Origin: Candidatus Rokuibacteriota bacterium
GTDB taxonomy: Bacteria; Methylomirabilota; Methylomirabilia; Rokubacteriales; CSP1-6
Reading direction: 5' to 3'
NCBI GenBank assembly: GCA_016188005.1
Contig: JACPIQ010000112.1
Span: 1-47,332, forward strand
DNA length: 47,332 nt
In this document: in pieces, positions 1 to 47,332 of the stretch
Layout: every line of letters begins with the position of its first letter
Position numbering within the stretch: position 1 is the first letter of the stretch
Notes under the pieces: model-generated
Seen by the model: the letters and a program-made list of their open reading frames with translations, nothing else
Told to the model about the DNA's origin: nothing
Database searches by the model: none
Position numbers and translations under genes: made by a program

Positions 1-61
1 ATGACCACCTCCTGGCGAGGAAGTAACCACGGCCCAGCTTGGCCGCCGGGCCCCGGGTGGC

Positions 62-136
62 GGAAAGGTTTTGAGAAACCCCTGGGGGAAAGGTTCTGAG
101 AATCAGCCTGCTACGTGGGGGAATGCTTCTGGGAAA
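62..136. repeat. Three imperfect direct repeats, possible end of an insertion sequence
   Basis: Three related copies begin at 62, 87 and 120. Each starts GGAA, has a central TTNTG core and ends GAA. Copies 1 and 2 match at about 15 of 17 positions; the third is more diverged. Spacing is 25 and 33 bp. Multiple short terminal repeats of this kind are known from IS21-family ends, but no transposase can be read in the 61 bases to the left, so the assignment is a guess. Nothing coding is supported from 1 to 160. Confidence 0.3.
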
Positions 137-160
137 TCACAGTATCCGCGGGCATCTGGA

Positions 161-361
161 TCAGTCGCGGCCAAGTTCGGTCCAGCCGTCACGCTTGAGC
201 GCCTCGGCGCAGGCGGTAGCGGCGTCGTGCGAGCCGAACGGTGGGCGCTGACAGACCTGAACTTGGCCGGTCTTGGGGTTCTTCATCACGACCGTCGTGG
301 TCACGCAGGCTGCGAGAGCAGCAACACACGCGAGCAGGAGGAACCCAGTTCGCGGTGACAT
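161..361 (-). CDS. Small predicted lipoprotein, 66 aa, paralogue of the next gene
   Basis: A 66-residue protein starts at ATG 361, which has a strong GGAGGAGG Shine-Dalgarno about 6 nt upstream. The longer open frame upstream of this start is ignored. The N-terminus is a short hydrophobic signal (LLLACVAALAAC) ending in a lipobox-like LAAC, so Cys19 is probably lipidated. The mature part contains VVMKNPKTGQVQVC, a second Cys near ACAEAL and a C-terminal GW. The same layout (M-x-[ND]-P-K-T-G, two Cys, GW, then L) occurs in the neighbouring gene at 486-686. The function is unknown; an envelope location is inferred from the signal. Confidence 0.65.
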   Translation of the reverse strand: MSPRTGFLLLACVAALAACVTTTVVMKNPKTGQVQVCQRPPFGSHDAATACAEALKRDGWTELGRD

Positions 362-485
362 AGCGGTCCTCCTCCTTCCCGCTTCCCGCCCGTGATGACG
401 CTGGCCGCGATCGCCGCCCGCGAAGCACTGCAACTCCGGAAGCGACGAGGGGACTACGAGCGGGCCCGGGCTCGACTTCTCCGCG

Positions 486-686
486 TTACAGGCGCTTCCA
501 CCCCGCGCCCTCGAGCTTGCGGGCGCAGTCCTCGTTGGCTGAATGCGCATTCAACGGCGGGTCCACCCACACCCCACACTGGAAGACGGAGCCGGTCTTC
601 GGATCCTGCATCAGGATTACGGCTTTTGAGGCACAACCGACCAGGAGCGACAGCACGAAGAGTCCGAGCAGAACCGTTCGCATCAT
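486..686 (-). CDS. Small predicted lipoprotein, 66 aa, paralogue of the previous gene
   Basis: A 66-residue protein with tandem ATG codons at 686 and 683, preceded by GGAGG. It has a signal sequence with lipobox LVGC (Cys18), then VILMQDPKTGSVFQC, a second Cys in NEDCARKL and a terminal GWKRL. Length, lipobox position, PKTG motif, Cys pair and GW all match the downstream gene at 161-361, so the two are tandem duplicates on the same strand, 124 bp apart. I do not recognise the family. The mature domain of about 48 residues with one conserved Cys pair could form a small disulfide-stabilised periplasmic domain. Confidence 0.65.
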   Translation of the reverse strand: MMRTVLLGLFVLSLLVGCASKAVILMQDPKTGSVFQCGVWVDPPLNAHSANEDCARKLEGAGWKRL

Positions 687-883
687 CGCCTCCGTCTGTC
701 GTGGGAGAGGTGGGCCCCCAACGGCAGTCCAAGTCTAGTCCAAGTGCGGGGGCTCAGTCGAGGTCATTCGGGACTACTCTTGATGAGGAAGCCGCGAGTG
801 CCAGAGACACGAACACCCGCGAGAATCGCGGGCATTCATGATCTTGGTCAATCAGGTGTGATCTAGCGTGACACGGGAAGGGG
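687..883. other. Non-coding gap with one short perfect hairpin
   Basis: No supported gene. A perfect inverted repeat with 7-bp arms and a 3-nt loop lies at 816-822 and 826-832 (CCCGCGA / TCGCGGG). It lacks a T-run on either strand, so it is not a convincing intrinsic terminator. The gap ends where the truncated tRNA-Ser begins. Confidence 0.4.
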
Positions 884-927
884 CGATTTCGAGTCGGACG
901 CCTTCAACCGGGCTCGGCCACCCCTCC
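884..927 (-). pseudogene. Truncated tRNA-Ser(CGA), 5' half only
   Basis: Reading from 927 leftward, the sequence follows the tRNA-Ser(UGA) gene at 2780-2869 almost base for base through the acceptor strand (GGAGGGG), D arm and 5' anticodon stem. The loop CTCGAAA has anticodon CGA at 889-891. After base 884 the similarity stops: the rest of the 3' anticodon stem, variable arm, T arm and acceptor are absent. A 44-nt tRNA fragment broken at the anticodon stem is typical of a recombination or integration boundary, or of a misjoined assembly. UCG codons could still be read by tRNA-Ser(UGA) through wobble. Confidence 0.8.
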
Positions 928-951
928 GGACCAACTCGATGTCGTCCGGCG

Positions 952-1568
<617 letters not shown>

Positions 1569-1569
1569 G

Positions 1570-1663
1570 TGGCGGAGAGGCCGGGATTCGAACCCGGGAC
1601 AGAGGTTTTGCCCCTGTAACCGCTTAGCAGGCGGCTGCCTTCGGCCGACTCGGCCACCTCTCC
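1570..1663 (-). tRNA. tRNA-Ser(GCU)
   Basis: About 94 nt with a long class II variable arm and encoded CCA (1572-1570). The acceptor is GGAGAGG/CCTCTCC. The loop CTGCTAA carries GCT at 1628-1626, so it reads AGC and AGU. It lies 1 bp upstream of tRNA-Arg(ACG), and the two are almost certainly one transcript. Confidence 0.96.
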
Positions 1664-1681
1664 AAACACTGAAGCCTACCG

Positions 1682-1687
1682 AGTATA
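1682..1687 (-). promoter_or_regulatory. Candidate -10 element for the tRNA-Ser/tRNA-Arg/tadA unit
   Basis: On the minus strand, TATACT lies about 19 nt upstream of the tRNA-Ser(GCU) 5' end. No convincing -35 hexamer stands 16-18 bp upstream. The position, just past the stop of the SMP-30-like gene, suits a tRNA promoter. Confidence 0.4.
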
Positions 1688-1707
1688 AAGGATTTCAGCC
1701 GGCGCGA

Positions 1708-2748
1708 CTACCGGGAGCCTGCCTGGGCCCCCTCCCAGTGGACCATGGGCAGGCCGGCGACGGGGGAACGGAAGCTGGGGATGCACCTCCCGCGCAGGCT
1801 GCCGAGATACACCGTCCGGAGATCGGGCCCCCCGAAAGTCACGCTGGCGAACCAGGGCGCCAGCGTGCCTCCGCAGGCCAGCATGTGCTCGGGCGTGACA
1901 GCGTCCCGCTGGAAGGCCTCCTCCAGCGCCCGGCTGGCCTCGGGCTTGCCGTCGTCCAGCAGGATGCGCAGGTCCCCCTCGGGCGTGAGGGCGAAGATCT
2001 GGTCGGCCATGACGAGCGTGCCCCAGAGATTGCCGTGGGCGTCGAAGGCGATGCCGTCGGGAAAGCCGGCGGTTCCGAGCTTGCTCGGGCCGAAGACCTC
2101 GCGGTGGCTGAGGCTGCCGTCGGGGTGCACGCGCATGCGCGAGATGCATGGCCCGCAGGTCTCGACGATGAACATCCACTCCTCGCGGGCGTCCAGGCGG
2201 ATCTCGTTGGTGAAGCGGAAGCCGTCGGCCACGATGCGCAGGCCGCGATCGTCCACGAGGGCGATGTAGCCGTCGGCGATCTTCGGGCTCACCGCCTGCA
2301 TCCAGTTCTTGATGCGTGTGGAGACGGTCAGCCAGATGCGGTCTCTGGAGTCCCGCAGCACGAAGTTCACCTTGCCGATGGGCTGGCCGTCGATCTCGTC
2401 GTAGAGGACCCGTGTGGCCCCGTCGCGTGTCATGACCTCCAGGCAGTCGGTGCCGAAATTCGAGATCAGGAGGTCGCCGTTGCGTGCGAAGGCCAGGCCG
2501 TTGGGAAGCGTGCCCTTCGTGAACCGGTCGGCCTCGCTCGTGGCCTGGGCGAAGCCCCGCGCATAGGACTGCGTGATGATGCGCTGGCTGCCGTCGGGGG
2601 CGATCCGCACCACGCCCCCGCGGGCATCGGCGGCCCAGAGCGTGCCGTCGCGCTCGGCGAGGATGCACTCCGGCCGCTGCAGATCCTGACCCACGGAGCG
2701 GATCTCGCTGCGGTCCACCGTGAAGCCGTCGAGCGGGTTGGCTGTCAT
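1708..2748 (-). CDS. SMP-30/gluconolactonase-like beta-propeller protein
   Basis: 346 aa from ATG 2748, with GAGGAG about 9 nt upstream. The sequence has the repeated blades of the SMP-30/gluconolactonase/strictosidine synthase-like superfamily: PECILAERDGTLWAADARG near residue 26, LPNGLAFARNGDLLISNFG near 80, TNEIRLDAREEWMFIVET in the middle and FPDGIAFDAHGNLWGTL near 230. Members are calcium-dependent lactonases that open sugar or other lactones; the substrate cannot be told here. There is no signal peptide, so it is probably cytoplasmic. It sits between two tRNA genes in an otherwise translational cluster, which tells nothing about its substrate. Confidence 0.85.
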   Translation of the reverse strand: MTANPLDGFTVDRSEIRSVGQDLQRPECILAERDGTLWAADARGGVVRIAPDGSQRIITQSYARGFAQATSEADRFTKGTLPNGLAFARNGDLLISNFGTDCLEVMTRDGATRVLYDEIDGQPIGKVNFVLRDSRDRIWLTVSTRIKNWMQAVSPKIADGYIALVDDRGLRIVADGFRFTNEIRLDAREEWMFIVETCGPCISRMRVHPDGSLSHREVFGPSKLGTAGFPDGIAFDAHGNLWGTLVMADQIFALTPEGDLRILLDDGKPEASRALEEAFQRDAVTPEHMLACGGTLAPWFASVTFGGPDLRTVYLGSLRGRCIPSFRSPVAGLPMVHWEGAQAGSR

Positions 2749-2779
2749 GTCCTCTGGCTCCTCTGCGGGCGATGGGGAG

Positions 2780-2869
2780 TGGCGGAGGGGGAGGGATTCG
2801 AACCCCCGGCCCCTTGCGGGGCTCCGGTTTTCAAGACCGGCGCCTTCAACCGGACTCGGCCACCCCTCC
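2780..2869 (-). tRNA. tRNA-Ser(UGA)
   Basis: About 90 nt with a long variable arm (GCCCCGCAAGGGGC) and encoded CCA (2782-2780). The acceptor is GGAGGGG/CCCCTCC. The loop CTTGAAA has TGA at 2833-2831, reading UCA and, by wobble, UCG. It begins only 11 bp after the serS stop codon on the same strand, so it is probably cotranscribed with its own synthetase. Confidence 0.96.
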
Positions 2870-2880
2870 GCGATCCGAGC

Positions 2881-4173
2881 CTACGCGCCGGCGGCGATCC
2901 TGTCGAGGCCTCCCATGTAGGGACGGAGCGCCTCGGGGATGGTCACGGAGCCATCCGCCTCCTGGTAGTTCTCGAAGACGGCGATGAGCGTGCGTCCCAC
3001 GGCGAGCCCCGAGCCATTGAGGGTGTGACAGTACTCCACCTTGCCGCCGCCGGCCGGGCGGTACCTGAGCTCCAGCCGCCGGGCCTGGAAGGCCTCGCAG
3101 TTCGAGCAGGAGGAGATCTCCCGGTAGCGGGCCTGGCCGGGCAGCCACACCTCGAGGTCGTAGGTCTTCGCCGACTGGAACCCCATGTCCCCCGTGCAGA
3201 GCGCCACGACGCGGTAGGGCAGCTCGAGCCGCTGGAGCACCGTCTCGGCCGCGCGCACCAGGGACTCGAGCTCATCGTAGGACTGCGCGGGCGTGGTCAC
3301 CTTGACCAGCTCCACCTTGTCGAACTGGTGGTGGCGGATCATCCCCCTGGTGTCCTGGCCGTAGGTGCCCGCCTCCCGCCGGTAGCAGGGCGTGAAGGCG
3401 CAGTAGCGCTTCGGCAGCGCGCTCTCGGCGAGGATCTCGCCGCCGTGCAGCGCCGTCACCGACACCTCCGCGGTGGGGATCAGGTAGAGGGGGCGACCGG
3501 CCTCCGGCTCGAGCGCCTTGAAGAGCTGCTCCTCGAACTTGGGCAGGAGCCCCACCCCCGTCATCGTCTCGGCGTTGACGAGATGCGGGACCCAGACCTC
3601 GGTGAAGCCGTGCTCGCGCGTGTGGAGATCCAGCATGAGCTGCGCCAGCGCCCGCGACAGCAGTGCCGCGGCGCCCCAGAGGACCACGAAGCGCGACTTG
3701 GCGATCTTGCTCGCGCGGTCGAAGTCCAGCAGGCCGAGGGCCTCGCCCAGCTCGAAGTGCTGCCGCGGCTCGAACGAGAAGTGCCGCGGCGTGCCCCAGC
3801 GGCGCACCTCCACGTTGTCCTCGGCCGTGGCGCCCACCGGCACGCTCGCGTGCGGGAGGTTCGGCAGCTCCAGCGCCAGGGCGTGGAGCCGCGCGTCGGC
3901 CTCCTTCACTCGCGCGTCCAGGGCGCGGATGCGCTCGCTCACCTCGCGCATCCGGGCCAGCTCCGCCTCGGGAGTCTCTCCGCGCCGCTTGGCCTGTCCG
4001 ATGGCCTCGGAGGCGCGGTTGCGCTGGGCCTTGAGCTCCTCGGCCTCGTGGAGCAGGGCGCGCCGATCGGCGTCGGCGGCCAGGACCTCGCGCAGCGAGA
4101 CGCCGCCGCCGCGAGCCGCGAGGGCGCGCTCCACCATCTCGGTCTGCTCGCGCACCAGCCTCACATCGAGCAC
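2881..4173 (-). CDS. serS: Seryl-tRNA synthetase
   Basis: 430 aa, normal length for bacterial SerRS. It starts at GTG 4173 with GAGGTGA 5 nt upstream. The N-terminal 110 residues form the helical tRNA-binding arm (LVREQTEMVERALAA onward). The class II core follows: TAEVSVTALHGGEIL, motif 2 in YRREAGTYGQDTRGMIRHHQ (residues near 260) and motif 3 in NGSGLAVGRTLIAVFENYQ near 390. It charges tRNA-Ser with serine in the cytoplasm. It is unusually surrounded by its substrates: tRNA-Ser(UGA) directly downstream, then tRNA-Ser(GCU) and a broken tRNA-Ser(CGA). An intrinsic terminator lies just upstream, so transcription probably starts very close to the GTG or depends on readthrough from gyrA. Confidence 0.97.
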   Translation of the reverse strand: MLDVRLVREQTEMVERALAARGGGVSLREVLAADADRRALLHEAEELKAQRNRASEAIGQAKRRGETPEAELARMREVSERIRALDARVKEADARLHALALELPNLPHASVPVGATAEDNVEVRRWGTPRHFSFEPRQHFELGEALGLLDFDRASKIAKSRFVVLWGAAALLSRALAQLMLDLHTREHGFTEVWVPHLVNAETMTGVGLLPKFEEQLFKALEPEAGRPLYLIPTAEVSVTALHGGEILAESALPKRYCAFTPCYRREAGTYGQDTRGMIRHHQFDKVELVKVTTPAQSYDELESLVRAAETVLQRLELPYRVVALCTGDMGFQSAKTYDLEVWLPGQARYREISSCSNCEAFQARRLELRYRPAGGGKVEYCHTLNGSGLAVGRTLIAVFENYQEADGSVTIPEALRPYMGGLDRIAAGA

Positions 4174-4184
4174 CCGTCACCTCG

Positions 4185-4211
4185 AAAAAAAGAGGCCGCT
4201 CGCTCGCGGCC
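4185..4211 (-). terminator. Rho-independent terminator after gyrA
   Basis: On the minus strand, GGCCGC and GCGGCC pair around a 6-nt loop (4211-4194), followed by TCTTTTTTT down to 4185. It lies 45 nt past the gyrA stop and only 11 nt before the serS start codon. Confidence 0.85.
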
Positions 4212-4256
4212 CCGCTGTGCCCCCCGCGGGGGGCGGCCCCACCCGTGGGGCGCGGG

Positions 4257-6689
4257 CTAGGGCGCCGGCGCCTGCTCGGCTTCCACGCGCGCCAGGCTCC
4301 CCACCTGGTCGTCCGGGTCGAGATCGATGATCCGCACCCCCATGGTGTTCCGCCCCTGGGAGGTGACATCCGCGGCGTGGATCCGGATCATCTTGCCCTT
4401 GGTCGTCACCAGGAGGAGGTCGTCGCCGTCGCGGACCTGAAGCATGCCCACCACGTGGCCGTTCCGCCCGGCCGTCTTGATGTCGATGATCCCCTTGCCG
4501 GCACGCCCCTGAAGGCGGTACTCGTCGAGCGGCGTCCGCTTGCCGTAGCCGCGCTCGGTGACGGTGAGGACGGTCATGCCCTCCTGGACCACCTCCGCGG
4601 CGATCACCTGGTCTCCGTCCTCCACGTCGATGCCCCGGACCCCGGCGGCGGTCCGTCCCATGGGCCGCACCTCCTCCTCGGAGAAGCGGATGATCACCCC
4701 GCTCTTCGTGGAGAGGAGCGCCTCTCGCTGGCCGTCGGTCCGCCGCGCGGCCATCACCTCGTCGCCATCCTCGAGCGTGATGGCCACGATGCCGCCGGCC
4801 CGCGGGTGCGAGAAGGCGGAGAGCTCCGTCTTCTTGACCTTGCCCTGCTTGGTCGCCAGCAGGACATAGCCGCCCGACTCGAAATCACGCACCGGCACGC
4901 ACGTGGCGACGGTCTCGCCCTCGGCGAGGGCGAGCACGTTGCTCATGGCCCGGCCCTTGGCCTGGCGGCTCCCCTCGGGGATCTCGTGGACCTTCAGCCA
5001 GTGGACCTTGCCCTTGTTCGTGAAGAAGAGGAGGTAGGAGTGCGTCGAGGCCACGAACAGGTCCGCGACGATGTCCTCCTCCTTGGTCTCCATGCCGGTC
5101 ACGCCCTTGCCGCCCCGCTTCTGGCTCCGGTAGGCCTCCACGTGGGTGCGCTTGATGTACCCGGAGCGCGTGATCGTGACGACCATGTCCTCGTCGGCCA
5201 GGAGGTCCTCGATGGTGAGGTCCGCGGTCTCGGCCAGGATCTCCGTGCGACGGGCATCCCCGAACTCCTCCTTGAGGGCCAGGAGCTCGGTCTTGATGAT
5301 GTCCATCAGCCGCCGGTCAGAGGCGAGGATCCCCCGGAGGTCGGCGATGAGCGTCAGCGTCTGCTCGTGCTCCTCCACGATCTTGTGCCGCTCGAGCCGG
5401 GTCAGCCGCTGCAGCTGCATCTGCAGGATGTGGCGCGCCTGGATCTCCGAGAGGTCCAGCCGCCGCATCAGCGTGTCGCGGGCGGCGTCGGGGCTCTCGG
5501 CGGCGCGGATGATCGCGATGACGAGGTCGATGCCGTCGAGCGCCTTGCGCAGCCCCTCGAGGATATGCGCCCGCTCCTCCGCCCGCGCCAGGTCGTACCG
5601 GGTCCGCCGCGTCACCACCTCCCGGCGGAAGGCGACGAACTCCTGGAGCATCTGCTTGAGGGTCACGACCTGGGGCCGCCGCCCCACCAGCGCCAGCATG
5701 ATGACGCCGAAGGTGGACTGCATCTGCGTGTGCTTGTAGAGCTGGTTGATCACGATCTGGGGGATCTCGCCCCGCCCGAGCTCGAGCACGATCCGGATGC
5801 CCTCGCGGTTCGATTCGTCCCGCCGCTCGGAGATGCCCTCGATCTTCTTGTCCCGGATGAGCTCGCCGATCTTCTCGATGAGCGAGGCCTTGTTGACCTG
5901 GTAGGGGAGCTCCGTGACGATGATCGCCTCGCGCCCGCCTCGCAGCTTCTCCGCGTGGGCCTTCGCCCGGAGGGTGATGATGCCGCGCCCCGTCGTGTAG
6001 GCCTCGAGGATGCCCGCGCGGCCGTAGATGTAGCCGGCCGTCGGGAAGTCGGGCCCGGGGATGGCCTGCATCAGCCGCTCGATCGGGACCTCCGGGTCGT
6101 CCACGAGCAGGACGAGGCCGTCCACGATCTCGGCGAGGTTGTGGGGCGGGATGTTGGTCGCCATTCCCACCGCGATGCCCGAGGAGCCGTTGACGAGCAG
6201 GTTCGGCACCTTCGTCGGCAGCACGGTCGGCTCCTGCAGGGACTCGTCGAAGTTCGGCGTGAAGTCCACCGTCTCCTTCTCGATGTCCGCCAGGAGTTCG
6301 TGCGCGATCCGGGCCAGGCGGGCCTCGGTGTAGCGCATGGCGGCCGGCGGGTCGCCGTCGATGGAGCCGAAGTTCCCCTGCCCGTCCACGAGCGGGTACC
6401 GGAGCGAGAACTCCTGCACCATCCGCACCAGGGCCTCGTAGACGGGCGCGTCGCCGTGCGGGTGGTACTTGCCGAGCACTTCCCCGACGACGCGCGCGGA
6501 CTTCTTGTAGGCGCGGTTCCAGGTGAGCCCCAGCTCGGACATGGCGAAGAGCACGCGGCGGTGGACGGGCTTGAGCCCGTCGCGGATGTCGGGCAGCGCC
6601 CGCCCGACGATCACGGACATCGCGTAATCGAGGTACGACCGCCGCATCTCCTCTTCGATGGGGACCGGCGTCTGGCGCTCCGGGCTCAT
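4257..6689 (-). CDS. gyrA: DNA gyrase subunit A
   Basis: 810 aa. The N-terminal domain has the expected winged helix, catalytic Tyr120 in [10 protein letters not shown], and the C-terminal beta-pinwheel contains a GyrA box variant (QKRGGKG), so this is gyrase A and not ParC. With GyrB it introduces negative supercoils using ATP. In the quinolone-resistance region [13 protein letters not shown], the usual Ser is Ala81 and the usual Asp is Glu85. Ala at this site is known from mycobacteria and lowers quinolone affinity. The gene lies 13 bp downstream of gyrB. The ATG is preceded by a C-rich stretch with no clear Shine-Dalgarno, so translation may be coupled to gyrB. Confidence 0.97.
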
Positions 6690-6702
6690 GGGGGGCGGGG
6701 GC

Positions 6703-10169
<3,467 letters not shown>

Positions 10170-10193
10170 CCGCGGCCTACTCCTCCCTCGCTC

Positions 10194-11288
10194 CTAGATT
10201 CGCATAGGCATTATAACACAGAGCGCCCCCTCCTCCTCGAAGCTCTTGATCACGCCGGGGCTCAGCGCGTCGTTCAATTCCAGCACCACCTGCTCCGCCG
10301 CCTGGGCACCGAGGGCGTCCAGGACATAGCGCGAGTTGAAGCCGATGGTGACCTCCTCTCCCGCGTACTCAACCTCCAGACTCTCCTCGGCCTCGCCGAA
10401 GTCCGGGTGATACGCGGAGAGCTTGAGGGCCCCGGGGCCGAGGGCGAACTTCACCGGCCGCGTCCGCTCCTCGGAGATCACCGACACCCGACGGAGCGCC
10501 GCCGCCAGCGCCCCGCGGGAGATCGTGATCCGCTTCGGATGTGCCTTCGGCACGACCTGCTCGTAGTTGGGGAACGTCCCCTCGATGAGCCGCGCGATCA
10601 GGAGGAAGTTCGGCATCTGCAGCACGAACTGGTTCTGGCTGATGGCGAGCTGGACCTCCTCCCCCGACCCCACGATGCGGGCGATCTCCTGGACGGCCTT
10701 GCGCGGCACGATGCCAGACACGGGTGGGGGGCTGTCCACGAGGGGCCGCACGGCCAGCGCCAGCCGGTGCCCGTCGGTCGCCACCAGCCGGAGATCCTTG
10801 CCCTGGACGGTGAAGAGGATCCCGTTCAGCGCGTAGCGGCTCTCGTCGTGGGAGATCGCGAAGCTCGTCTGCGTGAGCATGTCACGGAGCACCTTTCCGT
10901 CCAGGCTGATCCTCGAGGCCACCTCCGCAGGAGCGACGGCCGGGAAGTCCTCGGGGGTCAAGCCCACGAGCCTGTAGGCGGCCCCGCCGCAGCGCAGTGC
11001 CACCCAGGCATTCTCCTGGACCCGGATACCGAGTGCCGCCGGGGGAAGCTCCTTGACGATCTCCACGAGCTTCCGCGCCGACATCGTGATCCCCCCGGGC
11101 TGCACAACCTTGGCCGGGACGGACACCCGCGCACCGACCTCCAGGTCGGTCGCCGTCAATCGCACTGTTTCGGCCTCGGCCTCGATCAGCACATTGGCCA
11201 GGATGGGAAGTGTCTGGCGGGGTTCCACAATATTGTGGACCATCTGCAGGCCCCGGAGGAACGCATCACGATCCACATGGACTTCCAT
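10194..11288 (-). CDS. dnaN: DNA polymerase III beta subunit (sliding clamp)
   Basis: 364 aa, standard clamp length, starting MEVHVDRDAFLRGLQMVHNIVE. The three-domain clamp fold is recognisable, ending in the usual ALCVIMPMRI tail that helps form the peptide-binding pocket. It forms the dimeric ring that tethers polymerase III and other factors to DNA. The start at ATG 11288 has GGGAG 7 nt upstream. It lies 164 bp after dnaA, and that gap contains DnaA-box-like sequences. Confidence 0.96.
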   Translation of the reverse strand: MEVHVDRDAFLRGLQMVHNIVEPRQTLPILANVLIEAEAETVRLTATDLEVGARVSVPAKVVQPGGITMSARKLVEIVKELPPAALGIRVQENAWVALRCGGAAYRLVGLTPEDFPAVAPAEVASRISLDGKVLRDMLTQTSFAISHDESRYALNGILFTVQGKDLRLVATDGHRLALAVRPLVDSPPPVSGIVPRKAVQEIARIVGSGEEVQLAISQNQFVLQMPNFLLIARLIEGTFPNYEQVVPKAHPKRITISRGALAAALRRVSVISEERTRPVKFALGPGALKLSAYHPDFGEAEESLEVEYAGEEVTIGFNSRYVLDALGAQAAEQVVLELNDALSPGVIKSFEEEGALCVIMPMRI

Positions 11289-11300
11289 AAGATCTCCCTG

Positions 11301-11455
11301 GATTTAGAGAGAAGAGAAAGAAAGTATCGTCGTCGTCGGAGTCGTCGGGGGTGTGAATGACGTGGATTGCGGGCAAGCGCACGGAAAAAGAGGGGTGATC
11401 GGGCGGCAGTGTCGGTGCACGGAGCCGTGGATAGCGCGGGGGACGGTGTGGATCA
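11301..11455 (-). other. dnaA-dnaN gap with DnaA-box-like sites and a purine/pyrimidine tract
   Basis: The 164-bp gap has four nonamers resembling TTATNCACA, all on the minus strand: TCATTCACA (11360-11352), CAATCCACG (11369-11361, adjoining the first), CTATCCACG (11434-11426) and TGATCCACA (11455-11447, overlapping the dnaA stop). Next to dnaN is a purine-rich, GC-poor tract at 11301-11327, the easiest stretch to melt in this GC-rich area, followed by TCG triplets. In several phyla oriC lies between dnaA and dnaN. Whether this or the upstream gap is the working origin cannot be decided from sequence alone. Confidence 0.5.
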
Positions 11456-12772
11456 CAGGGAGATCCCCTGTGTGAGGGTGTCGATGGTCTTCCTGAATTT
11501 CGGGTCATCCTGGAGCAATAGTTGGATCTTCTCGACGGCGTGCAGGACCGTGGTGTGGTCCTTGCCGCCGAAGGAGCGGCCGATCTCCGCAAGGGAGGCA
11601 TGCGTGAGCTGGCGGGTGAGGTACATGGCGATCTGCCGGGGGAAGGCGATGTTGCGCGTGCGGTTCTGGGCGCGGAGGTCGGAGAGCTTGATGCCGAAGA
11701 AGTCCGCCACCTTGCGCTGGATGTGATCCACGGAGATGACGCGCTCGTCCTCACCCCAGAGATCGGCCAGAACCTCCTGTGCCAGGTCGATGGACATCTC
11801 GCGCCCGCTCAGGGCGCAGAAGGCGACCATGCGCGTGAGCGAGCCCTCGATCTCGCGGATGTTGGCCTTGATGCGGCTGGCGATGAGATAGGCGACGTCG
11901 TCGGGCAGACGAACCCGCTCGACCTCGGCCTTCTTCTTGAGGATCGCGACGCGGGTCTCGAAGTCCGGGGGCTGGATGTCGGCGATGAGGCCCCACTCGA
12001 AGCGCGAGCGGAGCCGCTCCTCGATCTCGGGGATCTCCTTGGGGGCGGCATCGGAGGAGAGCACGATCTGCTTGCGGGCCTCGTAGAGGTCGTTGAAGGT
12101 GTGGAAGAACTCCTCCTGCGTGCGTTCCTTGCCGGAGATGAACTGGACATCATCGATGAGCAGGAGGTCGATGTTCCGGTACTTGCCGCGGAACTCGGCG
12201 GTGCGATCGTAACGGATGGCATTGATGAGCTCGTTGGTGAAGCGCTCGGAGGAGAGGTAGAGCACCTGCATCTGGGGATAGGCGCGGGCGACCTGATGGC
12301 CGACGGCGTGCAGCAGATGGGTCTTGCCGAGCCCCACCCCGCCGTAGACGAAGAGTGGGTTGTAGGCCTTTGACGGCAGGTCGGCGACGGCCTGGCAGGC
12401 GGCCTGGGCGAACTGGTTAGAGTTGCCTACAACGAAGGACCCGAAGGTGTAGCGGGCGGAGAGGCCGGAGACGGGAGCGTCTGTGGCGGGGGCTGTCCCG
12501 GGCGCGGCCAATGACTCGGCGCGCGGGGGCTCGCGGTCGACCTCGAAGGCGACTCGCGGGGCGCCCCCGAGGACCTCGCGCGCGGCGGATTGCAAGGCGT
12601 CGGCATACCGCTGGGCGAGCCAGTCGCGGGCGAACTTGCTCGGGGCCGCGACCCGGAGCTGATCGCCGTGGACCGCGACGAGCCGGCACGGGCGCACCCA
12701 CGTCTCGAGAGTGGTCGCGGGAATGCGGCTTTCCAGGGCCACGAGGAGCCGGCCCCACAGGGAGTCAAGCAT
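11453..12772 (-). CDS. dnaA: Chromosomal replication initiator DnaA
   Basis: 439 aa. Domain I is at residues 1-75 (LWGRLLVALESRIPATTLETWVRP), followed by a short linker of about 35 residues. The AAA+ domain has Walker A GGVGLGKT at 144-151 and Walker B LLLIDDVQF. The domain IV helix-turn-helix has the DnaA signature (THASLAEIGRSFGGKDHTTV). It binds DnaA boxes and opens the origin in its ATP form. It is the first gene of the leftward replication operon. Two inverted DnaA boxes lie 46-65 bp upstream of its start, a normal setting for autoregulation. Confidence 0.97.
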   Translation of the reverse strand: MLDSLWGRLLVALESRIPATTLETWVRPCRLVAVHGDQLRVAAPSKFARDWLAQRYADALQSAAREVLGGAPRVAFEVDREPPRAESLAAPGTAPATDAPVSGLSARYTFGSFVVGNSNQFAQAACQAVADLPSKAYNPLFVYGGVGLGKTHLLHAVGHQVARAYPQMQVLYLSSERFTNELINAIRYDRTAEFRGKYRNIDLLLIDDVQFISGKERTQEEFFHTFNDLYEARKQIVLSSDAAPKEIPEIEERLRSRFEWGLIADIQPPDFETRVAILKKKAEVERVRLPDDVAYLIASRIKANIREIEGSLTRMVAFCALSGREMSIDLAQEVLADLWGEDERVISVDHIQRKVADFFGIKLSDLRAQNRTRNIAFPRQIAMYLTRQLTHASLAEIGRSFGGKDHTTVLHAVEKIQLLLQDDPKFRKTIDTLTQGISL

Positions 12773-13049
12773 GGGGAACCTCCGCGGGCGCGAGAGCCCG
12801 CCGACTTACACACAAGGTTATCCACCGGCGTGGATAACTCAAATGGCCTTGTCCGGCGAGGAGATGCTGAGCAGATGCACGGCCAACCCGGTCACGGCGT
12901 CCCATCGGTTCGATCGTTAGATAGCCGCCACCATCCCGGCGAGCTAACAGGCCCGCGGCCGTCCGCCACGCCGGCCGGACCCCGCGGGACGGGATGAGGC
13001 AGCGAAAGGTACCACAGGCAGAAAAGGGGCCGCAAGGGGGTACGGCGGC
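12773..13049. other. Probable oriC / dnaA regulatory region
   Basis: The gap between divergent dnaA and rpmH. DnaA boxes: TTATCCACC at 12818-12826 (plus) and TTATCCACG at 12837-12829 (minus) form an inverted pair separated by a few bases. A weaker TTACACACA lies at 12806-12814. The remainder (12838-13049) is GC-rich, without an obvious AT-rich unwinding element; TTAGATAGC near 12916 is the most AT-rich patch. Gene strand switches here from leftward to rightward, as expected for replication moving away in both directions. Confidence 0.7.
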
Positions 13050-13078
13050 TTGACTTGCCGAGAGCCGGCGAGTAGGGT
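13050..13078 (+). promoter_or_regulatory. Sigma-70-type promoter for rpmH
   Basis: TTGACT at 13050-13055, a 17-bp spacer and TAGGGT at 13073-13078. It is followed by the rpmH ribosome site (AAAGGA) and ATG at 13109. Confidence 0.65.
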
Positions 13079-13108
13079 GTGGAGGTTGTACCACTGAAAG
13101 GAATTCGC

Positions 13109-13243
13109 ATGAAGAGGACGTTTCAGCCGAATCGCCGCCGTCGGAAGAAGACGCACGGATTTCGGGCGCGCATGAAGACAAAGGGGGGCCGGAGGGTGTT
13201 GAAGGCCCGCCGCGCGAAGGGGCGGAAGCGCCTGACGGTGTAG
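13109..13243 (+). CDS. rpmH: Ribosomal protein bL34
   Basis: 44 aa, starting [20 protein letters not shown] and ending [10 protein letters not shown], a full match to the bL34 pattern. It is a very basic protein of the large ribosomal subunit. AAAGGA lies about 8 nt before the ATG. It is the first gene of the rpmH-rnpA-yidD-yidC block, with rnpA 10 bp downstream. Confidence 0.97.
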
Positions 13244-13253
13244 CGGAGGCGAG

Positions 13254-13625
13254 ATGACGGGAGCCAGACGGCCCCGCGCGCTTCCCGCCAGCGAGCGCCT
13301 TCGGCGAGCGACGGAGTTTCAGGCCGTTTTCAAGCAGGGAAAGCGAGTCGAGCGGGCGGGATTCGTCGCGCTCTGGCATGCCACGCCCGGGGCGCGCAGG
13401 GCTGGCTTCACCGTGACTCGCCGGGTGCGCGGGGCGGTGCACCGCAACCGGGTGCGCCGGCGGCTGCGCGAGGGGTACCGCCTTCAGGAAGGAGCCCTGC
13501 CGCAAGGACTGTCGGTGATCTTCGTGGGGCGCGAGGGCGCGGAGGCGGCCTCGTTCGCGGCGCTGGCGGCGGAGATGGGCGCCGTCATTGCGACCATCCG
13601 CCAGCGAGCGGGCGCAGGGGCGTGA
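13254..13625 (+). CDS. rnpA: Ribonuclease P protein component
   Basis: 123 aa basic protein. The RNR-type motif RNRVRRRLREGYR lies near residues 63-75 and the central strand helps RNase P RNA bind the tRNA leader. It matures the 5' ends of tRNAs. The ATG at 13254 follows GGAGGCGAG. The stop overlaps the GTG start of yidD (GTGA). Confidence 0.95.
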   Translation: MTGARRPRALPASERLRRATEFQAVFKQGKRVERAGFVALWHATPGARRAGFTVTRRVRGAVHRNRVRRRLREGYRLQEGALPQGLSVIFVGREGAEAASFAALAAEMGAVIATIRQRAGAGA

Positions 13626-13873
13626 ATCCCGGCACCCGGCTGGCGGCCCTCGGCGTACGCGGCTATCAGCTCGTGCTTCGCCCGCTGCTGCCGCCGGCCT
13701 GTCGCTTTGTCCCGAGTTGTTCGGAGTACGCGATCGCCGCGCTTGCCGAGCACGGGCTGGCACGGGGGACGTGGCTGGCTCTCCGGCGTATCGCGCGCTG
13801 CCACCCGTTCCATCCCGGCGGGTACGATCCGCCTCCGCCCCGCCCAGGGGCAGCCGACGAGCAAGGAGCGTGA
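13622..13873 (+). CDS. yidD: Membrane protein insertion efficiency factor YidD
   Basis: 83 aa from GTG 13622. The family hallmarks are visible: LVLRPLLPPACRFVPSCSEYA with conserved Cys residues, then a segment resembling the family's Arg-rich CHPFHPGGYDP motif. It assists YidC in placing proteins in the inner membrane. Overlaps: 4 bp with rnpA and 1 bp with yidC. Confidence 0.94.
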   Translation: MNPGTRLAALGVRGYQLVLRPLLPPACRFVPSCSEYAIAALAEHGLARGTWLALRRIARCHPFHPGGYDPPPPRPGAADEQGA

Positions 13874-15549
13874 TGGAGAAGCGAGCGATCCTGGCCGCCG
13901 TCCTCATGGCCGGCGTACTGCTCTTGTACCAGACCTTCTTCGTGGCCCAGCAGGAGCCGACGCGGCCGCAGACGGTCGAGAAGGCCGCAGCACCGCCGGC
14001 CGCGCCAGCGACACCAGCTCCGTCGGCGGCCACTGCCGCGCCGACCCCTCCCCTCCCCATCACGCCGCGGCCGGCGGCGGCGGCACCCCCGGAGAGGACG
14101 GCGGTGGTCCAGGGGCCTCTCTACCGGGGTGTCGTGAGCAGCTCGGGCGGGGCCCTGCAGGAATGGCAGCTCGACTACCGCGGCCAGAAACCGATGGTCG
14201 TCGGAAGGCTTCTCGGGCCCAGGGGGCTTCGGATCGAGCGCGCAGGAGCGGCGGCCGTGCCCATAGCCTTCGAGATCTCCGCCGAGGCGCTCAATCTCGG
14301 GGCGGGGAGCCCACAGGGGGAGCTGGTGCTCGTAGGCGACGACGGCTACGGGCTCAGGATCACGGAGGTGTTGCGGTTCAGGGCCGACACCTACGCGATC
14401 GAGCAGACGCTCCGGGTCGAGAACCGCCACAGCGTGGCCCAGAGCGCGGATGTGATGCTCCAGTGGACTGGGCCGGTGGAGTGGCCGAAGGAGGAGCCAG
14501 AGAAGTTCCAGGGGCAGCATCCGACGCGGCTAGTTGGAATGCTCGGGGGCGCCGTGCACCGGGAGGAGGTGGCGAAGCCCAGCGGGTTCGGGGGCGACGG
14601 GGCCTGGGTAGGCCTCGAGAGCGAGTGGTATCTGGCGGTGCTCGTCGCCAGGAGTCCTGGCTTCAAGGTGATCACGGAGAAGAATGGGACCTCCGTGTCG
14701 GTGGGGCTGCGGGCGACGCTGCCACGGCTCGAGCCTGGGCAGTCCTGGGAGGGGCAGGTTCTGACCTACGCCGGGCCGAAGGAGTACGATCGACTCAAGG
14801 CGCTGGGTTTTGGGCTAGAAAAGACCATATTTTTCGGCGGGTTCCCGATGCCTCAGTCGTACGGAGGTCTGCCCATGGAGTGGGTGGCCGTCCCCGTCCT
14901 GTGGCTGATGCATTGGTTCTATGGCTTCATCGGGAACTACGGAGTGGCGATCATCCTGCTCACGGTGGTCTTCAAGGCGCTCTTCTTCCCGCTCACGGTG
15001 AAGAGCTTGAAGTCCATGAAGGGGATGCAGGCGATACAGCCGCAAGTCAATGCCCTGAGGGCGAAGTACAAGAACGACGCGCAGCGGGTGCAGCAGGAGA
15101 CGATGAAGCTCTACAGGGAGCACAAGGTGAACCCGCTGGGCGGATGTCTGCCCATGGTGATCCAGATCCCGATCTTCTACGCCCTCTACGTCGCGTTGTC
15201 CGTCTCGGTGGAGATCCAGAACGCGCCGTTCATCTGCTTCGGGCGCCTTCTCGGGATGGATCTGTGGATCTGCGACCTCGCCGCCCAGGACCCCACGTAT
15301 GTGCTGCCCATCCTCATGGGCATATCGATGTTCGTCCAGCAGAAGATGACCCCCGTGATGGGAGACCCGCGGCAGGCGAAGATGATGCTCATGATGCCGG
15401 TCGTCTTCACCTTCATGTTCCTGAACTTGCCGTCCGGGCTCGTACTGTACTGGACGCTGTCGAACGTGCTGCAAATCGTCCAGCAGCACTACATGGACCG
15501 CAGCGGGAAGGTCGAGAAGGCTGCGGCCCGCGTCCCGAAGAAGGCGTGA
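13873..15549 (+). CDS. yidC: Membrane protein insertase YidC
   Basis: 558 aa from ATG 13873, after AAGGAG. One N-terminal membrane segment (residues 6-23) is followed by an Ala/Pro-rich linker (about 35-75) and a large periplasmic P1 domain, as in Gram-negative YidC. The conserved insertase core then carries about five membrane segments (WLMHWFYGFIGNYGVAIILL; LPMVIQIPIFYALYVALS; then VFTFMFLNLPSGLVLYW). It inserts and folds inner membrane proteins with or without SecYEG. The P1 domain indicates a double-membrane cell envelope. The usual neighbours jag, mnmE and mnmG are absent downstream; a 79-bp gap leads directly to rsmG. Confidence 0.96.
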   Translation: MEKRAILAAVLMAGVLLLYQTFFVAQQEPTRPQTVEKAAAPPAAPATPAPSAATAAPTPPLPITPRPAAAAPPERTAVVQGPLYRGVVSSSGGALQEWQLDYRGQKPMVVGRLLGPRGLRIERAGAAAVPIAFEISAEALNLGAGSPQGELVLVGDDGYGLRITEVLRFRADTYAIEQTLRVENRHSVAQSADVMLQWTGPVEWPKEEPEKFQGQHPTRLVGMLGGAVHREEVAKPSGFGGDGAWVGLESEWYLAVLVARSPGFKVITEKNGTSVSVGLRATLPRLEPGQSWEGQVLTYAGPKEYDRLKALGFGLEKTIFFGGFPMPQSYGGLPMEWVAVPVLWLMHWFYGFIGNYGVAIILLTVVFKALFFPLTVKSLKSMKGMQAIQPQVNALRAKYKNDAQRVQQETMKLYREHKVNPLGGCLPMVIQIPIFYALYVALSVSVEIQNAPFICFGRLLGMDLWICDLAAQDPTYVLPILMGISMFVQQKMTPVMGDPRQAKMMLMMPVVFTFMFLNLPSGLVLYWTLSNVLQIVQQHYMDRSGKVEKAAARVPKKA

Positions 15550-15628
15550 CCGGGGCTGCAAGCCTGCGGCATCCCCTGCCCGGCAGCTCCGGCAAGAGCG
15601 GGTCCGCTCCTCCAGGCAGCAGCTGATC

Positions 15629-16291
15629 GTGCCCGGCAAGGCGAGGGAGCCGGTGGAGGAATTGGCCTCTGCGTTCCCTGCCCTGACGGGCCATGCAGCC
15701 TCGGCGCAGCAGCGCCGACAGTTCTCGCGGTACCTCGAGCTCCTGATCGCCTGGAACAAGGCTCTTGACCTGACCGCTCTGGCCACCCCGGAGGCGATAG
15801 TCAGGCACCTCTTCCAGGACGCCCTTCTATTCCTCCCGCTCTTGCCACGCCGGCGGCCGATCAGGATCGCCGACATCGGCACAGGGGCCGGATTCCCGGG
15901 GCTACCGTTGAGGATAGCCGATGACGGAATCAGCCTCACCCTCGTCGAGGCCAGGCGCAAGCGCGTGTCCTTTCTATCGACTGTGAAGCGGGAACTGGGG
16001 CTTGGGGACGTCGAGATCCTCCATGGCAGGGCCGAGGCGATTCTGTCAGAGCAGCCGGCTCTTGCGGGGACATTCGACGTGGTGGTCTCGAGAGCCATGG
16101 CGCGGCCGACGGAGCTCATCGGCCTGGCGGCCCCTTACCTCGTGCCAGGAGGGCTCCTCATTGCCACTGGCCCGCCCCAGGGCATTCAGCGGAAGGCGCT
16201 GCCTCCGGGCCAGGACGCAGAGTGGCGAGAGATTCCCTACCCGGCGCTCGGGTTGAAACGGACGTTTCTCGTGTCTGTCAGGTCAGGTTGA
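15629..16291 (+). CDS. rsmG: 16S rRNA (guanine-527-N7) methyltransferase RsmG
   Basis: 220 aa from a GTG start. It is a Rossmann-type SAM methyltransferase with the family motif IADIGTGAGFPGLPL at residues 80-94 and the LVEARRKRVSFL segment after it. It methylates G527 of 16S rRNA. It sits before parA as in many bacteria, but without mnmG next to it. Confidence 0.93.
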   Translation: MPGKAREPVEELASAFPALTGHAASAQQRRQFSRYLELLIAWNKALDLTALATPEAIVRHLFQDALLFLPLLPRRRPIRIADIGTGAGFPGLPLRIADDGISLTLVEARRKRVSFLSTVKRELGLGDVEILHGRAEAILSEQPALAGTFDVVVSRAMARPTELIGLAAPYLVPGGLLIATGPPQGIQRKALPPGQDAEWREIPYPALGLKRTFLVSVRSG

Positions 16292-16314
16292 TTTCGCCAG
16301 GCAATATGGCGTAG

Positions 16315-16330
16315 TGTTCCACGTGGAACA
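16315..16330. promoter_or_regulatory. parS centromere site 1
   Basis: TGTTCCACGTGGAACA, a perfect 16-bp palindrome that differs from the common parS consensus (TGTTTCACGTGAAACA) at one symmetric pair of positions. It lies 41 bp before the parA start. Confidence 0.9.
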
Positions 16331-16340
16331 GGGCAGCTGA

Positions 16341-16356
16341 CGTTCCACGTGGAACG
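16341..16356. promoter_or_regulatory. parS centromere site 2
   Basis: CGTTCCACGTGGAACG, a second perfect palindrome sharing the 14-bp core GTTCCACGTGGAAC with site 1. The centres are 26 bp apart. ParB loading here would occur right at the parA promoter and ribosome site. Confidence 0.88.
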
Positions 16357-16370
16357 CACAAGGAGGGCAG

Positions 16371-17132
16371 TTGAGCAGGGCCATAGCCGTTGTCAACCAG
16401 AAAGGCGGCGTGGGCAAGACCACGACAGCCATCAACCTCGCCGCAGGCCTCGCTCTGGCGAACAAGGCTACCCTGCTGATCGACCTCGACCCGCAAGGAA
16501 ATGCCACGACGGGGCTCGGTGTGGACAAGGCCCGGCTAGAGCATACAATCTACGACGTCATGCTCGACGGCTGGCCCATCGAGAAGGCGGTTCTTCCCAG
16601 TGAGCTGCCCTTCCTCTCCCTCGTTCCATCGGACATCGACCTCGTCGGCGCCGAGGTTGAGCTGGTAGGGAGGGCGGACAGAGAAAAGCGGCTCAAGGGG
16701 GCCGTCGATCGAATCAAGGCATCGTTCAGCTACGTGATGATCGACTGTCCGCCGTCGCTGGGGCTACTCACGCTCAATGCGCTCACGGCCGCGGACTCTG
16801 TGCTGATCCCGCTCCAGTGTGAGTACTACGCCATGGAAGGGCTAGCCCATCTGCTCCGGACCATCGGGATGATCCGCGAGCGGCTGAATCCAGGACTCAA
16901 GGTCGAGGGAATCGTCTTCACGATGTTCGATGGGAGGACGAGCCTGTCCGGGCAGGTGAGGGACGAGGTGAGGCAACACCTGGGGGGCGAGACGATGTCC
17001 ACAGTGATTCCCCGGAACGTCCGCCTGACCGAAGCGCCAAGCCATGGGCGACCGGTATTCCTCCACGACATGAGGTCAGCCGGGTCTGTCGCCTACCTCG
17101 AGTTGACCAGGGAGGTGCTCTCACATGGCTAG
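16371..17132 (+). CDS. parA: Chromosome-partitioning ATPase ParA
   Basis: 253 aa from TTG 16371, supported by AAGGAGGG 4-8 nt upstream. Deviant Walker A KGGVGKTT lies at residues 11-18, LLIDLDPQGNAT at 35-46 and Walker B MIDCPPSLG near 123. It binds nucleoid DNA in its ATP form and moves ParB-parS complexes. It overlaps parB by 8 bp, and two parS sites lie directly upstream. Confidence 0.95.
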   Translation: MSRAIAVVNQKGGVGKTTTAINLAAGLALANKATLLIDLDPQGNATTGLGVDKARLEHTIYDVMLDGWPIEKAVLPSELPFLSLVPSDIDLVGAEVELVGRADREKRLKGAVDRIKASFSYVMIDCPPSLGLLTLNALTAADSVLIPLQCEYYAMEGLAHLLRTIGMIRERLNPGLKVEGIVFTMFDGRTSLSGQVRDEVRQHLGGETMSTVIPRNVRLTEAPSHGRPVFLHDMRSAGSVAYLELTREVLSHG

Positions 17133-17985
17133 CAAGCATGGGCTGGGCCGCGGCCTGGGTGCGCTCCTGGCTCCCTCTGACGCCAGCCCTGTATCGGCTA
17201 CGGCTGGAGCCTCCATACAGGAGATCCCTATAGACGCCATAGCCACAAACCCCCAGCAACCGAGGAAAACCTTTGAAATAGCCACATTGAACGAGCTGGC
17301 GGCCTCGATGCGTCAATCGGGAGTCATACAGCCGATAGTCGTCCGCACCATGGGCCAGGGGTACCAATTGATCGTGGGAGAGCGGCGCTGGAGGGCGGCC
17401 AGGCTGGCGGGGCTCGAGAGGATCCCCGCGGTGGTGCGCGAGGCCACGGACTCCCAGAGCCTCGAGCTCGCCCTGATCGAGAATCTTCTGCGCGAGGACC
17501 TGAACCCGATGGAGGAGGCGGAGGCCTATCAGAGGCTCCTGGCACAGTTCGCCTGGACTCAGGAGGAGCTGGCCGAGCGGGTGGGCAAGGATCGGAGCAG
17601 CATCGCCAATTGCCTGAGACTCCTCAGGCTGCCGGAGTCCATCCAGGCCGATCTCCGCGCGGGGCGGCTGACCATGGGGCATGCCCGCGCGCTCCTCTCG
17701 CTCGAGTCGGCAGCGGATCAGCTCAGGCTGAGGGAAGAGATCCTGGCCCATTCCTGGTCCGTGAGGGCCACGGAGGAGGATGTCCATCGCAAGCGCGGCC
17801 GGCTGCCCCGGCGCCCGGTGCGGCGCTCGGCGGAGCTCGGCGCCCTCGAAGACGCGCTCCGGGAGGCCCTGGTGACGCGCGTGCGCCTCGTCGGCAACGA
17901 ACGCCGCGGGCGCATCGAGATCGCCTACACGTCGCGAGAAGACCTCGATCGGCTGAGCGAGCGTCTCACGGCACGTCGGGGCTGA
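17125..17985 (+). CDS. parB: Chromosome-partitioning protein ParB
   Basis: 286 aa. The N-terminus has the short basic ParA-stimulating peptide (LGRGLGALL). The CTPase domain has GERRWRAA at 85-92 and ENLLRED at 119-125. A helix-turn-helix follows (ELAERVGKDRSSIANCLRLL), then the C-terminal dimerisation domain. It is a CTP-dependent sliding clamp loaded at parS. The operon continues into mnmA after 13 bp. Confidence 0.95.
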   Translation: MASKHGLGRGLGALLAPSDASPVSATAGASIQEIPIDAIATNPQQPRKTFEIATLNELAASMRQSGVIQPIVVRTMGQGYQLIVGERRWRAARLAGLERIPAVVREATDSQSLELALIENLLREDLNPMEEAEAYQRLLAQFAWTQEELAERVGKDRSSIANCLRLLRLPESIQADLRAGRLTMGHARALLSLESAADQLRLREEILAHSWSVRATEEDVHRKRGRLPRRPVRRSAELGALEDALREALVTRVRLVGNERRGRIEIAYTSREDLDRLSERLTARRG

Positions 17986-17998
17986 GGGCGCGCCGCGG

Positions 17999-19114
17999 AT
18001 GGCCGAACGCATCGTCGTCGGGATGAGCGGAGGTGTCGACTCGTCCGTCGCCGCGGCCCTCCTCGTGGAGCAGGGGCACGAGGTCGTGGGCGTCACGCTC
18101 CGGGTCTGGCCGTCGCGCGAGCCTGCCGGGCCGGCACAGCGATTCGGCAGCTGCTGCTCTCCCGAGGCCGTCCACGATGCCCGCCAGGTGGCCCGCCGCC
18201 TCGGCATCGCGCATTACCTCCTCAACAGCGAGCGCGAGTTCGACGGGGCCGTCGTGGAGAGCTTCGCGCGGGAGTACGCGGCGGGACGGACGCCCGTGCC
18301 ATGCGTGGTCTGCAACCAGAAGGTGAAGTTCGGCTCGCTCCTCCACCGTGCGCGCGCGTGGGAGGCGGCGGCCGTCGCCACCGGCCACTACGCGCGGATC
18401 AGCCGGGATGAGCGCACGGGCCGGATGCTCCTCTGGCGCGGGCGGGACCGGCGGAAGGATCAGTCGGACTTCCTCTGGCCGCTCACGCAGTCGCAGCTTC
18501 GGGCCGCGCGCTTTCCCGTGGGCGACATGACGAAGCCGGCCGTCCGCGACAGGGCCCGCACCCTCGGGCTCGTCACTGCGGAGACGCCGGAGAGCCAGGA
18601 GATCTGCTTTGTCCCGGACAACAACTACCGCAGCTTCCTGCGGCGGCGAGACCCGGCGGCCTTCCGCCCTGGGCCCATCCTCGACGGCCGGGGCACCGTG
18701 GTGGGCCGGCACGCCGGGCTGGCCGACTTCACCGTGGGGCAGCGCCGAGGGCTTGGCCTCTCCGGCCCCCGGCCTCTTTACGTGACGGCGCTCGATCCGG
18801 CCCGGAACGCGGTAGTGGTAGGCCCGGCCGAGGAGGTGGAGACGGACCGGCTGCGGGCCGAGCGGGTGAACCTCATCGCGATCGAGTCGCTGGGAGCGCC
18901 GCTGCCGGTGACCGCGAAGATCCGCCACACCCAGGAGCCGGTACCGGCCACGCTTCACCCCGCGCCCCCCGGGGAGGGGGGCGAGCGGGCAGTGGAGGTG
19001 CGCTTCGCCGCCCCGCAGCGCGCGGTGAGCCCGGGGCAGTCGGTGATCTTCTACCAGGGCGACCTCGTGGTCGGCGGCGGCGTCATCGGGCCGGTGTCTC
19101 CGGGTTCGCCTTGA
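17999..19114 (+). CDS. mnmA: tRNA 2-thiouridylase MnmA
   Basis: 371 aa. PP-loop SGGVDSS at residues 10-16; catalytic Cys102 (PCVVCN) and Cys203 (SQEICFV); C-terminal beta-barrel including the GQRRGLGLSG segment. It installs sulfur at U34 of Lys, Glu and Gln tRNAs using ATP. It lies in a rightward run with parAB. The atp promoter -35 element overlaps its stop codon. Confidence 0.95.
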   Translation: MAERIVVGMSGGVDSSVAAALLVEQGHEVVGVTLRVWPSREPAGPAQRFGSCCSPEAVHDARQVARRLGIAHYLLNSEREFDGAVVESFAREYAAGRTPVPCVVCNQKVKFGSLLHRARAWEAAAVATGHYARISRDERTGRMLLWRGRDRRKDQSDFLWPLTQSQLRAARFPVGDMTKPAVRDRARTLGLVTAETPESQEICFVPDNNYRSFLRRRDPAAFRPGPILDGRGTVVGRHAGLADFTVGQRRGLGLSGPRPLYVTALDPARNAVVVGPAEEVETDRLRAERVNLIAIESLGAPLPVTAKIRHTQEPVPATLHPAPPGEGGERAVEVRFAAPQRAVSPGQSVIFYQGDLVVGGGVIGPVSPGSP

Positions 19115-19140
19115 CAGTTTCGCCCCGGGCGTGTTACTAC
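19111..19140 (+). promoter_or_regulatory. Promoter for the atp operon
   Basis: TTGACA (19111-19116, overlapping the mnmA stop), a 17-18 bp spacer, then TTACTA/TACTAC around 19134-19140. The -35 is perfect and the -10 is weak. The leader to atpF is about 40-50 nt. Confidence 0.6.
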
Positions 19141-19188
19141 GCTAGCGTTTGTCCCAAAATTCACAACGCCTCAGCCGGAGAATTCACG

Positions 19189-19755
19189 ATGCGCCGAGTC
19201 TTCGGGATTGCTGCGCTCCTCGTGGCCCTGCTGCCCCGCCTGGCCGCCGCCGCCGGCGGGGAAGGGGGGCTCATCAACCTGGACAGGTCCCTCATCATCC
19301 AGGCCATCAACTTCCTCCTCCTCCTCTTCATCCTGAGCAAGCTGCTCTACCGTCCGCTCCTCGCCAAGCTGGAGGAACGATCGCAGGCCATCAAGAAGTC
19401 GCTCGACGAGGCCCAGGCCGCGCGCGCCGAGGCGCAGAAGCAGCGGGAAGAGCACGCGGCGAAGCTCCAGGCCGCTCATGCCGAGGCGCAGGCCATCCGC
19501 GACACCGCCCTCAAGGAGGCCTCTGACGAGCAGCGCCGGCTGGTGGAGGCCGCGCGCGCCGAGGCCGCGCGGCTGGTGGAGGGCGCCCGGGCCGAGATGC
19601 AGCAGGACATCCGGCGGGCCCGCCAGGAACTGCGCCAGGAAGTCGGTGACCTGGCCGTCGCCGTTGCCGAGCGGCTGATCAGGAAGAGCCTGCGCGAGGA
19701 GGATCACCGGCGGGTGGTCCAGGAGGCGCTGGCCAGCATGGAGCGCGGGCGGTGA
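19189..19755 (+). CDS. atpF: F-type ATP synthase F0 subunit b
   Basis: 188 aa from ATG 19189, which has GGAG 9 nt upstream. A longer frame from 19111 would start inside the promoter and is rejected. The N-terminus (MRRVFGIAALLVALLPRLAAAAGG) resembles a signal peptide and precedes the true membrane anchor SLIIQAINFLLLLFILSKLL. A long charged coiled coil follows. It is the peripheral stalk linking F0 to F1. Subunits a and c are not encoded alongside it. Confidence 0.93.
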   Translation: MRRVFGIAALLVALLPRLAAAAGGEGGLINLDRSLIIQAINFLLLLFILSKLLYRPLLAKLEERSQAIKKSLDEAQAARAEAQKQREEHAAKLQAAHAEAQAIRDTALKEASDEQRRLVEAARAEAARLVEGARAEMQQDIRRARQELRQEVGDLAVAVAERLIRKSLREEDHRRVVQEALASMERGR

Positions 19756-19768
19756 GGCGGGGCCGCCG

Positions 19769-20314
19769 ATGAAGGCGCGGCAAGGCACGGCCAGGCGCTA
19801 CGCCAAGGCCCTGTTCATGATTACTCGCGACGCGGGGACGGGCGAGACCGCGGCGCGCGAGCTCGAGCGGTTTCAGGAGGTCATCCGGCAGAGCCCGGAG
19901 CTCGGAACGGTGCTCGGGCGACCCTGGGTGAAGCCGGCGGAGCGGCACGCCGTGGCCCTCGCCGTGGCCGAGCGCGTCGGTTGCGGCAGGACCGTGCGCG
20001 ATCTGGTGGCGCTGGTGGCCTCCCGGGGGCGCATGGACCACCTGCGCGAGATCGTGGAGGCCTATCGCGCCCTCGTGGACGAGGCGGCCGGCCGCGTCCG
20101 CGCCGTGGTGCGCACCGCCGTCCCTCTCATCGAGGATGAGCGGCGGCGGCTGGCCGGGCGGCTCGAGCGCGCGCTCGGCAAGCAGGTCATCCTCGAGGAA
20201 AGCGTGGACGCCTCGCTCCTGGGCGGCTTCGTGGCCCAGGTGGGCAGCCTCATTCTCGACGGCAGTCTCGACGGGCAGCTCCAGCGCATGCGCGAGCGCC
20301 TGGCAAGGGGATAG
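19769..20314 (+). CDS. atpH: F-type ATP synthase F1 subunit delta
   Basis: 181 aa, usual size. N-terminal helical bundle (ARRYAKALFMITRDAG) and C-terminal segment VILEESVDASLLGGFVAQVG typical of delta. It holds the stalk to the top of F1. It is 13 bp after atpF and 3 bp before atpA. Confidence 0.94.
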   Translation: MKARQGTARRYAKALFMITRDAGTGETAARELERFQEVIRQSPELGTVLGRPWVKPAERHAVALAVAERVGCGRTVRDLVALVASRGRMDHLREIVEAYRALVDEAAGRVRAVVRTAVPLIEDERRRLAGRLERALGKQVILEESVDASLLGGFVAQVGSLILDGSLDGQLQRMRERLARG

Positions 20315-20317
20315 CTC

Positions 20318-21844
20318 ATGATCAAGGCGGAAGAGATCAGCGAGATCATCAAGCGCCAGCTCCAGGGGTACGAGGCCGAGGTCGACCTCAAGGAAGCCGG
20401 GCGCGTGATCGAGGTGGGCGACGGAATCGCGCGGATCTACGGCCTCGAGAAGGCGCTCGCGGGCGAGCTCCTGGAATTCCCCGGCGGCGTCTACGGGTTG
20501 GTGCTGAACCTCGAATCCGACAATGTCGGCGCCGTCCTGCTGGGTTCGGACACGCTGATCAAGGAAGGCGATCCCGTGACCCGGACCAAGCGCATTGCGC
20601 AGGTGCCGGTCGGGGAGGCCCTGATCGGCCGTGTCGTCAACGCGCTGGGCCAGCCCGTGGACGGCAAGGGGCCCATCGACTCCAAGGAGTTCCGCTCCAT
20701 CGAGCGCTACGCCCCCGGCGTGGTGGACCGGCGGTCGGTGAGGGAGCCGTTGCAGACCGGCCTCAAGGCCATCGACGCCATGATCCCCATCGGCCGCGGC
20801 CAGCGCGAGCTCATCATCGGCGACCGTCAGACCGGCAAGACGGCCATCGGCGTCGACACGATCATCAACCAGAAGGGGCAGGGGGTCTATTGCTTCTACG
20901 TGGCCATCGGGCAGAAGCGCTCCACGGTGGCCCAGGTGGTGAAGGTCCTCGAGGACACGGGCGCGATGGCCTATACCACCGTGATCATCGCCTCGGCCTC
21001 GGAGTCGGCGCCGCTGCAGTACCTGGCGCCCTATAGCGGCTGCGCCATGGGTGAGTACTTCCGCGACTCGGGGCGCCACGCGCTGTGCATCTACGACGAC
21101 CTGTCGAAGCATGCCCAGGCGTATCGTCAGCTGTCGCTGCTCCTGCGCCGGCCGCCGGGGCGCGAGGCGTATCCGGGCGACGTCTTCTACCTGCATTCGC
21201 GGCTGCTCGAGCGCGCCGCCAAGCTCAACGACGAGCTGGGCGGGGGCTCGCTCACGGCGCTGCCCATCATCGAGACACAGCTGGGCGACGTGGCGGCCTA
21301 TATTCCGACCAACGTCATCTCCATCACCGACGGCCAGATCTACCTCGAGTCGGACCTCTTCTTCTCGGGCATCCGGCCGGCGGTGAACGTGGGTCTGTCG
21401 GTGTCGCGCGTGGGTGGCTCGGCCCAGGTCAAGGCCATGCGGCAGATCGCCGGCAAGCTCAGGCTGGACCTGGCCCAGTACCGCGAGCTTGCGGCCTTCG
21501 CGCAATTCGGCTCGGACCTCGACAAGGCGACGCAGCTGCAGCTCGCGCGCGGGCAGCGGATGGTGGAGGTGCTCAAGCAGGGCCAGTACGTGCCGCTGCC
21601 CCTCGAGCGCCAGATCGCCAGCATCTTCGCGGGCACCCAGGGGATGCTCGATGATCTTCCCGTGGACCAGGTCCGCCCCTTCGAGGCCTCCCTCTACCCG
21701 CTCCTCGAGCGCAAGCACGCCCAGCTCCTGGCCGACCTCGCCAACAAGAAGGAGCTCACCGACGAGATCCGCGAGCGTCTGACCCGGGCCATCGACGAAG
21801 CCAAGGCGGAGTTCGTCGCCGCGCGGGGCATCAAGGCCGCCTGA
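20318..21844 (+). CDS. atpA: F-type ATP synthase F1 subunit alpha
   Basis: 508 aa. P-loop GDRQTGKT at residues 168-175, with the alpha signature [17 protein letters not shown] near 350. It is the non-catalytic nucleotide-binding subunit of the alpha3beta3 hexamer. It lies in the middle of the operon with 15 bp before atpG. Confidence 0.97.
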
Positions 21845-21859
21845 GGCGCGGCGACCGCC

Positions 21860-22735
21860 ATGGCGACGCTGCGGGACATCCAGCGCAGGATCCGGTCGGT
21901 CCAGTCCACCCAGAAGATCACCCGCGCCATGAAGCTGGTGGCGGCCTCCAAGCTCCGGCGTGCCCAGGAGCGGCTCATCGAGGCGCGCCCCTATGCCCAC
22001 AAGATGCGCGAGCTGCTCGGCAGCCTCGTCGCGCGCGCCGGCGAGGAAGCGCATCCGCTGCTGGCCCGGCGGGCCACGGGGCGGCGGCGCCTCGTCATCG
22101 TCACCGCCGACAAGGGGCTGTGTGGCGCCTTCAACTCCAATGTTCTCCGGGCCTCGCTTCAGTTCCTGCGCGAGGCAGGGGAGGTCGACGTGACCCTGGT
22201 GGTGGTGGGCAAGAAGTCGCGCGACTTCTACCGCCGGCGGCGGTGGGCCGTGAAGTCGGAGATGTTGGGGTTCTTCGACCGGCTGGCGTTCTCCCATGCG
22301 CGCGAGCTGGCCGACGGGCTCATGCAGGGCTATCTCGCCGAGGAGGTGGACGAGGTCCACCTGATCTACAACGAGTTCCGGTCGGTGGCCGTCCAGCGCG
22401 TCAGGCGGGGGCAGCTCCTCCCCATCCAGGCCGACGGGGCGGGGGCGGGGGACGGGGCACCAGCCGATTACATCTACGAGCCGAGCGCCGAGGCCATCCT
22501 CGCCTCGCTCCTGCCGCGGCACGTGACCACCCAGGTCTACCGCGCGTTGATGGAGTCGGTGGCGGGCGAGCACGGGGCCAGGATGACTGCCATGGAGGCG
22601 GCCACCAAGAACGCCAAGGAGATGATCGGTGTGCTCACGATCCAGTACAACAAGGCGCGGCAGGAGCGGATCACCAAGGAACTCCTGGACATCGTCGGCG
22701 GGGCCGAAGCCCTCCGCCAGTCCGCCGAGGCGTAG
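21860..22735 (+). CDS. atpG: F-type ATP synthase F1 subunit gamma
   Basis: 291 aa. Conserved N-terminal helix ATLRDIQRRIRSVQSTQKIT and C-terminal helix MTAMEAATKNAKEMIGVL. It forms the rotating central shaft. It is followed by a 187-bp gap, unusually long for this operon, which holds a duplicated sequence and a hairpin. Confidence 0.96.
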   Translation: MATLRDIQRRIRSVQSTQKITRAMKLVAASKLRRAQERLIEARPYAHKMRELLGSLVARAGEEAHPLLARRATGRRRLVIVTADKGLCGAFNSNVLRASLQFLREAGEVDVTLVVVGKKSRDFYRRRRWAVKSEMLGFFDRLAFSHARELADGLMQGYLAEEVDEVHLIYNEFRSVAVQRVRRGQLLPIQADGAGAGDGAPADYIYEPSAEAILASLLPRHVTTQVYRALMESVAGEHGARMTAMEAATKNAKEMIGVLTIQYNKARQERITKELLDIVGGAEALRQSAEA

Positions 22736-22788
22736 GGCTCGGCAGGAGGGCGGGTAACGAGGGCCCCGGCCGGGCGTCCCGCCCGTCC

Positions 22789-22896
22789 CGACCACGGTCA
22801 ACATGCCGCAGGCGTGGGTGGACAGGACGGGAGGTCGGGGGGCCGGCGGTGGCCCCGACCCTTTCGACCACGGTCAACATGCCGTAGGCATGTTGA
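22789..22896. repeat. Duplicated 20-bp sequence and hairpin in the atpG-atpD gap
   Basis: CGACCACGGTCAACATGCCG occurs exactly at 22789-22808 and 22865-22884 (76-bp period). The second copy runs into a perfect hairpin with 10-bp arms TCAACATGCC (22874-22883) and GGCATGTTGA (22887-22896) and loop GTA. The first copy has only a decayed version of the hairpin. A repeated mobile intergenic element or an mRNA processing/stability structure within the atp transcript are both possible. Confidence 0.8.
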
Positions 22897-22913
22897 GGAT
22901 GAAGAGGACATAG

Positions 22914-24343
<1,430 letters not shown>

Positions 24344-24344
<1 letters not shown>

Positions 24345-24772
24345 TGCGGCTCGAGCTGGCAACGCCCACGCAGCAGCTCGTGTCCGCCGACGTGGACGAG
24401 GTCGTCGCCCCCGGCAGCGAGGGATACTTCGGCGTGCTCCCGGGGCATGCGCCCTTCCTCACCACGCTCGGCGCGGGCGAGGTGAGCTACCGCCACGGGC
24501 GCGAGGAGACCTATATCGCCGTCATCGGCGGCTTCGCCGAGGTCCAGGGCGACCGCGTGATGATCCTCGCCGAGGTCGCGGAGCGGCCCGAGGACATCGA
24601 CCGCGAACGCGCCGAGCGGGCGCGCCAGCGGGCCGAGCAGCGGCTCGCGGGGAGACACCCGGCCCCGCCATCGCCGGCCGGTGAGAGGGAGATCGACTAC
24701 ACGCGCGCCGTCGCGGCGCTGGCGCGCGCGCTGGCGCGGCTGCAAGTCGCCGGGCGCGCCGGCCGCAGGTAG
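24344..24772 (+). CDS. atpC: F-type ATP synthase F1 subunit epsilon
   Basis: 142 aa from GTG 24344. The N-terminal beta-sandwich has [20 protein letters not shown] near residues 25-45. The C-terminal helical part ([18 protein letters not shown]) contains a Pro-rich insert before the last helix ([17 protein letters not shown]). It regulates ATPase activity and joins gamma to the c-ring. It is the last gene of the operon. Confidence 0.93.
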
Positions 24773-24812
24773 CGGGCCGCTCGGAACCGAGCCGAGACCT
24801 CGGGGTCTGGCG

Positions 24813-24865
24813 CTGCCCAGCCAGCAGTGCAGCCCTCGTGCCGCACTGCACAGCCCACTGGGCAG
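24813..24865. other. Nested stem-loop after the atp operon
   Basis: Outer arms CTGCCCAG (24813-24820) and CTGGGCAG (24858-24865) enclose inner arms GCAGTGC (24824-24830) and GCACTGC (24843-24849). There is no T-run, so it would be a Rho-type or structural 3' end rather than a clear intrinsic terminator. The rest of the 172-bp gap shows nothing else convincing. Confidence 0.5.
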
Positions 24866-24944
24866 TTAGCGGCGGCCCCCCGCGCTAATCCCCTGATTTC
24901 CCTGCGTCACGGGACTGGCATGTTCCTCGCTCTCCTGGCTCAGC

Positions 24945-25331
24945 ATGACCACCATCCTCGTGGCGGACGATGAGCCCCCGATCCTCGAGTTGATCCGCTT
25001 CACCCTGGAGGACGAGCAGGTGCGCGTGGTCGAAGCCAGGGGCGGCCTCGAAGCCCTCCGCGTGGCCCAGGCCGTGAGGCCTGAGCTCTGTTTCCTGGAC
25101 GTGCGGATGCCGGACCTCGACGGCCTCGCCCTCTGCCGGCTCCTGCGGCAGGATCCGGCGCTGGCCGGCAGCCGGATCGTCATGCTCACCGCGGCCAGCC
25201 AGGAGGCCGATCGTGTCCGGGGCCTCGCGGCGGGGGCGGACGGCTACCTGACCAAGCCTTTCTCCCCGCTGGCGCTTTACTCATTGGTCCGATCGCTCCT
25301 GCCCGAGGCGGTGGCATGGCCGGACACGTAG
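24945..25331 (+). CDS. Single-domain response regulator (CheY-like)
   Basis: 128 aa receiver only. Acidic cluster DDE at residues 8-10, phospho-acceptor Asp52 in CFLDVRMPD, Thr82 in VMLTAAS and Lys104 in YLTKPFSP. There is no output domain. It overlaps the HD-GYP gene by 16 bp, so the two are translationally coupled and probably act together: the kinase encoded three genes downstream could phosphorylate it, and it could control the HD-GYP protein. Confidence 0.93.
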   Translation: MTTILVADDEPPILELIRFTLEDEQVRVVEARGGLEALRVAQAVRPELCFLDVRMPDLDGLALCRLLRQDPALAGSRIVMLTAASQEADRVRGLAAGADGYLTKPFSPLALYSLVRSLLPEAVAWPDT

Positions 25332-26071
25332 CGCTGGCCCAGGCGCTGTCCTATGCTCGGGACCTCAAGGTTCTCCACCAGGCCTCGCGGGCCCGGGAGC
25401 GCGAGCTGGCCCAGGCCAATCAGCGACTGCGGGCGGCGCACCGCCAGACGCTCAGGTACGCCGAGGACCTCAAGCGGACGCATGGGCGGGTCGAGCGTGT
25501 CTTCCTCCACAGCCTCCAGGCCCTGGCCCATGCCCTGGAGGCGAGAGACCAGTACACGCGGGGCCATTCCGAGCGCGTGGCGGCGCTCGGCCGCTCGCTG
25601 GCGCTCGCGGCGGGGCTGGCCGCGCCGGTGGCGGAGCTGCTGGCCCAGGCCGCGCGGCTCCACGATCTGGGGAAGATCGGCATTCCTGAAGTGGTGCTGA
25701 GAAAACCGGGGCCCCTCACCGCGGCGGAGTGGGAGACCATGCGCGAGCACCCGCTGACCGGCGCGCGCATCCTCGCCCCGCTCGAGTTCTTCGTCGAAGG
25801 GGCGAGCATCGTCCGCCACCATCATGAGCGGCAGGACGGCTCGGGGTACCCCGACGGACTCTTGGGAGCCGGCATCCCCCTGGGCGCCCGGATCGTTGCT
25901 GTGGTGGATGTGTACGACGCCCTCACCTCGGACCGGCCGTACCGGCCCGGCCTCTCTCACGAGGCCGCGCTGCGGCGGCTCCAGCGTGAATCCGGCCGCA
26001 CGCTGGACGGCGATCTCGTCACGCTGTTCGTGGGTCTCGTGGGCGATGCGCCTCCTGCACGCGCCCTTTGA
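25316..26071 (+). CDS. HD-GYP domain phosphodiesterase
   Basis: 251 aa. Residues 20-62 form a predicted coiled coil. The HD domain has metal residues His84, His116-Asp117 (ARLHDLGKIGIPE) and the GYP signature HHERQDGSGYPDG starting near residue 169. Proteins with this full set usually hydrolyse cyclic di-GMP to pGpG or GMP. No receiver is fused; instead a lone receiver is encoded just upstream with a 16-bp overlap, as if the usual receiver/HD-GYP fusion were split. It overlaps the next gene by 26 bp. Confidence 0.92.
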   Translation: MAGHVALAQALSYARDLKVLHQASRARERELAQANQRLRAAHRQTLRYAEDLKRTHGRVERVFLHSLQALAHALEARDQYTRGHSERVAALGRSLALAAGLAAPVAELLAQAARLHDLGKIGIPEVVLRKPGPLTAAEWETMREHPLTGARILAPLEFFVEGASIVRHHHERQDGSGYPDGLLGAGIPLGARIVAVVDVYDALTSDRPYRPGLSHEAALRRLQRESGRTLDGDLVTLFVGLVGDAPPARAL

Positions 26072-26876
26072 GGCAGAGGCCCGCGCTGCGCGCCGGCCGC
26101 TCTTGCGGCCCCTTCTGGCGGTCGCGGGGGCGATGCTCCTGCTGGTGGCCCTGGGCCGCCGGCTCGAGCTCGGGAGCGAGGCACTGGGGGCCCTGGGGCG
26201 CCCCCTGCAGGGCGCGGCCCTCCACGGCGGGCTCATCGCGGTGGGCTGGCTCATCGCGCTGGGTGGCCAGCCGGGATGGCAGGGCCCCGCGCTGCGTCTG
26301 GCGGCTGCGCTGCTCGCGGCCTTCACGCTCAGCGGGCTTGGCGCCTGGGGGAGCGCCGGGCATGCCCTGCTGCCCTTCATGCTGGTCTGGGAGGGCCGTC
26401 GTCATCCGGCGCTGGGGCGGATCGGGCTCCTGGCCCCAGAGCCTCGCCGCAGCCTCCTCCTGGGACTGGCCTCCGGGACCTTTCTCGGCGGCCACCTCCT
26501 CGTCTCCACCTCGCAGACCCTCGGGTATGCGGTGCGCATGCCGCGCGGCGGCGCCTATCTCGCGGCCGTGGCCTATGACGTGGGAGCCAATGCGCTGTCG
26601 GCCGAGTGGCTCTTCCGGGGAGCCCTCTTCTCCCACTGGTGGCATCGCTGGGGATTCTGGGGGGCGGCCGTGGCCTCGACGTCCCTGGGGCTCGTGCGCT
26701 ACCTGCTGGATCCCTGGCTGCCGCGCACGGTGGAGGTCGGCGCGGGCGCCGTGTTCTATCTGGCAGCGCTGGGTCTCTGCGCCTCGGCGCTACGCGCATG
26801 GAGCGGGAGCCTCCTGCCCGGCTACCTGGCCAGCATCGCCTTCTTCGCCGCCTACCGGACGCTCGTGGTGGGGTGA
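26046..26876 (+). CDS. Polytopic membrane protein, degenerate CPBP/CAAX-protease-like
   Basis: 276 aa from ATG 26046. There are about seven hydrophobic segments. The segment SAEWLFRGALFSHWWHRWGF at residues 185-204 resembles the CPBP glutamic intramembrane protease motif EExxFRG, but the first Glu is Ala (AEWLFRG). The second motif, which normally carries a catalytic His, appears as STSLGLVRYL with Arg where His would be expected. Proteolytic activity is therefore doubtful. Its place between HD-GYP and histidine kinase genes, with overlaps at both ends, suggests a membrane partner in signalling. The assignment to CPBP is tentative. Confidence 0.65.
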   Translation: MRLLHAPFEAEARAARRPLLRPLLAVAGAMLLLVALGRRLELGSEALGALGRPLQGAALHGGLIAVGWLIALGGQPGWQGPALRLAAALLAAFTLSGLGAWGSAGHALLPFMLVWEGRRHPALGRIGLLAPEPRRSLLLGLASGTFLGGHLLVSTSQTLGYAVRMPRGGAYLAAVAYDVGANALSAEWLFRGALFSHWWHRWGFWGAAVASTSLGLVRYLLDPWLPRTVEVGAGAVFYLAALGLCASALRAWSGSLLPGYLASIAFFAAYRTLVVG

Positions 26877-28393
26877 CGGCGCAGCTCTCGCTGCTCCTCG
26901 CGCTCACTGGCGTCATCGTCTGGGCGGGGGACGGAGCCATGGTTACGCTGCGCCATCTCTATCTCCTTCCCACGCTCTGGGCGGCTTTCGCCTCGGGGAC
27001 GCCCGGGGGTTGTCTCACTGGGCTTCTGGCAGGATTCCTCCAGGCCCCACTCGTGCTGCCGGGAATCGAGCGCACCGGGCTCACCGCAGGCGCCGTCGAC
27101 GGGCTGGTCGCGCTGGCCACGCCCCTGGCCTCGGGCTGGGTCGTGGGGCGTCTGCGCGATCAGTCGCGCGCCCGGGCGCAGAGACTGGGGGCACTCCTCG
27201 AGATCCAGCAGGGGCTGGCGCGCGATGGGCCCCTCGACGCGCGACTGGAGGAGGTGGCCGAGCGCATGCGGGTGGCCCTGGGGGCCGAGCGCGCAGGGCT
27301 CGCAGTCGGCACCGGAGACAGCCCGGCCGTGGTGAGCGCGCCTCCGGGCGCCCGCCTCGATCCGCGCTCGGCCATGGCATGGACCCTGCGCGGCGGCGGG
27401 CCCGTCACGACTCGCGACCTTGCCGGGGATGAGCGCTTCGGCCAGGCGCCGTCGCCGGGGCCCGCGCCACGGCGTGGCCTGGTTCTCCCGCTCGACTCGG
27501 GAGCGGGGCGGGTGGGGGCGCTGGCGCTCGAGTGGAGGGGCGAGCTGACCCCGGGCATGCGCGTGGCCGCCCATGAGATGGCGATGCACCTGGCGCTCGG
27601 CATCGAGAATGCGCGGCTGATGCTGCTCCAGCGCCGCTTCGCGCTCGAGCTCGAGGACAAGATCCTGGCCGCGACCGAGCGGCTACGCGAGCTGGACCGG
27701 GCGAAATCGGACTTCCTGTCGGTGGTGTCTCACGAGCTCCGTACCCCGCTCACAGCGCTCCAGGGCTTCAGCGAGCTACTCCTGTCCCGGAGCGTGCCGC
27801 CGGCGCAGGCCCGCCGCTTCATCGGCCACCTCCACAGTGAGGCCGAGCGGCTCGGACGGATCGTGAGCGAGCTCCTGGACCTCTCGCGGATCGAGGCGGG
27901 GCGCCCCGAGGCGCTGCGCCGCGAGCCCGTGGCTCTCGGTGAGCTGGTGGAGCGAAACCTGGAGCTCTTCGCCGAGAGCCACCCGCGTCACCGCTTCCGC
28001 TGGGGGCCGGCCAGCGGCCTGGTCCCGGTCGCGGGGGACCGCGACGCGCTGGATCGGGTGCTGAAGAATCTCCTCTCCAACGCGGTCAAGTACTCCCCCG
28101 GAGGGGGCGCGGTCACGGTCAGCGCCGGGCCCGCCCCGGGACTGGACGGGGTGATGGAGCTGGCGGTAGAGGACGAGGGGGTGGGGATTCCGCCAGAGGC
28201 CCTGCCGCGGATCTTCGACAAGTATGTCCGCGTCCCGCATCCGGGCACGGCCAGCGCCAGGGGGCTCGGTCTTGGCCTGGCCCTCGTGAAGGCCATGGCC
28301 GAGGCCCATGGGGGCAGTGTGGGAGTGGCGAGCTGCCCGGGGCAAGGCTCACGGTTCCGGGTCCTCCTGCCTGCCTGGCCACGGGAGTTTTAG
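26873..28393 (+). CDS. Membrane-bound sensor histidine kinase
   Basis: 506 aa from GTG 26873, which overlaps the previous stop (GTGA). Membrane segments occupy residues 5-95, followed by a GAF-like region (about 105-250). A coiled coil leads to HisKA with phospho-acceptor His287 (SVVSHELRTPL), then HATPase_c with N box NLLSNAVKYSP, G1 DEGVGIP and G2 GLGLGLALVKAMAEAHGG. It autophosphorylates and probably passes phosphate to the lone receiver encoded at 24945. The operon ends here. Confidence 0.92.
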   Translation: MTAQLSLLLALTGVIVWAGDGAMVTLRHLYLLPTLWAAFASGTPGGCLTGLLAGFLQAPLVLPGIERTGLTAGAVDGLVALATPLASGWVVGRLRDQSRARAQRLGALLEIQQGLARDGPLDARLEEVAERMRVALGAERAGLAVGTGDSPAVVSAPPGARLDPRSAMAWTLRGGGPVTTRDLAGDERFGQAPSPGPAPRRGLVLPLDSGAGRVGALALEWRGELTPGMRVAAHEMAMHLALGIENARLMLLQRRFALELEDKILAATERLRELDRAKSDFLSVVSHELRTPLTALQGFSELLLSRSVPPAQARRFIGHLHSEAERLGRIVSELLDLSRIEAGRPEALRREPVALGELVERNLELFAESHPRHRFRWGPASGLVPVAGDRDALDRVLKNLLSNAVKYSPGGGAVTVSAGPAPGLDGVMELAVEDEGVGIPPEALPRIFDKYVRVPHPGTASARGLGLGLALVKAMAEAHGGSVGVASCPGQGSRFRVLLPAWPREF

Positions 28394-28415
28394 CCGATTT
28401 TCCGCAGAGTTCGGC

Positions 28416-28445
28416 TTGACACCCTTTGCCGCGGACGTGTAGTCT
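28416..28445 (+). promoter_or_regulatory. Promoter for the DUF507-ubiX unit
   Basis: TTGACA (28416-28421), an 18-bp spacer, then TAGTCT (28440-28445), about 10 bp before the first start codon. The leader would be very short. Confidence 0.5.
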
Positions 28446-28455
28446 TGACCTCGGC

Positions 28456-28734
28456 ATGGGGCGCAAGGACGAGCTGGCGGGACGGATGGCGGAGGCGGTG
28501 CTCAAGCGCCTCGTGGGGCGAAGGCTCATCGAGACGAGGGACGAGGCCCGAGCCCGTGACGCCGTCCGCCGGATCCTGTCCGAGAACCTCCTGGCCGAGG
28601 AGAAGCTCGACGCCGACGCGCGGGCCCTGATGCAGGACCACGCCAAGGAAATCCGGGACTCGGCCTACGACTACAATCGGCTCTTCACCCTGGTCAAGGG
28701 CAAGCTGGCCCGGGAGCGGGGGTTCACGCTGTGA
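28456..28734 (+). CDS. DUF507 family protein (first copy)
   Basis: 92 aa from ATG 28456. It is a helical, charged protein (AEAVLKRLVGRRLIET; LLAEEKLDADARALMQDH) matching the DUF507 pattern. The function is unknown. It overlaps the second copy by 4 bp (GTGA). The pair together with ubiX forms a compact unit. Confidence 0.8.
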   Translation: MGRKDELAGRMAEAVLKRLVGRRLIETRDEARARDAVRRILSENLLAEEKLDADARALMQDHAKEIRDSAYDYNRLFTLVKGKLARERGFTL

Positions 28735-29027
28735 CGCGCATGAGCCGGGAACGCCTCTTCACCCTGGCCGACCGCATCGTGGCCGAGCTCGGGACCACGG
28801 AGGGCGTGGTCATCAAGGCTCTGGCCGACGAGCGGACGCGCGGCCATCTCCGCACCGAGGTTTTCCGCGTGCTGGAGGACGAGGCGAAGCTCGAGGACTC
28901 CATCGACCAGGAGGTCCGCCGCACCCTGTCCAGCTATGCCCGCCCATCCCCCGAGGGGAGCGCCGAATGGGAGGTGCTCTACCACAAGACGCGCGACGAG
29001 GTGTTCCGGCGCCGGTTCAGGCTATGA
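28731..29027 (+). CDS. DUF507 family protein (second copy)
   Basis: 98 aa from GTG 28731 (ATG at 28740 is an alternative start). It shares with the first copy a helical layout with an LxxEAKLEDSIDQEVRRTL-like segment after an N-terminal helix and a basic C-terminal tail. It overlaps ubiX as ATGA. Tandem DUF507 genes suggest a heterodimer; this is inference. Confidence 0.8.
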   Translation: MTRMSRERLFTLADRIVAELGTTEGVVIKALADERTRGHLRTEVFRVLEDEAKLEDSIDQEVRRTLSSYARPSPEGSAEWEVLYHKTRDEVFRRRFRL

Positions 29028-29629
29028 GACGCATCGTCGTCGGGCTCAGCGGAGCCTCCGGTGCCATCTACGGCATCCGCCTCCTCGACCTGCTCCGGGG
29101 CATGGCCGGGGTCGAGACCCACCTCGTCATCTCCGAGGCCGCCAAGCGCACCATCGCCGAGGAGACGGACCGGAGCCTGCGGGACGTCGAGGCGCTGGCC
29201 ACGCGGCGCTACAGCGACAGGGACATCGGTGCGGCCATCGCCTCTGGCTCCTTCACCACCGACGGCATGGTCATCGTCCCCTGCAGCATCAAGTCGGCCT
29301 CCGCGGTGGCGCACTGCGCGGCGAGCACCCTCCTGGCGCGGGCGGCGGACGTCACCCTCAAGGAAGGCCGGCCGCTGATCCTCGTGGTGCGCGAGACGCC
29401 GCTGCATCTCGGGCATCTCCGCGTGCTCACGGCCTGCTGCGAGATGGGGGCGGTGATCCTGCCGCCCATGCCCGCCTTCTACAACCGGCCGAAGCACATC
29501 GACGACCTCATCGATCACACCCTGGCCCGGGTGCTCGACCGCCTGCGCCTGCCGCACCGGCTGGTGCCGGAGTGGCAGGGTACCGCTCCCTCGGCTGAGC
29601 CTCCGGGCGCCTCGCCCGCGCGCGGGTGA
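29024..29629 (+). CDS. ubiX: UbiX-type flavin prenyltransferase
   Basis: 201 aa from ATG 29024. FMN-binding GLSGASGAIYG at residues 8-18; MVIVPCSIKSASAVAHCAA; RETPLHLGHLRVLTACCEMGAVILPP near 125-150, then PAFYNRPKHIDDLIDH. It joins dimethylallyl phosphate to FMN to give prenylated FMN, the cofactor of UbiD-type decarboxylases. No ubiD is encoded in the window, so the partner lies elsewhere. A short Pro/Ala-rich tail follows the domain. Confidence 0.92.
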   Translation: MRRIVVGLSGASGAIYGIRLLDLLRGMAGVETHLVISEAAKRTIAEETDRSLRDVEALATRRYSDRDIGAAIASGSFTTDGMVIVPCSIKSASAVAHCAASTLLARAADVTLKEGRPLILVVRETPLHLGHLRVLTACCEMGAVILPPMPAFYNRPKHIDDLIDHTLARVLDRLRLPHRLVPEWQGTAPSAEPPGASPARG

Positions 29630-29657
29630 GCGCGCCGGCGCCCCCCGGGATCCGCCC

Positions 29658-30407
29658 ATGACGAGCGCGCCCGAGCTGTCCATCGTCGTGCCCGTGTACA
29701 ACGAGGAGGACAACCTCCCGCTCCTGTGGCCCGAGCTCCGCGAGGTCATGGCCGGTACCGACCTGCGCTACGAGGTCGTGTTCGTGGACGACGGCAGCCA
29801 GGACCGGAGCGCCGAGATCGTCCGCGACTTCCGCGAGCAGGACCCGCGCGTGCGGCTCGTCAGGCTCAAGGCCAATGCAGGGGAGACGGCCGCCACGGAC
29901 GCGGGCCTCAGGACCGCGCGCGGCCGCTGGGTGGTCGTGATGGACGCCGATCTCCAGAATGACCCGCACGACATCCCGGCGATGCTCGGCCATCTCGAGC
30001 ACTGGGATGCCGTGACGGGCTGGCGCGTGAATCGCGGGGCCGGCGACTCCCTCGTGCGGCGCCTCTCCTCGCGCATCGCCAACCGGGTGCGCAACGCGCT
30101 CAGCGACGAGACGATCCAGGACAGCGGTTGCACCTTCCGCGCCTTCCGGCGCGAGTGCCTCGCCGACCTCGTGCTCTACAAGGGCTTCCACCGCTTCATC
30201 CCCACGCTCCTCAAGATGCGGGGCTTCCGCGTGCTCGAGATCCCGGTCAACCACCGTCCGCGCCGCTTCGGCCAGTCCAAGTACGGCATCGGCAATCGCG
30301 CTTTCCGCGCCTTCTACGACCTCCTGGTGGTGCGCTGGATGAAGGACCGGCTCCTGCGCTACGAGGTCGCCGAGGATCTCGCGGGCGATGACAGCGCGCC
30401 CCGATGA
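29658..30407 (+). CDS. Family 2 glycosyltransferase (dolichol-phosphate-mannose synthase-like)
   Basis: 249 aa. N-terminal nucleotide-sugar domain: LSIVVPVYNEEDNLP, FVDDGSQDRS and the metal-binding DADLQNDP near residue 97. The FRAFRRECL and NHRPRRFGQSKYG segments match polyprenyl-phosphate glycosyltransferases. It lacks C-terminal membrane helices, unlike the ArnC/GtrB type. It probably transfers a sugar to a lipid phosphate at the inner face of the membrane. Its stop codon overlaps the ATG of a 46-codon ORF (ATGA). Confidence 0.88.
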   Translation: MTSAPELSIVVPVYNEEDNLPLLWPELREVMAGTDLRYEVVFVDDGSQDRSAEIVRDFREQDPRVRLVRLKANAGETAATDAGLRTARGRWVVVMDADLQNDPHDIPAMLGHLEHWDAVTGWRVNRGAGDSLVRRLSSRIANRVRNALSDETIQDSGCTFRAFRRECLADLVLYKGFHRFIPTLLKMRGFRVLEIPVNHRPRRFGQSKYGIGNRAFRAFYDLLVVRWMKDRLLRYEVAEDLAGDDSAPR

Positions 30408-30534
30408 GCCCCGCAGGGGCGAAGAGGCCTAACCGCCACGCGGTGTCCTCCACGTTCAGGCGAGCTGAGATGAGCCCCGCAGGGGCGAAGAGGCCCGGCC
30501 GCAACCCGACGTCCTCCACGTTACAGCGAGATCA
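30403..30534 (+). repeat. Tandem duplication, two 66-bp units
   Basis: Units 30403-30468 and 30469-30534. The first 27 bases of each (GATGAGCCCCGCAGGGGCGA and the following GAGGCC segment) are identical, and GTCCTCCACGTT recurs at 30445 and 30511. Each contains the mini-hairpin GCCCC-GCA-GGGGC. The first unit starts at the glycosyltransferase stop. The 66-bp length keeps the frame, so both units read as one short ORF. Confidence 0.9.
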
Positions 30535-30544
30535 AGAACGATGA
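30404..30544 (+). CDS. Possible 46-residue ORF made of two 22-residue repeats
   Basis: The ATG overlaps the glycosyltransferase stop (ATGA), and the TGA overlaps the ATG of the oxidoreductase (ATGA). It encodes MSPAGAKRPNRHAVSSTFRR followed by a second, diverged MSPAGAKRPGRN repeat, ending QRDQER. The product would be basic, with no predicted fold. The double overlap and intact frame through a diverged duplication hint at translation. A plain non-coding duplication of a mobile hairpin is the main alternative. Confidence 0.4.
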   Translation: MSPAGAKRPNRHAVSSTFRRAEMSPAGAKRPGRNPTSSTLQRDQER

Positions 30545-31515
30545 AGCTGCTCCTGGTCGGGCTGGGGCGCTGGGGCGAGAAGCACCTGCGCGTGCTCCAG
30601 GAGTTGGGCGTCGAGCTGTGGGTGGCGGACCTGTCCCCGGAGCGGCGGGCCTTCGCCGTCAGGGCCGGCGTGGACCCCGCGCGGGCGGTGGAGGACATCA
30701 GACGGGCGCTGCCCCACGTGGAGGCCGTGGACCTGGTCACGCCCGCCGACAGCCACGTCGCGTTGGCCCGGGCGTGTCTCGAGGCCGGGCGCCACTGCTT
30801 CGTCGAGAAGCCACTCACCCTGACCGTCGCCGAGGGGCGGGAGCTGGCGCGGGTCGTGCGCGCCACGGGGCGCGTCCTCCAGGTGGGACACATCTTCCGC
30901 TTCCACCCTGTCACCGCGGTGTTGCAGGCGGAACTCGCCGGCGGCGCCGTCGGTCCCGTGCGCTACGCGACCGGGCGCTTCGCCGGCTTCAAGCGGCCGC
31001 GCACGGATGTCGGCGTCACGCAGACCGATGCCATCCACTACTTCGACCTCTTCGCCCATCTGCTGGGGCGGCGGCCCACCGCGGTGACGGCCACGCTCTC
31101 CGACCACCTCGGGCGGGGGCTGGACGACTGCTCCTTCGCCACGGTCGAGTACGCCGGCGTCCCGGCGTTCGTCGAGGCGGGCTACTTCGCCCCAGGGACA
31201 TTTCGCGACTGCGTCATCGTCGGCGCGCGGGCAACGCTCAGCGCGGATTTCGGCTCGTCGGAGGTCACCGTCCACGAGAACCGCCACATCCAGGGCCCCG
31301 GCGGCTGGCAGGCGCCCGAGGGCCCGCGCCGGGCCGTCAAGGCCGCAGGGCCCGAGCCGCTGCGCCGCGAGCTCGAGCTCTTCCTGGACGCCGTGGCGCG
31401 CGGCGGGCCGCCGGCGGTGGACGTCGAGGCCGGGCTTGCGGCGCTCGAGACAGTGGAAGCGGCCCGCCTTTCCTCACGCCTTGGCCGCCGCGTGGCGCTC
31501 GCCGAGCTCGGCTAG
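30541..31515 (+). CDS. Gfo/Idh/MocA family oxidoreductase
   Basis: 324 aa. Rossmann NAD(P)-binding start VGLGRWGEKH (residues 6-15), catalytic-site EKPL near residue 95 and the C-terminal sheet domain (YATGRFAGFKRPRTDVGVTQ). Members oxidise or reduce sugars or sugar nucleotides. Next to a lipid-linked glycosyltransferase it may prepare a nucleotide sugar for a surface glycan; this is inferred from context. Confidence 0.87.
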   Translation: MKLLLVGLGRWGEKHLRVLQELGVELWVADLSPERRAFAVRAGVDPARAVEDIRRALPHVEAVDLVTPADSHVALARACLEAGRHCFVEKPLTLTVAEGRELARVVRATGRVLQVGHIFRFHPVTAVLQAELAGGAVGPVRYATGRFAGFKRPRTDVGVTQTDAIHYFDLFAHLLGRRPTAVTATLSDHLGRGLDDCSFATVEYAGVPAFVEAGYFAPGTFRDCVIVGARATLSADFGSSEVTVHENRHIQGPGGWQAPEGPRRAVKAAGPEPLRRELELFLDAVARGGPPAVDVEAGLAALETVEAARLSSRLGRRVALAELG

Positions 31516-31536
31516 GCGCGGGACGGCGCCGCGCAG

Positions 31537-32151
31537 GTGGAGTTCCTCGCGGGGATCCTCGACGGGAGCATGTCCCTGGCCGATCTCATCCGCTGGGGCG
31601 GCTACACCGTGCTCGTCGCCATCGTCTTCTGCGAGACGGGGCTGCTCGTGGGCTTCTTCCTGCCGGGCGACTCGCTCCTGATCACCTCCGGGCTCGTCGC
31701 CGCGGCCGGCACGCTCGACATCTGGTGGCTCAACCTCCTGCTCATGGCGGCCGCCATCGCCGGGGACAGCGTCGGCTATGCCATCGGCAGGAGGACCGGG
31801 CCCCGGGTCTTCACCCGGGAGGACTCCCTCCTGTTCAACCGCCGCCACCTGGTCCGCACCCGCGAGTTCTACGAGCGCTACGGCGGCAAGACGATCGTCA
31901 TCGCCCGGTTCGTGCCCATCATCCGCACCTTCGCGCCCGTGGTGGCGGGGGTGGGGCAGATGCGGTACCGGCGGTTCGTCTTCTACAACGTCTTCGGCGG
32001 GGTCGGCTGGGTGGCCAGCATGACCTGGGCGGGGTACCTGCTGGGCAGCGTGATCCCGAACATCTCGAACTACATCCACCTCGTGGTGGGCATCGTCATC
32101 GTGCTCTCCGTGATCCCCATCGCCGTCGAGATCCTCAGGGCCAGGCGCTAG
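31537..32151 (+). CDS. DedA family membrane protein
   Basis: 204 aa from GTG 31537. It has the DedA/SNARE-associated fold: reentrant segment with FFLPGDSLLITSGL near residues 40-53 and RFVPIIRTFAPVVAGVGQMR near 125. Members flip undecaprenyl phosphate or other lipids across the inner membrane. Recycling of the lipid carrier would fit the glycosyltransferase just upstream. Confidence 0.9.
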   Translation: MEFLAGILDGSMSLADLIRWGGYTVLVAIVFCETGLLVGFFLPGDSLLITSGLVAAAGTLDIWWLNLLLMAAAIAGDSVGYAIGRRTGPRVFTREDSLLFNRRHLVRTREFYERYGGKTIVIARFVPIIRTFAPVVAGVGQMRYRRFVFYNVFGGVGWVASMTWAGYLLGSVIPNISNYIHLVVGIVIVLSVIPIAVEILRARR

Positions 32152-32158
32152 TGCTAGT

Positions 32159-32224
32159 GGGGGTCAGGTCTTGCATTCCGACATCGGCAAGGGGCTACGT
32201 GGCGGTTTTCAAGACCTGACCCCC
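32159..32224. repeat. REP/MITE-like inverted repeat between DedA and MFS genes
   Basis: Perfect 15-bp arms GGGGGTCAGGTCTTG (32159-32173) and CAAGACCTGACCCCC (32210-32224) around 36 bp. The GGGGTCAGGTCTTG arm recalls ends of repeats moved by IS200-like or REP-associated tyrosine transposases. The right arm is translated as the last residues (GGQVLK) of the MFS transporter, so the element appears to have inserted over that gene's original end. Confidence 0.75.
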
Positions 32225-33466
32225 TCTGCGCAGGGCATGGGCCTCCGGCAGGCGGTGAAGGGCCACGGCCGAGGCGGCGGCCAGCACCCCTGCGGCCCCC
32301 AGCGTGACGAAGGCCCAGCCCCAGCCAGCAGCGCCGCCGCCCCCGCCGCCGTGCAGATCGAGCACCCAGCCGAAGACGAGCGGCGCCGCCGCCCCCGCCC
32401 CATAGCCGGTGAGCGAGCGCAGCGCCAGCGCGGCGCCGCGGTAGGCGGGCGCCACGACCTCGGTGATGGCCGTCGAGTAGATCGGTGAGTCCCCGAGTGC
32501 GGCGAAGCCATAGACGAGCCCCACTGCCACGACGATCCAGACCGGACCTCCGATCAGCCAGCCGAAGACGAGCGAACAGAGCGCGCTCAGCGCCGCCATG
32601 ACGAAGATGACCTGCGTCCGGCCGAAGCGGTCGGCGAGCACACCGGCGGCGAGCGAGGCCACCATCCCGGTGATGTGGAAGAGCCCGCTCACCGATGAGC
32701 CGAGGCCCGCGGCCTGAGCCGAGGCGACGCCGGAGGCGGCCAGGCAGGCAGCCAGGAAGGCCGGGGTCCACGCCCACATGCCGAGCAGCTCCCAGGCGTG
32801 CCACGTGTAGCCCGTGATCACGAGCATCGCCCGGCGGTTGCGCAGCACCGCACCCGTGATCTTCTGGTCGGCGCTCCGCTTCGCCACGCGGTTGGGCGTC
32901 TGTCGCGTCACCGCCCAGACCATGAGGCCGCCCAGCACGGGGCCGAGGCAGGTGAGGACGAAGGCCAGCTGGTAGCCCCCGCGCGGGATGGCCACGCCGG
33001 TGAGCACCAAAGCCAGCGCGAGAGCCAGGGAGTGGCCGCCCAGCAGATACCCCATGGCCCGCCCGCGCCGCGCGACGGGGACGTGCTCGGCCACGAGCAG
33101 GATGCCTGTCGTGTAGGTCCCCCCGAGGGCCAGCGCCAGCAGCGTGTAGGACAGGAGCCCCGACCAGTAGCCCCGTGCGACGAGGGCGAAGAGCATGGCG
33201 GTCGCTGCCGAGGCCCAGGAGGCGGCGACGAAGACGCGGCGCGCCCCGATGCGGTCGGCCAGCTCGGAGCAGCCGAGGAGCGAGAGCGCATAGACGATCT
33301 GGAAGCTCGAGGCGATGCTGCCCGCAGCAGTGGCCGACATCTGCCACTCCCGCTGGAGCACGGGGAGGGCCGCCGCATAGCTGATGTAGACCATGAAGCC
33401 GCCGACCCGGGACAGGCAGAGCCCGAACAGCCAGGGATCGCTTCCGGGGGCGAAGCGCCCCGGCAT
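32195..33466 (-). CDS. Major facilitator superfamily transporter
   Basis: 423 aa with about 12 membrane segments. The MFS loop motif is visible (ELADRIGARRVFVAASW near residue 70, repeated in the second half as GVLADRFGRTQ). A cytosolic loop rich in Arg/Lys divides the halves. The C-terminal tail GGQVLKTAT is encoded by the right arm of a repeat. It is the last gene of a leftward operon after pxpBCA-like genes and an SDR, so it may import or export the compound they handle. Its substrate cannot be told from sequence. Confidence 0.88.
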   Translation of the reverse strand: MPGRFAPGSDPWLFGLCLSRVGGFMVYISYAAALPVLQREWQMSATAAGSIASSFQIVYALSLLGCSELADRIGARRVFVAASWASAATAMLFALVARGYWSGLLSYTLLALALGGTYTTGILLVAEHVPVARRGRAMGYLLGGHSLALALALVLTGVAIPRGGYQLAFVLTCLGPVLGGLMVWAVTRQTPNRVAKRSADQKITGAVLRNRRAMLVITGYTWHAWELLGMWAWTPAFLAACLAASGVASAQAAGLGSSVSGLFHITGMVASLAAGVLADRFGRTQVIFVMAALSALCSLVFGWLIGGPVWIVVAVGLVYGFAALGDSPIYSTAITEVVAPAYRGAALALRSLTGYGAGAAAPLVFGWVLDLHGGGGGGAAGWGWAFVTLGAAGVLAAASAVALHRLPEAHALRRGGQVLKTAT

Positions 33467-33494
33467 CAGTCGATGCCCGCCGCGAGGGGAGACC

Positions 33495-34286
33495 TCACCA
33501 CACCGAGTACCCGCCGTCCACGAACATGATCTGGCCGGTCACGAAGTCCGCGGCGTCGGAGGCGAGGTAGACCACGGCCGTGGCCGTGTCGTTCACCTGC
33601 CCGAGCCGGCCCAGGGGGTAGGACTTGGCCAGCAGCCGCTTCCCCGCCTCGCGGTCCCCCGGCGCGCCGGCCTGCTGGGCCATGTAGTCGTAGAGGACGT
33701 CGTTCAGCGGCGTGACGACGTTGCCCGGGGCCACGGCATTGACGTTGATGCGGTGGGGCGCCAGCTCGATGGCCAGCGCCCGCGTGAGCCCGTGAATGGC
33801 CATCTTGGTGACGCAGTAGGCGACGGCGCTGGGGACGCCGTAGGCCCCGAAGATCGAGCCCGTGTGGATGAGCTTGCCCTTACCGCGCTTCTTCATCTCG
33901 GGCACCACCCGGCGGGCGCAGAGAAAGGCGCCCGTCACGTTGGTGGCCAGATGCCGGTTCCACATCTCGTCGCTGGTCTCCTCCAGCGGGGCCATCTGCA
34001 TGAGCCCGGCATTGTTGAAGGCGATGTCCACCCCGCCGAGCTCATCCACCGCGGCCCGGACCAGCCTGTCCACGTCCTCGGGGCTGGTCACATCGGCGCG
34101 CACCGGAACGGCCCGGCGTCCGAGCCGGATGATCCGGTCGGCCAGCGCCTCGAGCTCGGCCATGTGGGTATGCCCCTGGATGACCAGGTCGGCGCCGGCC
34201 TCGGCCAGCGCCAGGGCGGCGGCCTGGCCGATGCCGGACGAGGCCCCCGTGACCAGCGCCACGCGATCGTCGAGTCGAATGTCCAT
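33495..34286 (-). CDS. Short-chain dehydrogenase/reductase
   Basis: 263 aa from ATG 34286 (a GTG at 34292, overlapping the pxpA stop, is an alternative). Classical SDR: TGASSGIG cofactor motif near residue 14, FNNAG, catalytic Ser in HTGSIFG, and YCVTK with Tyr and Lys. The C-terminus DFVTGQIMFVDGGYSVW is typical. It is an NAD(P)-dependent oxidoreductase of an alcohol or ketone, probably on the same pathway as the pxp-like genes upstream. Confidence 0.92.
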   Translation of the reverse strand: MDIRLDDRVALVTGASSGIGQAAALALAEAGADLVIQGHTHMAELEALADRIIRLGRRAVPVRADVTSPEDVDRLVRAAVDELGGVDIAFNNAGLMQMAPLEETSDEMWNRHLATNVTGAFLCARRVVPEMKKRGKGKLIHTGSIFGAYGVPSAVAYCVTKMAIHGLTRALAIELAPHRINVNAVAPGNVVTPLNDVLYDYMAQQAGAPGDREAGKRLLAKSYPLGRLGQVNDTATAVVYLASDAADFVTGQIMFVDGGYSVW

Positions 34287-34288
34287 GC

Positions 34289-35062
34289 TCACGTCTCCTC
34301 GGTCAGCATGCGCGTCAGGGGGACGACCTCGATCCCCTCGGCCGCGAGGCGCGCCCGGACAGCCCGGGCCACCTCCAGCGCGTTCGGGGCATCCCCATGG
34401 ACGCAGATCGTCGGCACCTCCACGCTCAGCACGGAGCCGTCCACAGCCGGCAGCCTGCGCTCCCGCGTGATGCGCACGGCGCGGTCCGCCACCTCGGCGG
34501 GATCCCAGGACTGCTTGGCCCGCTCGAGCACCGGGAAACCATTGGGCTGATACGCGAGGTCCACGTACCCTTCCGGCACGGCCCGCATCCCGGTGGCCGC
34601 CACGGCGGCCGCCACCGCCGGCCCACCGAGGATGGCGACGAGCGCCGGATCGAGGGCGCGCATGGCGCCCAGCAGCGCCAGCGCGTACTCCTCGCTCTCC
34701 CCGCACATGGCGAAGAGCGCCCCGTGGGGCTTGACATGGCCGAGGCGAAGCCCGGCCGCCTCCACGAAGGCGCGGAGGGCTCCGACCTGGTAGAGGACGC
34801 AATCGCGGAGCTCATCGGCCGTGATCGCCATCCGCCTCCTGCCGAAGCCGAGCACGTCCGGCAGGGCGACATGCGCCCCGATCTCCACGCCCGCCCCGGC
34901 CGCCAGCTCGACGGTGCGCCGCATCACGTGGGGGTCGCCAGCATGAAAACCGCAGGCGATGTTGATGGTCGGGACGAGTTCCATCAGGGGGCCGTCGTGA
35001 CCCAGTGTCCAGCGCCCGTAGCTTTCGCCCATGTCGCAGTTGAGGTTGACTTGCCTCCGCAT
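34289..35062 (-). CDS. pxpA: 5-oxoprolinase subunit A (LamB/YcsF family)
   Basis: 257 aa from ATG 35062; an upstream in-frame ATG adds an improbable Arg/Pro stretch. The family start NLNCDMGESYG is followed by INIACGFHAGDPHVMRRTVE (near 40-60) and VKPHGALF (near 115-122). With subunits B and C it performs ATP-dependent cleavage of 5-oxoproline to glutamate. All three subunit genes are adjacent here (order B, C, A). A different cyclic amide or carbamoyl substrate is possible because subunit B is divergent. Confidence 0.92.
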   Translation of the reverse strand: MRRQVNLNCDMGESYGRWTLGHDGPLMELVPTINIACGFHAGDPHVMRRTVELAAGAGVEIGAHVALPDVLGFGRRRMAITADELRDCVLYQVGALRAFVEAAGLRLGHVKPHGALFAMCGESEEYALALLGAMRALDPALVAILGGPAVAAAVAATGMRAVPEGYVDLAYQPNGFPVLERAKQSWDPAEVADRAVRITRERRLPAVDGSVLSVEVPTICVHGDAPNALEVARAVRARLAAEGIEVVPLTRMLTEET

Positions 35063-35087
35063 CCTGTCTCCCGCGCCGGCTCGCGCC

Positions 35088-36098
35088 TCAGGGGGTGATG
35101 ATGCTCGTCTCGGCGATGGAGCCCTCCAGCGCCCGGAGGGCAAGGACGGCCTCGTCGGTGGACACCGCCTCGAAGCGGGTGATCTGGCCGGGGCGCGTCT
35201 GGCCCACCTGGCGGAGATCGGCGCTGATCACCGTCGCGATCTTCGCATAGCCGCCGAGGCTCGGGCCATCCACGTGCAGCACGATGGGCTCGACCCCGCC
35301 GGGCACCTGTATGCCCCCGACCGGGATCGTGTCGTCCACGATGTTCGAGGGATCGGCCCCCGCCTGCTCCACGAGATAGGCCGGGCGGGACCTGAATGCA
35401 AGGGGCGGCCCGATGTAGCGGCAGCCCATCCGGTCTGAGGTGGGCGACAGGCGCCAGTCATGGGCGAGGAAGGTCTCGATGCTCTCGGGGAGGAAGAGGT
35501 CGTCCTGCGGGCCCAGGACCACCCGCACCCGCCAGCGGTCGCCAAGGGCCGGGAGGAGATCTGACCGCAGCCGCCGCCCCTCGAGCTCGCTCGCCGGACG
35601 GCTCGCTGGAAAGCTCCTGAGCAGGTCGCCCGCCTTGAGCGGCCGTCCCTCCACGCCGCCGACGAAGGCGCGGACATTGGTGGCGCGGCTGCCGGCGAAG
35701 AGCGGGACGTCGATGCCACCGGCCACAGCCAGATAGGCCCGCGCCCCGCTCCGCGCCCGGGCGAAGGCCAGCTCGTCGCCCGGCTGCACCCTCAGACACT
35801 GCCACATGGGCAGTGGACGGCCGTTGAGCGTCGCCGACAGGTCGGCGCCCGTGCCGGCGATCGCCGTCTCGGCGAGCACCCTGAGCTTGAGCCCCGAGAG
35901 GAGGACCTCGATACCGGCCGCACCCGGCCGCCGGCCCACGAGGTAGGGGCCGCCGGGATCGTTGCCGACGAGGAGATTGGCGATGCCGAGGGAGAAGCGA
36001 TCAGCCGGTCCCGACGGGGGCATGCCCGTCGCCAGATACCCGGGGCGGCCGACGTCCTGGATCGTGGACTGGAGCCCGCCGGCCAGCACCTCAAGCAT
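35088..36098 (-). CDS. pxpC: 5-oxoprolinase subunit C-like (biotin-dependent carboxyltransferase family, KipA)
   Basis: 336 aa from ATG 36098. Family hallmarks: STIQDVGRPGYLATGMPPSG near the N-terminus, YLAVAGGIDVP in the middle and GGYAKIATVISADL near the C-terminus. It overlaps the upstream pxpB-like gene by 8 bp, so they are cotranslated. It pairs with subunit B to phosphorylate the substrate for ring opening. Confidence 0.9.
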   Translation of the reverse strand: MLEVLAGGLQSTIQDVGRPGYLATGMPPSGPADRFSLGIANLLVGNDPGGPYLVGRRPGAAGIEVLLSGLKLRVLAETAIAGTGADLSATLNGRPLPMWQCLRVQPGDELAFARARSGARAYLAVAGGIDVPLFAGSRATNVRAFVGGVEGRPLKAGDLLRSFPASRPASELEGRRLRSDLLPALGDRWRVRVVLGPQDDLFLPESIETFLAHDWRLSPTSDRMGCRYIGPPLAFRSRPAYLVEQAGADPSNIVDDTIPVGGIQVPGGVEPIVLHVDGPSLGGYAKIATVISADLRQVGQTRPGQITRFEAVSTDEAVLALRALEGSIAETSIITP

Positions 36099-36915
36099 GG
36101 CCCCTCCTCGCGAGGTACTCCCGCAGGTTGAACGTCTCCTCGCGGATCTGGTACCGGTAGACCCCGGCCTCCACCTCGCGCCTGATCTCCCAGTACGTGG
36201 CCTCGTCGATGGGCACATAGCTGTGGCGATCGCCCACACGCGGGAGCACAGGGCCCTCGGCGAAGGCCGGGTTGCGCTGCCGGGGGTCGTAGAGCTCGAC
36301 CGGCGTGCGGCCCAGCAGCTGATAGCCTCCGGGGCTGGCGATGGGATAGAAGGAGGTGAGCTGGCCGGCGATGCAGAGGATCCGCTCCGGCGTCCAGCGG
36401 CGCGGCCGCTGGTACTTCGGGGCGGTGAGGGCTTTCGAGGGATCGAGCGGCATCGCCTGGTAACAGGCCGGGGTGAAGCCCACGGCCGAGACCCAGTGGT
36501 CAGTCCCCGAATGAGTGCGGATCACCTCTGCCGCCGTCATGGAGTTGATCTCGGCCAGGAACTCGACATTGTTCGGAGCCCCATGGGCCGCGGCGCAGTC
36601 CCGCGACCAGGGGTCGTCGTACCAGATGGGGATGGTGACATGCCGGGAGGGCAGTGCCTCGATCTCCTGCACCTCCCGCTCGAGATCCTCGAGGCGGGCG
36701 ACCAGCTCCTGCCGGCTCACGGTGAAGGGATCGTAGACGATGCCCAGCGAGCGGTTGGTCGGGATAGCCTCGGTCACCCCGGCAAGCCCATGGGCCTTCA
36801 AGGCGCTGTCGAGGGCAATCACCCGGAAGTTGAGCGGGAGGCTCAGCTCGTCCCCGAACTCCACGGTCAGGTACAGATCCCCAAGGGGCCGGTACCGCGC
36901 CTGGGTATAGATCAT
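36091..36915 (-). CDS. pxpB: Divergent 5-oxoprolinase subunit B-like protein (KipI family)
   Basis: 274 aa from ATG 36915; 13 upstream in-frame residues include another ATG. The KipI core is present: VTIPIWYDD, the EVIRTHSGTDHWVSAVGF segment and SPGGYQLLGRTPVELYDPRQ. Two features are unusual: the family loop GFxPGFxYL reads GFTPACYQAM, and there is a C-terminal extension of about 40 residues (YWEIRREVEAGVYRYQIREE). These suggest a subfamily with a substrate other than 5-oxoproline. It is the first gene of the leftward operon, divergent from the sigma-54 activator. Confidence 0.83.
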   Translation of the reverse strand: MIYTQARYRPLGDLYLTVEFGDELSLPLNFRVIALDSALKAHGLAGVTEAIPTNRSLGIVYDPFTVSRQELVARLEDLEREVQEIEALPSRHVTIPIWYDDPWSRDCAAAHGAPNNVEFLAEINSMTAAEVIRTHSGTDHWVSAVGFTPACYQAMPLDPSKALTAPKYQRPRRWTPERILCIAGQLTSFYPIASPGGYQLLGRTPVELYDPRQRNPAFAEGPVLPRVGDRHSYVPIDEATYWEIRREVEAGVYRYQIREETFNLREYLARRGHA

Positions 36916-37040
36916 CCGGTGCGCCCCCTCTTCTCCATCACCGTGCCATTGCAATCATGAAATGGACCGTGTTAGAAGTGAAACGCCAGCTCATGGGCCC
37001 AAGCGCCCCAGCCCGGAGGTGAGCTGGAGGAGGGAACACC
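36916..37040. promoter_or_regulatory. Divergent regulatory region between pxpB-like gene and sigma-54 activator
   Basis: 125 bp. On the minus strand there is a perfect -24 element TGGCACG (36948-36942) but a poor -12 (TGGAG), so a sigma-54 promoter for pxpB is only possible. GTGTTAGAAGTGAAA at 36969-36983 matches 13 of 15 positions of the motif at 40210-40224 and is a candidate activator-binding site. An AGGTGAGCTGGAGGAGG stretch precedes the activator start. Confidence 0.5.
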
Positions 37041-38510
37041 ATGGCACGCGAGGTGATACGCGAGATCCGTCACCAGGGGGCCGAGCAGAATCCCCGCCTG
37101 CCCGTCACCTCCACCGGGATCAACCCCTGCGAGCACTTCGACGCTCTGCTCAATGCCTCCTTCGACGGCTTCGTGGTGGTGGATGCCCACGGCACGGTGC
37201 TCAAGGTCAACAAGGCCTATGTCCGCATCGCCGGGCTCCGCGAGGAGGACATCGTCAACCAGAACATGGCGGCCGTGGTCAAGAAGGGTGTCCTCAAGCA
37301 CTCGGTGAGCCAGGAGGTCATCAAGCGGCGCATCCCCATCACGATGATGCACACCTACCCGACGGGGAGTACGGCCCTGGTCACGGGAACGCCGGTGTTC
37401 GACGAGGACGGCCAGCTGGTGCTCGTCATCGTCAATGTCCGGGACATCACCCAGCTGAACAAGCTGCGCGAGCGCCTGGGGCAGCAGGCGGTGGCCGGCG
37501 AGCCCAACGAGTCCATCTTCCTCAGCCCCGAGTACGCCGACCTGCCCACCTTCAACCTGGTGATCCACAGCGACAAGATGAAGCGCTGCCTCTGGTCGGC
37601 CCTGAAGGTCGCCAAGTACGACTCTCCCGTCCTCATCCTCGGGGAATCCGGGGTGGGCAAGGGGCGCTTCGCCAGACTCATCCACGACGGCAGTCTGCAG
37701 CGGGGCGGCCCATTCGTCCACCTCAACTGCGGGGCCATCCCAGAGCCGCTGGTGGAGTCGGAGCTCTTCGGCTACGAGCGGGGGGCCTTCACGGGGGCGC
37801 TCAGCACCGGCAAGCCGGGGCAGTTCGAGCTGGCCCAGAACGGGACCATCTTTCTGGACGAGATCGGCGAGCTGAGCCTCAGCCTGCAGGTCAAGCTGCT
37901 CAACGTCATCGAGGAGAAGCGGGTCCAGCGCGTCGGCGGGCGCCACTCCATCGCCATCAACGCGCGCCTCGTGGCGGCCACCAACCGTGACCTCAAGGCG
38001 ATGGTGACCGAGGGGCGGTTCCGGGAGGACCTCTATTTCCGCCTCAACGTGGTCCCCCTGAGGATCCCTGCCCTGCGGGAGCGCCCCGAGGACATCCCGG
38101 TCATGCTCACGACCTTCCTCGAGTCGCTCTCCCGGAAGTACGGAGTGCGGAAACGGCTGGCCCCGGAGGTGCTCCAGGCGTTGAGCGACTACCACTACCC
38201 GGGCAATGTCCGGGAGCTCGAGAACATCCTGGAGCGGCTGGCCATCCTCTCGGACGGCGAGGAGATCCACGCCTCGCACCTGAGCCTCTGCGCCTTCGAG
38301 GCGGCGGGCCGGGACGTGGCCGTGGACACGACGCTCGTGTCCGGGCTCGGCGACATGGCCGATCTCTTCGAGGCGCGTGTCCTGCGCCAGGCTCTCGATC
38401 AGTGCCGGACGCTGCGGGAGGCTGCCGGGAGGCTCGGGATCAGCGTGCCGACGCTCTGGCGGAAGCTGCGCAAGCACAAGCTCCAGGTGGCCCGCGCCGT
38501 CAAGGGATAG
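37041..38510 (+). CDS. Sigma-54-dependent enhancer-binding regulator with PAS domain
   Basis: 489 aa. PAS domain at about residues 30-140 (FDGFVVVDAHGTVLKVNKAY onward), AAA+ domain with Walker A GESGVGKG at 201-208, sigma-54 contact loop GAFTGA at 248-253 and Walker B FLDEIGEL at 271-278. An Arg finger region follows, with FREDLYFRLNVVPLRIPALR. The C-terminal Fis-type helix-turn-helix has EAAGRLGISVPTLWRKLRKH. It opens sigma-54 promoters on ligand sensing by PAS. It lies between the two metabolic operons and is the likely activator of the promoters at 40096-40111 and 40289-40304. Confidence 0.94.
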   Translation: MAREVIREIRHQGAEQNPRLPVTSTGINPCEHFDALLNASFDGFVVVDAHGTVLKVNKAYVRIAGLREEDIVNQNMAAVVKKGVLKHSVSQEVIKRRIPITMMHTYPTGSTALVTGTPVFDEDGQLVLVIVNVRDITQLNKLRERLGQQAVAGEPNESIFLSPEYADLPTFNLVIHSDKMKRCLWSALKVAKYDSPVLILGESGVGKGRFARLIHDGSLQRGGPFVHLNCGAIPEPLVESELFGYERGAFTGALSTGKPGQFELAQNGTIFLDEIGELSLSLQVKLLNVIEEKRVQRVGGRHSIAINARLVAATNRDLKAMVTEGRFREDLYFRLNVVPLRIPALRERPEDIPVMLTTFLESLSRKYGVRKRLAPEVLQALSDYHYPGNVRELENILERLAILSDGEEIHASHLSLCAFEAAGRDVAVDTTLVSGLGDMADLFEARVLRQALDQCRTLREAAGRLGISVPTLWRKLRKHKLQVARAVKG

Positions 38511-38548
38511 AGGCCGGGTGGGGCCGTGAAGGCGTACGGCGGCACCGG

Positions 38549-38675
38549 GCGGGCGGCTCGAGAAGGTCCAGATGCGAGGCGGCGCCCGACGGCCGCACGC
38601 GAGGCGTACTCTCTGTACGTTGAGCGTGCGGCCGAGGGCGCCAACGACGCAGATGGGCCTTCTCGAGCCGCCCGC
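38549..38675. repeat. 127-bp foldback (long imperfect palindrome) between convergent genes
   Basis: Outer perfect 18-bp arms GCGGGCGGCTCGAGAAGG (38549-38566) and its complement (38658-38675). Inward pairings: 38567-38570 with 38654-38657 (one T-G pair), 38573-38576 with 38648-38651, 38581-38587 with 38636-38642, 38591-38600 with 38624-38633, and 38605-38609 with 38615-38619 around loop TCTCT. The M24 stop codon (38679-38677) lies one base beyond the right arm. It could be a bidirectional terminator, a mobile foldback element or a structured RNA. Confidence 0.85.
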
Positions 38676-38676
38676 G

Positions 38677-40014
38677 CTAGACCAGCGGGACCTCGAGGAT
38701 CTCGCCGACGGGGAACTTCGTCATCACCTCCACGCCGGTCTTGGTGACCCGGATCATCTCCTCGATGCGCACGCCGTGCTTTCCCGGCCGGCCGTGCTGA
38801 GTCTCGATGGCGAAGGTCATGTTCTCTTCCAGCGGGATGTCTGGCGGGTTCAGCGACACCTCGCGCCAGATGATGGGAGGCTCGTAGAGGGTGAGCCCGA
38901 TGCCATGGGCCCAGTTGCTGCCCGCCGTCTGGTCCTCGCTGACGATGTGGATGTCCTTCCAGACCTCGGGGCCCGACGGCCACTTCTCGGCGACCTCGCG
39001 CGTGGTGACGCCGGGCTTGATGATGTTGATGGCGTCGTAGAGCCAGTCCAGCGCCAGCTGGTAGTCGTCCTTCGCCTCCTGGGGGGCCTTGCCGCAGCTG
39101 TACGTCCGGTAGACGCAGGTCTTGTAGCCCATGTAGGAGGTGTTGTAGGTGTCCATGTAGACGACATCCCCGGCCCGGATGATGCGGTCGCTCTCGTCCC
39201 GCGGGTTCGGCCAGCCGAAGGGGCCCGAGGTCACGAAGATGCCGGAGTAGACGCGGGCGCCGAGATCATAGGCGGTCTTGTGCGCGATGCCGCAGAGCTC
39301 GCTCTCCTTGACGCCCGGGCGGATGGCCCGCGCGACGGCGCCGAACATGGCATCCGAGATGGTGGCCGCCATGCGCTGGCACTCGATCTCGTCCCGATTC
39401 TTGATCCGGCGCGCCTCGAGCATCGCGGCGGCCCCGTCCGGGCTCACCTTGATGCCCAGCCGCTGGAACTCGGCGACGATGCCCGGGTCCCAGACGTCCA
39501 TGGCCAGCGTCTCCTTCTCGACGCCGGCCTGCTTGAGGTCGTCCACGATCTGCTGGCAGAACTTCTTCTGCTGCTGCTCGTGGCCGGCCGGTCCCATCAC
39601 GCGCCCGATCCAGCCGGCGCCGGTCATGGCCACCTTGACCTTGTGGAGCCACGGGGCCATCTGGCGGGCGTGGTAGCCGATCTCGCCCTGCTCGTAGAGG
39701 ATCGGGCTGTCCTTGGTGGCCGGGAAGAGGGAGTAGCGGAGCCCCGAGGCCGGCGTCGTCCAGTACGCGTTCCAGGTGGAGGTCATGTAGCGCATGTTCC
39801 ACTCGTTGATGGAGAGGATGGCGCCGAGCTTCATCCCCTCCATCTGCTGCTTGACCCGCCCCATGCGGTAGCGCCGCATCCGGTCCATGTTGATCCGCTC
39901 TTCCCAGTCCACCGACTGGGTGCCGAACGGAACCCGGCCCTCGTAGTCGTCGAGAACAGGCCACTCGAACTTGAGGCTCGGATCGTCCATTGCCGCCTTG
40001 CTCACAGGTGTCAT
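38677..40014 (-). CDS. M24-family (creatinase/DddP-like) protein with altered metal site
   Basis: 445 aa from ATG 40014 (GGAGGGAAGGGC upstream). Creatinase-type N-terminal domain, then the pita-bread fold. Metal positions: Asp288 (VVYMDTY) is kept. The second Asp, normally in the GYxxDxxRT pattern, is Cys300 (GYKTCVYRT). His370 (NWAHGIGL), Glu404 (FAIETQH) and Glu418/419 (RIEEM) are kept. In DddP-type relatives Y290 would be another Asp. So three or four ligands remain and the site is altered: a changed reaction, changed metal, or no catalysis. It has a very good sigma-54 promoter upstream and lies opposite the Tm-1-like operon. Confidence 0.85.
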   Translation of the reverse strand: MTPVSKAAMDDPSLKFEWPVLDDYEGRVPFGTQSVDWEERINMDRMRRYRMGRVKQQMEGMKLGAILSINEWNMRYMTSTWNAYWTTPASGLRYSLFPATKDSPILYEQGEIGYHARQMAPWLHKVKVAMTGAGWIGRVMGPAGHEQQQKKFCQQIVDDLKQAGVEKETLAMDVWDPGIVAEFQRLGIKVSPDGAAAMLEARRIKNRDEIECQRMAATISDAMFGAVARAIRPGVKESELCGIAHKTAYDLGARVYSGIFVTSGPFGWPNPRDESDRIIRAGDVVYMDTYNTSYMGYKTCVYRTYSCGKAPQEAKDDYQLALDWLYDAINIIKPGVTTREVAEKWPSGPEVWKDIHIVSEDQTAGSNWAHGIGLTLYEPPIIWREVSLNPPDIPLEENMTFAIETQHGRPGKHGVRIEEMIRVTKTGVEVMTKFPVGEILEVPLV

Positions 40015-40095
40015 GCCCTTCCCTCCATCGGTGTGGTGTTGTCCTCCGCCGCCGCTGCACAAGCTGGCGGCGTCATTCGCCGCCATCCCCGGGGC

Positions 40096-40111
40096 AGCAA
40101 TCGACATGCCA
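40096..40111 (-). promoter_or_regulatory. Sigma-54 promoter for the M24-family gene
   Basis: On the minus strand TGGCATG-TCGA-TTGCT (40111 to 40096) fits TGGCACG-N4-TTGCW with one mismatch, and the GG and GC dinucleotides are exactly spaced. The start site would be near 40085, giving a leader of about 70 nt. Confidence 0.75.
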
Positions 40112-40158
40112 CGCCCCGGCGGAGACCGGCTACGCGGCACTCTGACAGCAGTCCGCGG

Positions 40159-40247
40159 CCTTTGCGTGAATCCCGGCCGGGCTGCCACCGGCTGCGGAGA
40201 AGAGGCAGGGTTTCAGAAGTGAAAAGGATCGAATGGTCACGCAAAGG
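40159..40247. promoter_or_regulatory. Inverted 11-bp repeat flanking a palindromic activator-like site
   Basis: CCTTTGCGTGA (40159-40169) and TCACGCAAAGG (40237-40247) are perfect complements 67 bp apart. Between them, GTTTCAGAAGTGAAA (40210-40224) contains TTTCA-GAAG-TGAAA, a palindromic site shared with 36969-36983. It lies between two sigma-54 promoters, at distances of about 55-100 bp, the usual range for enhancer-binding activators. The 313-bp gap 40015-40327 holds no gene. Confidence 0.6.
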
Positions 40248-40288
40248 GAACGGGGCCCGATTTCGGCGTGTTCGGCCCGGAATGGAAA

Positions 40289-40304
40289 TGGAACGGTTCG
40301 TGCT
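40289..40304 (+). promoter_or_regulatory. Candidate sigma-54 promoter for the Tm-1-like operon
   Basis: TGGAACG-GTTC-GTGCT at 40289-40304, with three mismatches to TGGCACG-N4-TTGCA but the invariant GG and GC at the right spacing. It would start transcription near 40315, only about 12 nt before the ATG at 40328. Confidence 0.55.
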
Positions 40305-40327
40305 GCAGTCTGGAACTTCGGGGACCC

Positions 40328-41620
40328 ATGCTCGTCATCCCATCGAAGCGCCCAGAGCGGCCCGTGATCGCCGTGAGCACGCTGGACACGAAGGGACCCG
40401 AGACCGCGTACCTGGCGGAGCGGATCCGCGAGGGCGGCCTCGAGGTCCTGGTGGTGGACTCGGGCATACTCGGCGAGCCCCGGGGGATCACCCCCGACAT
40501 CTCGCACGCCCAGGTCGCCGAGGCCGCGGGCAGCACGCTCGGGGCGGTGAGGAGTACTGGTGCGCGCGGCGCCGCCGTGGAGATCATGGCCCGGGGGCTC
40601 TCCCGCATCCTGGCCGAGCTCCATGCTGGCGGCCGCTGCGGCGGAGTGGTCGCGCTGGGCGGCGCCGAGGGTGGCGTCATGGCCGCCCGGGCCATGCAGG
40701 CCCTGCCGCTGGGGGTGCCCAAGCTCATCGTCACCCCGGTGGCGGCCGGTCGGCGGACCTTCGGCCCCTTCGTCGGCCTCAGGGACGTGATGCTCATGCA
40801 CTCTGTGGTGGACATTCTTGGGCTCAACTCGGTGAGCCGCGCCATCTTCGACAATGCCGCTGGCGCCATCAGCGGGATGGTCAGGGCGCGCGCCGCGCGA
40901 CCCGCAGAGGGGGGCGACGAGCGCCTGGTCGGGATCACCATGCTGGGGAACACCACCCCTGCGGTGATGCGGATCGCCGCGGGCCTCGAGGCGGCGGGCC
41001 TGACGCCACTGATCTTCCACTCCAACGGGGTCGGGGGGTCGTGCATGGAGGAAATGATTGCCGCGGGACGGCTCGCCGGGGTCATCGACTTCACCACCAA
41101 CGAGCTCACTGACGAGCTGGTGGGCGGGATCTACGCGGCGGGCCCGGATCGGCTCGAGGCCGCCTCGCGCCACGGCGTCCCCCAGGTCGTCGTCCCGGGC
41201 TGCGTGGACTTCTTCGTGGCAGGCCCTCGGGAGTCCGTCCCGCCCCAGTGGCGCGCGCGGCCCCAGTACCACCACAACCCCGTCTTCACGCTGATCCGGG
41301 CCAGCCGCGAGGAGATGGCCGAGGTGGGACGGATCATGGCCGCCAAGCTCGGCGCCTCGCGGGGCCCCGTTGCCGTGGCCGTGCCGCTGGGGGGGCTGTC
41401 CATCCCGAATGCGCCGGGCGGCGTCTTCCACGCCCCGGAGGTCGACGCCGCCTTCCTCGCCGCGCTCAAGCGCGACCTCCGCCCGGACATCCCCGTGGTC
41501 GAGGTGCCCGCGCACATCAACGCCCCCCGCTTCGCCGAGACCGTCCTCGACCTGTTCCTCCGGGTCATGCGCGCGCCTGCGGCCGGAGGCCGGGTCGTGG
41601 AAGAGCCCCGCGATGCCTAG
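40328..41620 (+). CDS. Tm-1-like ATP-binding domain protein (UPF0261 family)
   Basis: 430 aa from ATG 40328. A GTG 60 bp upstream is in frame but lies before the promoter. The family pattern is visible: VIAVSTLDTKGPETAYLAER at the start, GVVALGGAEGGVMAARAMQ near 110, LIVTPVAAG and a C-terminal half with VGITMLGNTTPAVM and VVVPGCVDFFV. The plant relative Tm-1 binds viral replicase; the bacterial role is unknown. It overlaps the next gene by 8 bp and heads a seven-gene rightward run ending in an ABC importer. Confidence 0.88.
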   Translation: MLVIPSKRPERPVIAVSTLDTKGPETAYLAERIREGGLEVLVVDSGILGEPRGITPDISHAQVAEAAGSTLGAVRSTGARGAAVEIMARGLSRILAELHAGGRCGGVVALGGAEGGVMAARAMQALPLGVPKLIVTPVAAGRRTFGPFVGLRDVMLMHSVVDILGLNSVSRAIFDNAAGAISGMVRARAARPAEGGDERLVGITMLGNTTPAVMRIAAGLEAAGLTPLIFHSNGVGGSCMEEMIAAGRLAGVIDFTTNELTDELVGGIYAAGPDRLEAASRHGVPQVVVPGCVDFFVAGPRESVPPQWRARPQYHHNPVFTLIRASREEMAEVGRIMAAKLGASRGPVAVAVPLGGLSIPNAPGGVFHAPEVDAAFLAALKRDLRPDIPVVEVPAHINAPRFAETVLDLFLRVMRAPAAGGRVVEEPRDA

Positions 41621-42536
41621 CGTGGAGGCGCGCGGAGGCCGGGCACCGCTGCGGGCCCTCTTCGTCCTGACGCCTCCCGAATCGAAGCGGCTCATCGCCA
41701 AGGCCGTCGCCCGGCTGCCCGAGGTCGAGCGCGCCAGGCGGGAGGGGGAGATCGTCATCGGCCACGGGGCCACCAACGTCTACGTGGTCGAGGAGATCTT
41801 CGGGGAATGCCCCGACCGGGACCGGTACCTGTCGGGTCTGATCGTCAACCGCATCCTCTGCGTGACGCAGGCGGAGGAGAAGCCCTCGATGCTCGTGTGG
41901 CGGCAGGGGGTGCGGGTGGCGCCCGCGGCGACCATGGACGAGACGCTCCGGGGCTTCGGCGCGGGGTCGGTGTTCGTCAAGGGCGCCAATGCCGTGGACC
42001 GGGAGGGCAATGTCGGCATCCTGATGGCCAATCCTGGCGGCGGGACCATCGGCTGGAGCTACGGTATCCTGAGCGCGCGGGGCTGCCGGCTCATCGTGCC
42101 CGTGGGGCTCGAGAAGCTGGTCCCCTCGGTGCGGGAGGCGGCGCGTCTGTGCGGACAGGACACGTACTACTATTGCCAGGGGATCAGGGTCGGGATGATT
42201 CCCATCATGAACGCGACGGTGGTCACGGAGATCGAGGCCCTGCGGATCCTCTTCGACCTGCGGGCCACGCATGTCGGCGGCGGCGGCCTCGGCGATTCCC
42301 AGGGCGCCGTTGTCCTGGTGGCGGAGGGGGAGCAGGGGCCCCTCGACCGCGCCATCGCGCTCATCGAGTCGATCAAGGGGGAGCCGTCGCTGGCGCCGAG
42401 GAAATCGGCCTGCAGCAACTGCCTGCCCACTATCCTGGTTCACACAGATGAGGGGGTTCGGCGCGAGGTCAAGCACTGCATGTTCCAGGGACTCGGGGAG
42501 GAGGAGTTGCCTGCCTTCATCCGAGGGACGGAGTGA
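41613..42536 (+). CDS. Conserved protein of unknown function, next to Tm-1-like gene
   Basis: 307 aa from ATG 41613. I do not recognise the family with certainty. Visible motifs: VIGHGATNVYVVEEIFGE near residue 50, FVKGANAVDREGNVGILMAN near 120-140, GGGTIGWSYGILSARG, LIVPVGLEKLVPS and a C-terminal CSNCLPTILVH with a Cys pair. The ANAVD..GNVG segment and alternating glycines recall sugar isomerase/CoA-transferase (NagB/RpiA-like) or LUD folds, weakly. An 8-bp overlap with the Tm-1-like gene argues for a joint function. No signal or membrane segments; cytoplasmic. Confidence 0.75.
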   Translation: MPSVEARGGRAPLRALFVLTPPESKRLIAKAVARLPEVERARREGEIVIGHGATNVYVVEEIFGECPDRDRYLSGLIVNRILCVTQAEEKPSMLVWRQGVRVAPAATMDETLRGFGAGSVFVKGANAVDREGNVGILMANPGGGTIGWSYGILSARGCRLIVPVGLEKLVPSVREAARLCGQDTYYYCQGIRVGMIPIMNATVVTEIEALRILFDLRATHVGGGGLGDSQGAVVLVAEGEQGPLDRAIALIESIKGEPSLAPRKSACSNCLPTILVHTDEGVRREVKHCMFQGLGEEELPAFIRGTE

Positions 42537-42554
42537 GGGCGAAACGCTGGGCCC

Positions 42555-42584
42555 TTGCGCGCGGGGGCCGATTCGGTGTATACG
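42555..42584 (+). promoter_or_regulatory. Possible sigma-70 promoter for the ABC transporter
   Basis: TTGCGC (42555-42560), an 18-bp spacer and TATACG (42579-42584) in the 169-bp gap. It would allow the importer to be expressed without the sigma-54 system. No further structure was noted in this gap. Confidence 0.4.
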
Positions 42585-42705
42585 CTTCGCCGTCTCCGGG
42601 GATGGGGCACCCGGCGGCGGAATCGCCCAGGCCATGACGGCCGGGTGTGGGCCTCGGAAGCGTGCGCGGCGCCTAAGGGCATCGACTCAAAGGGGAGGAA
42701 AACCG

Positions 42706-43983
42706 ATGGCTTGGCACGGACAGAGCGGAACGCGGAGACGCTGGATCGTGGGGGTACTGATCGGGGTGATGGCGCTCGGAGCGGCCTGGGCGCCGGCGGC
42801 GCAGGCCGCCGACCCCATCAAGATCGGCTTCGGCATGGCGCTCACGGGGGCGCTGGCCGGCAACGGGAAGGCCGCCCTCATGTCCATGCAGATGTGGGCC
42901 GAGGACGTGAACAAGAAGGGCGGCCTCCTGGGCCGGCCTGTGGAGCTGGTGTACTACGACGACCAGACGAAGCCGGCGGCCGTCCCCGGCATCTACACGA
43001 AGCTCCTGGACGTGGACAAGGTGAACTTCGTCGTTTCCGGTTACGGGACCAACGTGATCGCCCCGCTCATGCCCATCGCCGTCGAGCGCAATCTCCTGCT
43101 CATGGGCCTCTTCGGGATGGCGAACAACGAGAAGACCAAGTACAAGAACTACTTCCAGATCATGCCGTCGGGACCGGAGCCTGCGCTGGGCTGGTCCCAG
43201 GGCTTCTTCGAGGTGGCGGCCAAGCAGCAGCCCAAGCCGCAGACCATCGCGCTGGTGGGCGCCGACGCCGAGTACCCGCACAACGCGCTGGCCGGGGCCC
43301 GGGAGCATGTCAAGCACTACGGCTTCAAGGTAGTCTACGATGGCAAGTACCCGCCTTCCACGGTGGACTACACGCCCATCGTCCGCGCCATCAAGGCCAC
43401 CAACCCCGACCTCGTCTACGTGGCCTCCTACCCGCCTGACACCGCCGGCATCATCCAGGCGGTGCACGAGGTGGGGCTGCCGGTGAAGATGTTCGGCGGC
43501 GGGATGGTGGGGCTGCAGTTCGCCGCGCTCCAGACCAAGCTCGGCCCGAAGCTGAACGGCGTGATGAACTACGAGTTCTACGTGCCCGAGCCCACGCTGA
43601 GCTTCCCGGGCATCAACGAGTTCCTGGCCCGCTACCAGGCCCAGGCCGAGAAGGCCGGCGTTGACCCGCTGGGGCATTACATTCCGCCCTTCGCCTACGC
43701 CTACGTCCAGGTCCTGGGCCAGGCCGTGGAGGCCACCAAGAGTGTGGACCAGAAGAAGGTCGCCGACTACATCCGGGCGAACGAGTTCAACACCATCGTC
43801 GGCAAGGTGCGGTTCGCACCCAACGGTGAGTGGGCCAAGTCGCGCGTGCTCATGGTGCAGTTCCAGAACGTCAAGGGCAGCGACGTCGCCCAGTTCAAGA
43901 AGGCCGGCACGCGCGTGGTGCTCTACCCCGAGGAGTCGAAGTCCGGCACCCTGATCTATCCCTTCTCGAAGGTCCTGAAGTAG
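42706..43983 (+). CDS. Branched-chain-type ABC transporter substrate-binding protein
   Basis: 425 aa from ATG 42706, after GGGGAGGAAAA. It has an Arg-rich start and a signal peptide ending AAQA-AD. The mature protein has the type I periplasmic fold of the LivJ/amide-binding group: IKIGFGMALTGALAGNGKAA, ELVYYDDQTKPAAVPGIYTK, then ALVGADAEYPHNALAGA and DLVYVASYPPDTAGIIQAV. It captures an amino acid, amide or aromatic acid in the periplasm. A very stable hairpin follows the stop, before the permease genes. Confidence 0.93.
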   Translation: MAWHGQSGTRRRWIVGVLIGVMALGAAWAPAAQAADPIKIGFGMALTGALAGNGKAALMSMQMWAEDVNKKGGLLGRPVELVYYDDQTKPAAVPGIYTKLLDVDKVNFVVSGYGTNVIAPLMPIAVERNLLLMGLFGMANNEKTKYKNYFQIMPSGPEPALGWSQGFFEVAAKQQPKPQTIALVGADAEYPHNALAGAREHVKHYGFKVVYDGKYPPSTVDYTPIVRAIKATNPDLVYVASYPPDTAGIIQAVHEVGLPVKMFGGGMVGLQFAALQTKLGPKLNGVMNYEFYVPEPTLSFPGINEFLARYQAQAEKAGVDPLGHYIPPFAYAYVQVLGQAVEATKSVDQKKVADYIRANEFNTIVGKVRFAPNGEWAKSRVLMVQFQNVKGSDVAQFKKAGTRVVLYPEESKSGTLIYPFSKVLK

Positions 43984-44003
43984 GAAGGGATCGCCCTCCG
44001 TCT

Positions 44004-44035
44004 CCGGGGGCCGCGCGCTGAGGCGCGGCCCCCGG
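44004..44035 (+). other. Strong hairpin between substrate-binding protein and permease genes
   Basis: Perfect 13-bp arms CCGGGGGCCGCGC (44004-44016) and GCGCGGCCCCCGG (44023-44035) around loop GCTGAG. There is no T-run. Such structures often stabilise the upstream mRNA so that the binding protein is made in excess over the permease. Confidence 0.75.
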
Positions 44036-44052
44036 CGCGTGGCGAGCGCCTC

Positions 44053-44925
44053 ATGTTCTCCCTCGACCTGCTCCTGAACGCCATCGTGGCCGGCATCCTG
44101 ATCGGCGGCTTCTACGCCGCCGTGAGCCTGGGCATCTCGGTCTCGTTCGGCCTCTTGGATGTCGTCAACATCGCGCACCCGTCCTTCGTCATCCTGGGCT
44201 CCTACACCGCCTACGCGATGAACCGCTTCTTCGGCTTCGACCCCCTCCTCACGGGATTGCTCTTCACCCCGATCTTCTATGCCCTCGGCGTGGTGGTGTA
44301 CCGCCTCTATTACCTGGGTTTCGAGCGCAAGGGGGAGGAGTCGCTGCGCGGGCTGGTCTTCTTCTTCGGGGTGCTCTTCATCGTCGAGGTGGCGCTGCTC
44401 CTGGCCTACGGGGTGGACTACCGCATGATCGAGGCCGGCTACGTGGGCCAGTCCTTCCACATCGGCGTGGTGGGGATCGCCTTCCGCCTGCTCCTGCCCT
44501 GCCTCGTCGGGCTCATGATCACCGTGGCCCTGCATCTCTTCCTCTCGAAGACCTTCTACGGCCGGGCCATCAAGGCGGTGTCGCAGGACAGCCAGGCGCT
44601 CCGCCTCATGGGCGTCAACCCGGTGAAGATCAAGCGGATCGCCTTCGCCCTGTCCATCGCCACCGCGAGCCTGGCCGGCGCGCTCCTGATCCTCATCGGG
44701 CCGGTGGAGCCCTCCATCGGCCGGGAGTACATCGGGCGGGTCTTCGCCATCGTCGTGCTCGGCGGCATGGGCAGCATCAGCGGGACACTGGCGGCCTCCG
44801 TGATCCTCGGCGTGGTGGAGAGCCTCACCGCCACCTTCTCCGGGCCCAGCTGGGCCCCGGCCGTGTCCTTCGGGATCCTGCTCGTCGTCCTGGCGGTCAG
44901 GCCGGCCGGCCTCTTCGGGAGATAG
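44053..44925 (+). CDS. Branched-chain-type ABC transporter permease (LivH-like)
   Basis: 290 aa with about eight membrane segments. LivH motif: GFYAAVSLGISVSFGLLDVV near the start. Later GRAIKAVSQDSQALRLMGVN gives the ATPase-contact EAA-like loop. It pairs with the LivM-like permease, 3 bp downstream. Confidence 0.92.
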   Translation: MFSLDLLLNAIVAGILIGGFYAAVSLGISVSFGLLDVVNIAHPSFVILGSYTAYAMNRFFGFDPLLTGLLFTPIFYALGVVVYRLYYLGFERKGEESLRGLVFFFGVLFIVEVALLLAYGVDYRMIEAGYVGQSFHIGVVGIAFRLLLPCLVGLMITVALHLFLSKTFYGRAIKAVSQDSQALRLMGVNPVKIKRIAFALSIATASLAGALLILIGPVEPSIGREYIGRVFAIVVLGGMGSISGTLAASVILGVVESLTATFSGPSWAPAVSFGILLVVLAVRPAGLFGR

Positions 44926-44928
44926 GGC

Positions 44929-45873
44929 GTGAGGAAGACCGTTCCGCTCTGGGTCGTCCTGGGTGTGGTCGTGGCGGCGTTCCTGTTCACCCGCATGGGC
45001 GGGAACCGCTACATCTACTTCGCCGGCTACGTCGTCCTCCAGTACATCGTGCTCGCCACCGCGTGGAACGTGCTCGGGGGCTACACCGGCTACGTCAACT
45101 TCGGCACGGCGGCCTTCTTCGCCACGGGCGCCTACTCCGCGCTGGTCCTCATCCTCGCCTTCAACGCGACGCTGCCCTTTCAGATCCTGGCGGGGGCGCT
45201 CGCCGCCGGGCTGCTGGGGCTCGGCATCGGGTACCTCACGCTCCGCCTCCGCGGGGTCTTCTTCTCCATCGCCACGCTCGCGCTGTCCGTGGTGCTCCAG
45301 ACCGTGGTCTCGAACTGGGAGTACGTCGGGGGAGGCAAGGGCCTCAGCATCATCAGGCCCAAGCCCCCGGCGCTGTTCCCCAGCCACGCCGAGTACCTCT
45401 TCGTGGTGATGGTGCTCCTCGCCGCGGCGTCGGTGGCGCTGGCCTGGTGGATCGAGCATTCCTGGGTGGGCCGGGGGCTGGCCGCCATCCGCGACAACGA
45501 GGAGGCGGCCGAGTGCATGGGCGTCCCCACGCTCAGGCTCAAGCTCTTCGCCACCACGCTGAGCGGCTGCCTGATGGGGGTGGCCGGGACGCCCTTTCCC
45601 TACTACGTGACTCTCGTGGAGCCGGGCTCGGTCTTCAGCCTCGACTACGCGGTGAACAGCCTGGCCATGCCGATGATCGGCGGGACGACGACGTGGGTCG
45701 GCCCCATCATCGGGGCCGTCCTGCTCGGCACCGCCCAGCAGGTGGCCACGGTCACGATCTCCTCGGAGCTGAACCTCCTCATCGTGGGCATCGTCCTCGT
45801 GGCCTTCGTCATGCTGGCGCCGCAAGGGATCGTCGGCCTGGTCCAGCGGCTCTTCCGGCGGAGGGGCGCCTGA
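44929..45873 (+). CDS. Branched-chain-type ABC transporter permease (LivM-like)
   Basis: 314 aa from GTG 44929. Membrane segments throughout, with GYTGYVNFGTAAFFATGAYS near residues 48-67, the LivM signature, and RGLAAIRDNEEAAECMGVPT as the ATPase-contact loop. Its stop overlaps the ATG of the LivG-like gene by one base. Confidence 0.92.
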   Translation: MRKTVPLWVVLGVVVAAFLFTRMGGNRYIYFAGYVVLQYIVLATAWNVLGGYTGYVNFGTAAFFATGAYSALVLILAFNATLPFQILAGALAAGLLGLGIGYLTLRLRGVFFSIATLALSVVLQTVVSNWEYVGGGKGLSIIRPKPPALFPSHAEYLFVVMVLLAAASVALAWWIEHSWVGRGLAAIRDNEEAAECMGVPTLRLKLFATTLSGCLMGVAGTPFPYYVTLVEPGSVFSLDYAVNSLAMPMIGGTTTWVGPIIGAVLLGTAQQVATVTISSELNLLIVGIVLVAFVMLAPQGIVGLVQRLFRRRGA

Positions 45874-46595
45874 TGGCGACCCTCCTGGAGGCTCGCGGCG
45901 TGACGAAGCGCTTCGGCGGCTTCACGGCGCTCAACGAGGTCACCCTGGAGGTGCGGGAGGGGGAGCGCCTGGGCCTGATCGGTCCGAACGGCTCCGGGAA
46001 GACCACGCTCATCAACTGCATCTCCGGCGCCCTCCGGAACGAGGGCGGGGCGATCCTCTTTCGCGGGAAGGACATCACGGCCCTGCCCGCCCATCGTCGC
46101 ACGCGGCTGGGCATCTGCCGGAGCTTCCAGATCCCGCGGCCCTTCACCAGCATGACCGTGCTCGAGAACCTCGGCATCCCCCTGGAGTACGCGGCCTACG
46201 AGCAGGTCTCGCGCGCCGACGCGCCCGGCGAGGCCCTGGAGATCCTGCGGCTCATGGGACTCGAGGCGAAGGCCCACGCGCGGACCGGCGACCTCACCCA
46301 GATCGACATGCGGAGGCTGGAGCTGGCCCGGGCCATGGCCGCCAAGCCGAGGCTCTTGATCTCGGACGAGGCCATGGCGGGGCTCTCCAGCGCCGAGGTG
46401 GACGCCCTCCTGCCCATCCTGTTCGCGCTCAACGAGCGGGGGATCACGATCATCATGATCGAGCACATCATGCGAGCGGTGATGCGCTTCTCGCAGCGCA
46501 TCGCCGTCCTCGACGCCGGTGAGAAGATCGCCGAGGGCACCCCCGAGGAGATCGTGAACAACAAGCGCGTGGAGAAGGCGTACCTTGGCGAATAG
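45873..46595 (+). CDS. Branched-chain-type ABC transporter ATPase (LivG-like)
   Basis: 240 aa from ATG 45873. Walker A GPNGSGKT at 37-44 and Walker B LLISDE at 161-166. The signature motif at 141-145 reads LTQID rather than LSxGQ, so the usual Gly is replaced; this variant occurs in some LivG-like proteins, from memory. It powers import with the LivF-like partner, whose TTG start overlaps this stop by 11 bp. Confidence 0.92.
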   Translation: MATLLEARGVTKRFGGFTALNEVTLEVREGERLGLIGPNGSGKTTLINCISGALRNEGGAILFRGKDITALPAHRRTRLGICRSFQIPRPFTSMTVLENLGIPLEYAAYEQVSRADAPGEALEILRLMGLEAKAHARTGDLTQIDMRRLELARAMAAKPRLLISDEAMAGLSSAEVDALLPILFALNERGITIIMIEHIMRAVMRFSQRIAVLDAGEKIAEGTPEEIVNNKRVEKAYLGE

Positions 46596-47316
46596 GCTCG
46601 TCGTCACGGACGTCCACGCCGGCTATGGCGCGGTGCGGGTGCTCCACGGGGTCTCGGTCGAGGCCAACGGCGGGGAGACGGTGGTGCTCCTCGGCACCAA
46701 CGGCAACGGCAAGAGCACCCTGATCAAGTGCATCATGGGCCTGGTCCAGCCCTCGAGCGGCGAGATCTTCCTGGAAGTGGACGGGCGACGCATCGACCTC
46801 GTGGGCCGGTCCCCCGAGGACATCGTGAGCCTCGGCGTCACGCTCGTCCCCGAGGGGCGCCGCCTCTTCCCGAAGCTCACGGTGGAGGAGAACCTGCTGC
46901 TCGGGGCCTACCGGAGCGCGGCGCGCCGGGACATCGGCCGCAATCTGACATCCGCGTTCGAAGCGTTCCCGATCCTCCGGGAGCGGAGGCGGCAGCTCGC
47001 GGGCAGCATGAGCGGCGGGGAGCAGCAGATGCTGGCCGTGGCCCGCGCGCTGATGTCCTCGCCGAAGATCCTGCTGGTGGACGAGCCGTCCGTGGGGCTG
47101 GCCCCCATCCTCGTCAGCCGGGTCATCGCGACCATCAAGCAGCTGAAGGAGCGGCACGACCTCACGGTGCTCATGGCCGAGCAGAACTTCAACCAGGCCA
47201 CCAAGATCGCCGACCGCGGGTACATCATCGTCCACGGCAAGATCGAGTTCGAGGGCCGGAGCACCCGCGAGCTCGCCGAGAACGAGCTCGTGAAGAAGTA
47301 CTACCTGGGCGTCTGA
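46585..47316 (+). CDS. Branched-chain-type ABC transporter ATPase (LivF-like)
   Basis: 243 aa from TTG 46585, with GGAGAAGG about 6 nt upstream. Walker A GTNGNGKS at 37-44, signature MSGGEQQM and Walker B ILLVDEPSVGLAP. Complete, and ends 16 bp before the window edge. It forms an asymmetric ATPase pair with the LivG-like protein, whose signature is altered, so this subunit supplies the one standard LSGGQ-type motif. Confidence 0.93.
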   Translation: MANRLVVTDVHAGYGAVRVLHGVSVEANGGETVVLLGTNGNGKSTLIKCIMGLVQPSSGEIFLEVDGRRIDLVGRSPEDIVSLGVTLVPEGRRLFPKLTVEENLLLGAYRSAARRDIGRNLTSAFEAFPILRERRRQLAGSMSGGEQQMLAVARALMSSPKILLVDEPSVGLAPILVSRVIATIKQLKERHDLTVLMAEQNFNQATKIADRGYIIVHGKIEFEGRSTRELAENELVKKYYLGV

Positions 47317-47332
47317 TCACATGGGGGGCCTC

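Follow-up and report, generated by a model that had tools for sequence, protein, structure and literature searches.

The locus and its immediate context

The window, by which we mean the whole analysed stretch of 47,332 nucleotides, contains a small open reading frame set between two co-directional genes (Table 1). The ATG of this mini-ORF overlaps the TGA of a glycosyltransferase gene, and its own TGA (30542-30544) overlaps the ATG of an oxidoreductase gene. An earlier sequence-only reading had reported the 46-codon frame, the ATGA overlaps at both of its ends and the 66-bp tandem units within it. The ORF coordinates confirm the frame and the overlaps, and the tandem structure was recovered as two 66-nt units (30394-30459 and 30460-30525) of 79% identity without gaps, with a TRF score of 191, the top one of 15 rows in the window. 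The family model R1, described below, matches the site twice, at 30404-30465 (85.6 bits) and at 30470-30531 (77.6 bits).

Table 1. Features of the mini-ORF site and other features of the window (positions are those of the window)
Feature	Position	Strand	Description
Upstream gene	29658..30407	+	GT2 glycosyltransferase (PF00535), from ORF and Pfam; TGA inside the left ATGA
Mini-ORF	30404..30544	+	46-codon mini-cistron spanning both units, ATGA at each end; translation MSPAGAKRPNRHAVSSTFRRAEMSPAGAKRPGRNPTSSTLQRDQER
Repeat unit 1	30404..30469	+	ATGA (glycosyltransferase stop / mini-ORF start), hairpin, GAAGAGGCC core, looser 3' half
Hairpin of unit 1	30408-30420		GCCCC-GCA-GGGGC
Repeat unit 2	30470..30540	+	Anatomy of unit 1; stops just before the right-hand ATGA
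Downstream gene	30541..31515	+	GFO/IDH/MocA oxidoreductase; ATG inside the right ATGA
Three tRNA genes	1495-1663 and 2783-2869	-	
Inverted repeat pair	32160-32223		GGGGTCAGGTCTTG-like repeats

Searches with the mini-ORF against Pfam returned a sub-threshold match to DUF1388 alone (E 0.0026, 18 bits; cut-off 25.9), and this possible kinship was dropped as it led nowhere. At the gathering score, Rfam yielded the three tRNAs alone in the window and nothing credible at the mini-ORF site. Folding of the whole pair of window units was no better than that of shuffled sequences (z -0.50), and no Shine-Dalgarno-like 4-mer was found upstream of the oxidoreductase start. The window ORF is ordinary for the repeat family to which its units belong, and it is the family itself that is the interesting object.

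A dispersed family of hairpin-bearing repeats

The sequence-only reading had suggested a search for the unit in the genome and its relatives. In its own genome, that of a Candidatus Rokubacteria member (G000), a first search gave 68 matching pieces at about 40 places, and a model built from 34 units recovered at least 101 units at E<=0.001 when 150 of the 9504 first-look candidates were scored, a number that places the window repeat far beyond chance. Under strict filters, with 56 candidates scored per genome, the repeat was present in 9 of 95 genomes of the phylum. It was dense only in genus g1, all three genomes of which carry at least 57-59 units each; G035 has 20, G022, G024, G025 and G026 have 4-11, and G038 has 2. 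In a pattern scan of genome contigs, most of the non-Rokubacteria matches among those listed look like chance single matches. Viral carriage was also considered and set aside, the six pattern matches in viral contigs being chance ones by eye and devoid of the hairpin.

The unit measures about 62-66 nt and is comprised of ATGA, a hairpin, the GAAGAGGCC core and about 35 looser nucleotides, commonly ending about 48 nt past the hairpin at another ATGA. Units occur singly or in tandem, in arrays of 1 to about 8. The core is almost invariant and the 3' half looser, with the proviso that GAAGAGGCC also served for detection and its near-invariance should be read accordingly; the 3' halves of units in genera g8, g12 and g13 are diverged. 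ATGA directly precedes the stem at the hairpin foot, with CAGA, GAGA or GAAA in inner units. The hairpins are 10, 12 or 13 nt long, rarely 11 or 14, and without selection on pairing a stem of at least 4 was present in 85/90, 40/43 and 25/26 units with 13-, 10- and 12-nt hairpins, respectively. Among 34 units with 13-nt hairpins, preselected for having a stem (hence the stem count repeated without that choice), 25 cells had changed on both sides of the stem as against 7.0 in shuffles, and sliding the stem partner abolished this paired-change signal. These 34 units were used in place of a 63-unit alignment, whose consensus fold contained zero pairs because MAFFT had misplaced hairpins of different length. 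No terminal inverted repeats were seen in the aligned units.

Sister species may differ at one and the same junction both in the letters of the hairpin and in unit number, as at L028, L076 and L089, with 1, 8 and 2 units respectively. Several individual arrays depart from the basic plan. L109, in G035, has a 105-nt unit variant with another 3' part, encoding a stretch rich in alanine, lysine and arginine, and the model also found an array of about six units on a G000 contig (C73:6590-6971). L017, L026, L031, L040 and L043 are composite: a truncated unit precedes a new one, and between the two lies an apparent copy of the last bases of the upstream gene, as though that junction had been copied as well. 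A resemblance by eye of CCGATGAG-stem-CGAAG to a hammerhead core was pursued and abandoned: inner units lose the left part, the 3' half pairs unsuitably and Rfam gives no match.

Placement at gene junctions

For the analysis of gene context, 114 clusters were found and 104 kept; one of those dropped is a match on the minus strand of the window, at position 20702, that is due to chance. Among the 104 kept rows L085 (minus strand) and L219 are probably false, some junctions (L026, L147) occupy two rows, and sister orthologs are counted apart. The array and junction counts leave out the C73 array and cover a part of the 85 G000 regions, loci and window junctions. Gene frames were assigned by a codon-usage score trained on six window ORFs, since choosing the frame by the longest ORF proved unreliable in this GC-rich DNA.

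Most copies lie between genes. Across four genomes, 87 of the 104 arrays run in the sense of both neighbours, 7 are antisense to both and 10 are mixed. Where the upstream gene has the same sense (90 arrays), its stop is exactly the TGA of the element in 52, lies within the 70 nt before that TGA in 30, and falls beyond it in 8. A different arrangement is seen at L019, where two units (about 2126-2280) lie within a gene, close behind its start, and are read in a different frame; G055, a sister, is without them.

At the right-hand boundary, filled coupled arrays have ATGA in 38 of 41 cases, TTGA in 3 and GTGA in none, as against 25 ATGA, 23 GTGA and 4 TTGA among 52 ordinary overlaps. Because GTGA never occurs at this position in filled arrays and ordinary overlaps are mixed, the element either takes ATGA only or itself brings the ATG.

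Empty sites in sister genomes

At the window site the same two genes meet in a plain ATGA overlap in the sisters G055 and G054, as well as in the more distant G035. Extending the comparison with G054 and G055 to 19 other G000 loci, 20 with the window, and reading the junctions by hand, we found at least one sister without the element at 13 loci; the other seven (L009, L013, L016, L018, L037, L039 and L040) had no empty sister or no informative match. Nine of the 13 empty sites are NTGA overlaps (the window, L020, L022, L027, L030, L033, L034, L035 and L041) and four are not (L015, L019, L031 and L043), compared with a background of 52/164 close co-directional pairs as delineated by a rough gene finder (p 0.006). 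At four loci (L020, L022, L034 and L041) the sister has GTGA and the filled site has ATGA at both ends. In filled elements generally, the ATGA at either end looks like a 4-nt duplication. Exact loss of the element in two sisters, in place of a gain, may be the explanation instead.

The same comparison bears on the origin of the window pair. Its two units share 82% identity over a span of 62 nt. A unit at L089 matches unit 1 at 90%, and units at L076 and L027 match unit 2 at 87%. Furthermore, the flanks of the window site are 94.6% and 91.5% identical to those of the empty sister G055, so that the divergence within the pair, about 18-21%, exceeds the 5.5-8.5% by which the flanks differ from the empty sister. 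Because the nearer matches of both window units are at other loci, duplication in place is disfavoured, and judging from these identities the pair most likely arrived already diverged, or by way of two insertions.

The open frame and the lack of Shine-Dalgarno motifs

In 94 arrays the frame of the downstream gene was compared with that of the element's ATG. It is coupled (relation 2) in 49, the same (relation 0) in 30 and neither (relation 1) in 15, a depletion of the last class (p 0.0003; 2/29 in single units) that has to be read with the caveat that family copies share their length by descent and are not independent. A chain of coupled frames reaches the frame of the gene in 58/94 arrays, whereas 100 shuffles averaged 29 and never exceeded 38; the rule that defines a chain is lenient, and a start in the third frame still yields 41/94. 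The coupled relation is retained in 13 of 19 arrays in genera g8, g12 and g13 despite their diverged 3' halves. In the majority of copies an open frame extends from the left ATGA either to a stop overlapping the start of the next gene or directly into that gene as an N-terminal tail.

An SD-like 4-mer accompanies the downstream start in 2/41 coupled arrays versus 29/74 other NTGA overlaps, and the empty window site in G055 has GGGGAGGAG ahead of the ATG. If the element parts the start from its Shine-Dalgarno motif in this way, ribosomes probably use the mini-ORF or a fusion.

Fusions are represented by in-frame N-terminal tails at L010, L014, L018, L075, L078 and L105. At four of these, L010, L014, L078 and L105, the frame opened by the first ATG continues into the gene, and that ATG is the only start codon listed. 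At L018 the first other start is codon 108, in a stretch that we take to be typical of HemL. The tail of PyrE consists of four units in G000 and three in G055, and that of HemL of four units in G000, with G054 retaining one hairpin, still in frame. K/R-rich tails of roughly 40-90 residues were observed on an MBL/beta-CASP nuclease (L010, L075), PyrE (L014, L078), HemL (L018), an ABC ATPase (L012) and an M20 peptidase (L105).

The sequence-only reading had named frame-breaking indels between intact flanking genes as evidence against its proposals, and such cases do occur. The 12 g1 arrays with hairpins of 11, 12 or 14 nt are distributed over relations 0, 1 and 2 as 5, 4 and 3; seven of them have neither coupling nor fusion, with flanking genes intact, and in four the ATG stays at its usual distance of 48 nt, which breaks the frame. 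Among all last units of g1 arrays, 26/80 were classed as 'none' by a strict rule, although some of these belong to multi-unit arrays in which the frame closes beyond the limit that the rule sets. Because frame-breaking copies exist the ORF is not strictly required; across this collection of arrays, an open frame looks favoured.

Candidate mobilising enzymes

No Y1_Tnp gene was detected in G000. The Y1 genes of G054, G055, G035 and G024 had no repeat unit near them, in loci extending about 1.5 kb to either side as far as contig ends permitted. Another repeat, GGGGTCAGGTCTTGCAT, instead flanks the RAYT-like genes on both sides in G024 and G035, and was also seen on one side in G055. By hand sorting, RAYT-like genes are present in 5/9 element-bearing genomes as opposed to 2/48 other genomes of the bacterial family (p 0.0006). 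This association is the reason to consider mobilisation of the element by RAYT-type Y1 transposases of the same bacterial family, a proposal that we regard as unlikely: the RAYT type is absent from G000, G025, G026 and G054, the RAYT genes examined have the other repeat at their flanks, and the association tracks phylogeny, which alone could produce it.

A separate feature of the window, the inverted pair of repeats listed in Table 1, is of the same repeat that flanks the RAYT-like genes in G024 and G035. The pair therefore looks like a REPIN of that transposase; it lies between what are presumably a DedA-like gene and an MFS gene.

Interpretation and alternatives

Taken together, the repeat is probably a short mobile element, non-autonomous and akin to REPs and MITEs, that is at home in stop/start overlaps and whose open frame makes its insertions tolerable. 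We put the probability of this reading, which is based on comparison of sequences, at roughly 0.7. A putative enzyme acting in trans would recognise the hairpin with its ATGA foot and join the element at ATGA, much as HUH/Y1 enzymes act on the ends of IS200/IS605 elements and on REPs. Insertion at an overlap would leave both genes whole, and would move the downstream start away from the Shine-Dalgarno motif often present at ordinary overlaps. The downstream gene might then be reached by termination-reinitiation through the element's mini-ORF of 21-22 codons, or as a fusion, the open frame being what would make insertions tolerable and not a gene with a product of its own. A stronger version, to which we give somewhat less than even odds, is that the overlap of stop and start is the very target of the element, which also brings a translational relay with it: on entering an operon at ATGA it would provide the preceding gene with a stop and the following gene with a start, and would pass the ribosome on through a 21-22-codon mini-cistron or become an N-terminal tail of the next protein. 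Such elements would form a class of transposable repeats that is safe for operons.

The most serious competitor is a DNA-level, REP-like element with an accidental open frame, in which the mobilising enzyme fixes the ends and the hairpin, hairpins of 10 and 13 nt merely happen to open the frame, survival at overlaps reflects the kept stop and start, and coupling is unneeded. We hold this to be possible but doubtful. It accords with four of the eight arrays whose last unit has a 12-nt hairpin and whose start was assigned, in which the 48 nt from core to ATG are kept and the frame is broken (offset 64; L016, L017, L088, L100), with a core that stays near-invariant while the 3' half diverges, and with the supply of stop codons to neighbouring genes by GTAG REPs, as far as the part of PMC3733652 used here describes it. 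It is harder to reconcile with the missing SD motifs, which demand another way to start the next gene, with the depletion of relation 1, and with the PyrE and HemL tails, which stay in frame in sisters with differing numbers of units. A regulatory RNA of the host, or an element of translational control, that had been spread over many operons because of its function would account for the transcript-sense placement and the covarying hairpin. We judge it improbable, given the lack of an Rfam match, the empty sister sites and the differences between sisters, the arrays ranging from 1 to about 8 units, the unrelated flanking genes, and a fold of the unit pair no better than that of shuffled sequences.

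The proposals of the sequence-only reading can be placed against this background. Birth of a small gene by in-place tandem duplication of the 66-bp unit draws on the single frame shared by the two units, but the family is dispersed, both units have nearer relatives at other loci and the pair is more diverged than the flanks, leaving this origin scarcely credible. Its suggestion of a mobile hairpin fared well, in view of the dispersed family, the empty sister sites and the covariation. The notion of a translational coupler with a duplicated unit survives in one half: a relay is supported for many copies by the frame relations (49, 30 and 15 of 94), the tails and the lack of SD motifs, and duplication in place is the half that finds no support at this site.

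Compact operons offer little room for insertions. If the preferred reading of a mobile element tolerated through its open frame is true, the family would illustrate how selfish DNA can multiply within operons and yet leave them intact, through a kept stop and start and a mostly open path for the ribosome. The dozens of sites that it occupies serve as natural experiments on the dependence of genes on translational coupling without a Shine-Dalgarno motif, and the family would account for numerous unannotated small ORFs and unusual N-terminal tails among Rokubacteria.

Comparison with known systems

The closest parallels are with REPs and the TnpA-REP/RAYT system, which have in common with the element a short hairpin carrying a tetranucleotide at its 5' foot, a high copy number, clustering in tandem and a position beside genes. 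In the portion of PMC3733652 cited, the ends of GTAG REPs often give the neighbouring gene its stop codon. The element differs in its foot, which is ATGA and not GT[AG]G, in its unit of about 62-66 nt with a conserved 3' part, and in its single orientation at stop/start junctions, where it supplies both stop and start, and in the open frame that crosses the unit. It also has no linked RAYT, G000 being without Y1_Tnp and the RAYT genes of its relatives lying beside the other repeat. The tetranucleotide at the hairpin foot and the fixed motif at the far end recall IS200/IS605 ends, and hairpins with yet another foot, CnGA, accompany class 3 Y1 genes, both as treated in the relevant part of PMC6006769. 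The supposed route of the ribosome past the element, termination-reinitiation, is described at ATGA overlaps in PMC6728339, which, in the part consulted, concerns ordinary gene pairs and not an interposed mobile repeat.

Elements that are accommodated by operons or by coding sequences form a further point of reference. We know of no stop/start overlap associated with the Chunjie element. This MITE of Geobacter uraniireducens, 178-235 bp long with terminal inverted repeats and direct repeats, sits in an operon without disturbing it, according to the excerpted account in PMC10969869. The same account covers Rickettsia palindromic elements (RPE) and other ORF-compatible MITEs, which are dispersed palindromes read in frame within protein genes. 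The element resembles RPEs as a dispersed palindromic repeat read in frame, but in contrast to RPEs, which are about 150 bp long and lie inside genes, it occupies gene junctions, is read as tails or mini-cistrons, and varies in its number of units.
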